A DNA stretch of 64,000 nucleotides, taken from positions 62,001 through 126,000 of the forward strand of contig CASDTX010000016.1 of the NCBI GenBank assembly GCA_949283695.1, written 5' to 3'. Made by a program: the position numbers and the translations under genes. A model generated the notes under the pieces. It worked only from the letters and a program-made list of their open reading frames with translations. It did no database searches and had not been told where the DNA came from. Below are positions 1 through 64,000 of this stretch, one piece after another (within the stretch, counting starts at the first letter, position 1; every line of letters begins with the position of its first letter). Source of the DNA: an uncultured Eubacteriales bacterium (GTDB lineage: Bacteria; Bacillota; Clostridia; Lachnospirales; Lachnospiraceae).

Positions 1-88
1 CGTGTACTACGGAGGGACCATCGCAGCTCCGGTGCTCCGGGATATATACGACAATGTGCTTCCCTATCTCGGGATTGAAAAAAGCTGA
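1..88 (+). CDS. C-terminal end of a class B penicillin-binding protein (FtsI/SpoVD type), partial
   Basis: Only the last 28 codons are present, read from base 2 to a TGA at 86-88. They encode YYGGTIAAPVLRDI followed by LPYLGIEKS, which matches the end of the transpeptidase domain of FtsI/SpoVD proteins, where a GG(T/S)xAAPVF segment closes the fold. The protein stops right after this segment, so a C-terminal PASTA domain, as found in Bacillus SpoVD, is absent. Its position just before mraY matches the usual dcw order. A septal or spore-cortex transpeptidase role is inferred from family and context; the active site lies outside the window. Confidence 0.75.
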   Translation, partial: VYYGGTIAAPVLRDIYDNVLPYLGIEKS

Positions 89-103
89 GTGATGGTTTAT
101 ACT
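75..103 (+). promoter_or_regulatory. Candidate sigma-A promoter for mraY
   Basis: TTGAAA at 75-80 and TATACT at 98-103 are separated by exactly 17 bases. The -35 lies inside the last codons of the upstream penicillin-binding protein gene, so the mraY-murD-ftsW-ftsQ group could be transcribed separately from the transpeptidase gene. Confidence 0.5.
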
Positions 104-171
104 AAATAAGATATTCGAAAAGGAGGAGAGCTCTCTTCCTCAGGAAACGAAAGAGATGAAGAGGTGGATTT

Positions 172-1128
172 ATGAGTAGTCATGTAGTGATACCGGTACT
201 GGTATCGTTTGCCATAAGCCTGATTCTCGGGCCGGTGGTAATTCCTTTTTTGCGGAAACTGAAGATGAAACAGACAGAGCGTACGGAAGGGGTACAGTCT
301 CACCTGAAGAAGGCGGGTACGCCGACAATGGGCGGGATTATTATTCTGATATCAATCATTCTGACCTCCCTGATCTATGTGAAGGATTATCCGAAGATCA
401 TTCCGATCCTGTTCCTTACAGTGGCGTTTGGGCTGATCGGATTTCTGGATGATTATCTCAAGGTTGTGCTGAAGCGTTCAGACGGCCTTCTGCCGATGCA
501 GAAGATGGCGCTGCAGATCGCGGTCACCGCTGTTTTTGCTTTCTATCTTGTGAAAGTGGCGGATATCCCTCTGACCATGCTTGTGCCGTTCTCCGGCGGA
601 TATTATCTGGATCTGGGCTGGGCGGCAATTCCGGTCCTGTTTATCGCTGTGATCGGAACGGTCAACGGAACCAATTTCACCGATGGACTGGATGGGCTTG
701 CGTCCAGTGTGACCGTGCTTGTGGCCACATTTTTTACTGTGGTGGCGATCGGGACGGAGAGCGGCGTGGAGCCGGCAACCTGTGCGGTTGTAGGCGCCCT
801 TCTCGGCTTCCTGCTTTTTAATGTGTATCCGGCCAGCGTGTTTATGGGCGATACGGGTTCTCTGGCGCTTGGAGGATTTGTGGCAGGAACTGCATATATG
901 CTGCAGATGCCGCTGTTTATCATTATTGTAGGATTTATTTATCTGGTAGAGGTGGCTTCTGTCATGATCCAGGTGACTTATTTTAAGAAGACAGGCGGAA
1001 AGCGCATCTTTAAGATGGCTCCCATCCACCATCACTTCGAATTGTGCGGATGGTCTGAGACACGGGTGGTAGCTGTATTTTCGATTATCACCGCCCTGCT
1101 CTGTCTGATCGCGCTAATGGGGGTATAA
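172..1128 (+). CDS. mraY: Phospho-N-acetylmuramoyl-pentapeptide transferase MraY
   Basis: MraY transfers phospho-MurNAc-pentapeptide from UDP to undecaprenyl phosphate, making lipid I on the inner face of the membrane. At 318 residues it has the family length and is almost entirely hydrophobic, consistent with about ten membrane segments. Visible signatures are GFLDDYLK near residue 92, NGTNFTDGLDGLA near 165, FMGDTGS near 224, and the histidine-rich PIHHHFE near 285. It starts at ATG after a GAGGTGG ribosome site and ends 4 bases before murD, so the two are surely co-transcribed. Confidence 0.97.
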   Translation: MSSHVVIPVLVSFAISLILGPVVIPFLRKLKMKQTERTEGVQSHLKKAGTPTMGGIIILISIILTSLIYVKDYPKIIPILFLTVAFGLIGFLDDYLKVVLKRSDGLLPMQKMALQIAVTAVFAFYLVKVADIPLTMLVPFSGGYYLDLGWAAIPVLFIAVIGTVNGTNFTDGLDGLASSVTVLVATFFTVVAIGTESGVEPATCAVVGALLGFLLFNVYPASVFMGDTGSLALGGFVAGTAYMLQMPLFIIIVGFIYLVEVASVMIQVTYFKKTGGKRIFKMAPIHHHFELCGWSETRVVAVFSIITALLCLIALMGV

Positions 1129-1132
1129 TACA

Positions 1133-2512
1133 ATGGATATCAGAGAATTAAACGGCAAAACCGTGCTTGTGTTTGGATCCGGCATCAGCGGGGAAGCTGC
1201 AGGCTCTCTGCTTCTTGCAGAAGGTGCAGAGGTCGTGATCTATGACGGAAATGAGAAACTGGACGCGGCGAAGATCGGGGAGAAGGTGCTGGGAGGCGCT
1301 GCCCCGGCGGAAGGCGCAGAGCTTCGGATCGTTCTGGGAGAATTCCCGGAGGAGCTGCTGGAGCGGATCGATCTGACAGTGATCAGTCCCGGGGTGCCGA
1401 CCGATCTTCCTGTGGTTGAGAAGATGAAAGAAAAGGGAATCCCGGTATGGGGCGAGATTGAACTCGCGTATCAGGCAGGAAAGGGAGAGGTCCTGGCTGT
1501 CACAGGGACGAACGGGAAGACCACGACCACGACACTTCTGGGCGAGATTATGAAAAATGCCAGAGAGAGTGTGTTCGTTGTCGGCAATATCGGCAATCCT
1601 TATACAAGCATTGCTCTGGAGACGAGAGAAGATTCTGTGATTGTAGCGGAGATGAGCAGCTTTCAGTTAGAGACAGTCCATACATTCTGTCCGAAAGTCA
1701 GCGCTGTCTTAAATATCACACCGGATCATCTGAACCGGCATCATACAATGGAAGCTTACATAGCGGCAAAGAAGCGGATCGCGGAAAATCAGACAGCGGA
1801 CGAGATCTGCGTGCTGAACTATGAGGATGAGGTGTTGCGGGAATTCGGAGAAAACCTGAAGGCACAGGTTCTATATTTCAGCAGCCGGCGTAAACTGGAA
1901 AGAGGCGTTTATCTGGAGGACGGTATGATCATCTGCCAGATGGACGAGAAAGTACCGGTTTGCAGAACAGATGAGCTGCAGATCCTGGGAACCCACAACT
2001 ATGAGAACGCCATGGCGGCCGCGGCGATGGCCTATGCGTACGGTGTCCCGATGGAGACAATCCGGAAGACGCTGAGAGAATTTAAAGGCGTGGAGCATCG
2101 GATTGAGTTCGTGGCCGAGAAGAACGGGGTTGCTTACTATAACGACTCCAAGGGGACGAATCCGGATGCTGCGATCCGGGGAATTCAGGCCATGAACCGG
2201 CCGACTGTTCTGATCGGCGGCGGGTATGACAAGGATTCTTCCTATGACGAGTGGATCCAGGCGTTTGACGGCAAGGTAAAGAAGCTGGTTCTGCTTGGGG
2301 CCACCCGCGAGAAAATCGCGGAATGTGCCGAGAAGAACGGGTTCCATGAGATTGTGATGGCGGATTCCTTTGAGGAAGCCTTTGAGAAGTGTGTAGAATC
2401 AGCACAGCCTGGCGATGCGGTGCTCCTGTCACCTGCCTGCGCCAGCTGGGGAATGTTTAAAAATTATGAAGAACGCGGAGATAAATTCAAGGAGCTTGTA
2501 AAACAACTGTAG
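1133..2512 (+). CDS. murD: UDP-N-acetylmuramoylalanine--D-glutamate ligase MurD
   Basis: This cytoplasmic Mur ligase adds D-glutamate to UDP-MurNAc-L-alanine using ATP. The 459 residues hold an N-terminal Rossmann-like UDP-binding part (VLVFGSGISGEAAG), the ATP-binding loop GTNGKTTTT near residue 125, the NITPDHLNRH segment, and YNDSKGTNPDAA in the last third, all standard for MurD. It follows mraY after 4 bases and precedes ftsW by 13 bases, in the order also seen in Bacillus. Confidence 0.97.
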   Translation: MDIRELNGKTVLVFGSGISGEAAGSLLLAEGAEVVIYDGNEKLDAAKIGEKVLGGAAPAEGAELRIVLGEFPEELLERIDLTVISPGVPTDLPVVEKMKEKGIPVWGEIELAYQAGKGEVLAVTGTNGKTTTTTLLGEIMKNARESVFVVGNIGNPYTSIALETREDSVIVAEMSSFQLETVHTFCPKVSAVLNITPDHLNRHHTMEAYIAAKKRIAENQTADEICVLNYEDEVLREFGENLKAQVLYFSSRRKLERGVYLEDGMIICQMDEKVPVCRTDELQILGTHNYENAMAAAAMAYAYGVPMETIRKTLREFKGVEHRIEFVAEKNGVAYYNDSKGTNPDAAIRGIQAMNRPTVLIGGGYDKDSSYDEWIQAFDGKVKKLVLLGATREKIAECAEKNGFHEIVMADSFEEAFEKCVESAQPGDAVLLSPACASWGMFKNYEERGDKFKELVKQL

Positions 2513-2525
2513 GGAGTGGAGGTTA

Positions 2526-3611
2526 TTGAAGCGTTCCGGAAAGAAGAGACGGTATGACGAGACACTGCTGGCCGCGGTGCTCGTCCTGGTGGTGATCGGG
2601 CTGGTACTTCTTTACAGCACCAGCGCCTATAACGGCAGGGTAAAATTCCAAGATTCATTTTATTATCTGAAGAAGCAGGGATTTGCCACTGCGCTGGGAC
2701 TCTGCGGGATGGCATTTGTGGCCGGAATTGACTACCATAAATGGGTTCCGCTGGCTGTGCCTGGTTATCTGGCGGCGATCGGCCTTTCTGTCGCGGTCAT
2801 GCTCTTCGGAGATGAGTATAACGGGTCCAAAAGATGGTTGTCTTTGGGCCCTGTTTCTTTTCAGCCTTCGGAGTTCGCGAAGGTGGCTGTGATCCTGTTC
2901 TTAGCCTGCCTTGTGAGCAAATATGTGCGGAAGCTGGGGAAGTTTAAGTATCTGGTTCTGATGATGATTCCCGTACTTCCGATTGTCGGGCTGGTCGGTG
3001 CCAGCAACTTAAGCACGGCCATCATCATCCTGGGAATTGCGGTGGTGCTGATCTTCGTAGCCAGCCCGAAGTATTCACAGTTTATCTGGATGGGAAGCGC
3101 GGGCATCTCGTTCATGGCGGTGTTTCTGGCCATGGAGAGCTATCGTCTGGAGCGGATCGCCATCTGGCGCAACCCGGAGAATTATGAGAAGGGCTACCAG
3201 ACGCTTCAGGGACTGTACGCCATCGGAAGCGGCGGACTCTTCGGGCGAGGGCTGGGAAACAGTGTGCAGAAGCTGGGATTTCTTCCGGAAGCGCAGAATG
3301 ATATGATTTTCTCCATTATCTGCGAGGAACTGGGGCTCGTAGGAGCCGGGATGATTATCCTTCTCTTTCTGCTCCTGATCTGGCGGTTCTTTGTGACAGC
3401 GACCAAGGCTCCTGATCTGTTAGGCGCGCTGATTGCGGCGGGGGCCATGGCTCATATGATGATACAGGTGATTCTCAATATCGCCGTAGTTACCAATTCT
3501 ATCCCCAATACGGGCATTACTCTGCCGTTTATCAGCTACGGCGGAACTTCAGTTGTATTTCTTTTGTTGGAAATGGGACTTGTGCTCAGTGTATCAAGTC
3601 TGATAGAATGA
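2526..3611 (+). CDS. ftsW: FtsW/SpoVE-family lipid II polymerase
   Basis: A SEDS-family membrane glycosyltransferase that polymerises lipid II together with a class B penicillin-binding protein. The 361 residues contain about ten hydrophobic segments, GSKRWLSLGPVSFQPSEFAK near 100-120 and a C-terminal PNTGITLPFISYGGTS, both diagnostic for FtsW/SpoVE/RodA. The start is TTG at 2526, behind a GGAGTGGAGG site. In spore formers this dcw-cluster copy may serve division (FtsW) or cortex synthesis (SpoVE); the sequence does not separate these. In Bacillus murG and murB come next, but here ftsQ follows directly. Confidence 0.93.
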   Translation: MKRSGKKRRYDETLLAAVLVLVVIGLVLLYSTSAYNGRVKFQDSFYYLKKQGFATALGLCGMAFVAGIDYHKWVPLAVPGYLAAIGLSVAVMLFGDEYNGSKRWLSLGPVSFQPSEFAKVAVILFLACLVSKYVRKLGKFKYLVLMMIPVLPIVGLVGASNLSTAIIILGIAVVLIFVASPKYSQFIWMGSAGISFMAVFLAMESYRLERIAIWRNPENYEKGYQTLQGLYAIGSGGLFGRGLGNSVQKLGFLPEAQNDMIFSIICEELGLVGAGMIILLFLLLIWRFFVTATKAPDLLGALIAAGAMAHMMIQVILNIAVVTNSIPNTGITLPFISYGGTSVVFLLLEMGLVLSVSSLIE

Positions 3612-3631
3612 GAAAGAAGGAGGCATCCTGA

Positions 3632-4375
3632 TTGAAGAAGAAAAGACACAAGAAGAGAAGGATATGGCCCGTGGCTGCCGGGGTGTTTGCCGGACTTGTC
3701 ATACTGGCTGTGGGGGCGGTGTTCCTGTTCCGAACCCGGTCCTGCGAGGTGGAGGGGAATTCGTATTACAGTGAGAATACGATCACATCATGGATTCAGA
3801 ATGACAGACTTTCCGTGAATACACTGTATGTCCTTGCAAAATACAACTTGACAGACGCAGATCTTCCTTTGGGGGTGGAGAGCCTGGAGATTTCGCTGAA
3901 GAATCCCTGGTCCATCCATGTGACTGTACAGGAGAAAGAACTGGCCGGTTATGTAAACTACAATGACGCTTATTTGTACTTTGACAGAGAAGGCACGGCG
4001 GTACTTACGAGACAGGATCTGATTGACGGGGTTCCCTATATTGACGGACTGACGGTTGACACTGCCAGTGTGGAGCTGGGCGCGGCCCTGCCTGTTGAGG
4101 ATGACGGTGTGTTTGAGAATATTGTTGAGGTTTCGAGAAACTTGAAGAAATACAGTCTCAACCCGGACAGAATTGCCTGCAGCGGAGATGAGATTCAGCT
4201 GTATTTCGGTGTGGTTGAGGTACTGCTTGGCAGCGGCGGATATGAGGAGAAGCTGGAACAGACAGAACCGATCCTTACGAAACTATCTGAGCTGTATCCG
4301 GATACGGCAGGCACGCTTCATCTGGAGAATTATGACCGCGAGTCAGGGAACATCCGGTTTGTGCCCGCGCAGTAG
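3632..4375 (+). CDS. ftsQ: Cell division protein FtsQ/DivIB
   Basis: A bitopic division protein of the FtsQ/DivIB family, which links FtsL and FtsB within the divisome. The 247 residues show a short, very basic cytoplasmic start (KKKRHKKRR), one membrane helix at about 12-34, then a POTRA-like domain beginning CEVEGNSYYSENTI and a beta-rich region. It uses a TTG start 20 bases after ftsW, behind AGAAAGGAGG. Sequence identity in this family is low, so the call rests on architecture and position between ftsW and ftsZ. Confidence 0.88.
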   Translation: MKKKRHKKRRIWPVAAGVFAGLVILAVGAVFLFRTRSCEVEGNSYYSENTITSWIQNDRLSVNTLYVLAKYNLTDADLPLGVESLEISLKNPWSIHVTVQEKELAGYVNYNDAYLYFDREGTAVLTRQDLIDGVPYIDGLTVDTASVELGAALPVEDDGVFENIVEVSRNLKKYSLNPDRIACSGDEIQLYFGVVEVLLGSGGYEEKLEQTEPILTKLSELYPDTAGTLHLENYDRESGNIRFVPAQ

Positions 4376-4430
4376 GAAAAGAAGCCTGACTGAATAGTTT
4401 GAAAAAACGTGAAAAATAAGAAAAAATCTA

Positions 4431-4459
4431 TTGATTATTTACAAAAAAAACTATATTAT
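4431..4459 (+). promoter_or_regulatory. Candidate sigma-A promoter for ftsZ
   Basis: TTGATT at 4431-4436 and TATTAT at 4454-4459 are 17 bases apart in an AT-rich 158-base gap. The start codon is about 70 bases downstream. This would give ftsZ transcription independent of the upstream cell-wall genes. Confidence 0.55.
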
Positions 4460-4533
4460 ATACTTATTGAATTCTATCGTTCAATATAAGGGATGTATAA
4501 GAAATTAATAAGACGACAAAGGAGGAAATACTC

Positions 4534-5706
4534 TTGTTAGAAATTAAGACCAATGAATCAGAAGCGGCCGCAAGAATTATTGTTGTCGGAGTAGGCGGCG
4601 GCGGAAATAACGCTGTGAACCGGATGATCGACGAGCAGATCGCGGGCGTGGAGTTTATCGCAGTAAATACAGATAAGCAGGCACTGCAGCTCTGCAAAGC
4701 GCCGACATTGATGCAGATCGGTGAGAAGCTTACCAAGGGCCTTGGCGCCGGAGCACAGCCGGAAGTAGGAGAGAAAGCAGCAGAAGAAAGCTCAGAGGAG
4801 ATCTCCGCAGCACTCAAAGGTGCAGATATGGTATTTGTTACCTGTGGTATGGGCGGCGGAACAGGTACAGGAGCGGCTCCGGTTATCGCACGTATCGCGA
4901 AGGAGCAGGGAGCACTGACCGTCGGTGTTGTTACAAAGCCGTTCCGTTTTGAATCCAAGACAAGAATGCAGAATGCACTTACTGGAATAGATAAATTAAA
5001 AGAAAACGTTGATACGATCATTGTCATTCCGAATGACAAGCTTCTGGAGGTTGTTGACAGACGCACAACCATGCCGGAGGCGCTGAAGAAGGCGGATGAG
5101 GTTCTTCAGCAGGGTATCCAGGGTATTACGGACCTGATCAATGTTCCATCCCTGATCAACCTGGACTTCGCAGATATTCAGACTGTTATGAAGGACAAGG
5201 GTATTGCGCATATCGGTATCGGTTCCGGCCGCGGCGACGACAAGGCGCTTGAGGCGGTCAAAGAAGCCGTTGCCAGCCCGCTGCTTGAGACAACGATCCA
5301 GGGCGCATCCAATGTCATTGTCAATGTATCCGGAGATATTACTCTTATGGATGCATCCGATGCGGCTGATTATGTACAGGAGCTTGCAGGAGAAAGCGCA
5401 AGTATTATCTTTGGTGCGATGTATGACGATACCAAGTCCGACGAGTGTACCATTACCGTAATCGCGACAGGCTTACATAATGTAGGCGGAAGCGCGTCCA
5501 AGCTGAAAGCAAGACTTGAGGGACAGCCGAAGGTGGGATCCGTTCTCCCGTCAGGCGAGTCACCGGTAAGAAGCCGTCTGGATAATGAGAACAGAACATC
5601 AGCGGCAAGACCGCAGGGCGGAACAATGCCGACTCTGCAGCCGAGAACACCTTCCAGCAATGTGAAGGAGCAGTCTATTAAGATTCCGGATTTCTTCAGA
5701 AGATAG
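4534..5706 (+). CDS. ftsZ: Cell division GTPase FtsZ
   Basis: The tubulin-like GTPase that forms the division ring. The 390 residues show the N-terminal [13 protein letters not shown], the tubulin signature [10 protein letters not shown] near 108-117, and a variable linker ending in the conserved tail IKIPDFFRR, which binds FtsA, SepF and similar partners. A TTG start at 4534 sits 7 bases after an AAAGGAGG ribosome site; no ATG alternative exists before the conserved domain. A terminator follows, so ftsZ is the last gene of the cluster. Confidence 0.97.
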
Positions 5707-5738
5707 TCCGGCACAATCAATTCTAAAAAGTACGAAGA

Positions 5739-5779
5739 ACAGTCAGAAAGCAGCAGATGCAGGCTTTCTGGCTGTTTTC
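5739..5779 (+). terminator. Terminator after ftsZ
   Basis: A 13-bp stem (5739-5751 with 5763-5775, one G-U pair) with an 11-base loop is followed by TTTTCT. It lies 33 bases after the ftsZ stop. Confidence 0.75.
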
Positions 5780-5810
5780 TATATTCTGAGAAATTTTCGT
5801 TCTTGTTTCC

Positions 5811-5877
5811 TGTCGAAATATATTTTTCTCTCTCTGTCATCTTCTGACAAAATTCACACAACTGACGGCGATATAAT
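5811..5877 (+). promoter_or_regulatory. spoIIG-type promoter with Spo0A boxes
   Basis: An exact 0A box TGTCGAA is at 5811-5817. A second near-match TGACAAA (one mismatch to TGNCGAA) at 5845-5851 overlaps a -35-like CTGACA at 5844-5849. A perfect -10 TATAAT is at 5872-5877. The gap between -35 and -10 is 22 bases, far from the usual 17, and is the known hallmark of the Spo0A-activated spoIIG promoter of Bacillus. The start codon of spoIIGA is 42 bases downstream. Confidence 0.7.
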
Positions 5878-5919
5878 AAGACCCGGATCGTTTCCGGAGA
5901 ACAGGAAAGAAGGTGTAGC

Positions 5920-6720
5920 ATGTACTATGAGCTGTACATAGATGTCTTTTTCCTCGAGAATTTCATGATGGACAGTCTTCTCCTTCTGGCTGTAAGCCGG
6001 GCGCTTAAATCAGGGACTTCCTGGGGCAGGAATCTGCTGGGAGGAGCTGTGGGAAGCCTGCTCACCTGTCTGACTGTCGTGTCCCCCTTCCCTTCCGGGG
6101 TGAAACTGCTTATTCTGCATCTGGCGGCGGGTCCGGCAATGCTGTGTACAGGCATTCGGATTACAGGGCCGGCGCAGTTCCTAAAGGCAGTAGTTCTGCT
6201 GTATTTCATGTCTGTTCTGCTGGGCGGGATGATGCAGCTTTTCCGGCCTTATATGAGGAGTGTGAGCCTTTTCTACGCGGCTGCGGCAGCAGGGCATCTG
6301 ATGTTGTCAAGACTGTGGACGTTCCTGTATCTGGTGCAGAGGGAGAGAGAACGGATTGTCAGAGTCACACTCTATAAAGCAGATGGGACCTGTGTTACGG
6401 CAGACGCGCTCTGGGATACAGGAAATGAGCTGAGAGATTATGTGACCGGCGAGCCGGTCAGTATTATGGATCCCGGGCTGGCCGGTCGGCTCTCTGCCGT
6501 GCCGGAGGCGGAAACAGGATTTCATCTGATCCCTTATCGCTGTGTGGGCGGGGAATCACTGATGCAGGTATTCCGGATTGATAAGATGTGCATTCACGCT
6601 GAGGGAAGCAGGGGGGACGGTGATGCCTGGATCCAGTGCCCGGTTCTGGGGATTGGAGAAGCCTGGCACGCGGAACACGGAGACTATGAAATGATTCTCA
6701 ATCCGGAAATATTTTCGTAA
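5920..6720 (+). CDS. spoIIGA: Sporulation sigma-E factor-processing peptidase SpoIIGA
   Basis: A membrane-bound aspartic protease that removes the propeptide of pro-sigma-E in the mother cell. The N-terminal half is hydrophobic, with about five membrane segments (YELYIDVFFLENFMMD is typical of the family start). The cytoplasmic C-terminal half carries the catalytic DTGNEL, with Asp at residue 166. At 266 residues it is slightly shorter than the Bacillus protein. It precedes sigE by 68 bases, the same order as in Bacillus, and sits behind a Spo0A-type promoter. Confidence 0.93.
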   Translation: MYYELYIDVFFLENFMMDSLLLLAVSRALKSGTSWGRNLLGGAVGSLLTCLTVVSPFPSGVKLLILHLAAGPAMLCTGIRITGPAQFLKAVVLLYFMSVLLGGMMQLFRPYMRSVSLFYAAAAAGHLMLSRLWTFLYLVQRERERIVRVTLYKADGTCVTADALWDTGNELRDYVTGEPVSIMDPGLAGRLSAVPEAETGFHLIPYRCVGGESLMQVFRIDKMCIHAEGSRGDGDAWIQCPVLGIGEAWHAEHGDYEMILNPEIFS

Positions 6721-6788
6721 AAAGCGGATACGAAATAGAAATCATAAGGGGGACTTAAGTCCGCCCGTAAGATAGAGGAGGAGACAAG

Positions 6789-7529
6789 ATGATGATAAAA
6801 GTAGCCGTTCCACAGCAGTTCAAACTGCGGGTGATCCCGGATATCAAGAGCCTGATATTCGGTGGCGGGAGAGAAATCCATTACATAGGAGGCACAGAAG
6901 TGCTGCCGCCTCCGCTGGAAGGAGCGCGGGAAAATGAGATGATTCAGAAACTGGGGACCGAGTGCGACGAGGAAGCGAAGAAAACGCTGATCGAGCATAA
7001 CCTCAGGCTTGTTGTATATATTGCCAAGAAGTTCGACAATACAGGTGTGGGAGTGGAGGATCTGATTTCTATAGGAACCATCGGGCTGATTAAGGCAATC
7101 AATACCTTCAATCCTACGAAGAAGATTAAGCTTGCGACTTATGCGTCCAGATGCATTGAAAATGAGATTCTCATGTATCTGAGGAGGAACAGCAAGACGA
7201 AGATGGAAGTTTCCATTGACGAGCCTCTGAATGTGGACTGGGACGGAAATGAACTCCTGCTGTCTGATATTCTGGGAACAGAGGAGGACACCATCTACCG
7301 GGACCTGGAGAATGAGGCAGAGCGAAAACTCCTTGTGCGGGCGCTCAATAAGCTGAGCAGCCGGGAGAAACTGATCGTCAGCATGCGCTTCGGGCTGGAT
7401 AATCCGGAAGGGAGAGAGAAGACGCAGAAAGAAGTGGCGGATCTGCTGGGGATTTCCCAGTCGTATATCTCGCGTCTGGAGAAGAAGATCATGCAGAGAC
7501 TGCGGCGCGAGATGGTGCGCTATGAGTAG
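6789..7529 (+). CDS. sigE: RNA polymerase sporulation sigma factor pro-sigma-E
   Basis: The early mother-cell sigma factor. The 246 residues begin with a propeptide of about 30 residues and a [13 protein letters not shown] junction, matching the YIGGSEALPPPL cleavage region of Bacillus pro-sigma-E. Region 2 ([37 protein letters not shown]) and region 4 ([35 protein letters not shown]) are complete. It is translated from an ATG behind AGAGGAGGAG. The sigma-G gene, which follows sigE in Bacillus, is about 46 kb away here. Confidence 0.96.
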
Positions 7530-7545
7530 ACGAGCTGAAAACTGC

Positions 7546-7570
7546 GGGGACAGAAGATGCTTCTGTCCCC
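7546..7570. terminator. Shared hairpin between sigE and the convergent ABC exporter gene
   Basis: A perfect 11-bp inverted repeat (7546-7556 with 7560-7570) with a 3-base loop lies between the two convergent stops. The flanking T runs are short on both strands, so termination strength is uncertain. Confidence 0.5.
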
Positions 7571-7582
7571 GATTCTGTGTGT

Positions 7583-9304
7583 CTACAGATTGTAGTAATG
7601 CGCATACAGGCCGCCTTTTTCAAGGAGTGTTTCGTGTGTCCCGCGCTCTGCGATTCCGTCTTCCGTAATAACGATGATTTCATCTGCGTTTCGGATGGTT
7701 GAAAGCCGGTGGGCAATGGTGATGGTCGTGCGGTTCCTGGACAGCTCTTCCAGGCTCTGCTGGATCCAGCGCTCGCTTTCGTTGTCCAGGGCGCTGGTGG
7801 CCTCATCCAGGATGAGGATGGGCGGATTCTTAAGAAAGACACGGGCAATCGAAATACGCTGTTTCTGCCCTCCGGAGAGTCTGGCGCCGCGCTCACCTAC
7901 GCAGGTGTCATATCCGTCCGGAAGTTCCTGGATGAAGTCGTGGATATTGGCCCGCTTTGCGGCCTCGATGATCTCTTCCTCAGAGGCGCCAGGCTTCCCG
8001 TAAGCGATGTTGTCACGGATGGTCCCCTCAAACAGATAAACATCCTGCTGAACCATGCCGATCTGGCTGCGCAGGCTTTTCAGCTGCAGCGTCCGCACGT
8101 CTTTGCCGTCGATGGTGATCCTGCCGCCTGTCACGTCATAGAACCTGGGGAGCAGACTGCAGATCGTTGTCTTGCCGCTGCCCGAGGGCCCCACCAGCGC
8201 AACAGATTTCCCGGCCGGAATTTCGAAGGATACGTGCGAGAGCACGGGGATGTTGTCATCACTGTAATGGAAGGAGACGTCTTCATAGCAGACGCGTCCT
8301 TTCACATCCGTGAGAGGTTTGGCATCGGGCGCGTCCACGATCTCCGGATCTGTCTCCATGACGTCAAGGAAGCGGCGGAAACCGGCAAGTCCTTTCTGGA
8401 TCATCTCAATCAGTTCTACCAGGATCTGGATCGGGCTGATGAAGATCCCGATATACAGTGCGTACATGGCCAGATCCCCGGCGTCCATCTGGCCGTTTGC
8501 GATCAGGCAGCCGCCGAACACGAGGGTTACCAGGTACATCATGCCCTGGAAGAAAAGATTCCATGCCATAAAGCTGCCCATACAGTGATAGTTGTTGTCT
8601 TTTGAGATCAGGAAGGCGTGGTTGCTTTTCCGGAATTTCTCACGTTCGATTTCCTCATTCGCGAAAGACTGAACGACCCGGATACCGCCCAGCGTATCCT
8701 GAAGACTGGAGTTCACATCGCCGATCTTTCTGCGGTTCTCCATAAAGGTTTCCTGCATCCGGCCGTTCTGCCGCAGTGAGAACACGAACATACAGAGAAC
8801 GAGGAACACCAGGGGGAGGGCAAGCCTCCAGTTAATCAGAAACAGAAACACGAAAGAACCGATGATCTTCACAAGGGAAATGAACAGATTCTCCGGGCCG
8901 TGGTGAGCGAATTCCGCAATGTCAAAGAGGTCAGAAACAAGTTTGCTCATCATCTGACCGGAATTATTCCTGCTGTAATAGGAAAAGGAAAGCTTTTCAT
9001 AATGGTCAAAAAGCTGCTGGCGCATATCCCGTTCCATATTCGCCCCCATCATATGTCCCTGGTAGCTGACGTAGTATTTACAGAGGCTCTGAATGAGATA
9101 CATGGCCAGAAGGCCGGCCGCGATCAGAGGAAGAGCCTGCAGGATCACACTGCTGTCCCGGGTGAACAGGGTCTGCGTCATGGTGCGGAGAATCTGTGGG
9201 TAAGCCAGATCTACGATGCTGATGAAGGCCGCGCAGAAAAGGTCAATAAAAAAGACCGCTTTATACGGCGCGTAATAGCGAATGAATTTTCTTAAAGTAT
9301 GCAT
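7583..9304 (-). CDS. ABC exporter, fused permease and ATPase
   Basis: A 573-residue half-transporter of the MsbA/LmrA type. The N-terminal half has six hydrophobic segments of an exporter transmembrane domain. The C-terminal half is a complete ATPase with Walker A GPSGSGKTT, Q-loop QQDVYLFEGT, signature LSGGQKQR, Walker B ILILDEATSALD and the switch His in IAHRL. It is expected to work as a homodimer at the membrane, and the substrate (lipid, peptide or drug) cannot be told. The start ATG at 9304 has an AAGGAGAG site 8 bases upstream; a longer in-frame reading to 9388 lacks one. It is monocistronic and convergent with sigE. Confidence 0.9.
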   Translation of the reverse strand: MHTLRKFIRYYAPYKAVFFIDLFCAAFISIVDLAYPQILRTMTQTLFTRDSSVILQALPLIAAGLLAMYLIQSLCKYYVSYQGHMMGANMERDMRQQLFDHYEKLSFSYYSRNNSGQMMSKLVSDLFDIAEFAHHGPENLFISLVKIIGSFVFLFLINWRLALPLVFLVLCMFVFSLRQNGRMQETFMENRRKIGDVNSSLQDTLGGIRVVQSFANEEIEREKFRKSNHAFLISKDNNYHCMGSFMAWNLFFQGMMYLVTLVFGGCLIANGQMDAGDLAMYALYIGIFISPIQILVELIEMIQKGLAGFRRFLDVMETDPEIVDAPDAKPLTDVKGRVCYEDVSFHYSDDNIPVLSHVSFEIPAGKSVALVGPSGSGKTTICSLLPRFYDVTGGRITIDGKDVRTLQLKSLRSQIGMVQQDVYLFEGTIRDNIAYGKPGASEEEIIEAAKRANIHDFIQELPDGYDTCVGERGARLSGGQKQRISIARVFLKNPPILILDEATSALDNESERWIQQSLEELSRNRTTITIAHRLSTIRNADEIIVITEDGIAERGTHETLLEKGGLYAHYYNL

Positions 9305-9359
9305 GATCTCTCTCCTTCTTTTTGAATGGAAAAACTTCAGAATATTTTTGAATACCATC

Positions 9360-9388
9360 ATCTTAGCATATGGAACCGGAATTGACAA
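9360..9388 (-). promoter_or_regulatory. Candidate sigma-A promoter for the ABC exporter
   Basis: On the minus strand TTGTCA (9383-9388) and TAAGAT (9360-9365) are 17 bases apart. The exporter start codon lies about 55 bases downstream. Confidence 0.5.
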
Positions 9389-9417
9389 CGCTGACCTGAA
9401 CAGTTGTGCTGACCTGA

Positions 9418-9463
9418 ACGGCTGCTGTATGCGGATGCATAAGGACGGCTGCTGTATGCGGAT
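9418..9463. repeat. Short tandem repeat, two 19-base copies at a 27-base period
   Basis: An identical 19-mer, beginning ACGGCTGCTG and ending ATGCGGAT, occurs at 9418-9436 and 9445-9463. Just upstream a 12-mer GCTGACCTGAAC is also duplicated (9390-9419 region). Both lie between the promoters of the divergent ABC exporter and dus genes. Confidence 0.8.
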
Positions 9464-9502
9464 CTGAGGAGCCGCCTGCCTTAAGGCAGACTCCGCCGGG
9501 GC

Positions 9503-9531
9503 TTGACAAAGCAGGGGTTCCTGTAATAAGG
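9503..9531 (+). promoter_or_regulatory. Candidate promoter for the dus operon
   Basis: TTGACA at 9503-9508 is a perfect -35. Possible -10 hexamers are TAATAA (9524-9529, 15-base spacing) or ATAAGG (9526-9531, 17-base spacing); neither is ideal. Confidence 0.4.
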
Positions 9532-9567
9532 TACAAGGGCATACGAAAGAAGACAGGAGAGTGGAAG

Positions 9568-10545
9568 ATGAGATTATACTTGGCTCCTCTGGAGGGAATC
9601 ACAGGATGGATTTATCGAAATGCGCTGTATCAGTGTTTTGGCGGCTTTGACCGGTACTTTATTCCTTTTATCAGCCCCAATCAGATGGGGCATTTCAGTA
9701 CCAGGGAGAAGAAGGATCTTCTGCCGGAACATAATCAGGGGATGGAGGCAGTGCCGCAGATCCTGACCACCCGGGCGGAGGATTTCCTGCGGACAGCAGA
9801 GAAACTGAGCGATTATGGATATGGTGAGATCAATCTGAATCTGGGCTGTCCGTCGAAGACCGTCGTGTCAAAGGGACGGGGCGCCGGTTTTCTCGCGGAT
9901 CCGGACGGCCTGGACCGGTTTCTGGAGCGCATCTTTGACCGGTGTTCTCTGAAGATCTCGATAAAGACGAGGATCGGAGTGGAGGATCCGGGAGAGTTCC
10001 GCCGTCTGATGGAGATCTATAACAGATATCCGATGACAGAGCTGATCATTCATCCAAGGGTGCAGAAAGACTTCTATAAGAATAAGCCCAATCTGGATAT
10101 CTTCGGGCAGGCACTGGAAGAGAGCATTCACCCGCTCTGTTATAATGGGGATCTTGTTTCCGTATCCGATGTTCAGAGCCTGTCAGAGCGGTTCCCGGAT
10201 GTGGAGCGGCTGATGATGGGAAGAGGCGTGCTGGCGGACCCGGCACTGGCCAGACAGCTCCGGGGAGGAAAGCGGGCAGATAAGACCGAGCTGAAACGAT
10301 TCCATGACCTGCTGTTCCGGGAATACAGCCAGGAGATGTCCGGTGACCGGACTATTCTCTATAAAATGAAAGAATTCTGGACCTATCTGGCCCCAGCCTT
10401 TACGAATAATAAGAAATATGCCAAGAAGATAAAAAAATCAGAAAAATGTGCCGTCTATTCCAAAGTGGTGGAAGAACTCTTCGCCCGGGAAGAGGTGTGC
10501 TGGGAAGCGGTTCCCGGGGAGGCGTACAGTGACAGAGATTCTTGA
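9568..10545 (+). CDS. dus: tRNA-dihydrouridine synthase
   Basis: A flavin enzyme that reduces uridine to dihydrouridine in the tRNA D-loop. The 325 residues open with LAPLEGITGWIYRNA, where other Dus proteins have APMAGVTD, and carry NLNLGCPSKTVVSKGRGAG with the catalytic Cys at residue 94. HPRVQKDFYKNKPN and MGRGVLADPALARQ match the FMN-barrel motifs. The start follows an AGGAGAG ribosome site. The next gene starts inside its 3' end, so the two are translationally linked. Which D-loop positions it modifies cannot be told from sequence. Confidence 0.9.
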   Translation: MRLYLAPLEGITGWIYRNALYQCFGGFDRYFIPFISPNQMGHFSTREKKDLLPEHNQGMEAVPQILTTRAEDFLRTAEKLSDYGYGEINLNLGCPSKTVVSKGRGAGFLADPDGLDRFLERIFDRCSLKISIKTRIGVEDPGEFRRLMEIYNRYPMTELIIHPRVQKDFYKNKPNLDIFGQALEESIHPLCYNGDLVSVSDVQSLSERFPDVERLMMGRGVLADPALARQLRGGKRADKTELKRFHDLLFREYSQEMSGDRTILYKMKEFWTYLAPAFTNNKKYAKKIKKSEKCAVYSKVVEELFAREEVCWEAVPGEAYSDRDS

Positions 10546-11107
10546 TATGATACAGAAGTTTGATGAGAGCGTGCTCCTCCTGATTCAGGAGTTGATCCGG
10601 CAGCCCTGGATGGATGGGTTCTGGAAAGCAGTGACACATCTGGGGGACGGGGCATGGCTGTGGATCCTGCTCTCCCTGCTGCTTCTGATACCGCGGAAGA
10701 CGAGGAAAGCAGGGGCGGCAGCTCTGATCGCGCTGGCTGTCGGGGGATTGATTACGAATGTGGCGCTGAAGAATCTTGTGGCCAGAATCCGGCCTTATGA
10801 TCGGATGGCAGAGCTGATCCTCCTGATTGAAACGCAGCATGATTTCTCATTCCCATCCGGTCATACTTGTGCCTCCTTTGCGGCCGCGTGCGGCATGTAC
10901 CATGTCCTTGGGAAGAAACAAGGGATTCCGCTGCTGATCCTGGCGGTTCTGATCTCCCTGTCCAGACTGTACGTAGGAGTACATTATCCCAGCGATGTGG
11001 CCGTAGGGGCAGCTGTCGGGATACTTGCCGGATGGGCAGGATGGAAAGCAGCGGAGCTGTTCCAGCGAAAGCACTGCAGGAAAACCCCGCAGGACCGGCT
11101 GATGTGA
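10529..11107 (+). CDS. PAP2-family membrane phosphatase
   Basis: A 192-residue membrane protein with the three motifs of PAP2 phosphatases: KNLVARIRP, SFPSGHTCAS and SRLYVGVHYPSD. Such proteins dephosphorylate lipid phosphates such as undecaprenyl pyrophosphate or phosphatidylglycerol phosphate; the substrate here is unknown. I chose the GTG start at 10529 because a GGGGAGG site lies 7 bases upstream, so the gene overlaps the end of dus by 17 bases. An ATG at 10547 is possible but has a poor ribosome site. The stop codon lies inside the terminator hairpin. Confidence 0.87.
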   Translation: MTEILDMIQKFDESVLLLIQELIRQPWMDGFWKAVTHLGDGAWLWILLSLLLLIPRKTRKAGAAALIALAVGGLITNVALKNLVARIRPYDRMAELILLIETQHDFSFPSGHTCASFAAACGMYHVLGKKQGIPLLILAVLISLSRLYVGVHYPSDVAVGAAVGILAGWAGWKAAELFQRKHCRKTPQDRLM

Positions 11108-11127
11108 CGGTCCTGCGGGGTTTTCCT
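11078..11127. terminator. Strong bidirectional terminator overlapping the PAP2 gene stop
   Basis: A perfect 20-bp stem (11078-11097 with 11108-11127) carries AAAA on the left arm and TTTT on the right, so it can end transcription in both directions. It overlaps the stop codon of the PAP2 gene and faces the convergent pyrG gene. Confidence 0.85.
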
Positions 11128-11203
11128 GTCCGAGAAGTAAGAAGGTTTAGAAGGGGGAGGCATCGAACCATCCGATGCCTGGATGAGTCAGACGATCCGG
11201 GAG

Positions 11204-12823
11204 TTACCGGGAATGGTCTGAGGTCTTGTTCGTCAGCGCTGCCTCCACAAATCCTTTGAACAGCGGGTGGGGGCGGTTGGGCCGGGATTTGAGCTCCGGA
11301 TGGGCCTGTGTGGCCACAAACCAGGGGTGATCCGGAATCTCTGCCATCTCTACAATGCGGCTGTCCGGAGAGAGGCCGCAGAGAGACATTCCGTGGCTCT
11401 CCAGATCCTCCCGGTAATCATTGTTCACTTCATAGCGGTGGCGGTGGCGTTCGTGGATCTCCTGGGTTCCGTAGAGCCGGAGGGCCAGGGAGCTTTCTTT
11501 TAAGATACAGGGATAGGAGCCGAGGCGGAGTGTGCCGCCGATATCCTCCACACCGATCTGATCCGGCATGATATGGATGACCGGATGGGTGGTGGAAGGA
11601 TCCAGTTCCATGCTGTTGGCATCGTTATATCCCAGTACGTTGCGGGCGAATTCTACGATGGCCAGCTGCATGCCGAGACAGAGGCCGAGGAATGGGATCC
11701 CGTGGGTGCGGGCATAGCGGATGGCCTCAATCTTGCCCTCCACCCCCCGGTGTCCGAATCCGCCGGGAACCAGGATGCCGCTTACATCTGCAAAGAGCTC
11801 GTCTGCATTTTCCGGAGTGACGGTCTCGGAGTCAATCCATTTGATATTAACCGTGGTATGACTGTAGATTCCGCCATGTTTCAATGCTTCTACCACACTG
11901 ATATAGGCGTCGTGAAGCTGGATATATTTGCCGACCAGCGCCACCGTTACTTCCTGCGTGGGATGACGCAGCTTCTCCACCATATCTGCCCAGTCTTTCA
12001 GATCTGGTTCCGGACAGTCCAGGTGAAGGCATTCACAGACAACCTGAGCCAGATGTTCCCTCTCCATGGCCAGCGGCGCCTCGTAGAGATACTCCACGTC
12101 CAGATTCTGAAGGACGTGACTGGCAGGAAGGTTGCAGAACAGGGAGATCTTATCCTTCATGGCAGTATCCAGCGGATACTCGGATCTGCAGACAATGATG
12201 TCCGGCTGGATTCCCATGCCCTGGAGCTCCTTGACGCTGGCCTGCGTGGGCTTGGTCTTCATCTCCTGGGATGCCCGCAGATAAGGGATGAGGGTGACAT
12301 GGATGAGAATGACATTTTCGCGGCCCTTCTCGTGCTGAAACTGCCGGATCGACTCGAGGAAAGGCTGACTTTCGATATCACCCACTGTACCGCCGACTTC
12401 GATGATGGCGATCTCTGTGTCTTTGGCAGCAGGATTGCGGTAGAAGCGGCTCTTGATCTCGTTGGTAATGTGGGGAATCACCTGTACGGTCCCTCCCCCG
12501 AAGTCGCCGCGGCGTTCCTTCTGGAGCACAGACCAGTAGATTTTGCCGGTGGTGACATTGGAGTTCTTCGTCAGGCTTTCGTCGATGAAACGTTCATAGT
12601 GCCCAAGATCAAGGTCTGTCTCTGCCCCGTCGTCTGTGACGAAGACTTCCCCGTGCTGGACCGGATTCATGGTTCCGGGATCAATGTTAATATAGGGATC
12701 AAACTTCTGCATGGTGACGGTGTAACCTCTGGCCTTTAACAGACGCCCCAGGGAAGCGGCTGTGATTCCTTTCCCGAGGCCGGATACAACGCCGCCTGTA
12801 ACAAATACATATTTTACTGCCAT
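11204..12823 (-). CDS. pyrG: CTP synthase PyrG
   Basis: PyrG aminates UTP to CTP with ATP and glutamine. The 539 residues contain the synthetase domain ([17 protein letters not shown] at the start, [14 protein letters not shown] near 150) and the C-terminal glutamine amidotransferase with PGGFGHRG and the nucleophile in [11 protein letters not shown]. The ATG at 12823 follows AGGAGGAACAGCT. The gene is preceded by its own promoter and a long leader hairpin with a T run, which suggests attenuation. Confidence 0.97.
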
Positions 12824-12849
12824 AGCTGTTCCTCCTGTGATATGTCCTT

Positions 12850-12924
12850 AAAAAAGAGTACAGTCTGACTATAGGTAGGAAACTGCGCCTTTGCAGTTCG
12901 CTATCCCTGATATAGTCAGACTGT
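12850..12924 (-). promoter_or_regulatory. pyrG leader hairpin with U-tract, likely transcription attenuator
   Basis: On the minus strand a 14-bp perfect stem (12911-12924 with 12860-12873) encloses a smaller hairpin and is followed by six T residues (12850-12855). It lies between a promoter and the pyrG ribosome site, only 26 bases before the start codon. A terminator placed in a pyrG leader is the layout used for CTP-sensing attenuation in other Bacillota. It could instead simply end the upstream DUF1846 transcript. Confidence 0.6.
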
Positions 12925-12938
12925 AAAAATACTTTACT

Positions 12939-12967
12939 AGTATACACCCTTACCGAAAGAAATACAA
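12939..12967 (-). promoter_or_regulatory. Candidate sigma-A promoter for pyrG
   Basis: On the minus strand TTGTAT (12962-12967) and TATACT (12939-12944) are 17 bases apart. The first transcribed bases would be A/G-rich (AGTAAAG), without the GGG run used in the classic pyrG mechanism. Confidence 0.6.
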
Positions 12968-12979
12968 TAGATTTTCGTG

Positions 12980-14461
12980 CTACGAAAGGAGGGAGTGGTC
13001 GTGCTCATATACGGCTTCGCAGGTGAGCTGAACTCCGAGTTTCATGAAGATTTTAATATCTACGTCTGAAAGCATGACGGAGGTATGAGCCTGACATCCG
13101 TCCAGCTTCGGGAGCTGGGAGAGTGCCAGACGGGCCTGCGGATTCCCCGCCGCACTGGCAGAGAGTGCAATGAGAACCTCGTCTGTATGAAGCCGAGGAT
13201 TCTTACTCTTTAAGTAATCCACTTTGAGCTTCTGGATCGGCTCAATGGACTCCGGCGAGATAATGTGTACTTCGTGGCCGATCCCTGCCAGTTCTTTCAA
13301 TACATTCAGGAGCAGAGCCGCAGAGGCGCCCAGCAGCTTGGTTGTTTTCCCGGTGATGATCCTTCCGTCTTCGAGCTCCAGCGCTGCAGCCGGCCCCTGA
13401 GTCTCCTGGGCGCGTTCGAGGGCTTTAACGGCGACTTTGCGGTCGTTCACGGTGATGCCGGCCATGTTCATCAGCAGTTCGATCTTCTGCGCTTCCTTAT
13501 CGGAAGTGTCGCCTTTGACAAGGGAGTTGAGGGCGGCGTAATAGCGGCGGATGATCTCCTGCTTGGAGGCGTCGCGGCAGACCTGATCGTCACAGATACA
13601 GTTCCCGGCCATGTTGACCCCCATATCGGTCGGGGATTTATAAGGGCTTTCTCCGTAGATTTTCTCAAAGATGGTATTGAGCACGGGGAAGATCTCTACA
13701 TCCCGGTTATAGTTGACGGTTGTTTCTCCGTAGGCTTCCAGATGGTAGGGATCGATCATATTAATGTCATTTAAATCAGCGGTCGCCGCCTCGTAGGCCA
13801 GATTGACCGGATGCTTCAGCGGCAGGTTCCAGATGGGGAATGTCTCGAATTTGGCATATCCGGCGCGGATGCCGCGCTTGTGTTCGTGGTAGAGCTGGGA
13901 CAGGCAGGTGGCCATCTTGCCGCTTCCGGGTCCCGGCGCTGTGACGATCACCAGCGGGCGCGTGGTCTGAATATAGTCATTCTTTCCATATCCGTCGTCG
14001 CTGATAATCAGCGGCACATTCGATGGATATCCCGGGATGATATAATGGAGGTAAACCGGGATGTTCATGGTCTCCAGTCTGTGCTTGAACAGGAGCGCGC
14101 TTTCCTGGCCTGAGAACTGGGTGATTGTGACGCTTCCGACGTACAGCCCCTGTTCCCGGTAGGTGTCAATCAGACGGAGCACATCGGAGTCATAAGTGAT
14201 TCCCAGATCCCCCCGGACCTTGTTTTTCTCAATATCTTTTGCACTGATGACAATAACGATCTCTGCCTGATCACTCAACTCCTTTAACATCCGGAGCTTG
14301 CTGTCCGGAGCAAATCCGGGAAGCACGCGTGACGCATGGTAATCGTCAAACAGCTTCCCGCCGAATTCAAGGTAGAGCTTGTTGTCGAACATATTGATCC
14401 GGCTGCGAATGTGCTCAGACTGCATTTTCAGGTATTTTTCATTGTCAAAACCGATTCTCAT
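12980..14461 (-). CDS. DUF1846 family protein
   Basis: A 493-residue soluble protein that I place in the DUF1846 family from its start (MRIGFDNEKYLKMQSEHI) and its near-constant length. A loop APGPGSGKMATCLSQ near residue 153 resembles a nucleotide-binding P-loop. Members are widespread in Clostridia and lactobacilli, and their function is not established. It has its own promoter and sits upstream of pyrG in the same orientation, but a pyrG promoter separates them, so co-regulation is uncertain. Confidence 0.85.
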   Translation of the reverse strand: MRIGFDNEKYLKMQSEHIRSRINMFDNKLYLEFGGKLFDDYHASRVLPGFAPDSKLRMLKELSDQAEIVIVISAKDIEKNKVRGDLGITYDSDVLRLIDTYREQGLYVGSVTITQFSGQESALLFKHRLETMNIPVYLHYIIPGYPSNVPLIISDDGYGKNDYIQTTRPLVIVTAPGPGSGKMATCLSQLYHEHKRGIRAGYAKFETFPIWNLPLKHPVNLAYEAATADLNDINMIDPYHLEAYGETTVNYNRDVEIFPVLNTIFEKIYGESPYKSPTDMGVNMAGNCICDDQVCRDASKQEIIRRYYAALNSLVKGDTSDKEAQKIELLMNMAGITVNDRKVAVKALERAQETQGPAAALELEDGRIITGKTTKLLGASAALLLNVLKELAGIGHEVHIISPESIEPIQKLKVDYLKSKNPRLHTDEVLIALSASAAGNPQARLALSQLPKLDGCQAHTSVMLSDVDIKIFMKLGVQLTCEAVYEHDHSLLS

Positions 14462-14510
14462 TTTTCATTCCCCACTTATTCTAGTTAATTTTTGGACATA
14501 TTTCGTACCC

Positions 14511-14540
14511 AGTATACTATAAAAAGTCATGGTTTTACAA
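14511..14540 (-). promoter_or_regulatory. Candidate promoter for the DUF1846 gene
   Basis: On the minus strand TTGTAA (14535-14540) and TATACT (14511-14516) are separated by 18 bases, about 50 bases before the start codon. Confidence 0.45.
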
Positions 14541-14559
14541 TATTTTCATAATCTTTTTA

Positions 14560-14588
14560 TTGATTTATGCAAAACCTGTACTTATAAT
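14560..14588 (+). promoter_or_regulatory. Sigma-A promoter for ftsH
   Basis: TTGATT at 14560-14565 and a perfect TATAAT at 14583-14588 are 17 bases apart. The ribosome site AGGAGG and the start codon follow 50 bases later. Confidence 0.65.
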
Positions 14589-14637
14589 GGTAATAGCATT
14601 GTGCATACTGATGCCGGCTAAGCTTAGGAGGAAAAGA

Positions 14638-16812
14638 ATGGATAATAAAGATAATAAGAATAATCCGAACAATAACCGGCAGGGCTGGGGTGTCATTCTC
14701 ATCACAACCCTGCTGGTCACTTTTGTTGTTATGGGATTATTTTCTCTGATGCGGGGGTCAGGACCGGAAGAGATCTCTTATGATAAATTTCTAAGTCTGG
14801 TTGAGGACGGGGATGTCCAGGAAGTGAGCCTGAACAGCAACCGGATCTATATCACCCTGACAGAGGAAGCGCGCAGAGAGCTGCTGACGGATCAGTCGGG
14901 AGGCAGCGGCCAGATGGGCGGAATGTACAGCATTATGGACCAGCTTGAAAGCCGGGCCCGCGGGGAGAGCGCAGGCGAGGCAGAGAGAAGTCCGGATTAT
15001 TATACGGCCTATGTGAATGATTATACATTGGTTCAGACGCTCCATGACGCAGGCGTAGAGTTCAAGGGCGAAGTTCCCGATACTGTAGGACAGCTCTTCT
15101 TTGAGCTGTTTGTTACTCTGATTCTTCCCATCGGACTGATGGTGCTGCTTCTTTCTTATCTGATGAAGAAGATGAGCAAGGGCGGCGGTATGATGGGCAT
15201 TGGGAAAAGCAATGCCAAGATGTACATGGAGAAGGAGACCGGCGTCACATTTCAGGATGTGGCCGGCGAAGATGAGGCCAAGGAGTCCCTGCAGGAGGTC
15301 GTGGATTTCCTGCACAACCCGGGGAAATACAGCGGGATCGGGGCGAAACTCCCCAAAGGTGCTCTTCTGGTCGGACCGCCGGGAACCGGAAAGACGCTTC
15401 TCGCCAAGGCAGTGGCCGGGGAGGCGAAAGTACCGTTCTTCTCTCTGTCTGGTTCTGCGTTTGTAGAAATGTATGTCGGTGTGGGTGCTTCCCGTGTGCG
15501 TGACCTGTTCAAACAGGCGCAGCAGCAGGCGCCGTGTATTGTATTTATCGATGAGATTGACGCCATCGGCAAGACGCGTGATACCGCTCTCGGCGGCAAT
15601 GACGAACGGGAGCAGACCTTAAATCAGCTGCTTGCTGAGATGGATGGATTTGACACGAACAAGGGTCTTCTGATCCTGGCGGCTACCAACCGTCCGGAAA
15701 TCCTGGATCCGGCGCTTCTGCGTCCGGGCCGCTTTGACCGGAGAATTATTGTGGATAAGCCGGATCTGAAAGGCCGTGTGGATATCCTGAAGGTGCATGC
15801 CAAAGACGTGCGCATGGATGAGAGCGTGGATCTGGAAGCCATCGCCCTTGCCACGTCCGGAGCGGTAGGTTCGGATCTGGCCAATATGATCAATGAGGCT
15901 GCGATCAATGCAGTGAAGCACGGACGGCAGGTTGTGAGTCAGCAGGATCTCTTCGAGGCTGTAGAAGTGGTGCTGGTCGGCAAAGAGAAGAAAGACCGGA
16001 TCATGAGCAAAGAAGAGCGCCGGATTGTATCCTATCACGAGGTGGGACACGCGCTTGTGACTGCCCTTCAGAAGAATACGGAGCCGGTGCAGAAGATCAC
16101 CATTGTTCCGCGGACGATGGGGGCGCTTGGATATGTGATGCAGACGCCGGAGGAAGAGAAGTACTTAAATACGAAGAAAGAACTGGAAGCAATGATTGTT
16201 GTGGCTCTGGGAGGACGTGCGGCAGAGGAGCTTGTCTTTGAAACCGTGACGACGGGAGCTGCCAATGATATTGAGCAGGCCACGAAGATTGCCAGGGCCA
16301 TGATTACCCAGTACGGAATGTCCGATCGATTCGGACTGATGGGGCTGGAATCGATCCAGAACCGTTACCTGGACGGGCGGGCAGTCTTAAACTGCGGCGA
16401 CGCTACAGCAGGTGAGATCGACGAGGAAGTCATGAAGATGCTGAAGGCCGCGTACGCGCAGGCAAAGAGCCTGCTGGCCGAGAACCGGGATGCGCTGGAT
16501 AAGATCGCGGACTTCCTGATTGAGAAAGAGACGATCACCGGCAAAGAGTTCATGAAGATCTTCCGTGAGGTGAAGGGAATCCCGGAGCCGGAAGAAGGCG
16601 GGGAGGAAGCTGCAGAAGAACAGGGCCGCATTGTGATGAGGCCAGTGGAGACGAAACTGCCGCAGAAAGAGGAGAATCCATCGCAGAAAGAGGAGAATCC
16701 ATCGCAGAAAGAGGAGAATCCATCGCAGAAAGAGGAGAATCCATCGCAGAAAGCGGAAACCTTATCTGAAGAAGCGGAACATCCGATCTCCGAAGATGAC
16801 GGGATCAATTGA
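14638..16812 (+). CDS. ftsH: ATP-dependent zinc metalloprotease FtsH
   Basis: A membrane-anchored AAA protease that degrades damaged or regulatory proteins. From the ATG at 14638 (AGGAGG 7 bases upstream) it has 724 residues: a membrane helix at about 18-40, an extracytoplasmic domain, a second helix near 150-175, the AAA module with Walker A GPPGTGKT at about 246-253, and the zinc site HEVGH at 467-471. The C-terminus is unusual: after the protease domain comes an acidic tail with four tandem QKEENPS units. A longer reading from 14560 would start inside the promoter and is rejected. Confidence 0.96.
16663..16746 (+). repeat. Four tandem 21-base repeats in the ftsH 3' end
   Basis: Four identical copies of a 21-mer (CAGAAAGAGG followed by AGAATCCATCG) run head to tail and encode QKEENPS four times. 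A fifth partial copy starts at 16747. Perfect identity suggests recent expansion by slippage. Confidence 0.95.
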
Positions 16813-16827
16813 TAAGAAATGACAGAA

Positions 16828-16900
16828 GCAGGGCAGAGCAGAGGAATCTGGAGAGAGCATTCGGAAATCTCCGGACAGACGATGCTTTGCCCTGCTTGAT
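16828..16900 (+). terminator. Terminator-like hairpin after ftsH
   Basis: A 13-bp stem (16828-16840 with 16883-16895, one G-U pair) encloses a 42-base loop that contains a smaller GGAGA/TCTCC hairpin. The T tract is weak (TTGATTT). Confidence 0.45.
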
Positions 16901-16934
16901 TTATGAAATGGCGCTCTTTGTATCAAAATGAAAA

Positions 16935-16963
16935 TTGATTTTCAGCCCCGATCTATGTATAAT
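16935..16963 (+). promoter_or_regulatory. Near-consensus promoter touching the uvrC start codon
   Basis: TTGATT at 16935-16940 and TATAAT at 16958-16963 are 17 bases apart. The uvrC ATG begins 7 bases after the -10, where transcription should begin, so the mRNA would have essentially no leader. Confidence 0.6.
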
Positions 16964-16970
16964 ATGGTCC

Positions 16971-18821
16971 ATGGAAAACAATAATTTTGATATACAGGAA
17001 GAACTAAAGAAACTCCCCGGGCGTCCCGGGGTCTATATTATGCACGATGAGAAAGATCATATCATCTATGTAGGCAAGGCCATCAGCCTGAAGAATCGTG
17101 TCAGACAGTATTTCCAGAGCAGCAGGAACAAAGGGGTTAAGATCGAACAGATGGTAACCCATATCCGTCGGTTTGAGTATATTGTGACGGATTCAGAGCT
17201 GGAAGCCCTTGTTCTGGAATGCAATCTGATCAAGGAGCACAGGCCGAAATATAATACCATGCTGATGGATGACAAGACGTATCCGTTCATCAAGGTGACA
17301 ACGGGCGAACCGTTCCCCCGGGTGATGCTTTCCAGGAAGATGGTGAAGGACAAATCCCGCTACTTCGGACCGTATACGAGTGCGCAGGCGGTGCGTGATA
17401 CCATTGATCTGATTCATAAGCTGTATCATGTAAGAAGCTGCAGCCGCAGTCTGCCGCGGGATATCGGGAATGAGCGGCCCTGCCTGAATTATCACATCAA
17501 ACAGTGCGACGCCCCCTGCCAGGGATATATTTCCCAGGAAGAATACCGCAAAAGGATTGATGAGGTGATCCGCTTTCTGAACGGCAGTTATGACACCATC
17601 TTAAAAGAGCTGGAGGATAAGATGAATGCTGCCTCAGAAGCACTGGAATTCGAGCGTGCGATTGAGTGCCGGGAGTTGATCAACAGTGTGAAAAAGGTGG
17701 CCCAGAAGCAGAAGATCACGGATGCAAGCGGAGAGGACCGGGATATTCTTGCCGTGGCCTCTGAGGCAGAGGACGCGGTGGTCCAGGTATTCTTCATCCG
17801 CGGCGGAAGGCTGATCGGCCGGGATCATTTTTATCTGCGGATCACAGAGAATGACAGCCGGGCAGAGATTCTGGACAGTTTCATCAAACAGTACTACGCG
17901 GGCACACCGTATATCCCCGGGGAATTGATGCTGCAGGAAGAGGTGGAAGACCAGAAACTGCTGGAGACGTGGCTTACGGCGAAGCGGGGACAGAAGGTTG
18001 CCATACGCGTGCCGAAGAAAGGAACCAAGGAGAAGCTGGTAGAACTGGCGGCTGAGAACGCGGGACTGGTGCTCAGCAAGGATCGGGAGCGGCTGAAACG
18101 GGAGGAAGGACGGACGATCGGCGCAGTGAAAGAGATCGCCGCCCTGCTTGAAGTCGGTGAGATTATCCGCATGGAGGCCTATGATATCTCGAATACGAAC
18201 GGATTTGAATCTGTGGGATCCATGGTCGTCTATGAGCGCGGGAGACCCAAGCGCAATGATTACAGAAAGTTCAAGATTAAAGGAATTCAGGGAGCAGATG
18301 ATTATGGCAGTATGCGGGAAGTGCTTACGAGAAGATTCACGCATGGGCTGAAAGAGCGGGAAGAGAACTCGCAGCTGGGGAAATTCACCGTGTTTCCGGA
18401 TCTGATTCTGATGGACGGCGGCAAGGGCCAGGTCAATGTTGCGCTTCAGGTGCTGGAAGAGCTTCGTCTGGATATCCCTGTCTGCGGAATGGTGAAGGAT
18501 GACCACCACAGAACACGAGGGCTTTATTACCAGAATGAAGAGATCCCCATTGACCGTTCTTCAGAGGCGTTTCGTCTGATCACCAGGATCCAGGATGAAG
18601 CCCACCGCTTTGCAATCGAGTATCACAGACAGCTGAGAGGGAAGGGACAGGTTCATTCGATTCTGGATGATATTGAGGGGATCGGTCCGGCCAGAAGAAA
18701 GGCACTGATGCGGAAGTATGCCAGTCTGGACGCGATCCGGGAGGCAAGCGTGGAAGAACTTGCCGAAATTCCCGCAATGAATGAAAAGGCAGCACAATCA
18801 GTGTACAAATTTTTTCATTAA
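16971..18821 (+). CDS. uvrC: Excinuclease ABC subunit C
   Basis: UvrC makes both incisions around DNA lesions in nucleotide excision repair. The 616 residues contain the GIY-YIG nuclease domain ([19 protein letters not shown] at about 18-36), a UVR motif near 220, the RNase-H-like domain with [10 protein letters not shown] and [10 protein letters not shown], and a C-terminal helix-hairpin-helix pair ([13 protein letters not shown]). The ATG at 16971 gives the usual N-terminus [13 protein letters not shown], yet there is no ribosome site before it and the promoter abuts it. Confidence 0.96.
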
Positions 18822-18885
18822 TGTGGTATGATAATGAAGGCGGCAGAGACAAAAAAGTCAACAAACAGCCGGAAGGAGAAAATCT

Positions 18886-19818
18886 ATGGGAAATGGGATT
18901 ACATTAAGTGAGATTATTGAGAAAATGGATCTGAAGTGCCTCACACCGGAGGTGGATATAGTAGAGAAAGAAGTGAATATACCGGATATTAACCGGCCGG
19001 CTCTGCAGCTTGCGGGGTTCTTTGATCATTTCGATTCGAAACGGGTACAGATTATTGGAAATGTTGAGTACAAATATGTCCAGACGCTGTCCCAGGAGAG
19101 AAAGCTGGAAATCTACGACAAGCTTCTCTCACATCCGATTCCCTGCATTGTATTCTGCAGAGGCATAGAGCCGGAGAAAGAATTCCTCGTGAGGGCTACG
19201 GTCAACGGAATTCCGGTATTTAATACAGCGAAGCATACGTCGGAGTTCACGGCGGAGATCATCCGCTGGATGAATGTACGCCTTGCACCTTGCATTTCCA
19301 TTCACGGCGTGCTGGTCGATGTATACGGCGTGGGCGTTCTGATCATGGGTGAGAGCGGCATCGGAAAGAGCGAGGCAGCTCTGGAACTGATCAAAAGGGG
19401 ACATCGTCTTGTGACAGACGACGTGGTAGAGATCCGCAAAGTAAGTGATGAGACACTTGTCGGATCCGCACCGGATATTACGAAACATTTTATCGAATTA
19501 AGAGGAATCGGCATCGTGGACGTAAGGTCCATGTTCGGTGTACAGAGCGTCAGAGAGACGCAGAATATCGATCTGGTTATCACGCTGGAAGACTGGAGCA
19601 GAGACAAGGAATATGACAGACTGGGCCTGGAAGAGGAGTATACAGAATTCCTTGGCAATAAGGTAGTATGTCACAGGATTCCGATCCGTCCGGGAAGAAA
19701 TCTGGCGATCATCGTAGAGTCTGCGGCAGTCAACCACCGTCAGAAACTGATGGGATACAATGCGGCACAGGAGCTCTATAAACGTGTGCAGGAGAATCTG
19801 GCAAAGAAGAGAAGATAA
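18886..19818 (+). CDS. hprK: HPr kinase/phosphorylase
   Basis: HprK phosphorylates HPr at Ser46 in response to fructose-1,6-bisphosphate and removes the phosphate when Pi is high, controlling carbon catabolite repression with CcpA. The 310 residues have an N-terminal domain and a C-terminal kinase with Walker A GESGIGKSE near 155, the HRLVTDDVVEI segment and the signature ELRGIGIVDVRSMFG. The ATG follows GGAAGGAG. A glucokinase gene begins 25 bases after its stop, so an operon is likely. Confidence 0.96.
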   Translation: MGNGITLSEIIEKMDLKCLTPEVDIVEKEVNIPDINRPALQLAGFFDHFDSKRVQIIGNVEYKYVQTLSQERKLEIYDKLLSHPIPCIVFCRGIEPEKEFLVRATVNGIPVFNTAKHTSEFTAEIIRWMNVRLAPCISIHGVLVDVYGVGVLIMGESGIGKSEAALELIKRGHRLVTDDVVEIRKVSDETLVGSAPDITKHFIELRGIGIVDVRSMFGVQSVRETQNIDLVITLEDWSRDKEYDRLGLEEEYTEFLGNKVVCHRIPIRPGRNLAIIVESAAVNHRQKLMGYNAAQELYKRVQENLAKKRR

Positions 19819-19843
19819 TTCTATATAAAAGGAGGAAAACACT

Positions 19844-20779
19844 ATGAGATACTGTTTCGGAGTGGACATCGGAGGAACTACAGTGAAAATCGGACTGCTT
19901 GAAGAGAGCGGTGCGATTGTGGACAAGTGGGAGATTGTTACGGATACTTCAGAAGAGGGAAAAAACATTCTTCCGAATATTGCTGCTTCTATCGAGAAGA
20001 AGCTGGAGGAGCACCAGATTGACAAGGCAGATATCATCGGAGTCGGAGTGGGTGTGCCGGCACCGGTGACATCAGAGGGCGTCGTGAACGGTACGGCGAA
20101 TCTGGGGTGGAAGTATAAAGAAGTCAAGAGAGAGATGGAGGAGATGACCGGCCTGAAAGCTGCCATTGGCAACGATGCCAATGTGGCGGCTCTGGGAGAA
20201 ATGTGGAAAGGCGGCGGCGCCGGCGAGAAAAACATGATCATGGTAACGCTGGGAACCGGCGTCGGCGGCGGAGTGATCATTGACGGAAAGATCCTGGTCG
20301 GCCAGAACGGCGCAGGCGGAGAGATCGGACATCTCTGTGTGAACTATGAGGAGACCGACCGCTGCGGATGCGGCAACAGAGGATGTCTCGAGCAGTACGC
20401 TTCCGCAACCGGGATTGTTCGTCTGGCAAGGCAGAAGCTGGGGCAGGAGATGCGTCCTACGATCCTGAATAAAGAGGATGTTACGGCCAAAGATGTATTT
20501 GACGCGGTGAAGGCAGGAGATGAGGTGGCGAAGGAAATCGCTGTGACTTTCGGAAGATACCTGGGTTATGGACTGGCAAATCTTGCGGCTGTGGCAGATC
20601 CGGCTGTCTTCGTCATCGGAGGCGGTGTATCAAAGGCAGGGGAAGTGCTGATTCCTTACATAAGAGAGCCTTATATGGAACGCGCGTTTTTCGCGAATAA
20701 GAATGTCAAGTTCGTGCTGGCAGAACTCGGCAATGACGCCGGAATCTGCGGCTCAGCAAAGCTTGTTCTGGATGCGTAA
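19844..20779 (+). CDS. glk: ROK-family glucokinase
   Basis: Phosphorylates glucose, or a related sugar, with ATP. The 311 residues begin with the phosphate-binding DIGGTTVKIGLL, contain GNDANVAALGE, VTLGTGVGGG and the zinc-binding signature CGCGNRGCLEQYAS of ROK proteins. There is no N-terminal helix-turn-helix, so it is an enzyme rather than a ROK repressor. Translation starts at ATG after AAAGGAGGAAAA. Its place after hprK links sugar entry with the catabolite-repression kinase. Glucose specificity is inferred from similarity. Confidence 0.92.
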   Translation: MRYCFGVDIGGTTVKIGLLEESGAIVDKWEIVTDTSEEGKNILPNIAASIEKKLEEHQIDKADIIGVGVGVPAPVTSEGVVNGTANLGWKYKEVKREMEEMTGLKAAIGNDANVAALGEMWKGGGAGEKNMIMVTLGTGVGGGVIIDGKILVGQNGAGGEIGHLCVNYEETDRCGCGNRGCLEQYASATGIVRLARQKLGQEMRPTILNKEDVTAKDVFDAVKAGDEVAKEIAVTFGRYLGYGLANLAAVADPAVFVIGGGVSKAGEVLIPYIREPYMERAFFANKNVKFVLAELGNDAGICGSAKLVLDA

Positions 20780-20786
20780 TCAATAG

Positions 20787-20827
20787 CGTCGGTGTACAAG
20801 GAGCGTGCTGCCCCTTGTACACCGACG
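20787..20827. repeat. Palindromic intergenic element, copy 1
   Basis: A perfect 15-bp inverted repeat (20787-20801 with 20813-20827) lies just after the glucokinase stop. Read on the minus strand, its 5' arm and loop nearly match the element at 63527-63546 (shared core GGTGTACAAGGGGCAG). It could assist termination but has no T tract of its own. Confidence 0.6.
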
Positions 20828-20854
20828 GCAGATGGATCTGAGGTGGATCTGAAT

Positions 20855-20888
20855 CAGAGTGTATCGGTATGATATACTCTGTTTTTTT
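20855..20888 (+). terminator. Terminator after the hprK-glk operon
   Basis: An 11-bp stem (20855-20865 with 20871-20881, one G-U pair) with a 5-base loop is followed by seven T residues. Confidence 0.85.
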
Positions 20889-20898
20889 GCTATAGCAA

Positions 20899-20932
20899 AG
20901 AGCAGGGTACATCGTTCTATATACCCTGCTCT
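20899..20932 (-). terminator. Terminator-like hairpin for the class A penicillin-binding protein gene
   Basis: An 11-bp perfect stem (20922-20932 with 20899-20909) lies downstream of the minus-strand gene ending at 21016. It is followed by a short TTTGC run. Confidence 0.5.
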
Positions 20933-21015
20933 GTAAAGATTTCGTCTGTTTCTATTCGCAATATCGCCGTTCCTATTAAGCGATATCGTCTGCCATTTGG
21001 AACAGCGGACGGCTT

Positions 21016-23568
21016 TTATGTGGATGGATTAGACTGGGACGGGTCAGAGGGCTGAGACGGATCTGTCGACTGGCCGGGATCTGTGGGCTCGGTTGTTCCG
21101 CCCTCGCCTCCCTGTCCGCCGGATCCTTCCTCGTCTTCATCCTCATCATCCTTATCCTCGTCGTCTTTATCCTTATCTTTCTCGTCGTCCTCGTCTTCAT
21201 CCTCCTCGGTCTTATGTCCGGCACAACTTTGAGTGGGAACGGTATCCTTGTCGAAATACTCCGTAAGAGAAGTACAGCTTTCAACGGCAAGGTATCCGGT
21301 CTGTGTACAGATCGTTCTCTGGACAACAGAGGAAGGAGTCTGGAAATCTTTATACGGAAGATTCGCATGAATCTGTTCCATGATACTCCTCCAGATAACC
21401 TGGTGCCAGGTCTGGCTGAGTCCGTCCATGTGCTTATTCTCATCATATCCCCCCCAGACAGAAGCTGTATAGTACGGGGTGTAAGCGGAAATCCACAGGT
21501 CTGTACTGTTTTCTGTGGTACCGGTTTTGCCGGCGGCAACCATGTTGCCCAGTCTTGCAGATGTTCCGGTTCCGCGGTTGATGACATCTTCCATAGCGCT
21601 TGTCAGAAGATAAGCGGTAGACTCTTTGATCACTTCATGGGTTGACGGTGTAGATTTATCAATAAGTACGTTCCCGTCATGATCCAGGATCTGCGTGTAA
21701 AGGATCGGTTCTGTGTATACACCGCCGTTTGCGATTGCAGCATATGCTGCAGTCATCTCCAGATTATAGACACCTCGCGTGATTCCGCCGAGGGCTGTAG
21801 ACTGGACAATATCCGTTCCATAATTATAATTCGGATCGGTTCCGTCTTCCAGGGTGGTCAAACCGAAATTCAGCAAATATTCATATCCCTTTTCCAGTCC
21901 GACTTTTTCCGTCAGGGTGCGAACCGCGCAGACATTCATGGAATGCTCGATGGCATAGCGGACTCTTGTCTGACCGATATACGTGTGATCCCAGTTATTG
22001 ACCGGCTGGCCGCTGGCGTAGTTGTAAGGCTCGTCCATGATGGTTGATGCCAGAGTCATGCCGCATTCATTTAATCCGGGTGCATAGGTGGACAGGATCT
22101 TGAAGCAGGACCCGGGCTGTCTCGGAGTGCTTGTAGCACGGTTCAGCGAGAGGCTGGTTGTCTTCGTGCCGCGTCCGCCGACGATGGCTTTCACCTGTCC
22201 GGTATATTGATCCATGACTACCACTGAAACCTGAGGCTGCAGTGTGATATTCAGGTTTTCATCCACCTGATCGCCTGCCTCGGTGTTGATGCCCAGCGTG
22301 CTCTTATATTCTTCCACAGCCGCTCTGGCTTCGTCTTCCGTGCTGAAGACAAGCGGATTGGAATCCCCTCTTGCAGATGAGAGATAGGATGCCAGGTTTT
22401 CCTTGCTGTAATTCTCGGAAGTGCCGTCCGCCCGGTGGATGGTAAGCGCATATTCTACGCCGTACTCTACGATCGGATAGTAGGACTCGTCTGAAGTTAC
22501 AGCATCACAGATCTGCTGCATGGAGAGATCCTGCGTCGTCTTGATGGTAAGACCGCCGGTGTAAAGCAGATTGTATGCCTGTGTTTCTGAGTAGCCTTTT
22601 TCATCCATAAGATCCTGCACTACATCTTCGATCAGCGCGTCTGTGAAATAAGAATACGGAGTCGTATCTTCTGTGACGGCTGCGGTCTGAAGAATCCGGT
22701 CATAAACCGGGTCAGCTATCGCTCCGTCATATTCCTCCTGGGTGATATACCCCTGTTCCAGCATGTTGGTAAGGACTTTTTCCCGCCGTTCGGCATTGTT
22801 GTCCGGATAGGTTACCGGATCATATTCTGTCGGATTCTGAGTGATCGCCGCAATGACCGCACATTCTGAGAGGGACAGATCAGCAACATCCTTATTAAAA
22901 TATCTGGTGGAAGCGGTCTGGACACCGCTGCATCCCTGCCCTAAGTTAATGGTGTTCATGTATGCTTCCAGAATCTCTTCCTTGCTCATTTCTTTCTCGA
23001 ACTGGAGTGCCAGGTACTGCTCCTGGAGTTTTCGCTCCACACGGTCAAACAGTGTTTTCTCATTGACAAAGTTCGGGAATATGTTATTTTTAATCAGCTG
23101 CTGAGTAAGGGTGCTGGCGCCCTCTGTGAAATTGAATCCGTTGGTAATTCCTACCACGCCGGCTCTTATAATTCCCTGAAGGTCAACGCCGTTATGCTCG
23201 TAGAAACGCTCATCCTCAATGGCTACAAACGCATGAGGGAGATATTCCGAATTGGCTGTGATCTCATCGTATGTCTTGTACACACGATTGGAATCAGAAT
23301 CTTTCAGCGTCTCGATCACTGTGCCGGACTGGTCAGTGATTGTGGTTACAAATCCTTTCGGCTGAATATCATCGGCTGATACAGGCTGCGTATCGTCGAT
23401 GATCCTTTTCGCCAGGACGACGCCTCCGACCACACAGATAACTGCCAGAAGGATTATACAGATAATGACAGCCTTAAAGAGACGGACTCCCACACGTTTC
23501 TGCTTCATTTTCTTTTTTGAAGCGACAGTTTTCTTTCGCTTGGAAAGATTATTTTTTCCGTAATTCAC
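21016..23568 (-). CDS. Class A penicillin-binding protein (PBP1A type)
   Basis: A bifunctional peptidoglycan glycosyltransferase and transpeptidase. The 850 residues show a basic cytoplasmic start, one membrane helix at about 30-53, the glycosyltransferase domain with EDERFYEHNGVD near 117 and TLTQQL, and the transpeptidase with the nucleophile motif SCFK (in RQPGSCFK), SMN and KTGT. The last 70 residues are a low-complexity tail: an Asp/Glu/Lys run, then Gly-rich and Ser/Pro/Asp repeats. The start is GTG at 23568, behind AAGGAGGAT. A candidate -10 TATAAT lies at 23598-23603. Confidence 0.94.
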   Translation of the reverse strand: MNYGKNNLSKRKKTVASKKKMKQKRVGVRLFKAVIICIILLAVICVVGGVVLAKRIIDDTQPVSADDIQPKGFVTTITDQSGTVIETLKDSDSNRVYKTYDEITANSEYLPHAFVAIEDERFYEHNGVDLQGIIRAGVVGITNGFNFTEGASTLTQQLIKNNIFPNFVNEKTLFDRVERKLQEQYLALQFEKEMSKEEILEAYMNTINLGQGCSGVQTASTRYFNKDVADLSLSECAVIAAITQNPTEYDPVTYPDNNAERREKVLTNMLEQGYITQEEYDGAIADPVYDRILQTAAVTEDTTPYSYFTDALIEDVVQDLMDEKGYSETQAYNLLYTGGLTIKTTQDLSMQQICDAVTSDESYYPIVEYGVEYALTIHRADGTSENYSKENLASYLSSARGDSNPLVFSTEDEARAAVEEYKSTLGINTEAGDQVDENLNITLQPQVSVVVMDQYTGQVKAIVGGRGTKTTSLSLNRATSTPRQPGSCFKILSTYAPGLNECGMTLASTIMDEPYNYASGQPVNNWDHTYIGQTRVRYAIEHSMNVCAVRTLTEKVGLEKGYEYLLNFGLTTLEDGTDPNYNYGTDIVQSTALGGITRGVYNLEMTAAYAAIANGGVYTEPILYTQILDHDGNVLIDKSTPSTHEVIKESTAYLLTSAMEDVINRGTGTSARLGNMVAAGKTGTTENSTDLWISAYTPYYTASVWGGYDENKHMDGLSQTWHQVIWRSIMEQIHANLPYKDFQTPSSVVQRTICTQTGYLAVESCTSLTEYFDKDTVPTQSCAGHKTEEDEDEDDEKDKDKDDEDKDDEDEDEEGSGGQGGEGGTTEPTDPGQSTDPSQPSDPSQSNPST

Positions 23569-23682
23569 GAATCACATCCTCCTTTTCAACTCTTATGATT
23601 ATAACAAATATAGTCATTCAAATAAAGAAAAAAATAAAATCTTCATATTTTCTGCATGAAATCTTTCGAATTTTGTTTTCCC

Positions 23683-23711
23683 TTGTAGAACCGGCGGGGG
23701 TCTGCTATAGT
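23683..23711 (+). promoter_or_regulatory. Candidate promoter for the YigZ-family gene
   Basis: TTGTAG at 23683-23688 and TATAGT at 23706-23711 are 17 bases apart. A second TATAAT overlaps at 23711-23716. Confidence 0.5.
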
Positions 23712-23776
23712 ATAATACGTATTTGTAACCAACGCTGCCGGCTCTGAAGGAAAGAGGGCCGGAGAGGGAGGCTGTT

Positions 23777-24433
23777 ATGGACTGTTATCACACTGTGGAC
23801 TGCGCAGGGGCGGGGGAAATCGTGGAAAAGAAATCCCGTTTCATTGCGAATATTTATCCGGCTGCATCAGAGGAAGAGGCGTTTCGGCATCTGGAAGAAA
23901 TAAAGAAGATGTACTGGGACGCCAGGCATCACTGCTGGGCATATGTGATTGGAAGAAATCCGGCATCCGAGCGCATGAGCGATGACGGAGAACCTGCGGG
24001 AACGGCCGGCAAGCCGATCCTGGAAGTGCTCCGCGGGAAAGGGCTGACAGATGTCTTTCTTGTTGTGACACGGTATTTTGGAGGTACGCTGCTTGGCACG
24101 GGCGGACTGGTGCGGGCCTATACATCCGCGGCGGCGGAGGCAATTGCCCATACTGAAATCATAACCAGAATCCATGGTTTTAAACTGAAAATCACCACGG
24201 ATTATACGGGACTGGGGAAACTGCAGTATCTTCTGGCACAGCGAGGTCTGCATATCCTGGACACGGTATATACAGAGAAGGTGGAGATCTATGTACTTGT
24301 GCCGGACGAGGAAGAAGGCGCTCTTCATAAAGCGGTTCTGGAAGGGACCGGGGGACAGGCGCTTATGGAGAAGCAGGAGTCCTGCTGGTTCGCGCTGGCG
24401 GAAGACGGGGTCCGATTATATGAACAGCCGTAA
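23777..24433 (+). CDS. YigZ/IMPACT family protein
   Basis: A 218-residue protein of the UPF0029/YigZ family, related to the N-terminal domain of eukaryotic IMPACT. The N-terminal half holds the family signature: KKSRFIANIYP, DARHHCWAY and GEPAGTAGKPILEVL, then VVTRYFGGTLLGTGGLVRAY. The C-terminal part matches the DUF1949 domain with a ferredoxin-like fold. Related proteins bind nucleic acids or affect translation, but the biochemical role is not settled. It starts at ATG behind GAGAGGGAGG and stands alone between two divergent or convergent neighbours. Confidence 0.9.
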   Translation: MDCYHTVDCAGAGEIVEKKSRFIANIYPAASEEEAFRHLEEIKKMYWDARHHCWAYVIGRNPASERMSDDGEPAGTAGKPILEVLRGKGLTDVFLVVTRYFGGTLLGTGGLVRAYTSAAAEAIAHTEIITRIHGFKLKITTDYTGLGKLQYLLAQRGLHILDTVYTEKVEIYVLVPDEEEGALHKAVLEGTGGQALMEKQESCWFALAEDGVRLYEQP

Positions 24434-24504
24434 GGGAGAAGCGGGAGACAGACGGGAACATACGACGGCAGGGCACGCGCGGCACACGCGGGCGGAAACA
24501 TCAG

Positions 24505-24563
24505 AAGTCCCCGGGCAGCAGATCGGAGGATCTAATCCTGATCTGCTGCCCGGGGACTTTTCT
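24505..24563 (+). terminator. Terminator after the YigZ gene, shared with hpf
   Basis: A perfect 20-bp stem (24505-24524 with 24540-24559) with a 15-base loop ends in TTTT. It lies 16 bases before the stop of the convergent hpf gene and may also block readthrough from that side. Confidence 0.8.
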
Positions 24564-24579
24564 ACGACTTTATAACTGC

Positions 24580-25137
24580 TTACGAGAATTCCGGTTCAAT
24601 CAGTCCGAAGGAGCCGTCTTTTCTCTTATATACAACATTGACTTCCTCAGTCTCTGCATTGGAGAATACAAAGAAACTGTGTCCTAAAAGCTCCATCTGG
24701 ATGCAGGCATCTTCCGGATACATCGGTTTGATTCCAAACCGCTTTGTGCGGACGATACGGATCTCATCGTCCTCCGGGGATGCTTCGTCAGATTCAATGA
24801 ATTCTTTCTTGATGCTTCCGGTGGGAGCAGCTCCGGTGGGATGGCCCTGATTCCTTGCCACCAGCTTGTTCTTGTATTTGCGCAGCTGGCGTTCGATAAC
24901 CTCCTCTACCAGATCAATGGATACATACATGTCATTGCTTGTCTGTTCGGAGCGGATAAGGTTTCCTTTCACCGGGATCGTCACCTCAATCTTCTGACGT
25001 CCCTTCTCCACACTGAGGGTTACGATAATTTCTGTTTCAGGAGTGAAGTACCTTTCAAGTTTTCCTAACTTTTGTTCGATTGCCTCTCTGAGGCCTGATG
25101 TTACTTCGATGTTCTTTCCGCTGATGATAAAATTCAT
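24580..25137 (-). CDS. hpf: Ribosome hibernation-promoting factor, long form
   Basis: Binds the small ribosomal subunit and pairs 70S ribosomes into inactive 100S dimers during starvation. The 185 residues have the N-terminal RaiA-type domain (MNFIISGKNIEVTSGLREAIE) and the C-terminal dimerisation domain typical of long HPF (IVRTKRFGIKPMYPEDA, LGHSFFVFSNAET, YKRKDGSFGLIEPE). The start at 25137 is supported by AAAAGGAG nine bases upstream and by family alignment; a longer reading to 25182 is rejected. It is monocistronic. Confidence 0.95.
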   Translation of the reverse strand: MNFIISGKNIEVTSGLREAIEQKLGKLERYFTPETEIIVTLSVEKGRQKIEVTIPVKGNLIRSEQTSNDMYVSIDLVEEVIERQLRKYKNKLVARNQGHPTGAAPTGSIKKEFIESDEASPEDDEIRIVRTKRFGIKPMYPEDACIQMELLGHSFFVFSNAETEEVNVVYKRKDGSFGLIEPEFS

Positions 25138-25225
25138 GCTGTTCAACTCCTTTTTGTCCATATTTAACATAAACATGTGCAAAATATGTGTTTATATTAT
25201 GTAAATATTATAACACGGAACAGCG

Positions 25226-25840
25226 TTAATGTATAGAGCGGATCACCTCAATACGGGTGATTTTTCCTTCTGTGATCTTCGCGATCCGAAGTCCCAGATC
25301 TGAGAAGTAGACACAGGCACCAATCCCCATCTCTGTGCCTTCCTCCTCCATCTTGTGGAGAAGCACATCCAGAAGCGTGTCGTCGTGATCCTGACAGGGG
25401 ATGTTCAGGTGGAACAGCCGGTTGATGCGGCGGACTTTCTGCGTGGCACGGAACACGGTCTTGTCTGTCTCGTCAAAGGAAGAGAACAGAAACCTTCTGG
25501 TGGCGAACAGAATTGCGATGGCGATCACGCCCAGAAGGCTGTTTACCGGTGAGGAATGATCGATGATGACCTGGCGGGCGATGGCGAAGAGCAGCACCTC
25601 AAACACCGTGATCGGAGAGTGCAGGTAGAGCATGCGGATCAGCTCTACGCCGATGATCAAGTTGAAGCAGGAGGTCAGAAGATCATCGTAATTGGGATAC
25701 GTATTGAGATCCGGAAGGTGCCCCACGGACAGAATGAGCTGAACGGTCATGATAATGATTCCGCAGGCCAGGAGGGCCGCAATTACGAATTCCAGTACTT
25801 TGGTCAGGTTTTTCAGAAACAGGTGGGCGTATTTCTCCAT
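25226..25840 (-). CDS. PsiE-like integral membrane protein
   Basis: A 204-residue protein with four hydrophobic segments in its first 125 residues and a cytoplasmic C-terminal domain. The segment VELIRMLYLHSPITVFEVLLF followed by ARQVIIDHS resembles the core of phosphate-starvation-inducible PsiE proteins. The soluble C-terminal part (about 130-204) is not one I recognise with confidence. The ATG at 25840 has AAGGAGAAG upstream. It lies 73 bases downstream of the typA stop in the same direction, so co-transcription is possible. Function is unknown. Confidence 0.65.
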   Translation of the reverse strand: MEKYAHLFLKNLTKVLEFVIAALLACGIIIMTVQLILSVGHLPDLNTYPNYDDLLTSCFNLIIGVELIRMLYLHSPITVFEVLLFAIARQVIIDHSSPVNSLLGVIAIAILFATRRFLFSSFDETDKTVFRATQKVRRINRLFHLNIPCQDHDDTLLDVLLHKMEEEGTEMGIGACVYFSDLGLRIAKITEGKITRIEVIRSIH

Positions 25841-25912
25841 AAGTCTTCTCCTTTGTCTGTGTAGAAAGAAAGCCGCGCTGAGGCGGCCTTCTGTCATTTA
25901 CATATGATTCGT

Positions 25913-27742
25913 TTACTGTTTCATCGCACTGCGTTTGCGCATCCTGGAATCCAGGATCTTCTTGCGGATACGCAGGGACTTGGGGGTGACTTCCAGAAGC
26001 TCGTCTGTATCGATGAAATCCAGCGCCTGTTCCAGGCTTAAGATCTTCGGCGGTGTCAGACGGAGCGCTTCATCTGCGCTGGAAGAACGGGTGTTGGTCA
26101 GGTGCTTGGTCTTGCAGACATTGAGTTCGATGTCTTCGGCTTTGCCGTTCTGGCCGACAACCATTCCTGCATACACCTTTTCACCGGGGCCTATAAACAG
26201 TGTACCACGCTCCTGGGCGCTGTACAATCCATAAGTGACAGATTCTCCGGTTTCAAAGGCAATCAGTGATCCCTGCTTGCGGTACTGGATATCTCCCTTA
26301 TACGGAGCATAGCCGTCGAAGCTGGTGTTCAGGATGCCGTTGCCCTTCGTATCCGTCAGGAACTCCCCGCGGTAGCCGATCAGACCCCTGGAGGGGATGG
26401 AGAATTCCAGCCGGGTATAGCCGCCGTTGGACGTGCCCATGTTTCTGAGTTCGCCTTTGCGCTGGCCGAGTTTCTCAATTACAACACCGGTAAATTCATC
26501 CGGAACGTCAATATATGCCAGTTCCATGGGCTCCAGTTTCTTTCCGTTTTCGTCTGTGTGGTAGAGAACCTCTGCTTTGCTGACGGCAAATTCATAGCCC
26601 TCTCTCCGCATGTTTTCGATCAGAACCGACAGATGAAGCTCGCCCCGGCCGGACACTTTGAAACTGTCCGTATTCTCCATCTCCTCTACCCGCAGGCTGA
26701 CGTCTGTGTTCAGCTCCCGGAACAGGCGGTCGCGCAGGTGGCGGGAGGTGACGTATTTCCCTTCCTGGCCGGCGAACGGGCTGTCGTTGACGATGAACTG
26801 CATGGCAATGGTTGGCTCTGAGATCTTCTGGAACGGGATCGGCTCCGGATTCTCAGGGGAACATAAGGTATCGCCGATGGAGATATCCGAGATTCCTGAA
26901 ATCGCCACGATGGAGCCGATGGAAGCTTCCTTGACTTCTACCTTATTTAAACCGTCGAACTCGTAGAGGCGGCTGATGCGGACTTTCTCCTGCTTGTCCG
27001 GATCGTGATGATTGACAAGCACCATATCCTGATTCACGGCGATGGTTCCGTTGTCCACCTTGCCGATCCCGATACGGCCTACATACTCGTTATAGTCAAT
27101 GGTGCTGATGAGTACCTGAGTGGGCGCCTCCGGATCCCCTTCGGGAGCGGGGATGTAGTCCAGGATTGTCTCAAAAAGCGGCTTCATGTCCCGCTCTTCA
27201 TCTGAGAGATCCAGCACTGCTACGCCGGCCTTGGCGGAAGCATAGATAAAGGGGCATTCCAGCTGTTCGTCGGAAGCACCCAGATCGATAAAGAGCTCCA
27301 GCACTTCATCGATGACTGCGTCCGGTCTGGCCTCCGGGCGGTCGATCTTATTGATGCATACAATGACCGGAAGATCCAGATCCAGGGCTTTCCTGAGGAC
27401 AAACTTTGTCTGGGGCATGGCCCCCTCGAAGGCATCTACAACAAGGACGACGCCGTCTACCATTTTGAGCACGCGCTCTACCTCGCCGCCGAAATCCGCG
27501 TGTCCCGGGGTGTCAATGATATTGATTTTCACACCGTTATAGTGAACCGCAGTGTTCTTGGAGAGGATCGTGATGCCTCTCTCTCGTTCAATGTCGTTCG
27601 AGTCCATGACACGCTCAGCGACTTCCTGATTCTCGCGGAATACACCGCTCTGTTTTAAAAGCTCGTCAACCAGTGTCGTCTTTCCGTGGTCAACGTGGGC
27701 AATGATCGCTATGTTTCTTACATCTTCGCGTTTTGTTTTCAT
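25913..27742 (-). CDS. typA: Translational GTPase TypA/BipA
   Basis: A ribosome-associated GTPase related to EF-G that helps 50S assembly and growth under cold or other stress. The 609 residues show the G1 motif AHVDHGKTTL, the GITI effector segment, DTPGHADFGGEVER, and NKIDRPEARPD for base specificity. Domains III and V and the TypA-specific C-terminal region follow, with TKHLTNTRSSSADEA and LSLEQALDFID. Length and motifs match the family throughout. A separate promoter lies upstream. Confidence 0.96.
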   Translation of the reverse strand: MKTKREDVRNIAIIAHVDHGKTTLVDELLKQSGVFRENQEVAERVMDSNDIERERGITILSKNTAVHYNGVKINIIDTPGHADFGGEVERVLKMVDGVVLVVDAFEGAMPQTKFVLRKALDLDLPVIVCINKIDRPEARPDAVIDEVLELFIDLGASDEQLECPFIYASAKAGVAVLDLSDEERDMKPLFETILDYIPAPEGDPEAPTQVLISTIDYNEYVGRIGIGKVDNGTIAVNQDMVLVNHHDPDKQEKVRISRLYEFDGLNKVEVKEASIGSIVAISGISDISIGDTLCSPENPEPIPFQKISEPTIAMQFIVNDSPFAGQEGKYVTSRHLRDRLFRELNTDVSLRVEEMENTDSFKVSGRGELHLSVLIENMRREGYEFAVSKAEVLYHTDENGKKLEPMELAYIDVPDEFTGVVIEKLGQRKGELRNMGTSNGGYTRLEFSIPSRGLIGYRGEFLTDTKGNGILNTSFDGYAPYKGDIQYRKQGSLIAFETGESVTYGLYSAQERGTLFIGPGEKVYAGMVVGQNGKAEDIELNVCKTKHLTNTRSSSADEALRLTPPKILSLEQALDFIDTDELLEVTPKSLRIRKKILDSRMRKRSAMKQ

Positions 27743-28048
27743 AAATATTCTGCACTCTTTCCTTCATAATTAGATTCAAACTTGCAACTTCCTTATTTTA
27801 TCACAAATCTCTCGTTTGACAACCCCACAGTTCCTGGGAAGCCCCAGAATAGTATCAGTTCAGCCGTCTTCTGACGCAGATGGCTGAACTGATACCCAGA
27901 ATGCTCCAAGAAATCTGTCGAACGGTTTTCTTTTCCGGTCCGTTCTAAATCAGGGCCTGACTTCATACATTTAGTAGTGACTGAAAATACCTATCCTCTC
28001 TGGGCCTTGATGCAGAGAGGGTATCAGAGGAAGGGAGAACTACAGATT
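27743..28048. other. 306-base intergenic region between divergent typA and the OB-fold gene
   Basis: It holds the typA promoter (TTGTCA-N16-TAAAAT on the minus strand, 27795-27822) and a 14-bp perfect inverted repeat (27852-27865 with 27882-27895). The motif CCCAGAAT flanks the palindrome on both sides. I see no convincing promoter for the rightward gene and no additional coding region. Confidence 0.6.
27795..27822 (-). promoter_or_regulatory. Candidate sigma-A promoter for typA
   Basis: On the minus strand TTGTCA (27817-27822) and TAAAAT (27795-27800) are 16 bases apart, about 55 bases upstream of the typA start. Confidence 0.55.
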
Positions 28049-28678
28049 ATGTCAGATAAGATTATTGAGAACAATCAGGTAACAGTCATAGGAACGGTGG
28101 TGTCAGAATTTACATACAGCCACGAGGTATTCGGAGAGGGATTCTATATGGTAGATATCCTTGTGAAGAGGCTGAGCAGTTCAAATGACAGAATTCCGGT
28201 GATGGTATCCGAGCGCCTGCTCAATGTGGATGAGGATTACCGGGGAAGATGCATTGCAGTGACCGGACAGTTCCGGTCCTATAACCGGCATGAAGAGCAG
28301 AAGAACCGCCTGGTGCTGTCTGTGTTTGCGCGGGAGATCGAGTTCGTTGAGGAGGAGCCGGACGGGGCCAGGACGAACCATATCCTGCTGGAAGGATATA
28401 TGTGCAAACGGCCGGTCTACCGAAAGACGCCGCTGGGGAGGGAGATCGCGGATCTTTTGCTGGCTGTCAACCGGCCATACGGAAAATCCGATTACATTCC
28501 GTGTATTTGTTGGGGGAGGAATGCCCGCTATGCGTCGGGATTCGATGTGGGAGAGCATGTGCGGATCCTGGGCAGGATCCAGAGCCGGGAGTATGTAAAG
28601 AAGCTGTCCGAAACCGAGACCGAAACCCGGACCGCGTATGAAGTCTCTGTGAGCAAGCTTGAGTGCATGGATCCGTAA
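28049..28678 (+). CDS. Tandem OB-fold, single-stranded-DNA-binding-like protein
   Basis: A 209-residue protein with two SSB-like halves. The first (about 8-110) starts VTVIGTVVSEFTYSHEV and includes CIAVTGQFRSYN. The second (about 115-205) starts NHILLEGYMCKRPVYRKTP and includes the PriB/SSB-like YIPCICWGRNA and VRILGRIQSREY. Such duplicated OB proteins occur in Clostridia alongside a normal Ssb. There is no acidic, Phe-ending tail of the kind that recruits partners in canonical Ssb. DNA binding is inferred. The ATG at 28049 lies behind AAGGGAGAA. Confidence 0.75.
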   Translation: MSDKIIENNQVTVIGTVVSEFTYSHEVFGEGFYMVDILVKRLSSSNDRIPVMVSERLLNVDEDYRGRCIAVTGQFRSYNRHEEQKNRLVLSVFAREIEFVEEEPDGARTNHILLEGYMCKRPVYRKTPLGREIADLLLAVNRPYGKSDYIPCICWGRNARYASGFDVGEHVRILGRIQSREYVKKLSETETETRTAYEVSVSKLECMDP

Positions 28679-28709
28679 AGCGCGCCTGCGGACAGTAACA
28701 ATATGGCAG

Positions 28710-28788
28710 CAGTTCAGCCCGCGCCATTCGCAAAGCCGCACTGACGTGCGAATTGCGGCTGCGCCGCTTCTTTGCTCATGAACTGATA
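28710..28788. repeat. Complex palindromic intergenic element
   Basis: Arms CAGTTCAGCC (28710-28719) and GAACTGATA (28780-28788) enclose two competing inner hairpins, ATTCGCA/TGCGAAT and AGCCGCA/TGCGGCT. The arms and a central CTGACG are shared with the palindrome at 27852-27895 on the other side of the OB-fold gene. Confidence 0.45.
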
Positions 28789-28803
28789 TACAATATGATC
28801 GTT

Positions 28804-28853
28804 AAAAGGATATCAAATGTTGAGATAACTTCTCGAATGTGATATCCTTTTTT
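28804..28853 (+). terminator. Terminator after the OB-fold protein gene
   Basis: An 11-bp perfect stem (28804-28814 with 28841-28851) is followed by a six-T run that overlaps its 3' arm. The 26-base loop contains a weaker TTGAGA/TCTCGAA pairing. Confidence 0.75.
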
Positions 28854-28966
28854 ATATCATGGGAAAGTCCTTCGGACTGGCCCAGAATAGAAGAAACCCT
28901 CCGGCCGGGTGTGCGCCTGGGCGTAGGGAAGATGTGCCGCTGAAGCGGCCATAGGGAGGAGAAGAA

Positions 28967-29725
28967 ATGGTAAAAATATTACTTCATGGATGCAGCGGAA
29001 AGATGGGAAGGATGATCACGCAGATTGTTAAGGAAGACGAGAATGCTGTGATCACAGCCGGAGTAGATACATATACGGAGGTTGTGAGTGATTATCCGAT
29101 CTTCGACTCTGTGGAGAAATGTGACGCGGATGTGGATGTGGTGATTGATTTCTCCAATGCAGGGGCAGTGGACAAGCTGTTAGACTGGTGCGTGGAGAAG
29201 CAGCTGCCGGTTGTTCTCTGCACGACAGGACTTTCGGAAGCGCAGCTTGCGAAGGTGGGAGAGGTGTCCGGCAAGATCCCGGTACTGAAGTCTGCCAATA
29301 TGTCTCTTGGAATCAATCTCCTTTTGAAGCTTCTCCAGAATGCGGCGAAAGTTCTGGCTCCGGCCGGATATGACATTGAAGTTCTGGAGCGCCATCACAA
29401 CCAGAAAGTGGATGCGCCCAGCGGAACGGCACTGGCACTGGCGGATGCAGTGAATGAAGCGATGGATAATGAATACCATTATGTCTTTGACAGAAGTCAG
29501 GTGCGCCAGAAGAGAGAGAAGAAAGAGATCGGCGTGTCAGCAGTCCGCGGCGGAACGATCGTGGGAGAGCATGAGGTGATTTTTGCCGGAACGGATGAGG
29601 TGATTGAGTTCAAGCACACGGCCTATTCCAGGAGTGTGTTTGCGAAAGGCGCCGTGGAGGCAGGGAAGTTCCTGGCCGGGAAAGCTGCCGGAATGTACGA
29701 TATGGGCGATGTGATCGGTCTGTAA
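28967..29725 (+). CDS. dapB: 4-hydroxy-tetrahydrodipicolinate reductase
   Basis: Reduces hydroxy-tetrahydrodipicolinate with NAD(P)H in the diaminopimelate and lysine pathway. The 252 residues start with the Rossmann motif LLHGCSGKMGRMI and include the catalytic and substrate-binding LERHHNQKVDAPSGTALALAD near 140-160. It has a GGGAGGAG ribosome site. There is no dapA beside it, and fbp follows 25 bases later. The 113 bases upstream, after the terminator, hold small GC hairpins (28866-28878, 28936-28949) that do not look like a lysine riboswitch. Confidence 0.95.
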   Translation: MVKILLHGCSGKMGRMITQIVKEDENAVITAGVDTYTEVVSDYPIFDSVEKCDADVDVVIDFSNAGAVDKLLDWCVEKQLPVVLCTTGLSEAQLAKVGEVSGKIPVLKSANMSLGINLLLKLLQNAAKVLAPAGYDIEVLERHHNQKVDAPSGTALALADAVNEAMDNEYHYVFDRSQVRQKREKKEIGVSAVRGGTIVGEHEVIFAGTDEVIEFKHTAYSRSVFAKGAVEAGKFLAGKAAGMYDMGDVIGL

Positions 29726-29750
29726 AGAATCGTCCGTGGGAGGAAGCGTT

Positions 29751-31703
29751 ATGAAAGAATTAGAAACCAGGTACCTGGAGAGACTGTCTGATTTGTACCC
29801 GACGATCGCGGCAGCGTCCACGGAGATCATTAACCTGCAGTCCATCCTCAACCTGCCGAAGGGAACGGAGAATTTCCTTACAGATGTACATGGAGAGTAT
29901 GAGGCGTTTTCTCATGTTCTTAAAAACGGATCCGGATCTGTGAGACGGAAGATCGAGGATGTATTCGGAAACCGCATGAGTGACAGGGACAAGCGTTCGC
30001 TTGCCACTTTGATTTATTATCCGAAGCAGAAGATGGACCTGATTCGTCAGACAGAGCCGAATATGGAGGACTGGTATAAGGTTCATCTGTATCTATTGAT
30101 CGAAGTGAGCAAACGTGCTGCGAGTAAGTATACCCGCTCAAAAGTGAGGAAATCACTTCCGAAAGACTTCGCCTATGTGATCGAAGAGCTGATCACAGAG
30201 AAAGCGGAAGTAAACGACAAAGAATCTTATTATAATGAAATTATTTCCACTATTATCCGCATCGGGCGCGCGGAGGAGTTTATCTGTGCTATATCGGAGC
30301 TGATCCAGCGCCTGGTGGTGGATCATCTGCATATTGTCGGTGATATTTACGACAGAGGCCCGGGGCCGCACATTATCATGGATAAGCTGATGGCATACCA
30401 CTCCGTTGACATCCAGTGGGGAAATCATGATGTGCTCTGGATGGGGGCGGCAGCCGGACAGAGAGGCTGCATTGCCAATGTGGTCCGGATCTGTGCGAGA
30501 TACGGGAATCTGGATATCCTGGAAGACGGCTACGGCATCAACCTGCTTCCGCTGGCGACATTTGCCCTGCGGACGTATTATGATGATCCATGCACCTGCT
30601 TTAAACTGAAGGTGCCGGACCGACCGGATTCTGAGGAAATGCAGATGAATCTGCGGATCCACAAGGCGATCTCCGTCATCCAGTTCAAAGTCGAAGGGGA
30701 GATCATCCGGCGGCAGAAGTCGTTTCATCTGGAGGACCGGGCGCTTCTGGACAAGATTGATTACGAGAAGGGGACGGTGATTCTTCAAGGAAAAGAATAT
30801 CAGCTCCTGGACAACTATTTCCCGACCATAGATCCGAACGATCCGTATGCGCTCAGCGAGGAGGAAGAGGAGATCATGGAGCGTCTGGAACGGGCGTTTA
30901 AGAACTGTGAAAAGCTGCAGCAGCATATGCGTTTCCTGCTGGCAAAGGGCGGCCTGTATAAGGTATATAATGACAATCTCCTCTATCACGGCTGTGTGCC
31001 GCTTACAGAGAGCGGAGAGCTGAAGGAAGTGGAAGTATACGGGAAGACATACAAGGGCAGGGCATTGTATGACGCTCTGGACGCTTATGTGAGGAAAGGC
31101 TTCTTTGCACTGGATGAGAAGGAGCGGCAGGACGGAAAGGATATCATGTGGTATATCTGGCTCCATCCGGATTCACCGCTGTTCGGGAAGAATAAGATGG
31201 CCACGTTCGAGCGTTATTTCCTTGCAGAGAAGGAGACACATATCGAAAAGAAGAACGCCTACTACAGGATGATTGAGGATGAGCAGGTGATGGACGGAAT
31301 CATGCGTGAATTCGGACTGGACCCTGCCGGATCCCATATCGTGAACGGCCATGTCCCGGTCAAAAGGAAGGACGGCGAGAGCCCCATCAAGTGCGGCGGA
31401 AAAGTCCTGGTAATCGACGGGGGATTCTCCCGGGCTTATCAGAAACAGACCGGCATCGCGGGGTATACATTGATCTATAATTCCTACGGGATCCGCCTGG
31501 TGGCGCTGGAACCTTTCGAGTCCACGGAGGCTGCGATTAAAAAGGAAATTGATATCCATTCCGAGACCATGGTGGTCACCCGGGTCCGAGACCGGTGTCT
31601 GGTAGGCGACACAGATGTGGGCCGGGATTTGAGAGAACAGATCCAGGATTTGGAGCGGCTTCTGGCGGCATATCGAAACGGAGAAATCATTGAAAAGCTG
31701 TGA
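29751..31703 (+). CDS. fbp: Fructose-1,6-bisphosphatase, class III
   Basis: The gluconeogenic phosphatase of Bacillota. The 650 residues match the class III family (about 640-670) and contain metallophosphoesterase motifs: VVDHLHIVGDIYDRGPGPH, QWGNHDVLWMGAA, and near the end HIVNGHVPVKRKDGESPIKCGGK. I chose the ATG at 29751, with GGGAGG seven bases upstream, over a GTG 15 bases earlier. It lies between dapB and a sigma factor gene, both close by in the same direction. Confidence 0.95.
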   Translation: MKELETRYLERLSDLYPTIAAASTEIINLQSILNLPKGTENFLTDVHGEYEAFSHVLKNGSGSVRRKIEDVFGNRMSDRDKRSLATLIYYPKQKMDLIRQTEPNMEDWYKVHLYLLIEVSKRAASKYTRSKVRKSLPKDFAYVIEELITEKAEVNDKESYYNEIISTIIRIGRAEEFICAISELIQRLVVDHLHIVGDIYDRGPGPHIIMDKLMAYHSVDIQWGNHDVLWMGAAAGQRGCIANVVRICARYGNLDILEDGYGINLLPLATFALRTYYDDPCTCFKLKVPDRPDSEEMQMNLRIHKAISVIQFKVEGEIIRRQKSFHLEDRALLDKIDYEKGTVILQGKEYQLLDNYFPTIDPNDPYALSEEEEEIMERLERAFKNCEKLQQHMRFLLAKGGLYKVYNDNLLYHGCVPLTESGELKEVEVYGKTYKGRALYDALDAYVRKGFFALDEKERQDGKDIMWYIWLHPDSPLFGKNKMATFERYFLAEKETHIEKKNAYYRMIEDEQVMDGIMREFGLDPAGSHIVNGHVPVKRKDGESPIKCGGKVLVIDGGFSRAYQKQTGIAGYTLIYNSYGIRLVALEPFESTEAAIKKEIDIHSETMVVTRVRDRCLVGDTDVGRDLREQIQDLERLLAAYRNGEIIEKL

Positions 31704-31738
31704 TGGAAGAGACAACCGTGTGAAAACAGGAGGCATAA

Positions 31739-32575
31739 ATGGAAAGACAGCAGCACAATACAGCAGAAGAGACACCCTCTGAGGCGCTGGCCATCTACCT
31801 TAAGGAGATCGGCCAGATCCCGCTTCTCAGCGAAGAGGAGGAGAAGTTACTGGGGCAGAGAGCTGCTTCCGGGGACGATGAGGCGCGGCACAGACTGGAG
31901 GAGGGGAATCTCCGCCTTGTGGTATCTCTTGCCAAGCATTATACCGGCCGTGGTGTCCAGCTTATGGACCTGATTCAAGAAGGAAATCTGGGCCTTATGC
32001 GGGCAGCGGAAAAGTATGACTATACGAAGGAAAACAAGTTTTCCACGTATGCGGCGTGGTGGATCCGGGAGGCCATGCAGCGGGCGATTGACCAGCAGTC
32101 CAGAGAGATCCGTGTCCCGGTTCATGTGGCGGAGAATATGAAGCGGGTGCAGAAAGCGGCGAAAGAACTTCAGCAGACGCTGGGAAGAGAGCCGGACCCG
32201 AAAGAAATCGCCGAAAAACTGGGGGACAGGACAGAGGAAGATGTGAAAAATATACTGACTTATCTGCAGAATCCCGTGTCTTTGGAGACTCCGGTGGGAG
32301 AAGACGGAGAGGACAGTCTGGGCGATATGGTGGAAGATAAATCAGAGGCGACGCCGGAGGAAGCGATGGATGTCCTCGTGCGGAAAGAAGAGGTACAGGA
32401 ACTGCTTTCCTCTCTGACAGAAAGAGAGCGGCAGATCGTGTGTCTGCGTTATGGCCTGGAGGATGCCAGACCGCATACCCTGGAGGAAATCGGCGAGATG
32501 CTCGGGGTAACCCGTGAGCGGGTGCGGCAGATCGAGGCCCGCGCAATGGAGAAAATGCGTAAAAACGCAAATTGA
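31739..32575 (+). CDS. Short RpoD-like sigma-70 factor (group 2 type)
   Basis: A 278-residue sigma factor with regions 1.2 to 4.2 of the RpoD type: [36 protein letters not shown] (region 2.4), IRVPVHVAE (3.0), and a full region 4 with [23 protein letters not shown]. Region 1.1 is absent and the protein ends soon after region 4.2 (KMRKNAN), unlike a typical primary sigma factor of about 370 residues. It is therefore probably an additional RpoD paralogue, recognising promoters close to consensus. It sits 35 bases after fbp, away from dnaG. Confidence 0.88.
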
Positions 32576-32581
32576 AAAAAT

Positions 32582-32662
32582 AAAAAGATCTCTGTGAATA
32601 AATATGAAAAATGTGCAGATAGTAAAGGTACAATAATATTTATGGAAAGGGAGATCTTTTTT
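32582..32662 (+). promoter_or_regulatory. Long-range hairpin ending at the lipoprotein start codon
   Basis: AAAAAGATCTC at 32582-32592 pairs perfectly with GAGATCTTTTT at 32651-32661, and six T residues run up to the ATG at 32663. The 3' arm includes part of the GGGAG ribosome site. It can act as a terminator for the sigma factor gene and, in a readthrough transcript, would mask translation of the lipoprotein. Confidence 0.5.
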
Positions 32663-33019
32663 ATGAAGAAAATGAAGAAGTTTCTGCTGCTTATGACATG
32701 TACTTTCGTGCTCCTGGGAACAGCTGCCTGCAGCAGCAAGGACAATGTGGATAACGGAGCGGACCAGTCAACTACGGGGAATCAGACGTCGGACGATAGC
32801 GGGAATCGGACAGATGACAGAACTGACAATACGGATACAGATGACCGGAATATGAACGACGCTACCGGAGGAAACGGGGTTCTGGATGATGCGGTGGATG
32901 ATGTGACAGACGGAGTAGACCGGGTAACCGATGATGTGACGGACGGAGTAGACCGTGCCGCGGATGACCTTACAGAGGACAACGGCGTCACGAGAGATAC
33001 GCAGGACAATAACCGGTAG
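32663..33019 (+). CDS. Small Asp-rich lipoprotein
   Basis: A 118-residue secreted lipoprotein of unknown function. It has a basic start (MKKMKKF), a hydrophobic signal stretch and a lipobox-like GTAAC with the Cys at about residue 23. The mature part is low-complexity and rich in Asp, Asn, Thr and Gly, with an imperfect repeat DDVTDGVDR(V/A)(T/A)DD in its second half, which may form a charged helix. The ATG at 32663 follows GGGAGATC. An earlier ATG at 32642 would add seven residues. The next gene is separate. Confidence 0.75.
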   Translation: MKKMKKFLLLMTCTFVLLGTAACSSKDNVDNGADQSTTGNQTSDDSGNRTDDRTDNTDTDDRNMNDATGGNGVLDDAVDDVTDGVDRVTDDVTDGVDRAADDLTEDNGVTRDTQDNNR

Positions 33020-33040
33020 AAGGGCTCTTTTGAAAACGTG

Positions 33041-33073
33041 CGGCGCAGGCTCTCAATGGGAATGCCTGCGCCG
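33041..33073 (+). terminator. Hairpin after the lipoprotein gene
   Basis: A 10-bp perfect GC-rich stem (33041-33050 with 33064-33073) lies shortly after the lipoprotein stop. It has no T tract, so it may only slow polymerase or protect the mRNA end. Confidence 0.4.
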
Positions 33074-33138
33074 TATTCTGTGAGAGCAGCGGCAGGTGTG
33101 ACGTGACATCCTGGAAATGGGAAGGAGAAAGAAAAGAG

Positions 33139-33912
33139 ATGAGATTCAGGCCATGCATTGATATACATAACGGAAAAGTGAAACAGATCGTGGGAGGAAG
33201 CCTCCGGGACGAGGGAGACAGCGCACGGACCAATTTCGCGTCAGAACTGGACGCTTCTTTTTATGCAGAACTGTACCAGAGGGACGGCCTGAAAGGCGGC
33301 CATATCATCATTCTGAATTCGGCCGGATCAGAGCATTATGAAGCCTCACGGCAGCAGGCACTCTCCGCCCTTTCTTCCTGGCCGGGCGGCATGCAGATCG
33401 GCGGGGGGATCACGGCGGAGAATGCCGGGGATTATCTCCGGGCCGGGGCCAGCCATGTGATTGTCACATCCTACGTATTCCGAAACGGTTCTTTCCAGAG
33501 AGAGAATCTGGACCGGCTCGCGGCAGCGGTGGGCAGGGAGCGGATCGTTCTGGACTTAAGCTGCAGGAAAAAGGATGGCGCTTATTATGTGGTGACAGAC
33601 CGGTGGCAGAACTTTACGGACATGAAGCTGGACAAAGAGGTTCTCAGCGAGCTCTCCGGCATGTGCAGTGAGTTCCTGATCCACGGGGTAGATGTGGAAG
33701 GAAAGCGCGCAGGGATGGAGGAGGAACTGGTACAGATGCTGGGCGAATGGGACGGAATTCCGGTTACATACGCAGGCGGAATCGGCTCTCTGGACGACCT
33801 GGAACGGTTCCGCAGAGTGAGCGGCGGAACGGTAGACGTCACGATCGGAAGCGCACTGGATCTTTTCGGCGGGAGTATACCGTACGAGACAGTGAAAAAA
33901 CTGGGCGGCTAA
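33139..33912 (+). CDS. hisA: Phosphoribosylformimino-5-aminoimidazole carboxamide ribotide isomerase
   Basis: The histidine-pathway Amadori isomerase. The 257 residues form a TIM barrel with RFRPCIDIHNGKVKQIVGG at the N-terminus, GGGITAENAGDYLRAGASHV, LDLSCRKK and VTYAGGIGSLDDLERF. The long insertions and the DLSCRKKDG segment match the variant found in fungi (HIS6) and many Clostridia rather than the enterobacterial HisA. The start at 33139 is set by alignment, and AAGGAG lies 12 bases upstream. No other histidine gene is near. Confidence 0.85.
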   Translation: MRFRPCIDIHNGKVKQIVGGSLRDEGDSARTNFASELDASFYAELYQRDGLKGGHIIILNSAGSEHYEASRQQALSALSSWPGGMQIGGGITAENAGDYLRAGASHVIVTSYVFRNGSFQRENLDRLAAAVGRERIVLDLSCRKKDGAYYVVTDRWQNFTDMKLDKEVLSELSGMCSEFLIHGVDVEGKRAGMEEELVQMLGEWDGIPVTYAGGIGSLDDLERFRRVSGGTVDVTIGSALDLFGGSIPYETVKKLGG

Positions 33913-33952
33913 CCTTTGCTTGTCCTGGATTTGTTAACGATTTATGAATTGG

Positions 33953-33981
33953 TTGAATTACCCTCCACTTAGTGCTAAAAT
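33953..33981 (+). promoter_or_regulatory. Sigma-A promoter for secA
   Basis: TTGAAT at 33953-33958 and TAAAAT at 33976-33981 are 17 bases apart, about 60 bases before the secA start. Confidence 0.6.
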
Positions 33982-34048
33982 GGAAAACGGAGTGACTTCG
34001 GAACGTAAGGTCTGAAGGCAAATTTGTATAAGGAGTTAATTGCGTAAT

Positions 34049-36628
34049 ATGGGTATTATAGAGAAGATTTTCGGCACCCACAGTGAGAATGAGCTGAAGC
34101 GTATTTATCCGATCGTTGACCGGATCGAGGCGCTGGGGCCTGAGATGAAGGCGCTGTCTGACGAGGAGCTTCGCGGCAAAACGAGGGAATTCAAGCAGCG
34201 TTTGAGCGAGGGCGAGACACTGGACGGGATCCTGCCGGAGGCATATGCGGTCGTCAGAGAAGCGGCTTCCAGAACGCTCGGCATGAGTCACTACCGGGTA
34301 CAGCTGATCGGAGGAATTATCCTTCATCAGGGGCGTATCGCAGAGATGAAGACCGGAGAAGGCAAGACACTGGTATCCACACTTCCCGCCTACCTGAACG
34401 CCCTGGAAGGCAAAGGCGTGAATATTGTCACGGTAAACGACTATCTGGCAAAGCGTGACGCAGAATGGATGGGGAAAGTTCATGAGTTCCTGGGCCTGAA
34501 AGTGGGAGTTGTCTTAAACGGCATGGAAAGCAATGAACGCCGTGCCGCATATGACTGTGACATTACCTATGTGACCAACAATGAACTTGGATTTGATTAC
34601 CTGCGTGACAATATGGTCATCTACAAAGAGCAGCTCGTACAGAGAGGGCTCCACTACGCCATTATTGACGAGGTGGACTCTGTCCTCATCGACGAGGCGA
34701 GAACGCCGCTGATTATTTCCGGACAGAGCGGAAAATCAACGAAGCTCTATGAGGCATGCGATATCCTGGCCCGTCAGCTGGAGCGCGGAGAGGCCAGCGG
34801 AGAGTTCTCCAAGATCAATGCGATCATGGGAGAAGAGATTGAAGAGACCGGCGACTTCATTGTCAACGAGAAAGAGAAGACCGTAAATCTGACGGAGGAC
34901 GGTGTGAAGAAGGTAGAGAAGTTCTTCCACATCGAAAATCTTGCGGATCCGGAAAATCTCGAAATCCAGCACAATATCATCCTTGCCCTCAGAGCACATA
35001 ATCTGATGTTTAAGGATCAGGATTATGTAGTGACCGGCGAGGGAGAAGTCATGATCGTTGATGAGTTTACGGGACGTATTATGCCGGGCCGCCGTTATTC
35101 GGACGGACTTCATCAGGCGATCGAGGCAAAGGAGCATGTGAAGATCCGCAGAGAGAGCAAGACGCTGGCGACGATCACATTCCAGAACCTGTTTAATAAA
35201 TTCGACAAGAAGAGCGGTATGACCGGTACAGCTCTGACTGAGGAAAAAGAGTTCCGTGATATCTACGGAATGGATGTCATCGAGATCCCGACGAACAAAC
35301 CGGTTCAGAGAGTGGATCTGGACGACGCGGTATATAAGACAAAGAAAGAAAAGTATAAAGCAGTCGTGGAGGAGGTTAAGCGGGCCCACGAGAAAGGCCA
35401 GCCCGTTCTGGTGGGAACGATTACCATCGAAGTATCTGAACTCTTAAGCGGCATGCTGAAGCGCCAGGGCATCAAGCATAACGTACTCAACGCCAAATAC
35501 CACGAGCAGGAGGCGGCCATCGTGGCGGATGCGGGACTTCACGGGGCAGTGACCATCGCCACCAACATGGCCGGACGAGGTACGGATATCAAACTGGACG
35601 ATGACGCCAGAGCTGCAGGCGGACTGAAGATCATCGGTACAGAGCGCCATGAGTCCAGACGAATTGACAATCAGCTCCGCGGACGAAGCGGACGTCAGGG
35701 AGATCCGGGTGAATCCCGTTTCTATATTTCTCTGGAAGATGACCTCCTCAGACTGTTCGGCTCTGAGAAGCTGATGGGCGTATTCAATGCGCTGGGCGTT
35801 CAGGAGGGAGAGCAGATCGAGCATAAGATGCTGTCCAATGCCATCGAGAACGCGCAGAAGAAGCTGGAGATCAACAACTTCGGCATTCGTAAGAACCTGC
35901 TGGAGTACGATCAGGTGATGAACGAACAGAGGGAGATTATCTACGGAGAGAGACGCCGGGTGCTGGACGGCGAGAGCATGCGCGATACGATCTACAGTAT
36001 GATCACAGAGTATGTGGAGAATATTACCGACCGGTTCGCGTCTCCGGATGCAGAACCGGAAGAGTGGGATATCAGAGGTCTGGATGTGAACCTCCACAAT
36101 GTGATTCCGACCATGGAGCTTCCGGTGGCAGAAGAATGCCAGGAGATGCGCCAGAAAGAACTGAAGCATCTCTTAAAAGAGCGTGCGGTTAAGGCGTATG
36201 AGGCGAAGGAAGCGGAATTCCCGGAGGCAGAACAGATCCGGGAGATTGAGCGCGTGATCCTTCTGAAAGTGATCGACGCCAGATGGATGGACCACATTGA
36301 TGATATGGATCAGCTCCGGCAGGGCATCGGGCTGCAGGCATATGGGCAGAGAGATCCGCTGGTTGAGTACAAGATGACCGGGTATGACATGTTCGGCGAG
36401 ATGACGAACATGATCGCGGAGACTACGATCCGTACCCTGTTCAATGTCCGTGTGGAACAGAAGGTGGAGAGGGAAGAGGTTGCGAAAGTGACCGGCACCA
36501 ACAAGGATGACACCTCTGTGCGGGCGCCGAAGAAGCGGGAAGAGAAGAAGATCTATCCGAACGATCCGTGCCCCTGCGGAAGCGGAAAGAAATATAAACA
36601 GTGCTGCGGCAGAAAAAAAGCTGTATAA
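34049..36628 (+). CDS. secA: Preprotein translocase ATPase SecA
   Basis: The motor that pushes preproteins through SecYEG. The 859 residues include the helicase-like motifs [10 protein letters not shown] and [40 protein letters not shown], and a C-terminal zinc-binding tail [17 protein letters not shown], which binds SecB or ribosomes in other bacteria. The start is uncertain: ATG 34049 gives [19 protein letters not shown], the usual family start, but is 13 bases from the AAGGAG. TTG 34040, three codons earlier, is only 4 bases from it. It is not linked to prfB by a clear terminator. Confidence 0.95.
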
Positions 36629-36760
36629 CGCAGAAAAAAGCCGTATAATGCAGATAGAAAGCTGGATAGTATAGTAAGAAAGCTGTATCACAGGGAAGAA
36701 TATCCCTGCAAACCGACACCCGGGAAAGGGGTCAGAATAAATATGAAAGAGGTGAATAAG

Positions 36761-37880
36761 GTGGTTTTATTAGACGAATTAAAGTTAAAACTGATAGCCT
36801 ATGAAGAACCGCTGAAAGATCTGAGGGATTCACTTTGACCTGGCTTCAAAGAAGCTGAGAGTGGAAGAACTTCAGAAACGTCTGGAGGAACCGGGATTCT
36901 GGGATGACCCGGAAGTATCCCAGCAGGTCATGAAAGAGCTGAAAGGCCTTCAGGATTCTGTCAAGGAGATTGAAAAGCTGTATTCAGATTATGAGGATAT
37001 GCTTCTTCTGATTGAGATGAGTGAGGAGGAGGCAGACGAGGAGACAGTCGGGGAAATCGAGGAGGAACTGGGGCAGTTCGAAGAGAAGTTCGAAGAACTG
37101 CGGATCGGAACTCTTCTGACAGGCCCTTATGACAGAGACAATGCCATCGTCACGCTCCATCCGGGCGCAGGCGGAACGGAGTCCTGCGACTGGTGCAGTA
37201 TGCTGTACCGCATGTACACCCGCTGGGCGGAGAAGAAGGACTATGATGTGGAAGTGCTGGACTATCTGGAAGGAGATGTGGCAGGCATCAAAGGCGTGAC
37301 CTTCGAGGTGAAGGGAGAGAATGCCTACGGGTATCTCCGGTCAGAGAAGGGCGTTCACCGTCTGGTGCGGATTTCGCCGTTCAACGCGGCCGGGAAGCGG
37401 CAGACCTCCTTTGCTTCCTGTGATGTGATTCCGGATATCGAGGAGAACATTGATATCGAGATTAACGACGAGGATCTGAGAATTGATACGTATCGTTCCA
37501 GCGGCGCCGGCGGACAGCATATTAATAAGACGTCGTCCGCAGTCCGCATCACCCATCTCCCCACGGGAATTGTGGTCCAGTGTCAGAATGAGCGGTCACA
37601 GCACATGAACAAGGATAAGGCTATGCAGATGCTGAAATCCAAGCTGTACCTGATGAAACAGCAGGAACAGGCAGAGAAGATGTCTGATATCCGCGGGGAA
37701 GTCAGGGATATTAACTTCGGAAATCAGATCCGCTCTTATGTCATGCAGCCGTATACATTGGTGAAGGATCACAGAACGAGCGCGGAGATCAGCAATGTGA
37801 ATGCGGTGATGGATGGAAATATTGATCCGTTCATCAATGCGTATCTGAGCGCGAATACACAACAGGCGCCCGAGCAGTAA
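36761..37880 (+). CDS. prfB: Peptide chain release factor 2, programmed +1 frameshift
   Basis: RF2 ends translation at UGA and UAA. A first reading frame of 25 codons from GTG 36761 ends at the in-frame TGA at 36836-36838. The sequence CTT TGA C at 36833-36839 is the classic autoregulatory slip site: the ribosome shifts +1 on CTT and continues with GAC at 36837. The 372-residue product then has the RF2 core with GAGGQHINKTSSAVR. AGGG lies 5 bases before the slip codon and could act as the internal anti-SD site. An ATG at 36743 is an alternative start. Confidence 0.93.
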
Positions 37881-37932
37881 GCCGGGAGCCTGTTTCGGTT
37901 ACTATAAAGGAAGTACAGAAAGGAAGAAAGCG

Positions 37933-39150
37933 ATGGTAAATATAGCGGTAATGGGGTATGGTACGGTTGGATCCGGAGTGGTGGAAGTCATCCGCACGAA
38001 TGGAGACATCATTAATCAGCGGGCAGCGGATGAGATTTCGATCAAATACGTGCTCGACATCAGAGATTTTCCGGGGGATCCGATACAGGAAAAGATCGTT
38101 CATGATGTGGATGTCATCATCAATGACCCGGAAGTAAGAATTGTGGTTGAGGTGATGGGAGGAATCGAACCTGCCTATACCTTTGTCAAACGGTGTCTGG
38201 AGGCGGGCAAGAGCGTGGTTACATCGAACAAGGCGCTTGTCGCAAAACACGGGGCAGAGCTTCTCTCGATCGCACGCAGCCGGGAACTGAACTTCCTGTT
38301 TGAGGCGAGTGTGGGAGGCGGGATTCCGATTATCCGGGCACTGAATTCCTGCCTGACGGCGGACCGGATCGAGGAGATCACCGGGATTCTGAACGGAACG
38401 ACCAACTACATGCTCAGCAAGATGTTCTACGAAGGCGCGGATTATGACGAAGTACTCAAAGAAGCCCAGGACAACGGCTATGCCGAACGCAATCCGGAGG
38501 CGGATGTGGAAGGATATGATGCATGCCGGAAAATCGCGATCCTTTCTTCTTTGATCTCAGGCCAGCAGGTAGACTTTGAAGATATTTATACAGAAGGAAT
38601 CACAAAGATCACAAAGAAAGACATGCTGTATGCCAAGGCGATGAATATGACGATTAAACTGCTGGCTTCCAGCAAGCGGCACGGGGACCATCTTCACGCC
38701 ATTGTAGCGCCTGCGCTTCTTGCCGGAGGGCATCCGCTCTACAATGTCAATGATGTATTCAACGCAGTCTATGTCAATGGAAACATGCTGGGAGATGCCA
38801 TGTTCTATGGAAGCGGGGCAGGAAAGCTTCCGACGGCCAGCGCTGTAGTTGCGGATGTGGTGGACGCGGCGAAGCACCTGCACAGAAATATTATGACCAT
38901 GTGGAAGAATGAGAAGCTTACCCTTCTTCCTATTGAAGATACATGCAGAAAATTCTTTGTCCGGATGTCCGGAGATGCCGGGACGCGCCGGGCAGAGGCA
39001 GAAGAACTGTTCGGGCCGGTGGAGTTCGTCAGCGCAGAAGGGCTGGACGATGAATTCGGCTTTGTGACAGGCGTGATGACAGAAGGCGATTATGCAGAGA
39101 AAGCGGCCCGCGCGGAAGGAATCCTGCATATGATCCGCATTGAGGAATAG
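37933..39150 (+). CDS. hom: Homoserine dehydrogenase
   Basis: Reduces aspartate semialdehyde to homoserine for threonine and methionine synthesis. The 405 residues hold an N-terminal NAD(P)-binding fold (VMGYGTVGSGVVEVI), the catalytic and substrate region LFEASVGGGIPIIRALN, GILNGTTNYMLSKM, and ERNPEADVEGYDACRKIAIL. A shortened ACT-like C-terminus (from about 330) may bind threonine for feedback control. It follows prfB by 52 bases with AAAGGAAGAAAG as ribosome site. The next gene is apgM-like, and the pair suggests consecutive pathway steps. Confidence 0.95.
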   Translation: MVNIAVMGYGTVGSGVVEVIRTNGDIINQRAADEISIKYVLDIRDFPGDPIQEKIVHDVDVIINDPEVRIVVEVMGGIEPAYTFVKRCLEAGKSVVTSNKALVAKHGAELLSIARSRELNFLFEASVGGGIPIIRALNSCLTADRIEEITGILNGTTNYMLSKMFYEGADYDEVLKEAQDNGYAERNPEADVEGYDACRKIAILSSLISGQQVDFEDIYTEGITKITKKDMLYAKAMNMTIKLLASSKRHGDHLHAIVAPALLAGGHPLYNVNDVFNAVYVNGNMLGDAMFYGSGAGKLPTASAVVADVVDAAKHLHRNIMTMWKNEKLTLLPIEDTCRKFFVRMSGDAGTRRAEAEELFGPVEFVSAEGLDDEFGFVTGVMTEGDYAEKAARAEGILHMIRIEE

Positions 39151-39213
39151 AATGGTTCCGGAAGGAACCGCCCGGATGTGCGGGGAGCAGGACAGACGAC
39201 AGGAGGAAGAAGA

Positions 39214-40422
39214 ATGAAATATATCGTGATTTTGTGCGACGGGATGGCGGATGAGCCGCTGGATGAACTGGGAGGAAGAACACCGCTGGAGGCGGCCGGG
39301 ACAGCCAATATGGACCGCCTTGCAAGTCAGTCGGAGATCGGTATGGTACGCACGGTGCCTGTGGGAATGGCGCCGGGAAGCGATACGGCGAATCTGGCTG
39401 TGATCGGCTATGATCCGAAGAAATACTACTCGGGAAGATCTCCCCTGGAAGCACTGAGTATCGGGGCGGAACTTGAAGCGGAGGATGTATCATTCCGCTG
39501 CAATCTGGTGACGCTGTCTGAGGAGGGGGAGAACTATGAGGATCGGGTGATCCTCGACCACAGTTCCGGCGAGATCTCCACAGAGGACGCGGCCGTCCTG
39601 ATCGATGCCCTGCGTCAGGGACTGAAGCGGGAAGGCTACAGCTTCTACGTGGGAACAAGCTACCGCCATCTGCTCATACAGAAGAACGGGAAGACGGTCG
39701 AGCTGACCGCTCCCCACGATATCCTTACCAGACGGATCGGAGAATATCTGCCGGGAGATCCGGTACTGCGGAATATGATGATCCGGAGCTATGAGATCCT
39801 GAAAGATCATCCGGTCAATGTACAGCGCCGGGCAGAAGGGAAGAACCCTGCCAATTCTGCCTGGTTCTGGGGCGCAGGCACACGTCCGGCCCTGACCTCT
39901 TTCCAGGAGAAGAATGGGGTGAAAGGAGCAATGATCTCTGCCGTTGATCTGCTCAAAGGCATTGCAGTGGGCGCAGGAATGCACAACATCATCGTAGAAG
40001 GGGCCAACGGCGGCCTGCACACAAACTATCGGGGAAAAGGAGAGGCGGCAGTCAAAGCTCTGACAGAAGATGGCTATGACTTCGTCTATGTACATATTGA
40101 AGCTCCGGACGAGATGGGGCATCAGGGCAGCGCGCAGGATAAGATCCAGGCGATCGAGAAGATTGACAGCCAGATCATCGGACCTGCCGCGGAAGCGCTG
40201 GAGGAAGCCGGCGTTGATTTCCGGATGCTGATTCTTCCGGATCACCCCACGCCGGTTCGGGTGCGGACCCATACAGGGGATCCGGTGCCTTACATGCTGT
40301 ATGACAGTACAAGCAAGGTGCAGGGACCAGAAACCTACAGTGAAAAGACCGGACAGGACAGCGGAATCATGAGGGAAGAAGGGTTCCGACTGCTGGACCA
40401 TCTGCTGGGAAAAGAAAACTGA
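39214..40422 (+). CDS. ApgM/COG3635-family phosphotransferase, likely homoserine kinase
   Basis: A 402-residue member of the alkaline phosphatase superfamily, annotated by similarity as cofactor-independent phosphoglycerate mutase of the archaeal type. Motifs include VILCDGMADEPLDELGG at the start, GMAPGSDTANLAVIGYDP near 47, HIEAPDEMGHQG near 295 and ILPDHPTPVRVRTHTGDP. It begins 63 bases after hom, with an AGGAGG site. Members adjacent to hom have been proposed, and in some bacteria supported, as homoserine kinases replacing ThrB. I favour that role on context; glycolytic mutase activity cannot be excluded. Confidence 0.75.
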   Translation: MKYIVILCDGMADEPLDELGGRTPLEAAGTANMDRLASQSEIGMVRTVPVGMAPGSDTANLAVIGYDPKKYYSGRSPLEALSIGAELEAEDVSFRCNLVTLSEEGENYEDRVILDHSSGEISTEDAAVLIDALRQGLKREGYSFYVGTSYRHLLIQKNGKTVELTAPHDILTRRIGEYLPGDPVLRNMMIRSYEILKDHPVNVQRRAEGKNPANSAWFWGAGTRPALTSFQEKNGVKGAMISAVDLLKGIAVGAGMHNIIVEGANGGLHTNYRGKGEAAVKALTEDGYDFVYVHIEAPDEMGHQGSAQDKIQAIEKIDSQIIGPAAEALEEAGVDFRMLILPDHPTPVRVRTHTGDPVPYMLYDSTSKVQGPETYSEKTGQDSGIMREEGFRLLDHLLGKEN

Positions 40423-40469
40423 TCTGAACTGCAGACAGATTTATACTGCAGACGGATCTATGCTGCAAG

Positions 40470-40511
40470 AAATACCGCGATTCGGAGACAGAGCCGGGCT
40501 GCGGTATTTTT
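40470..40511 (+). terminator. Terminator after the hom/apgM operon
   Basis: A 9-bp stem (40470-40478 with 40501-40509) ends in TTTTT. A degenerate tandem repeat (ACTGCAGAC-GAT units) occupies 40428-40465 just before it. Confidence 0.75.
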
Positions 40512-40638
40512 CGTACCGGAATGGATTTAAAATCTATGAGAAAGGCGCGGAGAAGAGTTCTGCCGGACACTTGTGTTCCCTGCCGGCTCTGTAGTAAACT
40601 AGTCCCAGAGGAAAAACACAGAGAGGAGCCGGAAGAAG

Positions 40639-42534
40639 ATGCAGATAACGGACCTTTGGATTCGGAATTTTAAGTCGATTCATGATATGCATATCAGCGG
40701 CATTGAGAATGCGCTGATCCTGGTGGGAAAGAATGATACCGGGAAAACAGCTGTCCTGGACGCTGTGCGTGCGGTGTGCGGGGACTACGCGGTGCGTGAA
40801 CAGGACTTTCAGGAAGATTTCCCCAATATATCGATCCGCGTGGAACTTCAGATCTCGGAGGAGGATCTGAAACAGTTTCACCGGTATGGGATTGTGAGTG
40901 CATACCGGAGATATGAGGCGTGGTACCGAGATTTCTGCGGCAGAATCCCTTCTTACAGAGACAGAGAGGGAAGTCTGGTCTTCGAATATTCGGTCAACCG
41001 TGAGGGCCGTGTCCGTTATGACGATGGGTATCAGAAGAATAATCCCCACATCCCCCAGGTGCTGCCGCAGATTTTCCATATGGATGCACAGAGGGATTTG
41101 CGGCAGATGCAGGAAGATCTTCTGATGCTCCAGGAGGATGACTTGTTAAAGCAGATGCGATCCGGGTGCTGTATGTTTGACGTGGCGAAGGAATGTACCC
41201 ACTGTTTTGACTGTATCGGTCTGATCCGGCGGAAGACGACGGAGGAACTGAATGCCTTTGAGGCGGCAAAGCTCCTGGAATATAAACTGTATAATCTGAG
41301 CCTGGATACCTTTGCACGCAGGCTGAACGAGAATTTCCGCAGGAACGGAGGGCGGGGCCGGATCGAGTATGCCATGGATCTGGGCATTGAGAATACCCTT
41401 CGTGTTACAGCCGGGATCCGGCATGAAGAGCGCGGGGACGGGGAGACGCAGACAGGCCGTGATAGAACGGAGAAGCTCCGGCCCGTGGAGAGCATGGGCA
41501 AGGGAATGCGCAGTATTTATATGCTGTCCCTCCTGGAAACCTGCGGCGGAGACGAGACTGCCGAGAGCGGGGGGCTGCTCCTGGTTGAAGTGCCGGAGAT
41601 CTATCTGCATCCCAGGCTTCAGCGGGTGTCAGGAGATATCCTGTACCGCCTCTCCCGGAAGAACCAGGTGCTTTTTACCACCCATTCACCGAACCTGCTG
41701 TCGAACTTTAACAGCAGGCAGATCCGTCAGATTTATCTGGACGATGAAGGGTTCTCCAGGGTGAGGGAGCGGACGGATATCAGCGCCGTGCTGGATGATC
41801 TGGGGTACTCTGCCAATGATCTGATGAATGTGAATTTCGTGTTTATCGTGGAAGGCAAGCAAGATAAGAGCAGGCTGCCGCTGCTTCTTAAGAAGTATTA
41901 TTCAGAGATTTATGACAGAGAGGGGAATCTGTCCCGCATTGCCATCATTACAACCAACAGCTGTACGAACATTAAGACGTATGCGAACCTGAAGTACATG
42001 AACCAGATTTACATCCGCGATAATTTCCTCATGATCCGCGACGGAGACGGCAAAGACCGGGAAGAACTTCGGTCCGGCCTCTGTAAATACTACGCCCGGC
42101 GCAGTGAGGAGGATGCGGATAAACTGCCCAGGGTGACGGAGAAGAATGTGCTCGTACTGAAATATTATTCCTTCGAGAATTATTTCCTCAACCCGGAAGT
42201 GATGGAGAGCATCGGCGTGCTGAATTCCGCGGAGGAGTTCTATGAGATCTTCCTGGAGAAGTGGAAAGAGTATCTGTACCGGATCAAAAGCGGAAAGAAA
42301 CTGGTGCAGGTGATCGGACACGAGATTGCCGCGGTGCAGGATGTCCGGGATCATATGGAAGAGATCCGGATCCATCTGCGGGGGCATAATCTGTACGATA
42401 TCTTCTATGGAAGATATAAGGACAGAGAGCAGGAGATCCTGGCAGAATATATCGCAGCCGCACCGCGGGAGGACTTTGCCGATATCCTGGATCCGATTGA
42501 ACAGTTTATTTATTTTGAAAACAGAAAGAAGTGA
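40639..42534 (+). CDS. OLD-family ATPase with TOPRIM domain and cysteine cluster
   Basis: A 631-residue protein in which an ABC/SMC-type ATPase is followed by a TOPRIM nuclease-like domain. The N-terminus has FKSIHDMHISGIENALIL and Walker A GKNDTGKTAV near 30-39. The ATPase lobe resumes with MGKGMRSIYMLSLLE and TTHSPNLLSNF. TOPRIM residues are Glu405 (FIVEGKQDK) and DGD at 468-470. Between the ATPase halves lies a cluster of five Cys (177, 178, 186, 189, 192; pattern C-x7-C-x2-C-x2-C) that could bind zinc or an iron-sulphur cluster. DNA repair or defence is suggested by family, but this variant's function is unknown. Confidence 0.8.
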   Translation: MQITDLWIRNFKSIHDMHISGIENALILVGKNDTGKTAVLDAVRAVCGDYAVREQDFQEDFPNISIRVELQISEEDLKQFHRYGIVSAYRRYEAWYRDFCGRIPSYRDREGSLVFEYSVNREGRVRYDDGYQKNNPHIPQVLPQIFHMDAQRDLRQMQEDLLMLQEDDLLKQMRSGCCMFDVAKECTHCFDCIGLIRRKTTEELNAFEAAKLLEYKLYNLSLDTFARRLNENFRRNGGRGRIEYAMDLGIENTLRVTAGIRHEERGDGETQTGRDRTEKLRPVESMGKGMRSIYMLSLLETCGGDETAESGGLLLVEVPEIYLHPRLQRVSGDILYRLSRKNQVLFTTHSPNLLSNFNSRQIRQIYLDDEGFSRVRERTDISAVLDDLGYSANDLMNVNFVFIVEGKQDKSRLPLLLKKYYSEIYDREGNLSRIAIITTNSCTNIKTYANLKYMNQIYIRDNFLMIRDGDGKDREELRSGLCKYYARRSEEDADKLPRVTEKNVLVLKYYSFENYFLNPEVMESIGVLNSAEEFYEIFLEKWKEYLYRIKSGKKLVQVIGHEIAAVQDVRDHMEEIRIHLRGHNLYDIFYGRYKDREQEILAEYIAAAPREDFADILDPIEQFIYFENRKK

Positions 42535-42553
42535 CGGAGGCTAATTTCCGTCG

Positions 42554-42582
42554 TTGAAGAATCCCGGGTCTTGTTATATAAT
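42554..42582 (+). promoter_or_regulatory. Promoter for the sirtuin-like gene, gltX and helicase
   Basis: TTGAAG at 42554-42559 and a perfect TATAAT at 42577-42582 are 17 bases apart. No terminator is visible before 46.6 kb, so three genes probably share it. Confidence 0.6.
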
Positions 42583-42639
42583 ACCTTCATAGGAACAACA
42601 TCTGCCGAATCGTACGGCAGCAGGAGGGAGGTATCTTTT

Positions 42640-43386
42640 ATGAAAGAGAAAAACTTACTTCAGATCCTGCGTGACAGCAGGTATACGGTTGTCTTAAGCG
42701 GTGCGGGCCTTATGGCCGAGAGTGGGTATCCGCTTCTGAGAGACGGGGCTGAGTCATATGATATCGAAGCGAAGTATGGCTACTCATTTGAAGAAATCTT
42801 TAACAGCGGGTTCTATTCCGCGAGGAAAGAGCTGTTTTTCCGTTTTTATAAAGAAGTGGTCTTAAAAGCAGCAGAAATGCCGCCCGGAGAGGGCTTCTGT
42901 GCACTGAAAACCCTTCAGGATCACGGCCTTGTGGATTCCATTGTGACCCGCCGGATCGCGGGCCTGGAAGACCGGGCAGGATGCCGCAATGTGATCAACC
43001 TGAAGGGAACGATCTTTGACAACACCTGTCCGGTGTGCGGCAGGCAGTATCCGGTAGAATATATCCGGGAGTCCAAAGGGGTTCCCCTGTGTGAGAAATG
43101 TATGGTCGCTATCCGTCCGAACGTTTGTCTGTTCGGGGAGATGATTGATAACGGCCGCATGACCAGGGCAGCCCAGGAGGTAGAGAAAGCAGATGTGCTC
43201 CTTGTGCTCGGGGCGAGCCTGACATCCCCGCTGTGCAGCCAGATGCTGCAGTATTATACAGGCTCGAATCTGATTCTTGTGAAGGGGATCACAGGGACCG
43301 AGCAGTATTCGGATCAGAGGGCGGATATCGTGATCGAAGGAAGATGTGACGAGTTCCTGAGAAGCCTTGCTGCCGGATGCGAATAA
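42640..43386 (+). CDS. Sirtuin-like (Sir2 fold) protein with altered active site
   Basis: A 248-residue Sir2-family protein. Retained features are GAG at 21-23, a four-Cys zinc site (CPVC at 130-133, CEKC at 151-154), LFGEMI, and VLGASL near the end of the NAD-binding fold. Several normally invariant residues differ: the GIPDFR loop reads GYPLLR, the TQNID motif reads TRRIA at 103-107, and the catalytic His of LHG is Lys122 (NLKG). Deacetylation by the standard mechanism therefore seems unlikely; NAD or ADP-ribose binding may remain. The ATG has GGAGGGAGG upstream, and gltX follows after 26 bases. Confidence 0.8.
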
Positions 43387-43412
43387 AACTGAACTGGAAT
43401 TGGAGAGAGAAC

Positions 43413-44876
43413 ATGACTGACAAAGTAAGAACAAGATTCGCTCCGAGCCCCACAGGCCGGATGCATGTAGGAAACCTGCGTACTGCGCTCTATGCGTACC
43501 TGATTGCGAAACACGAGGGCGGGAAATTCATTCTCCGTGTTGAGGATACAGACCAGGAGCGGTTTGTGGAAGGCGCGCTGGATATTATATATCGGACATT
43601 GGAGAAGACCGGACTGGTCCATGACGAAGGACCGGATAAGGACGGCGGCTGCGGACCCTATGTTCAGAGTGAGAGGCAGGCATCAGGCCTTTATCTGAAA
43701 TATGCGAAACAGCTTGTGGAACAGGGGGATGCGTACTACTGTTTCTGCGACAAAGAGCGGCTGGAATCTCTGAGAGAGTCCGTATCAGATGACGGTACGG
43801 ATATCGTTGTTTATGATAAGCACTGTCTGGGACTCAGCAGGGAGGAAGTAGAGGCCAATCTGGCCGCAGGCAAACCCTGGGTGATCCGTCTGAACGTGCC
43901 CAATGAGGGAGAGACTACGTTCCATGATGAGATCTATGGAGATATCACGGTTCCGAACAATGAGCTGGACGATATGATTCTGATTAAGTCGGACGGGTTC
44001 CCGACCTATAACTTCGCGAATGTGATTGACGACCACCTGATGGGGATTACCCATGTGGTGAGAGGGAATGAATATCTGTCTTCCGCGCCGAAGTACAACC
44101 GTCTGTATGAGGCGTTTGGCTGGGAGATCCCGGTGTATGTACACTGTCCGCTGATCACAGACGAAAACCATAAGAAGCTGAGCAAGCGATGCGGGCATTC
44201 TTCCTATGAAGACCTGATTGACCAGGGATTCGTGTCTGAAGCGGTTGTGAATTATGTGGCTCTGCTGGGGTGGTGCCCGGACGACAACCGGGAGATCTTT
44301 TCTCTGGAAGAGCTGGTGGAGGCATTTGATTACCGTCATATGAGCAAGTCTCCGGCTGTGTTTGACACGGTGAAGCTGAAATGGATGAACGGAGAATACT
44401 TAAAGGCGATGGATTTTGACCGCTTCTTTGAGATGGCGGAACCATATATCCGCAGGACGGTGACCAAAGACTATGATTTCAGGAAGATTGCGGCGCTTGT
44501 GAAGACGAGGATTGAGATTCTGCCGGAGATCTGCGGACAGATCGATTTCTTCGAGGAAGTGCCGGAGTATGAGAATACCCTTTACTGTCACAAGAAGATG
44601 AAGACAGACCAGGAGAAAGGTCTGGCGCTTCTTCAGGAAGTGCTCCCCCTTCTGGAGCAGCAGGATGATTACAGCAATGATGCTCTTTTTGAACTGCTCA
44701 AAGGGTTCGCCGGGGAGAAAGGATATAAGATCGGCTATGTTATGTGGCCGCTGCGGACAGCAGTGTCCGGCAAGCAGAATACCCCGGGCGGAGCGACAGA
44801 GCTGATGGAAGTATTGGGAAAGGAAGAGTCTCTTCGCAGAATCCGCAAAGGGATCGAGAAACTGAATGGGATTTAA
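43413..44876 (+). CDS. gltX: Glutamyl-tRNA synthetase
   Basis: Charges tRNA with glutamate, and in many Bacillota also tRNA-Gln for later amidation. The 487 residues are a class I synthetase with [20 protein letters not shown] (HIGH-type motif, here HVGN) and KLSKRCGH (KMSKS-type). The anticodon-binding half ends with [16 protein letters not shown]. The ATG at 43413 follows TTGGAGAGAG. The last 11 bases overlap the start of the helicase gene, indicating translational coupling. Confidence 0.96.
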
Positions 44877-46698
44877 TCAGGCACAGAAAAGAGCCGTCCT
44901 CCATGGAACCGGGCCCTGTCAGGTATTGGCAGGGCCCGGTTCTGGGAAGACGCTGACAATCGTGAACAGGATCAAGAATCTGATCGAGGAACAGCATGTC
45001 AAGCCGGAAGAGATTCTGGTGGTGACATTTACCCGGTTTGCGGCGGCTGAAATGAAGACAAGGCTGTGCTCCCTGATGGGAAGAAGAGACCTTCCCGTCA
45101 CAGCAGGAACCTTCCACGGGATCTATTACGGGATTCTGAAATGGGCCTACAGATTCGGGCCGGAGAACATCCTCTCCGAGGAAGAGAAATACCAGATCCT
45201 GCGCGGCGCTGTCAGCCGTCAGGAGATGGAGATCTTTGACGAAGAGGATTTCTTAAGGGGAATCGCTGAAGAGATCGGGAAGATTAAGAATAACCGGCTG
45301 AATGTAGAAGAGTTCGTATCGGGCAGATGCAGTGCGGATGCGTTCCGGGAGATCTATCAGGAGTACGAGGCACATCGGAAATCTCTGCGCAAGATCGACT
45401 TTGATGATATGCTGGTTCTCTGCTATGATCTGTTCGTCTCGCGGCCGGATGTACTGGCACAGTGGCAGAAGAAGTTCCGGTATATTTTGATTGATGAGTT
45501 CCAGGACATTAACCGGGTGCAGTATGATGTGATCCGTATGCTGGGACAGCCGGAGAATAATGTGTTCGTGGTAGGGGACGATGATCAGGCGATCTACGGA
45601 TTCCGCGGCGCGGACTCGGAACTGATGTTCCGCTTCCAGAAGGATTATCCGGGAGCCGAGCAGATTGTACTGGATGTGAATTATCGGTCAACAGGAAACA
45701 TTGTCAGGAATTCTCTGAAAGTGATTGAAAATAATGAAAAACGTTTTCACAAAGAACTGAAAGCCGTTAAACCCAGCGGACAGTGTATCCATGTACAGGA
45801 GACCCGAGACCCGAATGAAGAGGCTGAGTATGTGGCGGATCAGATCGAGAAGCGGATCCAGGCGGGCGTCACCGCGGAGGAGACGGCGGTTCTGTTTCGG
45901 ATCCATACAGACGCAAGGCCTGTGGTTGAGGAACTTCTGAAAAGGAAGCTGCCGTTTCAGATGAGGGAGCACCTGCCGAATCTGTACAGCCATTTCATTG
46001 CAAAGGATATCCAGGCTTACTTCCGGCTGGCGGCAGGAGCGGGAACCCGGAAGGATTTGCTTCAGGTTATGAACCGGCCGAAGCGGTATATCGGACGGGA
46101 CAGCGTGGGTTCAGGGAAGCCCTCGTTTGAAGAGATGCGGAAGTTTTACTGTGATAAAGACTGGATGATGGACCGGATTGACCAGTTCGAATGGGATGTG
46201 AAGATGCTTGCGAAAATGGCTCCTTATGCGGCGATTCAGTACATCAGGAAACGGATCGGCTATGATGATTTCCTGAGAGACTATGCCTTCGCCAAGAAGA
46301 TGGAGCGAACGGAGCTGAATGAGATCCTTTTCGAGATCGAGGAGTCTGCCAAGGCATTTGCTTCTATTGAAGAGTGGTTCCGTCACGTGGACGAATATAC
46401 AGAGGCACTTCGCGCAAAAGAACGCAGAAAGAGTGAGAACCAGGAGGGGGTCAGACTCATGACGCTTCATGCGGCAAAGGGACTGGAGTTTGACACCGTG
46501 TTCTTAATCGGCGCGAACGAAGGGAGAATGCCTTATCAAAAGGCAAAAAGTGAACGGGAGATCGAAGAAGAACGCAGACTCTTCTATGTGGGAATGACCA
46601 GAGCCAGGGAGGTTCTGAAGGTCTGTTATGTGAAAACAAAAAACGGGAAAGAAGTATCTCCTTCCCGTTTTGTAGACGAGCTGCTGGATGAGGAGTGA
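44866..46698 (+). CDS. UvrD/PcrA-type superfamily 1 DNA helicase
   Basis: A 610-residue ATP-dependent 3'-5' helicase. Motifs in order: [12 protein letters not shown], Walker [87 protein letters not shown] and [10 protein letters not shown]. It is shorter than full PcrA or UvrD (about 720), mainly in the accessory domains and C-terminal tail. It starts inside gltX. Repair or replication-restart work is likely, but which pathway cannot be said. Its 3' end contains the shared terminator hairpin. Confidence 0.9.
46640..46671. terminator. Bidirectional terminator inside the helicase coding region
   Basis: A 10-bp stem (46640-46649 with 46662-46671) lies within the last 20 codons of the helicase gene. 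On the minus strand it is followed by TTTTTTGTTTTC, a good terminator for the convergent DUF1292 gene, whose stop is only 2 bases from the helicase stop. On the plus strand the T run is TTTT. Confidence 0.6.
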
Positions 46699-46699
46699 T

Positions 46700-47002
46700 T
46701 TACTCAATGTCATCCAGATCAATGTCGCCGAAATCTTGTTCTTCCATCCACTGGGAGAACGCTTCTGATACACGTTCGAACTCATCGTCTTCTGTGATAT
46801 TCTCCAGGTCGGGTTCCTCATCTTCGCCGTTATCGATGAAACGGTAGAGATAAACCTGACCGTCTTCCTCCCCGTTTTCATCCAGCGGAAGCAGGGCAAT
46901 ATACTGCCGGCCGTCGGTCTCAAAGATCGTAAGGACCGCACATTCCAGTTCTTCATCATTCTCAAGAGTCAGTGTTACTGTGAGGGATTCATTTTCATTC
47001 AT
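46700..47002 (-). CDS. DUF1292 family protein
   Basis: A 100-residue, very acidic cytoplasmic protein. It begins with ESLTVTLTLENDEELECAVLTIFE and contains DGRQYIALLPLDE and VYLYRF, the core of the DUF1292 family found across Bacillota, often near ruvX and mreB-type genes. Its function is not established. The last 40 residues are dominated by Asp and Glu. The ribosome site is AAAGGAGAATC. It is a single gene converging on the helicase. Confidence 0.85.
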   Translation of the reverse strand: MNENESLTVTLTLENDEELECAVLTIFETDGRQYIALLPLDENGEEDGQVYLYRFIDNGEDEEPDLENITEDDEFERVSEAFSQWMEEQDFGDIDLDDIE

Positions 47003-47153
47003 AAGTGATTCTCCTTTTCGTGGGATTACGGTTCACCGCGGCCGGCCAGGTCTGACGCGGCCGGGGATGCGCACGCCGTCCGTCCCGGCGTCTGCCGGGA
47101 TCAGGTATAATGATGGTATCAGAAAGAAATGGAAAAAGCAAGAGATACATCTA

Positions 47154-47182
47154 TTGAACATCCCCCTGAAATACGTTAGAAT
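47154..47182 (+). promoter_or_regulatory. Promoter for the binding-protein/GH13-like/DUF5662 genes
   Basis: TTGAAC at 47154-47159 and TAGAAT at 47177-47182 are 17 bases apart, 39 bases before the lipoprotein start codon. Confidence 0.6.
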
Positions 47183-47221
47183 GAAGTATAGGCTGAAAAA
47201 CACAGACAAAGAGGTATCTAT

Positions 47222-48217
47222 ATGAAGCAGAAAGGGATCAAAATCATTCTGACAGCGGTGTCTGCTGTTATTCTCCTTGCCGGCTGCAAGGAAAATGTAG
47301 GGACTCCAGAAGATAATGCTGTAGTAGAAGAACCGGAGGAAGACAATCAACAGACGGAGGGAGGACGTCTGATCGGGCTGAGCTGTCCGGATCTGGAGGA
47401 TCCCTTTTATTATGTGCTCAAAGAGTGTATCAAGACAGAACTTGAGGAGCATGGGGACCAGATTCTGGTTCAGAGCGCCGGCGGGGATGCCGGGCAGCAG
47501 AAGGAACAGATCGTGAAGATGATTGATTCCGGGATTGATGCGCTGGTGATCTGGCCGACAGATCCGGAAGCGCTGGATCCGTCTTTGGAAGCGCTGGATA
47601 AGGCCGGGATTCCGGTTGTGGATCTGGGAGTCCGGCTGAAAGATGCCGGATCTGCGGAAGCATTCATCGGGATCGACGGCAGTAATGCAGGAAGCGTCTG
47701 CGCTGAGGATCTGAAAGAGAAGAGACCGGACGGAGGAACGCTTGTCATTGTCGACAGTCCGGACAGTATCTCTGTGAATGAGCGTATTACCGGATTCGAA
47801 GAAAAGATTGCAAACAGTGGATTTGAGGTGGTGGAGCGGATCGACGCAGGAAGCGGGACAGATACCGTGAAGAGCAGGATGGCCCAGACCTTAAGCGATA
47901 ATCCGAAGCTGGATGCCGTTATGTGCGGAAGTGACCAGATGGCTCTGGAGGTGCTGGAGGCTCTGGAAGAAGCCGGACAGGAGAATGTTCTTGTATACAG
48001 TGTGGGCGGTTCGCCGGAGGTGAAAACGGTTCTGGCAGAGCCGGGAAGCTCTATGGCCGGCGTCGGCGCACTGTCCCCGATTCATATGGGCAAGCAGGCG
48101 GGAGAAACCGTAATCGCGGTCTTAGAAGGCGGGGACTACGAGAAAGAATTCTATGTAGAGACATTTTTTATTGGCCGGGAGAATGTTGAGATGTACGGGA
48201 CAGACGGCTGGCAGTGA
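47222..48217 (+). CDS. Substrate-binding lipoprotein, ribose-binding (type 1 periplasmic) family
   Basis: A 331-residue lipoprotein with signal peptide and lipobox LLAGC (Cys at about residue 22), an acidic linker rich in Glu, then a two-lobed sugar-binding domain of the RbsB type (RLIGLSCPDLEDPFYYVLKE, IDALVIWPTDPEAL, GIPVVDLGV, DAVMCGSDQMALEVLEAL). The usual ABC ATPase and permease are missing from the neighbourhood, so it may be a sensor part or use a transporter encoded elsewhere. The ligand is unknown. The GH13-like gene starts 14 bases after its stop. Confidence 0.85.
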   Translation: MKQKGIKIILTAVSAVILLAGCKENVGTPEDNAVVEEPEEDNQQTEGGRLIGLSCPDLEDPFYYVLKECIKTELEEHGDQILVQSAGGDAGQQKEQIVKMIDSGIDALVIWPTDPEALDPSLEALDKAGIPVVDLGVRLKDAGSAEAFIGIDGSNAGSVCAEDLKEKRPDGGTLVIVDSPDSISVNERITGFEEKIANSGFEVVERIDAGSGTDTVKSRMAQTLSDNPKLDAVMCGSDQMALEVLEALEEAGQENVLVYSVGGSPEVKTVLAEPGSSMAGVGALSPIHMGKQAGETVIAVLEGGDYEKEFYVETFFIGRENVEMYGTDGWQ

Positions 48218-48231
48218 GAAAGGAACGGAAT

Positions 48232-50052
48232 ATGAAGAAAACGACAGGAAGGCCGCAGCCCTTTGGCGCAGCCGTAGAAGGAAGCAGAGTGAACTTCGCA
48301 GTACAGGTGCGCGCCGGCAAGACCTGTGAGCTTCTGCTTTACAGAAAAGGGCGAAAAAGTCCGCAGATCAGTTATGACATGCCGGAGGAAGAAGGGATCG
48401 GTGAGGTCCGGTTCCTGGCAGTAGAAGAGATCAACCCGGAGCAGTATGAATATAATTTCCTGATTGACGGGAAGGTTACCGTCGATCCTTTCGTGCGTGA
48501 ACTTACCGGGAGAGAAACGTTCGGGAAAAGGAAGGAAAGCTCCGAACATGCGGTCCGCGGGAAGCTGGTACGGCCGGAATATGACTGGAAGGGAGACGCA
48601 AGACTGGGGCTTCCATGGAATGATGTGGTTGCGTACAGTCTCCACGTGCGGGGATTTACAAAGCACAGTTCTTCAAAGGTACCGCATAAAGGCACCTATC
48701 AGGGTGTGATCGAGAAAATCCCTTATCTGAAGGAGCTGGGCATCAATCAGATCCAGTGTATGCCGGTCTATGAGTTTGAAGAGTGTACGAAGACGAAAGT
48801 GAATTACTGGGGATATGGACCGGCTTATTATTTCGCGCCCAAGGAAGCTTATGCCTCCGGGAATTCGGCGGTCCGTGAACTCAAAGATATGATCCGCGAA
48901 TGTCACAGCGCGGGCATTGAGGTTGTTCTGGAGATGCCGTTTACGGCAGAGATCTCTGCCCACACGGCTGTGGAATGTCTGCGTTTCTATATGCTGGAGT
49001 ATCATGTGGACGGGTTCGTGATCAACCCGTACAGCGTTCCGTGGGAGATCCTGTCAGCGGATCCGCTACTGAAAGCGGTGAAACTGATGCGCAAAGATGA
49101 CGCCTTTCAGAATATTATGCGGCGTTTCCTGAAGGGTGATGAAAATATGGTAAATGACGTGATGTGGGCACTCTGGCACAATTCCTCTGTGGACGGGAAG
49201 TGCAACTATATCACCACCCAGACCGGGTTTACCATGTGGGATCTGGTGTCCTATGACTGGAAGCATAATGAAGACAACGGCGAGAATAATACGGACGGCC
49301 CGGACTACAATTACAGCTGGAACTGCGGAGCGGAAGGCCCCAGCAGGAAGAAGGCGGTGATGGCTTTAAGGAACAGCCAGGTAAGAAACGCGTTTCAGCT
49401 CCTTCTGACTGCACAGGGCACACCGTGCATTCTTGCCGGCGACGAGTTCTTTAACAGCCAGAAAGGGAATAATAATGTATACTGTCAGGATAATGAGACG
49501 GGATGGGTGGACTGGAGCCGGCTCAAAACAGATGATTCTCTGTTCCGGTATGTGAAGGAACTGATCGCGTTCCGCCGGAAACATCCGTGTATGCACCAGG
49601 CGAAGGAACTGAAAGGGCTGGATCAGACTGCCTGCGGGCTTCCGGATGTGTCCTATCACGGAGAAAATGCATGGCAGGTGAACGCAGGCGTTCCCAGCCG
49701 GCAGCTGGGCGTGATGTACTCCGGGTCAGGGGTGAATGATGATGATTGCTTTGCAGCGTATAACATGCACTGGGAACCGCATCCCTTTGCACTTCCGTCT
49801 CCGGGGAAGGGGAAGGAATGGCTGGCGGCATCGATCCCCGGACAGGGCATCCTGGAGACACCGGCATGTCTGGAGAATCAGCAGCGGATGGAAATCGCGG
49901 GGCGCAGCATCGCACTTCTGGTAAGCAGAAAGAAGGAGAAGCCTGCCAGCACCGGCAGGAAGAAGAAGGCGAAACAGCCTGCCAGGACAGAATGCGCGGC
50001 AGAAGCTGAAAAAGAAAGCGTGAAAAAAGGCGGCGAAGAAAAGAAGTCATGA
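48232..50052 (+). CDS. GH13/isoamylase-like protein lacking catalytic residues (pseudoenzyme)
   Basis: A 606-residue homologue of GlgX/isoamylase glycogen-debranching enzymes: N-terminal CBM48-like domain (about 7-95), barrel region with NYWGYGPAYYFAP, and TGFTMWDLVSYDWKHNE plus YNYSWNCGAEG of the GlgX group. Residues of all four GH13 motifs are lost. DVVxNH becomes EMPFTA at 234-239; the nucleophile Asp of GFRFD is Asn265; the segment carrying the acid Glu is deleted; HD of region IV is Gln330-Thr331. It ends in a Lys-rich tail. It probably binds glucan without cleaving it. The next gene overlaps by ATGA. Confidence 0.85.
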   Translation: MKKTTGRPQPFGAAVEGSRVNFAVQVRAGKTCELLLYRKGRKSPQISYDMPEEEGIGEVRFLAVEEINPEQYEYNFLIDGKVTVDPFVRELTGRETFGKRKESSEHAVRGKLVRPEYDWKGDARLGLPWNDVVAYSLHVRGFTKHSSSKVPHKGTYQGVIEKIPYLKELGINQIQCMPVYEFEECTKTKVNYWGYGPAYYFAPKEAYASGNSAVRELKDMIRECHSAGIEVVLEMPFTAEISAHTAVECLRFYMLEYHVDGFVINPYSVPWEILSADPLLKAVKLMRKDDAFQNIMRRFLKGDENMVNDVMWALWHNSSVDGKCNYITTQTGFTMWDLVSYDWKHNEDNGENNTDGPDYNYSWNCGAEGPSRKKAVMALRNSQVRNAFQLLLTAQGTPCILAGDEFFNSQKGNNNVYCQDNETGWVDWSRLKTDDSLFRYVKELIAFRRKHPCMHQAKELKGLDQTACGLPDVSYHGENAWQVNAGVPSRQLGVMYSGSGVNDDDCFAAYNMHWEPHPFALPSPGKGKEWLAASIPGQGILETPACLENQQRMEIAGRSIALLVSRKKEKPASTGRKKKAKQPARTECAAEAEKESVKKGGEEKKS

Positions 50053-50627
50053 AGGCAGTACAGCATTTTCGGACCATAACAAAACATAAAATCCTTGTCA
50101 TGAAGGAATGCTTTCGGGTAGGGCTCTTCCGGCAGGGCCTGCTCCACGATCTGTCGAAGTACAGCTGGACAGAATTCCGGGTGGGATGTAAGTACTACCA
50201 GGGAACAAGGAGCCCCAATAACGCGGAGCGTGAGGACAGAGGGTATTCTTCTGCATGGCTGCATCACAAAGGAAGAAATAAGCATCACTATGAGTATTGG
50301 ATCGATTACAGTCTGGACGGAACTCATATGCTGACCGGGATGAAGATGCCGGTGCGGTATGTGGTAGAGATGTTTCTTGACCGGATCGCTGCCAGCAAGG
50401 TCTATAAGGGAAGCAGTTACCGGGACAGTGATCCGCTGGAATACTACCTGCACGGAAAGGCAGGGGAGCTGATGCACAGGGAGACCCGCGCTCTGCTGGA
50501 AAGACTTCTCCATATGCTGGCAGAGCAGGGCGAGGAGAAGACCTACCAGTATATCAGAGATAACGTGATGAAAAAGAAAAGAAGAACCAGAGTTGGGAGA
50601 AGACGGAAAGCCTCCCTCTCTGTATAA
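50049..50627 (+). CDS. DUF5662 family protein with HD-like histidine motifs
   Basis: A 192-residue soluble protein that I assign to DUF5662 from LFRQGLLHDLSKYSWTEF near the start and the later HHKGRNKHHYEYW. His33-Asp34 and the pairs His72/73 and His79/80 resemble a metal site of HD-type hydrolases, but activity is unproven. The last 20 residues are strongly basic (KKKRRTRVGRRRK). Its start codon overlaps the stop of the GH13-like gene by ATGA, so the two are translationally coupled. A terminator follows at once. Confidence 0.75.
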   Translation: MKAVQHFRTITKHKILVMKECFRVGLFRQGLLHDLSKYSWTEFRVGCKYYQGTRSPNNAEREDRGYSSAWLHHKGRNKHHYEYWIDYSLDGTHMLTGMKMPVRYVVEMFLDRIAASKVYKGSSYRDSDPLEYYLHGKAGELMHRETRALLERLLHMLAEQGEEKTYQYIRDNVMKKKRRTRVGRRRKASLSV

Positions 50628-50632
50628 CAAAG

Positions 50633-50680
50633 ATCCCCCGTAAATCGGCTGAAATCATTCACAGATTTACGGGGGATTTA
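50633..50680 (+). terminator. Terminator after the DUF5662 gene
   Basis: A 14-bp perfect stem (50633-50646 with 50664-50677) with a 17-base loop is followed by TTA. Confidence 0.7.
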
Positions 50681-50728
50681 CCCTCTCTTTACAAGAGCAC
50701 ACACGGTCGATAAAGAGAGGGTCCTTTT
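50680..50728. terminator. Second hairpin between DUF5662 and luxS genes
   Basis: A 12-bp perfect stem (50680-50691 with 50711-50722) is followed on the plus strand by CCTTTTC. It directly adjoins the first terminator and is just downstream of the luxS stop on the minus strand, so it may serve both genes. Confidence 0.55.
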
Positions 50729-50733
50729 CTGGT

Positions 50734-51213
50734 TTACGCGGGATAGTTTAACTGATCATCCTGAATGTCCGTGAGTACTTCTGTCAGATATTTCGCTGCC
50801 AGATACTTTGCCATTGGCAGATTCATATCCAGCCAGTTCCCGCAGTCTCTGGCAGAAGCTCCCGGGATCTCGCCTTCGTAGGAAGCGATAAAGGAGAACA
50901 TTTCCTGCATGAGAGGGAGAATGTCAGAAGACTGATAATCGCCTGCAAGCAGCAGGTAGAATCCGGTGCGGCAGCCCATGGGCCCGAAATAAATCATGCG
51001 GTCTTTATATTCTGCATGATTCCTCAGAAACGTAGCGCCCAGATGTTCGATGGTATGTACTTCTGCAGTGTTCATGACAGGCTCATCGTTGGGAGAGGTC
51101 ATGCGCAGGTCGAATGTGGTGATGGTTGTGCCGTTGAACTGATCTTTTCTTGACACATAGACACCGGGCACAAGGCGGATATGGTCAATGGTGAAGCTTG
51201 TGATTTTTTCCAT
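50734..51213 (-). CDS. luxS: S-ribosylhomocysteine lyase LuxS
   Basis: Splits S-ribosylhomocysteine into homocysteine and the autoinducer-2 precursor, and so recycles the methyl cycle. The 159 residues carry the metal ligands His53 and His57 (HTIEH) and Cys124 (ARDCGN), with Cys81 in GPMGCRTGFYL as the catalytic thiol. The ATG at 51213 is set by the family start (MEKITSFTIDHIRL) and AAGGGAACC upstream; a longer in-frame reading to 51336 runs through the promoter and is rejected. No pfs or metabolic partner is adjacent. Confidence 0.96.
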   Translation of the reverse strand: MEKITSFTIDHIRLVPGVYVSRKDQFNGTTITTFDLRMTSPNDEPVMNTAEVHTIEHLGATFLRNHAEYKDRMIYFGPMGCRTGFYLLLAGDYQSSDILPLMQEMFSFIASYEGEIPGASARDCGNWLDMNLPMAKYLAAKYLTEVLTDIQDDQLNYPA

Positions 51214-51257
51214 AGCGGTTCCCTTTCTGAGCGATTTGCGAAATTTGTCTGAAAGAG

Positions 51258-51286
51258 ATTTTAGCACGCTTCGCATGGAAATACAA
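51258..51286 (-). promoter_or_regulatory. Sigma-A promoter for luxS
   Basis: On the minus strand TTGTAT (51281-51286) and TAAAAT (51258-51263) are 17 bases apart, about 45 bases before the luxS start. Confidence 0.6.
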
Positions 51287-51303
51287 GGCTGCAGTTCTTG
51301 GGA

Positions 51304-51332
51304 TTGACGTTTGGGTGAAGAAGTGTTACAGT
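51304..51332 (+). promoter_or_regulatory. Promoter for the histidine phosphatase/beta-CASP operon
   Basis: TTGACG at 51304-51309 and TACAGT at 51327-51332 are 17 bases apart. The -35 lies only 17 bases from the -35 of the divergent luxS promoter, so the two polymerase sites face back to back. Confidence 0.55.
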
Positions 51333-51398
51333 TCACACGGAAGCTGAAGTGCGGATCCTTTTAGGAGCCAATGAGAACAAATGGAAGGAGCAGGAAGT

Positions 51399-52058
51399 AT
51401 GATATTATATATAATCCGCCACGGCGAGACAGACTGGAACCGGGTTCACCGGGTACAGGGACTTACCGATATCCCCCTGAATGACTACGGGCGGCGTCTG
51501 GCCATGGAGACAGCAGAAGGAATGAAAGAGATCCCCATTGATCTGTGCTACACAAGTCCTCTTATCAGAGCGAAGGAGACTGCCCAGATCGTACTTGGCG
51601 GCAGGGATGTACCGATGTATGATGAGGCCCGGATCAGAGAGCTGAGCTTCGGCAGCTATGAGGGTCTGTTCAGCGGCGGGGAGCACCCGGAGGAAGGAAG
51701 CGCAGAATTCAACCGGTTCTTCACAGATACGGCCAACTATCTTCCGCCGGCGGACGCAGAGACTATTCCCCAGCTCTATGAGCGGACAGGAGATTTCTTA
51801 AACGAGATGTGTACCCGGGAAGATCTGCAGGAGAAAAGAATCCTGGTAGCTACACACGGTGCGGCCATGACTGCCCTGCTCAACCGGATCAAAGGCAATC
51901 TGTCTGTGGCTGATTTCTGGAGAGATAAGGTGCCGCCGAACTGTGCGGTGACGGTGGCAGAGATCAGAGGAGGAGTCCCCCGGATCCAGGCGGAAGGGCT
52001 GATTTTTGGCAAATCGGAAGTCTGCCTCGACAACAAGGTTCTGCCGATGTTACAATAG
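51399..52058 (+). CDS. Histidine phosphatase family protein (phosphoglycerate-mutase-like)
   Basis: A 219-residue member of the histidine phosphatase superfamily. The catalytic RHG motif is at the start (LYIIRHGETDWN), followed by VQGLTDIPLNDYGRRLA, CYTSPLIRAKETAQIV, the acid/base region ELSFGSYEG and the second His in VATHGAAMTALL. These enzymes act on small phosphorylated metabolites; the substrate here cannot be assigned. The ATG at 51399 follows AAGGAGCAGG. A beta-CASP nuclease gene starts 29 bases downstream in what looks like an operon. Confidence 0.88.
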   Translation: MILYIIRHGETDWNRVHRVQGLTDIPLNDYGRRLAMETAEGMKEIPIDLCYTSPLIRAKETAQIVLGGRDVPMYDEARIRELSFGSYEGLFSGGEHPEEGSAEFNRFFTDTANYLPPADAETIPQLYERTGDFLNEMCTREDLQEKRILVATHGAAMTALLNRIKGNLSVADFWRDKVPPNCAVTVAEIRGGVPRIQAEGLIFGKSEVCLDNKVLPMLQ

Positions 52059-52087
52059 AAGAAAAGCGTAAAGGCTGGTGAAGACTT

Positions 52088-53692
52088 ATGAAGCTTACTT
52101 TTATCGGAGCAGCCCATGAGGTTACGGGGAGCTGTCATCTGCTTCAGGCGGCGGGAAAGAATATTCTGATCGACTGCGGGATGGAACAGGGACCTGACCT
52201 CTATGAAAATCCGGGACTGCCGATCCCGGAGAAGGATGTGGACTATGTGTTTCTGACGCATGCCCATATCGATCATTCCGGTATGCTGCCAAAGCTTGCG
52301 AAGAACGGATTTCAGGGTCATATTTTTGCCACATTTGCCACAGTGGATCTGTGCAACATTATGCTGCGGGACAGTGCGCACATCCAGGAATTCGAGGCAG
52401 AGTGGCGCAACAGGAAGGGCAAGCGGGCAGGCAAACCGGAGTATGAACCTGTGTATACCATGCAGGACGCGATTGCGGCCATTGAACGTCTTGTCCCGTG
52501 CCAGTACGGAGAGAGAATCACCATCTGTGACGGGATTCAGATCCGGTTCACAGATGTGGGCCACCTGCTGGGATCTGCCAGCATTGAAGTGTGGGCTTCC
52601 GAAGAAGGGACCACGAAGAAGATTGTATTCTCCGGAGATGTGGGCAATCTGGATCAGCCGATTATCAAGGATCCTACCTACACGGAGAGCGCGGACTATG
52701 TTGTGATAGAGTCCACCTACGGGAACCGGGTTCACTCGGCAGAGAAGCCGGACTACCTGGGAGAATTCACCCGGATTATGAGGGAGACATTTGCCCGCGG
52801 AGGCAACCTGGTGATTCCTTCGTTTGCGGTGGGCAGGACGCAGGAGATGCTCTATTTTATCCGGGAGATCAAGGAGAAGGACCTCCTGCCGGAGTACCGG
52901 GACTTTGAGGTCTATCTGGACAGTCCGCTGGCCATTGAGGCGACAAAAGTATTCACGATGAACATGCGGGACTGTTTTGACAAGGAAGCCATGGCTCTGG
53001 TGAACGCGGGGATTAATCCGCTGGTATTTCCGGGACTTCATACATCCACCACAAGTGAGGATTCGAAGCTGATCAACTTTATCGACAAGCCGAAGGTGAT
53101 CATCTCTGCGTCCGGCATGTGCGATGCAGGACGGATCCGCCACCACTTAAAACATAATCTCTGGAGGCCGGAGTGTACGATCCTTTTCGTTGGCTACCAG
53201 GCCCAGGGGACCCTTGGGCGCAGGCTTCTGGAAGGGGAGAAGGACATCAAGCTCTTCGGGGAACCGATTGAAGTCCATGCCCGGATCGAAAGCCTTCACG
53301 GCGTCAGCGGACATGCGGACATGAACGGCCTGCTGAGATGGATTGAGGCGTTCCGGACGCCGCTTGAAAGGGTGTTTGTCGTGCATGGGGAAGACAGTGT
53401 GACCGAAGAGTTCGCAGCGCTGGTTCAGGAGAAAACAGGATATCGCGCGTGGGCACCGTATCCGTGCTGCGAGGCGGATCTGCTCACAAATGAGATTGTC
53501 AGCGAAGGCGTGCGCATTCCGGTGAAAGCCAAGAAAGCAGCTCAGCGCAGGGCGGATACAGCATTCGATCGTCTGGTGGCTGCGGGCAGGCGGCTGCTTG
53601 ACGTGATCTACAGAAATGAAGGCCTGTCCAATAAAGACAAGGCCAAGTTCGAGACACAGATCAATAATCTTGCCGATAAGTGGGAAGACTGA
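52088..53692 (+). CDS. Metallo-beta-lactamase/beta-CASP RNase-like protein
   Basis: A 534-residue nuclease-type protein of the YSH1/CPSF-73-like group. The metal site is in FLTHAHIDHSG near residue 57-67. Further signatures are VGHLLGSASIEV, FSGDVGNLDQPII, VIESTYGNR, the beta-CASP motif VIPSFAVGRTQEMLY, SASGMCDAGRIRHHL and the final VSGHADMNGL with its histidine. It is longer than the usual bacterial member by a C-terminal helical segment of about 70 residues. RNA cleavage is expected, but the target is unknown. Confidence 0.88.
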   Translation: MKLTFIGAAHEVTGSCHLLQAAGKNILIDCGMEQGPDLYENPGLPIPEKDVDYVFLTHAHIDHSGMLPKLAKNGFQGHIFATFATVDLCNIMLRDSAHIQEFEAEWRNRKGKRAGKPEYEPVYTMQDAIAAIERLVPCQYGERITICDGIQIRFTDVGHLLGSASIEVWASEEGTTKKIVFSGDVGNLDQPIIKDPTYTESADYVVIESTYGNRVHSAEKPDYLGEFTRIMRETFARGGNLVIPSFAVGRTQEMLYFIREIKEKDLLPEYRDFEVYLDSPLAIEATKVFTMNMRDCFDKEAMALVNAGINPLVFPGLHTSTTSEDSKLINFIDKPKVIISASGMCDAGRIRHHLKHNLWRPECTILFVGYQAQGTLGRRLLEGEKDIKLFGEPIEVHARIESLHGVSGHADMNGLLRWIEAFRTPLERVFVVHGEDSVTEEFAALVQEKTGYRAWAPYPCCEADLLTNEIVSEGVRIPVKAKKAAQRRADTAFDRLVAAGRRLLDVIYRNEGLSNKDKAKFETQINNLADKWED

Positions 53693-53709
53693 TTTGTCAA
53701 GGAGTAAAA

Positions 53710-53742
53710 GTTTATAAAATTTTCCTGCTTCCGGAATATCTT
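53710..53742 (+). promoter_or_regulatory. Possible sigma-F-type promoter before sigG
   Basis: GTTTATA at 53710-53716 is followed 16 bases later by GGAATATCTT at 53733-53742. This resembles the GG-containing -10 of forespore sigma-F promoters with two mismatches. sigG is a known sigma-F target in Bacillus, which motivates the call. Confidence 0.35.
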
Positions 53743-53795
53743 TTCCACTGAGTGAGAATCATTCTAATTAGAAATTGCTTAGGAGGATTCTTGCG

Positions 53796-54578
53796 ATGAT
53801 GGTGAACAAGGTTGAACTGTGCGGCGTAAATACGTCGAAGCTTCCGCTTCTGAAAGAGGAGGAGAAGGAAGAGCTGCTGAAGAGGATTCAGGCAGGGGAC
53901 GAGGAAGCACGGGAAAAATATATCAAAGGGAATCTGCGGCTGGTGCTGAGCGTGATCAAGCGTTTTGAGAGCAGCAGTGAGAATGCGGATGATCTTTTCC
54001 AGATCGGCTGCGTAGGGCTTATGAAGGCCGTGGATCATTTTGATCCCAGCCGGCTGGTGAAGTTCTCAACGTATGCGGTTCCCATGATCATCGGCGAGAT
54101 CCGGAGGTATTTAAGAGACAACAGTCCGATCCGGGTCAGCAGGTCATTAAGAGATACAGCTTACAAGGCAATCTATGCGAAAGAGGGATACATCCGGCAG
54201 CATATGAAGGAACCTACCGTGCAGGAGATCGCAGACGAGATCGGCATCGACAAGGAGGATGTGGTCTACGCGCTGGACGCGATCCAGCAGCCTGTGAGTC
54301 TGCACGAGCCGGTGTACAGTGACGGCGGAGATACGCTGTATGTGATGGACCAGGTCAGTGACAAGACGAACCGGGAAGAGAACTGGGTGGAAGAGCTGTC
54401 ATTGGAAGCGGCTATGGAAAGGCTGAATGAGCGGGAACGGTACATTATCACGCTGCGGTTCTTCGAGGGGAAAACCCAGATGGAAGTGGCGGATCAGATC
54501 CGGATCTCTCAGGCTCAGGTCAGCAGGCTGGAGAAAAACGCGCTGAAAACCATGCGCAGATATCTTCTCGGGGAATAA
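53796..54578 (+). CDS. sigG: RNA polymerase sporulation sigma factor sigma-G
   Basis: The late forespore sigma factor. The 260 residues begin NKVELCGVNTSKLPLLK, diagnostic for sigma-G (Bacillus: NKVEICGVDTSKLP), and include FSTYAVPMIIGEIRRYLRDN, IRVSRSLRDTAYKA and the region 4 ending TQMEVADQIRISQAQVSRLEK. I chose the ATG at 53796, with AGGAGG nine bases upstream; a longer reading from a TTG at 53775 precedes the ribosome site. Here sigG stands apart from spoIIGA-sigE, unlike in Bacillus. Confidence 0.95.
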   Translation: MMVNKVELCGVNTSKLPLLKEEEKEELLKRIQAGDEEAREKYIKGNLRLVLSVIKRFESSSENADDLFQIGCVGLMKAVDHFDPSRLVKFSTYAVPMIIGEIRRYLRDNSPIRVSRSLRDTAYKAIYAKEGYIRQHMKEPTVQEIADEIGIDKEDVVYALDAIQQPVSLHEPVYSDGGDTLYVMDQVSDKTNREENWVEELSLEAAMERLNERERYIITLRFFEGKTQMEVADQIRISQAQVSRLEKNALKTMRRYLLGE

Positions 54579-54587
54579 ACGGGAGAA

Positions 54588-54654
54588 CAGCCGCAGGGAC
54601 GGCTATAGAAGCAGCCACCGGGACGGCCATAGAAGCAGCCGCAGGAGCAGATAG
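54588..54654. repeat. 24-base tandem repeats after sigG
   Basis: Two 24-base units (54588-54611 and 54612-54635, three differences) and a partial third (54636-54654) run head to tail. Each begins CAGCC and the full units end ATAGAAG. They are non-coding as far as I can see and lie in the 166-base gap before the HAD phosphatase gene. Confidence 0.8.
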
Positions 54655-54744
54655 CGGCCTGGTATGGGCGGAGACGGGCGTATCATTTCAGAGCAGGCGG
54701 CTGAAAATACACACAGAGAAAAGAGAAGAGAGGATGAGGAAGCC

Positions 54745-55416
54745 ATGTACAAGGCATGTATATTTGATCTGGACGGAACACTGACAGATACGCTGGAGTC
54801 GCTGACCTATTCGGTCAACGAGACGATGAAAGAGATCGGGATGCCGATGATCACAGAAGATCAGTGCCGGCAGTTCGTCGGCAACGGAGCCAGGGTTCTG
54901 ATTCAGAAGGCATTGCTGGCAGGAGGCGATGCGGAGCTGACCCTGTTTGACAGGGCGTTTGCAGCATACGGCCGCATCTTCGATGAGAACTGCACCTACC
55001 ATGTCAGCCCCTACCCGGGGATCTGCGGGATGCTCAGAACGATGAAAGAGCGCGGAATGAAGCTGGGGGTGGTCTCCAACAAACCGGACCGGCAGGCCGT
55101 CCATGTGGTGGAAGAGATCTTCGGGAAGGGAACGTTCGACCAGATACACGGCCAGAGAGAGGGCGTGCCCAGAAAGCCGGATCCGGCGGCACTTCTTTCC
55201 ATGGCAGAGGTCTTCGGGGCAGATCCGTCGGAAACCCTTTACATCGGTGATTCCGAGGTGGACGGACAGGCCGGGAAGGCAGCCCGGATGACGACGGTAC
55301 TTGTGTCCTGGGGGTTCCGGTCCCGCAGTGTACTGGAAGAGGCGGCTCCGGACCGGATCGCAGATTCAGCAGAGGAGATCCTTGAGATCATAAAAGGAGA
55401 GGAGAGAGATACATGA
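54745..55416 (+). CDS. HAD-family phosphatase, phosphoglycolate-phosphatase-like
   Basis: A 223-residue haloacid-dehalogenase hydrolase with motif I FDLDGTLTDT at the start, a helical cap (about 15-90), motif II VVSNKP, Lys of motif III in RKPDPAAL and motif IV YIGDSEVDGQAGKAA. The closest known group is phosphoglycolate phosphatase (Gph) and pyrophosphatase PpaX; the substrate is not determined. The ATG at 54745 is fixed by the family start, and the ribosome site AGGATGAGGA is modest. A small gene overlaps its stop by ATGA. Confidence 0.87.
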   Translation: MYKACIFDLDGTLTDTLESLTYSVNETMKEIGMPMITEDQCRQFVGNGARVLIQKALLAGGDAELTLFDRAFAAYGRIFDENCTYHVSPYPGICGMLRTMKERGMKLGVVSNKPDRQAVHVVEEIFGKGTFDQIHGQREGVPRKPDPAALLSMAEVFGADPSETLYIGDSEVDGQAGKAARMTTVLVSWGFRSRSVLEEAAPDRIADSAEEILEIIKGEERDT

Positions 55417-55676
55417 GCGGATACAGTGAGGAATGTCTGAGAACATTTTTGAAAGAGCAGAAGAAGTTATTTGATGAGCCGGTAGCAGAGAATCTGGAAG
55501 AGGCGGAAGCGTTTCTGGAGGACTGTATGGCTGTGGTGGTAGATTCCATTGAGGAAGTGCGGGAGTTCTTCGAAGAAGAAGGCGTAGATGTTGAGGGCAT
55601 GGGACCGGAGGAGCTGGAAGATGCGTCCGAAGTGTTTGCCATTCCGGACGGAACCTACCTGATCGTTGAGGGATAA
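55413..55676 (+). CDS. Small acidic protein of unknown function
   Basis: An 87-residue acidic protein translationally coupled to the HAD phosphatase gene through an ATGA overlap. It is rich in Glu, with predicted helical stretches (LRTFLKEQKKLFDEPVAENL, then a Glu-rich EEAEAFLEDCM and EEVREFFEEEGVDVEGM) and ends with a beta-like FAIPDGTYLIVEG. I do not recognise the family. The coupling hints that it partners or regulates the phosphatase. Confidence 0.7.
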   Translation: MSGYSEECLRTFLKEQKKLFDEPVAENLEEAEAFLEDCMAVVVDSIEEVREFFEEEGVDVEGMGPEELEDASEVFAIPDGTYLIVEG

Positions 55677-55680
55677 TAAG

Positions 55681-55707
55681 AAGCCGCGGTCTATTCGACT
55701 GCGGCTT
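55681..55707. terminator. Short bidirectional hairpin between convergent genes
   Basis: AAGCCGC at 55681-55687 pairs with GCGGCTT at 55701-55707, with extra pairing inside. It overlaps the stop of the minus-strand gene and begins 5 bases after the stop of the plus-strand gene. Confidence 0.55.
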
Positions 55708-56125
55708 TCCTGACGGCGTCTCTAATTGCATCCAGGATGATCTGGGATGTATAAGGAGTGTCTTCGGACAGGGAGATCTCTTCCAGAGACTGACTCTCGT
55801 AGATCTGGTCTGCAATATCCTCGATAGCGGGCTGAATCAGCGGAAACATCGTTGTGACGGTTTCATCCAGATTGGAAAAGCGGATCGAATTGATCCGGGA
55901 TTCATCCACGGCTACTTCCACCTCCAGGTTCGTGTTGTTCAGAGTCAGCGCAGAGGTGTAGATGCCCGGATGATACTGCTGTTTCTCTCCGGATGTGCTG
56001 TCTCTGCCGCCCGGGCGGAACATGATGACAAGAAGAACGATCAGAAGGATGCCCAGTGCCGCAAAGATGGCAGTGTAGATGATTTCCTTCATATGCAGGA
56101 CAACGATTTTTGTTCTGGAACTCAT
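55691..56125 (-). CDS. Membrane-anchored protein, FMN-binding-like extracytoplasmic domain
   Basis: A 144-residue protein with one membrane helix at about 15-38 and an external domain of about 100 residues. The segment YHPGIYTSALTLNNTNLEVEV followed by IDQIYESQ and TPYTSQIILDAIRDAV loosely recalls FMN-binding domains, in which a Thr in an S/T-x-x-S/T motif can carry flavin, but I cannot confirm that. The ATG at 56125 has a strong GGGGAGG site. Single gene; function unknown. Confidence 0.65.
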   Translation of the reverse strand: MSSRTKIVVLHMKEIIYTAIFAALGILLIVLLVIMFRPGGRDSTSGEKQQYHPGIYTSALTLNNTNLEVEVAVDESRINSIRFSNLDETVTTMFPLIQPAIEDIADQIYESQSLEEISLSEDTPYTSQIILDAIRDAVRKAAVE

Positions 56126-56220
56126 AGAGTACCTCCCCATAGAATCAGGCTGCCGGTCTTACGGCGGTCCGTTTTTTATAAGTGTATGACCGGAAAAGAA
56201 AAAATATTCATGGCTTTTGC

Positions 56221-56249
56221 GTGACAAAGCCTGCCGGATACTGTAAAAT
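56221..56249 (+). promoter_or_regulatory. Candidate promoter for pth and mfd
   Basis: GTGACA at 56221-56226 and TAAAAT at 56244-56249 are 17 bases apart, 46 bases before the pth start. Confidence 0.5.
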
Positions 56250-56294
56250 GGCTTTGCGGCTCTGACGCCGCAGAAACAGGAAGGATGACAGATT

Positions 56295-56873
56295 ATGTTT
56301 ATTATCGCAGGACTCGGGAATCCGGACCGGCAGTATGAGGGGACCCGGCACAACGCAGGGTTTGAAGTAATAGACCGGATTGCAGAGAAATACAATATAT
56401 CAGTAGATACGAAGAAGCACAGAGCACTGATCGGGAAAGGAATCGTGGCAGGACAGAAGGTAATTCTTGCGAAGCCGCAGACCTATATGAATTTAAGCGG
56501 GGAGAGTATCCGGAGTCTTCTGGATTATTATAAAGTGGATGAAGAGCAGGAACTGCTTGTTATCTACGACGATATCAGCCTGGACGTGGGACAGCTGAGA
56601 ATCCGGGAGAAGGGGAGCGCAGGCGGCCACAACGGCATTAAGAATATCATCGTCCATCTGGGCGGGCAGGTCTTCCCGAGAATTAAAGTAGGAGTGGGAG
56701 AGAAGCCGAAAGGATACGACCTGGCGGACTATGTGCTGGGACATTTCTCCAAGGCAGAGCGAGAGGCCATGGACGAAGGGTATGATAAGGCGGTGCACGC
56801 GGCAGAACTGATTGTTTCAGGACAGATCCGCGAGGCCATGAACGAGTATAACAGGAAAAAGAAAGAGGCATAA
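56295..56873 (+). CDS. pth: Peptidyl-tRNA hydrolase
   Basis: Frees tRNA from peptidyl-tRNAs dropped by stalled ribosomes. The 192 residues carry the Pth signature: IIAGLGNPDRQYEGTRHNAG with catalytic His19, KPQTYMNLSGESI, IYDDISLDVGQLRIR and GSAGGHNGIKNI. The ATG lies behind ACAGGAAGGATG. mfd starts 20 bases after the stop, an arrangement (pth-mfd) also found in Bacillus, so the two are one operon. Confidence 0.96.
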   Translation: MFIIAGLGNPDRQYEGTRHNAGFEVIDRIAEKYNISVDTKKHRALIGKGIVAGQKVILAKPQTYMNLSGESIRSLLDYYKVDEEQELLVIYDDISLDVGQLRIREKGSAGGHNGIKNIIVHLGGQVFPRIKVGVGEKPKGYDLADYVLGHFSKAEREAMDEGYDKAVHAAELIVSGQIREAMNEYNRKKKEA

Positions 56874-56893
56874 GCAGCAGAAAGGACAGACCT

Positions 56894-59800
56894 ATGCAGG
56901 CAGTACTGGCTCCACTGACGGAACTTGCAGACTTTCAGGATATCCGAAAGGACAGACAAAAAGGCAATGGCATCATTCAGATCGCGGGATGTGTGAACTC
57001 TCAGAAGACGCATCTGATGTATGCCCTGGGCGATGGCTGTGAATACAGAGTCATCGCTTTTTCCAGTGAGGAAAAGGCGAAGAAGGCGTTTGATGAATAC
57101 CGGCTCTTTACAGATGCGGTCTACCTGTATCCGGCCCGGGACCTGCTGTTTTATCATGCAGATATCAAAGGAAATGTGCTCACGAACCAGCGGATGCACG
57201 TGATCCGCGCCTTGATCGAGAAGGAGCCGGAGGCCTCTGTCACGGTCATGACGACTATGGATGCGTTCTTGGACGGGCTTCCCTGTCCGGAGGAGATCGA
57301 GAAAAGCAGGATCACCGTGAGCGCAGGGGATACGATGGATTTTACCGGGTTTCAGGAGCGGCTTGCCGGCATGGGATATGAGAGAGAGAGCCAGATTGAA
57401 GGGCCCGGGCAGTTCGCGGTACGGGGCGGGATCCTGGATGTCTTCCCGCTGACGGAGGAACTTCCGGTGCGGATCGAGCTGTGGGGAGACGAGATCGATT
57501 CGATCCGAAGCTTCGACGTGGACAGCCAGCGCTCCGTGGAAAATCTGCAGGAGATCAGGATCTATCCTGCGTCAGAGAACTGGAAGGACGGCATGGAAAC
57601 GGTGTCCTTTCTGGAGTATTTTCCCCGGGAGCGGACCCTCCTTTTCCTGGACGAACCCCAGCGGCTGCAGGAGATGGCGGAGGATGCAGAATCCGAGTAT
57701 TTCCACAGCCGGGAGAGCCGGATTGAGGCCGGGATGGAAGAGGAAGGCGACAGCCGTCTGGAAGTATTCCAGACCAAAGACCTGATCGGCAAGATGAATC
57801 ACTACAGCGGGATCGGGATGACCACACTGGATTCGAAGTGCGGCCTTTTCACAGTCCGGCGTACGTACAGCATCCAGGCGAAAGGCGTCAATCCTTATAA
57901 TAACAGCTTCGAACTTCTGACCAGAGACTTAAAGCGGCTGAAAAGAAACGGATACCGGGTGGTGCTTCTGTCAGGTTCCAGGACACGGGCCAAGCGCCTG
58001 GCAGAGGATCTGAGAGATTATGATCTGAGCAGCTATTACAGTGAGAATATGGAGCGTCTGGTCTGTCCGGGAGAGATTATGGTATCCTGCGGATACGTGT
58101 CAGAGGGGTATGAGTATCCCATGCTGAAATTCATGGTGATCTCGGAGTCGGACATCTTCGGCCGGAAGAAAAAGAAACGGCGCAGGAAACGGTACGAAGG
58201 ACAGAAAATTCAGGATTTTGCCGAGTTAAAGCCCGGGGATTATGTAGTGCATGAGAATCACGGCATCGGAGTCTATAAGGGCATCGAGAAGATCGAGGTA
58301 GAGAAAGTCGTCAAGGACTATATGAAGATCTCCTATGCAGACGGCGGCGTTCTCTATATCCCTGTGGCGCAGATGGACCTGATTCAGAAGTATGCCGGCG
58401 CAGACGCGAAGAAGCCGAAGCTGAACAAGCTGGGAACGATTCAGTGGGGAAGAACGAAGAGTCAGGTGAAGAAGGCCGTTCAGGCTGTCGCAGAAGACCT
58501 CGTGGAGCTGTACGCGGCCAGACAGAAAGGGGAAGGATTTGTGTACGGCCCGGATACGGTCTGGCAGAGAGAGTTTGAAGAGATGTTCCCCTTCGAAGAG
58601 ACCGAAGATCAGATTCAGGCCATTGAGGATACGAAGAGAGATATGGAGAGCCCCAGGATCATGGACCGTCTGGTCTGCGGGGATGTGGGATACGGGAAGA
58701 CGGAGATCGCCATCCGGGCAGCGTTCAAAGCAGTCCAGGAAGGAAAGCAGGTCGTCTATCTTGTTCCCACGACCATTCTGGCCCAGCAGCATTATAATAC
58801 GTTCGTGCAGCGGCTGAAGGACTTCCCGGTGCGCATTGACCTGCTCTGCAGATTCCGTTCGTCCGCCCAGCAGAAGAAGACAGTGGAAGATCTGAGGAAG
58901 GGGCTGGTGGATATCGTGATCGGCACACACCGGGTCCTCTCAAAGGACGTGGAGTACAAGGATCTGGGGCTTTTGATTATTGATGAAGAGCAGCGCTTTG
59001 GGGTGACCCATAAAGAGAAGATCAAGAAGCTCAAGGAGAATATCGATGTGCTGACGCTGACCGCCACACCGATCCCGCGCACCCTGCATATGAGTTTGAT
59101 CGGGATCCGTGACATGAGCGTGCTGGAGGAAGCTCCTCAGGACCGGATGCCCATCCAGACGTATGTTATGGAGTATAATGATGAGATGGTCCGGGAGGCT
59201 GTCACCCGGGAACTGTCCAGGGGAGGACAGGTCTATTATGTATATAACCGCGTGAATGATATTGCGGACGTGGCCGGGAGAATCCAGCAGCTTGTGCCGG
59301 AAGCCACAGTCTCTTATGCTCACGGACAGATGCAGGAGCGCCAGCTGGAGAACATCATGTATGAGTTCATTAACGGTGAGATCGATGTGCTTGTGTCCAC
59401 GACGATTATAGAGACCGGGCTTGATATTCCCAACGCGAATACCATGATCATCCAGGACGCAGACCGGTTCGGCCTGTCCCAGCTCTACCAGCTCCGCGGA
59501 AGAGTAGGGCGGTCGAACCGGATGGCCTATGCTTTCCTCCTCTACCGGCGGGATAAGCTGCTGAAAGAGGTGGCGGAGAAGCGCCTGGCCGCGATCCGGG
59601 AATTCACAGATCTGGGATCCGGCATTAAGATCGCCATGCGGGATCTGGAGATCCGCGGCGCGGGGAACCTGCTGGGCGAGGCCCAGAGCGGACACATGGA
59701 AGCCGTGGGGTATGATCTGTACTGCAAGATGCTCAATGAAGCAGTCCAGAAGTTAAAAGGAGGAGAAGCGGAAGAGAGCTTCAATACATCGGTTGACCTT

Positions 59801-60244
59801 AATATTGACGCTTATATTCCTGACTCCTATATCAGAAATGAATATCAAAAACTGGATATTTATAAGAGAATCGCAGCCATTGAAAACGAGGAAGAGATGG
59901 ACGATATGATGGAAGAGCTGATCGACCGGTTCGGAGATATCCCGAAGAAAGTACAGCAGCTTCTTCATATTGCGGCGCTGAAAGGGATCGCGCACAGAGC
60001 TTATGTGACGGCTGTAGAGCAGAAAGGGGAGTCCTTCCGTTTCACCATGTACGAGAAAGCCCGCATTGATGTGCAGAAGATTCCTACCCTTCTGGAGCAG
60101 TACCGGAACAGTCTGTCGTTCAAGGCAGAAGAACCCCCGTATTTCCTGTATCACAAGAAGGGAAAGAGCGGCAAAGAGACCGGGGAGGCTGTGCTGGAGA
60201 CCGTGAAGAAGGTTCTGGAAGATCTGGAGAGCCTGCGGCTGTAA
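56894..60244 (+). CDS. mfd: Transcription-repair coupling factor Mfd
   Basis: A translocase that removes RNA polymerase stalled at DNA lesions and recruits UvrA. The 1116 residues include the UvrB-like N-terminal part (to about 350), the polymerase-interaction domain (LKPGDYVVHENHGIGVYKGI near 445-465), helicase motifs with Walker A GDVGYGKTEIAIR near 600 and the DEEQ box (IIDEEQRFGV), the TRG motif, and a C-terminal TRCF domain. Length and motifs match the family. The start at ATG 56894 follows AGAAAGGACAG. Confidence 0.96.
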   Translation: MQAVLAPLTELADFQDIRKDRQKGNGIIQIAGCVNSQKTHLMYALGDGCEYRVIAFSSEEKAKKAFDEYRLFTDAVYLYPARDLLFYHADIKGNVLTNQRMHVIRALIEKEPEASVTVMTTMDAFLDGLPCPEEIEKSRITVSAGDTMDFTGFQERLAGMGYERESQIEGPGQFAVRGGILDVFPLTEELPVRIELWGDEIDSIRSFDVDSQRSVENLQEIRIYPASENWKDGMETVSFLEYFPRERTLLFLDEPQRLQEMAEDAESEYFHSRESRIEAGMEEEGDSRLEVFQTKDLIGKMNHYSGIGMTTLDSKCGLFTVRRTYSIQAKGVNPYNNSFELLTRDLKRLKRNGYRVVLLSGSRTRAKRLAEDLRDYDLSSYYSENMERLVCPGEIMVSCGYVSEGYEYPMLKFMVISESDIFGRKKKKRRRKRYEGQKIQDFAELKPGDYVVHENHGIGVYKGIEKIEVEKVVKDYMKISYADGGVLYIPVAQMDLIQKYAGADAKKPKLNKLGTIQWGRTKSQVKKAVQAVAEDLVELYAARQKGEGFVYGPDTVWQREFEEMFPFEETEDQIQAIEDTKRDMESPRIMDRLVCGDVGYGKTEIAIRAAFKAVQEGKQVVYLVPTTILAQQHYNTFVQRLKDFPVRIDLLCRFRSSAQQKKTVEDLRKGLVDIVIGTHRVLSKDVEYKDLGLLIIDEEQRFGVTHKEKIKKLKENIDVLTLTATPIPRTLHMSLIGIRDMSVLEEAPQDRMPIQTYVMEYNDEMVREAVTRELSRGGQVYYVYNRVNDIADVAGRIQQLVPEATVSYAHGQMQERQLENIMYEFINGEIDVLVSTTIIETGLDIPNANTMIIQDADRFGLSQLYQLRGRVGRSNRMAYAFLLYRRDKLLKEVAEKRLAAIREFTDLGSGIKIAMRDLEIRGAGNLLGEAQSGHMEAVGYDLYCKMLNEAVQKLKGGEAEESFNTSVDLNIDAYIPDSYIRNEYQKLDIYKRIAAIENEEEMDDMMEELIDRFGDIPKKVQQLLHIAALKGIAHRAYVTAVEQKGESFRFTMYEKARIDVQKIPTLLEQYRNSLSFKAEEPPYFLYHKKGKSGKETGEAVLETVKKVLEDLESLRL

Positions 60245-60284
60245 CGATTGCAGCCCGGTTCCGTGGAGATTTTGTGATTTCTAC

Positions 60285-60313
60285 TTGTTACTTTGGAGAA
60301 AACGGGCTATAAT
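60285..60313 (+). promoter_or_regulatory. Promoter for the PrsA/SurA-like lipoprotein gene
   Basis: TTGTTA at 60285-60290 and a perfect TATAAT at 60308-60313 are 17 bases apart. The gene start is about 95 bases downstream, leaving an untranslated leader of roughly 88 bases. Confidence 0.6.
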
Positions 60314-60407
60314 GTATCAGTGTATGCGGGCTGAGGAGAAGCCCGGCGCCGGCGCATCGGAAACTATGCGGATGCACAGAGAACGGCGCAGGAAGAGGAG
60401 GCTATTT

Positions 60408-61511
60408 ATGATACGGTTCAGAAAAAGAGCTGCAGTCCTGACAGCAGCTGGGGTGATTGCGGCGGCGTCTGTGACAGGATGCGGCAGCTCCATCGATACA
60501 GACGCAGTAGTGGCGACAGTCGGCGGCGAGGAGATCACACTGGGAGTCGCCAATTTCTATGCCAGAATGACACAGGGGCAGTATGAGACTTATTACGCAG
60601 GATTGATGGGCATGTCCGCAGATACGATGTGGACCCAGGAAGCCGGCGAAGATACAACTTACGAGGATACGATAAAGGAAAGTCTGATTCAGTCTCTGGA
60701 GAATCTGTACGTGATCTCTCAGCATGCGGCGGATTATGATGTGTCTCTGTCTGAGGACGAAGAAGAGGCGATCACCGAGGCGGCAGAGAAGTTCGATGCG
60801 GATAATACGGATGAGGCGAAGGAGACGGTCTCCGGGTATCGGAAAGACGTGGAGAAATACCTGCAGCTGATCACAATCTCTCAGAAAATGGACAGCAGGA
60901 TGCGGGAAGGCGTGGACGAGAATGTCTCGGATGAGGAAGCTGCACAGAAGAGTATGCAGTACGTATATCTTCCGTATACTGCGACAGATGAAGACGGCAA
61001 TTCTGTGGAACTGACAGAGGAAGAGCAAGAGGAATTAAAGTCAACGGCGCAGGACCTGGCGGACCGGGCGGCAGCAGGAGAAGATCTGGAGGCCCTTGCA
61101 GAGGAAGCCGGCGTGGAGGTGCAGACTGCGACCTTTGATGCGGAGAGCACGTCCCCGAACACTGATCTGATCGCGGCGGCAGATGCCCTGGAGGCAGAGG
61201 GAAATGTGACAGATCCGGTAGAGACAGACAATGGAATCTATGTGGCGAAGCTGATCAGCCTTCTGGACCGCGAGGCTACAGATGCGGAAAAGACAACTAT
61301 TATAGAACAGAGGAAGCAGGATCAGTATGATTCTCTTCTGGAAGAATGGCGGGATGCCGCTGATATCAAGGTGGACGACAAAGTATGGGATAAGGTAGAC
61401 TTTGAGTACACCGGAGTGACCATCATAACAGGGGACGAGGAAGACGCGTCAGATACGACAGAGGAGAACACCTCAGACGAGAACGCTTCTGAGGACGAAG
61501 CAGCCGAATAA
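60408..61511 (+). CDS. PrsA/SurA-like foldase lipoprotein
   Basis: A 367-residue secreted lipoprotein resembling PrsA/SurA peptidyl-prolyl isomerases, which help exported proteins fold. A basic signal peptide (IRFRKRAAVLTAAG) ends in the lipobox VTGC. Next comes a SurA-N-like helical region (VATVGGEEITLGVANFYARM, about 30-170), a divergent parvulin-like segment (YVYLPYTATDEDGNS onward, about 185-300) and an acidic Thr/Glu/Asp tail. The isomerase domain is weakly conserved and may be inactive. The ATG at 60408 follows AGAGGAGG. Confidence 0.8.
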   Translation: MIRFRKRAAVLTAAGVIAAASVTGCGSSIDTDAVVATVGGEEITLGVANFYARMTQGQYETYYAGLMGMSADTMWTQEAGEDTTYEDTIKESLIQSLENLYVISQHAADYDVSLSEDEEEAITEAAEKFDADNTDEAKETVSGYRKDVEKYLQLITISQKMDSRMREGVDENVSDEEAAQKSMQYVYLPYTATDEDGNSVELTEEEQEELKSTAQDLADRAAAGEDLEALAEEAGVEVQTATFDAESTSPNTDLIAAADALEAEGNVTDPVETDNGIYVAKLISLLDREATDAEKTTIIEQRKQDQYDSLLEEWRDAADIKVDDKVWDKVDFEYTGVTIITGDEEDASDTTEENTSDENASEDEAAE

Positions 61512-61546
61512 GGAAGCGAAGCCCCAACAGAATCCTATGAAAAAGT

Positions 61547-61585
61547 ACGGCTCCATACCAGCGTGAGGTATGGAGCCGTTTGTTT
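61547..61585. terminator. Bidirectional terminator between the foldase and cytidylate-kinase-like genes
   Basis: A 13-bp perfect stem (61547-61559 with 61567-61579) with a 7-base loop is followed by TTGTTT on the plus strand and by ACTTTTTC on the minus strand. Confidence 0.8.
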
Positions 61586-61613
61586 CCCTTAAATCCGGCA
61601 GAGAGCACGGTGT

Positions 61614-62099
61614 TTAGATGTATTCACATTTCTCGAAATAGTGCATCAGGATATCTGCACAGTTCTCAACTCCCAGCTGAGATGTATCCAGAATCATATG
61701 ATAATCATTCACATCTCCCCAGGTCTTTCCTGTATGTTCATAATAATAGGAAGCTCTTTCTTCGTCAGTCTTCTCCACTTTTTCCTTGGCCTCATCATAG
61801 TTTAAGTGATACTTGCCCATGATTCGGCGGATGCGATCTTCCTTGTCCGCGCACACGAAAATGTTCAGCACATTCATCCGGTCTTTCAGGATATCGGAGG
61901 CGCATCGCCCCAGGATGATGCAGGGCTTTTCCGCCAGCTTACGGATGGCTTTTGCTTCGTTTTCATACATGTGGTCATTGATCTTTTCCTCAATGTATGC
62001 CTTGTCATAGACAGGAATACCAAGCCGCTCGGAAAGTTCTTGTGCGATGATGCTGGCTCCGGTTCCGAAACGGCGGCTCATGGTGATTACTAGTTTCAT
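61614..62099 (-). CDS. Cytidylate-kinase-like family protein, short
   Basis: A 161-residue P-loop protein of the cytidylate kinase-like (AAK-type) family. It opens KLVITMSRRFGTGASIIAQEL, where the loop reads SRRFGTGAS instead of the SRxxGSGG(K/R) commonly seen, and contains IILGRCASDIL and an Arg/Lys-rich lid (DRIRRIM..YHLNYDEAKEKV). Family members are usually around 200 residues, and here the region after the first helix is shortened. Kinase activity on CMP is doubtful; the true cmk would be elsewhere. The start ATG is behind AAAGGAGGAG. Confidence 0.8.
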   Translation of the reverse strand: MKLVITMSRRFGTGASIIAQELSERLGIPVYDKAYIEEKINDHMYENEAKAIRKLAEKPCIILGRCASDILKDRMNVLNIFVCADKEDRIRRIMGKYHLNYDEAKEKVEKTDEERASYYYEHTGKTWGDVNDYHMILDTSQLGVENCADILMHYFEKCEYI

Positions 62100-62143
62100 T
62101 AAGAACTCCTCCTTTGTAGACAGAAATTATGAGTTAAGTGCTA

Positions 62144-63346
62144 TTATAACACTTCTTCCGCGATTTGTCTTGCAAGAGATTCAATTTCTTCCCTCTGGGC
62201 ATTCTTGACAGAGGATTTGATTGTGACTGCGGTCTCCATCAGCCGCATGCCTTTCATCTCGTCGATCTTCGCGGAGATGAGCTTTGTCGTCTGGGGAGCC
62301 CAGGTGCCGTTTCCGAGCACCGCCACAGTGCGGTTCTTAAGCGCGAGTGCTTTCATGTCCTCCAGATAGTTATCCATGAGCGGGTAGATTCCGTTGTTGT
62401 AAGTCGGCGCAGCCAGAACGATGTGGCTGTATTTGAAGCTGTCGGAGATCAGCTCGGACACATGTGTTTTCGAGATGTTGTGCATCCGGATCTTCTTTAC
62501 GCCGGCCTCTGCCAGAGAGACTGCCAGCAGTTCAGCCATGTTCTCTGTATTGCCGTACATGGAGGCGTAAGCGATCATGACGCCCTTCTCCTCCGGTTCA
62601 TACTTGCTCCACAGGTCATATTTGCCGATGATGTAGTCCAGATCTGTTCTCCACACGGGACCGTGAAGCGGGCAGATCATCTGGATCTCCAGACCGGCCG
62701 CCTTTTTCAGCACATTCTGTACCTGCATGCCGTATTTCCCGACGATGTTGGTATAATAGCGGCGGGCTTCGTCCAGCCACTCTCTGTCGAAATCAATCTC
62801 ATCGTTGAACAGATTTCCGTTCAGGGCGCCGAAGGTACCGAAGGCGTCGGCAGAGAAGAGAATCTTGTCGGTGGCGTCATAGGTCATCATGGCTTCCGGC
62901 CAGTGGACCATGGGAGCCATCACAAAATGCAGGGTATGTTTGCCGGAGGAGAACGCATCTCCTTCTTTTACCGTGATTGTCCGGCCTTCCAGATCGAAAT
63001 CAAAGAACTGGCTGATCATGGGGAAGGTCTTTGCGTTGCCGATGATCTGCACATCCGGATAGCGCAGGACCAGATCTTCGATCATGGCGCAGTGGTCAGG
63101 TTCCATATGATTCACAACCAGATAGTCAAGGGTGCGTCCGTTCAGCACAGCTTTCACATTGTCGAGAAACTGACGTCCGACGGCATGGTCTGCGGAGTCG
63201 AAGAGGACCGTTTTCTCATCCAGCAGCAGATAAGAGTTGTAGGAGACCCCTTTTGAAAGCGGGAAAATGTTTTCAAACAGTTCAAGTCTCCGGTCATTTC
63301 CGCCTACCCAATACAGGTCTTCCGTTACTTTTCTAAAACAGTGCAT
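62144..63346 (-). CDS. Flavodiiron protein (FprA type)
   Basis: A two-domain enzyme that reduces O2 to water, or NO to N2O, protecting anaerobes. The N-terminal metallo-beta-lactamase-like domain carries the diiron ligands in NHMEPDHC (H-x-E-x-D-H), MVHWPEAM, FSADAFG and CPLHGPVW. The C-terminal flavodoxin domain (from about 255) starts VMIAYASMYGNTENMA and includes APTYNNGIYPLM. At 400 residues it has the class A length, without a rubredoxin extension, so it needs an external electron donor. The ATG follows AAGGAGGAAATT. Confidence 0.94.
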   Translation of the reverse strand: MHCFRKVTEDLYWVGGNDRRLELFENIFPLSKGVSYNSYLLLDEKTVLFDSADHAVGRQFLDNVKAVLNGRTLDYLVVNHMEPDHCAMIEDLVLRYPDVQIIGNAKTFPMISQFFDFDLEGRTITVKEGDAFSSGKHTLHFVMAPMVHWPEAMMTYDATDKILFSADAFGTFGALNGNLFNDEIDFDREWLDEARRYYTNIVGKYGMQVQNVLKKAAGLEIQMICPLHGPVWRTDLDYIIGKYDLWSKYEPEEKGVMIAYASMYGNTENMAELLAVSLAEAGVKKIRMHNISKTHVSELISDSFKYSHIVLAAPTYNNGIYPLMDNYLEDMKALALKNRTVAVLGNGTWAPQTTKLISAKIDEMKGMRLMETAVTIKSSVKNAQREEIESLARQIAEEVL

Positions 63347-63439
63347 TTGAATTTCCTCCTTATAAATGAGCGGATCAATCCGGCCCGGAATAACAGCCGT
63401 AGTTCTGAATTGATCTGTTGCTTTTACTGGGTCGTTTTT

Positions 63440-63467
63440 ATTCTATCATAAAAGAAAAAATTCGCAA
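63440..63467 (-). promoter_or_regulatory. Candidate promoter for the flavodiiron gene
   Basis: On the minus strand TTGCGA (63462-63467) and TAGAAT (63440-63445) are 16 bases apart, about 95 bases before the start codon. Confidence 0.5.
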
Positions 63468-63526
63468 GCAAAGTATTTGTTTTCGTACAATAAGGAAGAG
63501 AAGCGCCGGCGCGCAGGAGACAGCAG

Positions 63527-63584
63527 CGCCGGTGTACAAGGGGCAGTACGGCTCATGGCATACTGGCGCTTGTCACACCCGGCG
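63527..63584. repeat. Palindromic intergenic element, copy 2
   Basis: CGCCGGTGTACAAG at 63527-63540 can pair with CTTGTCACACCCGGCG at 63569-63584 (one bulge and small mismatches). Its 5' arm plus the next bases (GGTGTACAAGGGGCAG) match the element after the glucokinase gene at 20787-20827, read on the opposite strand. Confidence 0.5.
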
Positions 63585-63598
63585 AAAAAGAGTATGAT
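63570..63598 (+). promoter_or_regulatory. Candidate promoter for the ArsC/Spx-family gene
   Basis: TTGTCA at 63570-63575 and TATGAT at 63593-63598 are 17 bases apart. The -35 lies inside the 3' arm of the palindromic element. Confidence 0.55.
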
Positions 63599-63637
63599 GA
63601 AAGAAATATTTTTATGAATAGAAGAGAGGAAGAGATC

Positions 63638-63988
63638 ATGTTATTTCTATGTTATCCGAAATGCAGCACGTGTACAAAGGCCAGAAAATGGCTGGAATCA
63701 AAAGGCGCGGAGTTCGAGATCCGGGATATTAAGACCGACAACCCTACAGCGGAGGAACTGAAAACCTGGTATAAAATGAGCGGACTGCCGCTGAAGCGTT
63801 TCTTCAACACCAGCGGGAATCTGTACAAGGAAATGAAATTGAAGGACAGGCTGCCTCAGATGTCAGAGGAGGAGCAGATCGAACTTCTCGCTACAGACGG
63901 GATGCTGGTGAAGCGGCCCATTGTTGTGGACGGAGAGACAGTTCTGACGGGATTCCGGGAAAAAGAGTGGGAAGAAAAATTAATTTAG
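63638..63988 (+). CDS. ArsC/Spx-family thioredoxin-fold protein
   Basis: A 116-residue protein of the ArsC/Spx/YffB family. It starts MLFLCYPKCSTCTKARKWLES with a CxxC pair (Cys9, Cys12), followed by a helical insert (ELKTWYKMSGLPLKRFFNTSG), the typical LLATDGMLVKRPIV, and ends GFREKEWEEKL. The CSTC motif is found in arsenate-reductase-like members and in Spx regulators; the Arg and RNA polymerase contacts of true Spx are not evident. Arsenate reduction is therefore possible but unproven. The ATG at 63638 follows GAGAGGAAGAG. Confidence 0.85.
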   Translation: MLFLCYPKCSTCTKARKWLESKGAEFEIRDIKTDNPTAEELKTWYKMSGLPLKRFFNTSGNLYKEMKLKDRLPQMSEEEQIELLATDGMLVKRPIVVDGETVLTGFREKEWEEKLI

Positions 63989-64000
63989 CAGTTTAACTTG

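Follow-up and report, generated by a model that had tools for sequence, protein, structure and literature searches.

Gene content of the locus

The window, the whole 64,000-nucleotide stretch of DNA analysed here, belongs to a 2.9-Mb genome (66 contigs, 79% complete) and carries a gene for a protein homologous to the glycogen-debranching enzyme GlgX, which we call pseudo-GlgX. The gene is flanked on the same strand by genes for a sugar-binding lipoprotein and a DUF5662 protein:

47222..48217, plus strand: upstream gene for a sugar-binding lipoprotein (Peripla_BP_4), its lipoprotein nature read by eye from the start of the protein
48232..50052, plus strand: pseudo-GlgX coding sequence with an ATG start (606 codons, 606 amino acids)
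50049..50627, plus strand: downstream gene of the Pfam family DUF5662 (PF18907)

The preliminary description of this DNA reported an intact frame of 606 codons for pseudo-GlgX, and the sequence is indeed free of stops from 48232 to 50052. An in-frame GTG at position 48214 provides an alternative start, which extends the protein to 612 amino acids with 0 internal stops. This GTG overlaps the stop codon of the lipoprotein gene (GTGA), and the stop codon of the pseudo-GlgX gene overlaps the ATG of the DUF5662 gene (ATGA). Elsewhere in the window, an AAA ATPase gene (AAA_15/AAA_21; 40639-43386) adjoins a Sir2-family gene and lies upstream of a glutamyl-tRNA-synthetase-like gene (identified by eye) and a UvrD-type helicase gene.

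The nearest NCBIfam model for pseudo-GlgX is TIGR02100 (GlgX), with a score of 317.5 bits that is half the curated cut-off (640.9 bits) and leaves the protein outside the equivalog family; some GlgX proteins of the family that we scored as active also fall slightly under this cut-off (600-640 bits). A sequence search of the PDB retrieved TreX/GlgX, isoamylase 1 (ISA1) and isoamylase 2 (ISA2) chains with E values down to 2.6e-69, and the best profile matches were ISA1 and TreX/GlgX chains rather than ISA2. The similarity to GlgX and isoamylases is significant across the barrel and the C-terminal domain, which places the protein by homology in GH13_11. Pfam recognised the alpha-amylase domain over 87 residues only. 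GlgX proteins (TIGR02100, GH13_11) are homologous to pseudo-GlgX overall, with 88 columns conserved in both forms at 85% or more, and differ from it in having the catalytic motifs that pseudo-GlgX has lost. The GlgX paralogue encoded in the same genome is also longer (a 719-amino acid open frame, compared to the 606 amino acids of pseudo-GlgX).

Loss of the catalytic site in pseudo-GlgX and its relatives

Using the genome's own intact paralogue (L011/L155) as the reference, we located the former catalytic regions as follows:

48916..48951, plus strand: former region I, IEVVLEMPFTAE; D290, N294 and H295 of the active form are replaced by E234, T238 and A239 (Glu234, Thr238, Ala239)
48952..48967, plus strand: approximate position at which the beta3-beta4 (domain B) loop has been lost, columns 303-338 of the active form (L155 numbering)
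49000..49026, plus strand: former region II, YHVDGFVIN; the arginine is replaced by Val263 and the nucleophile aspartate by Asn265
49075..49101, plus strand: former region III, AVKLMRKDD where the active form has VKLIAEAWD; the acid/base glutamate is lost and the next loop is shortened
49204..49233, plus strand: former region IV, NYITTQTGFT; His-Asp is replaced by Gln330-Thr331

The alignment bears out the earlier claim that residues have been lost in all four GH13 motifs. The residues that it named are gone; the extent of the loss was understated, as deletions have also removed the greater part of the loop that separates regions I and II and some of the sequence after region II. Regions I and II lie about 50 residues closer together than in the intact paralogue. 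Region III, the least certain of the four in its alignment, reads KLMRKDD against KLIAEAWD in the paralogue and has a deletion directly behind it.

To place these losses in the family, we read the motifs in 165 pseudo-GlgX rows (63 representatives, 27 further rows and 75 newly read). The reading covers 156 of the 192 carrier genomes described below (the window's own genome, 80 loci and 75 more); for G114, it covers a frame of 450 residues only. None of the 165 rows, including those from the 156 carriers, has the nucleophile and the acid together. The nucleophile aspartate is absent from 163 of them, a conserved loss like that of the ISA2-type pseudo-isoamylases. The acid/base glutamate column is kept in at most 19 rows, the region I aspartate in 19 and the region II arginine in 15. 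Region IV keeps its histidine in 68 rows, its aspartate in 33 and both in 22, so the decay of the site is uneven, with either the region IV His-Asp pair or the acid glutamate column persisting in some proteins. Every row keeps three or fewer of the eight catalytic-site residues, all of which are present in the 31 active rows (31 of 31) used as a control. Hence, the Asp/Glu/Asp triad and the region I-IV motifs that mark GlgX are lacking in pseudo-GlgX. Furthermore, columns 303-338 are empty in 165 of 165 rows and hold 36 residues in the active ones (median and maximum alike), and at the active-invariant columns 372-384, 98-100% of the 63 representatives have a gap. The nucleophile aspartate survives in two proteins, L077:8073-9824 (genome G005) and L358 (genome G242), where the acid and the loop are gone; these are possibly relic states.

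In the 80 named loci closest to the window, the nucleophile position is an asparagine without exception (80/80) and the region IV aspartate is missing in all 79 that are readable there. We sought a near orthologue with intact motifs among these 80 loci and encountered none, and losses of the same kind were found in most of the sampled genera of the family. An oddity confined to the window is ruled out by the catalytic losses in 80 of 80 named loci.

Selective retention of a GlgX segment

The columns shared with active GlgX are concentrated in one part of the protein:

49225..49515, plus strand: retained GlgX segment GFT..DLVSY..KHNEDNGENNTDG..YSWNCGAEG..GDE..GNNNVYCQDN..W

We based this assessment on 213 columns that are invariant in active GlgX and counted a column as kept when at least 85% of the 63 pseudo-GlgX representatives conserve it. 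Segments were named from the order of elements in the GH13 barrel. The beta7-beta8 and GDE/GNNN segment keeps 35 of 45 columns, in line with the preliminary description, which had GlgX-specific motifs retained. The C-terminal part keeps 9/9 and beta1-beta3 18/37. Retention is low in region I and the loop (1/33), in the stretch that starts with region II and ends behind region III (3/46), before region IV (2/8) and in the region IV core (0/6). It is also low in the N-terminal CBM48 part (5/29). Together with the lack of any match to Pfam CBM_48 (PF02922) at E<=1, this gives no support to the earlier claim of a well-kept CBM48 and leaves the protein unassigned to that family. The retention of beta7-beta8 stands out against the rest of the protein (35/45 vs 38/168; Fisher 1.5e-11), also when the catalytic regions are excluded (35/45 vs 34/83; 8e-5).

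Such a pattern would arise if the protein still used one face of the former substrate cleft. We propose that the segment at 49225..49515 could be a glucan-holding face, and the retention of this GlgX-specific part argues for glucan still being the ligand. Alternatively, the retained residues may represent the structural core only.

Distribution, origin and selection

The window probably comes from a genome of the Mediterraneibacter group, judging from the nearest named records (GTDB genomes), which are mostly Mediterraneibacter, followed by Faecalicatena, Muricomes, Schaedlerella, Extibacter, Sporofaciens and Dorea. Strong matches to pseudo-GlgX are present in 57 of 58 genomes of the same genus, some of them in pieces at contig ends; in the exception (G264, 88% complete) we saw the active type alone.

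Across the Lachnospiraceae, a large family of gut bacteria, we searched 250 genomes (one per genus) with a profile (A1) of 63 pseudo-GlgX proteins with mutual identity below 60%, drawn from the window gene and 79 of the 80 family-wide loci (L110 was left out). At E<=1e-130, with the best five or fewer candidates per genome scored, this profile identified pseudo-GlgX in 192 of the 250 genera. The tally counts G074, G130, G147 and G189 (E of 1e-101 to 1e-114, no active GlgX) as lacking it; their proteins may be diverged members of the group. Weak matches (E of ~1e-17 to 1e-31) in G030, G062, G109, G131, G151, G160, G162, G199 and G202 were ambiguous. In a sample of the class (291 genomes), pseudo-GlgX was present in 8 of the 10 Lachnospiraceae members and in none of the 281 genomes from other families. 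The six strongest matches outside the family all align in two pieces that break at profile position 255-256, the site of the deletion in pseudo-GlgX, and all six have the active-form motifs of regions I and IV; the region II/III patterns fitted four of the six and did not fit L250 and L251.

A quick IQ-TREE phylogeny (LG+G4, 584 columns) of 30 of the 63 pseudo-GlgX representatives, 16 of the 31 active proteins of the family, 6 active-type proteins from outside it and E. coli GlgX placed all pseudo-GlgX rows on one side of a branch with an SH-aLRT support of 100; the pseudo-GlgX branches are long and their order within the clade is unsure. The common deletions and the single, fully supported branch fit a single origin. 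Thus, the catalytic residues and the beta3-beta4 loop of the active site appear to have been lost once, in an ancestral GlgX/isoamylase copy of the Lachnospiraceae.

Judging from substitution rates, the descendants of this copy are under strong purifying selection. The comparison of nonsynonymous and synonymous change (NG86) in 69 orthologues gave a median dN/dS of 0.070 (range 0.038-0.149) in the 19 of 2346 pairs with dS <1.5, the remaining pairs being near dS saturation. The breadth of the orthologues, the dN/dS values and the absence of an intact near orthologue strongly support the original suggestion that selection keeps a non-catalytic protein, and we regard it as close to certain that the protein exists and is conserved.

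Conserved gene neighborhood

The lipoprotein gene lies upstream in 76 and the DUF5662 gene downstream in 76 of the 80 named loci, which represent Mediterraneibacter and nearby genera, on the same strand as pseudo-GlgX (78 of the 80 loci have more than 1 kb on either side). Median gaps are about -11 bases on the lipoprotein side and about 3 bases on the DUF5662 side; both values are approximate, as they depend on where tblastn matches end and open frames begin. A neighbor test on the family-wide set (80 loci) detected a DUF5662 gene in 44 loci, the lipoprotein gene in 24 and a TraX-family gene in 24, and clustering of the neighborhoods yielded DUF5662 in 40 and TraX in 22, with the window locus also grouped with DUF5662. 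In 12 of the 80 (L063-L065, L067, L068, L070, L072, L074, L081, L084, L115 and L134), pseudo-GlgX and DUF5662 are separated by a gene for a TraX-family membrane protein. In another arrangement (L094, genome G133), active GlgX and pseudo-GlgX are about 1.6 kb apart on opposite strands.

The lipoprotein and DUF5662 neighbors are not glycogen genes, and no glycogen gene recurs beside pseudo-GlgX among the neighborhood clusters listed. This, the tight linkage in the named loci and the presence of DUF5662 and/or TraX shortly downstream in many diverged family members would be consistent with recruitment away from glycogen, with the protein acting as a folded scaffold or sensor together with the lipoprotein, DUF5662 and, in some genera, TraX in roles such as sugar sensing or envelope modification. 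We view such recruitment as conceivable but doubtful. DUF5662 is present in 208 of the 250 genomes, including some without pseudo-GlgX (G002, G021), so the signal is linkage rather than presence, and DUF5662 is not supported as a strict co-occurring partner. Furthermore, the lipoprotein is a neighbor in only 24 of the family-wide loci, and the conservation of the GlgX-specific part favors glucan as the present-day ligand.

Co-occurrence with glycogen enzymes

We called a GlgX active when it scored >600 bits with TIGR02100, with the best four or fewer candidates per genome scored. Active GlgX is encoded in 79 of the 250 genomes (77 over 600 bits and two fragmentary cases, G042 and G048); 73 genomes have both forms, 119 have pseudo-GlgX alone, 6 have active GlgX alone and 52 have neither. 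The higher frequency of pseudo-GlgX in genomes with active GlgX (73/79 vs 119/171 in the others; odds ratio 5.3, p=4e-5) and the precedent of plant ISA2 would fit an ISA2-type protein that is an obligate partner of the same cell's active GlgX. However, a full-length active GlgX was not found, among the best four or fewer candidates scored per genome, in 119 of the 192 carriers, among them genomes of high quality, for example G191 (one contig, 99% complete), G072 and G138 (both 100%). Pseudo-GlgX is therefore not simply a partner of GlgX, a role as a simple scaffold for the active enzyme is argued against, and its obligate pairing with the active enzyme is unlikely. The glycogen synthase gene glgA is over its cut-off in 189 of the 192 carriers and 242 of the 250 genomes, an association (p=0.018) that depends on 8 genomes without glgA (two 67% and one 61% complete); since glgA is nearly universal, its co-occurrence with pseudo-GlgX tells little.

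We also surveyed potential partners in 12 genomes with pseudo-GlgX alone, hand-picked for quality (96-100% complete; 11 of the 12 pass a 90%/5% filter). Glycogen phosphorylase (GlgP) is present in all 12, type I pullulanase is over its cut-off in 2 and GDE_C is present in 1 with a weak match (26.3 bits). Ten of the genomes (G038, G084, G155, G191, G123, G145, G005, G138, G072 and G222) have GlgP and glgA, and active GlgX, type I pullulanase over its cut-off and GDE_C were not found in them; these families therefore leave the debranching step in the ten genomes unaccounted for. A neofunctionalised enzyme using new residues to cut or transfer alpha-glucans could fill this gap, and a few conserved residues are specific to pseudo-GlgX (D464, D472 and R490). 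We consider such an enzyme very unlikely: the nucleophile and the acid never occur together, the active-site loop is deleted, the gained residues form no evident catalytic set, and GH13 proteins of the neopullulanase/maltodextrin-glucosidase type, with region I, II and IV motifs by pattern, are encoded in G123 and G138. In G123 (99% complete), which also has GlgP, we saw three GH13 genes, encoding GlgB (L274), a relative of neopullulanase and maltodextrin-glucosidase (L263) and pseudo-GlgX. Based on this GH13 set and the partner survey, the neopullulanase type, GlgB or GlgP would be better candidate partners of pseudo-GlgX than active GlgX. A decaying pseudogene or an assembly error, for which one named orthologue broken into two frames in its record (L190, R. 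faecis JCM 15917) could speak, is rejected by the dN/dS of ~0.07 and the breadth of a single clade found in 57 of 58 genus genomes and 192 of 250 genera.

Proposed function and comparison with known systems

The loss of the cutting site in a protein that has been preserved suggests that the probable task of pseudo-GlgX is to hold or sense glycogen, not to cut it. We assign a probability of about 0.5 to pseudo-GlgX being a non-hydrolytic alpha-glucan-binding protein with a docking or regulatory role, a bacterial counterpart of plant ISA2. A glucan-binding scaffold or a regulator of glycogen enzymes, as guessed initially, is plausible and would fit the retained beta7-beta8 part. The protein would carry out no hydrolysis, and the beta7-beta8 and GDE/GNNN part would grip an alpha-glucan chain. 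If that grip persists, pseudo-GlgX could act as a docking or regulatory factor for glycogen or maltodextrin in the cytosol, presenting chains to the real enzymes (GlgP, GlgB and the neopullulanase-type GH13) or protecting chains for them. More tentatively, this loop-deleted GlgX descendant may read branched glucan across the family, as a glycogen-bound regulator or as a subunit to which phosphorylase, branching enzyme or neopullulanase docks.

Such a mode of action would resemble that of plant ISA2 and have been reached independently. ISA2 (GH13_11) is described as a noncatalytic isoamylase paralogue that lost the nucleophile in a common ancestor, evolves at an elevated rate and is kept throughout Chloroplastida (PMC12510319). 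In rice, according to a review, ISA2 is attached to ISA1, whose activity it raises, and binds four glucose units through its C-terminal segment (PMC12892837). Like ISA2, pseudo-GlgX is a GlgX/isoamylase paralogue that is under selection after the loss of the nucleophile and most catalytic residues in a common ancestor, and that evolves faster than its active paralogues (PMC12510319). ISA2 is a eukaryotic protein with an additional beta-sandwich at its N terminus and with ISA1 as its partner. By contrast, the pseudo-GlgX clade is bacterial and confined to the Lachnospiraceae in the class sample (0/281 elsewhere), lacks the beta3-beta4 loop, leaves no room for an extra domain in 606 amino acids and is found more often without active GlgX (119 genomes) than with it (73). 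We infer a probably separate origin of the two.

Another point of comparison is GlgD, a paralogue that has lost catalysis. As in the proposed role of pseudo-GlgX, GlgD is a regulatory paralogue in bacterial glycogen metabolism, described as the regulatory subunit of the ADP-glucose pyrophosphorylase GlgC (PMC10395257); it differs in belonging to another enzyme family and in having a known catalytic partner. Two glgX homologues are reported for Blautia obeum in the same source (PMC10395257). Among the papers listed in searches of the open-licence PMC literature, none describes a catalytically dead bacterial GlgX, which may be in print elsewhere, and none was returned for DUF5662.

Pseudo-GlgX is thus apparently a bacterial, family-wide pseudo-isoamylase independent of ISA2. 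If our reading is correct, the only GlgX-like protein in many Lachnospiraceae genera would be a non-cutter, and bacteria would have invented the ISA2 principle independently, in a form that is commoner in the family today than active GlgX. As some carriers are cultured, this independent bacterial case would offer a second system that can be tested by gene removal. Pathway reconstructions that take every GlgX homologue for a debranching enzyme would also be wrong in the genera where a GlgX-like gene is present and no full-length active GlgX was found (119 of 250).
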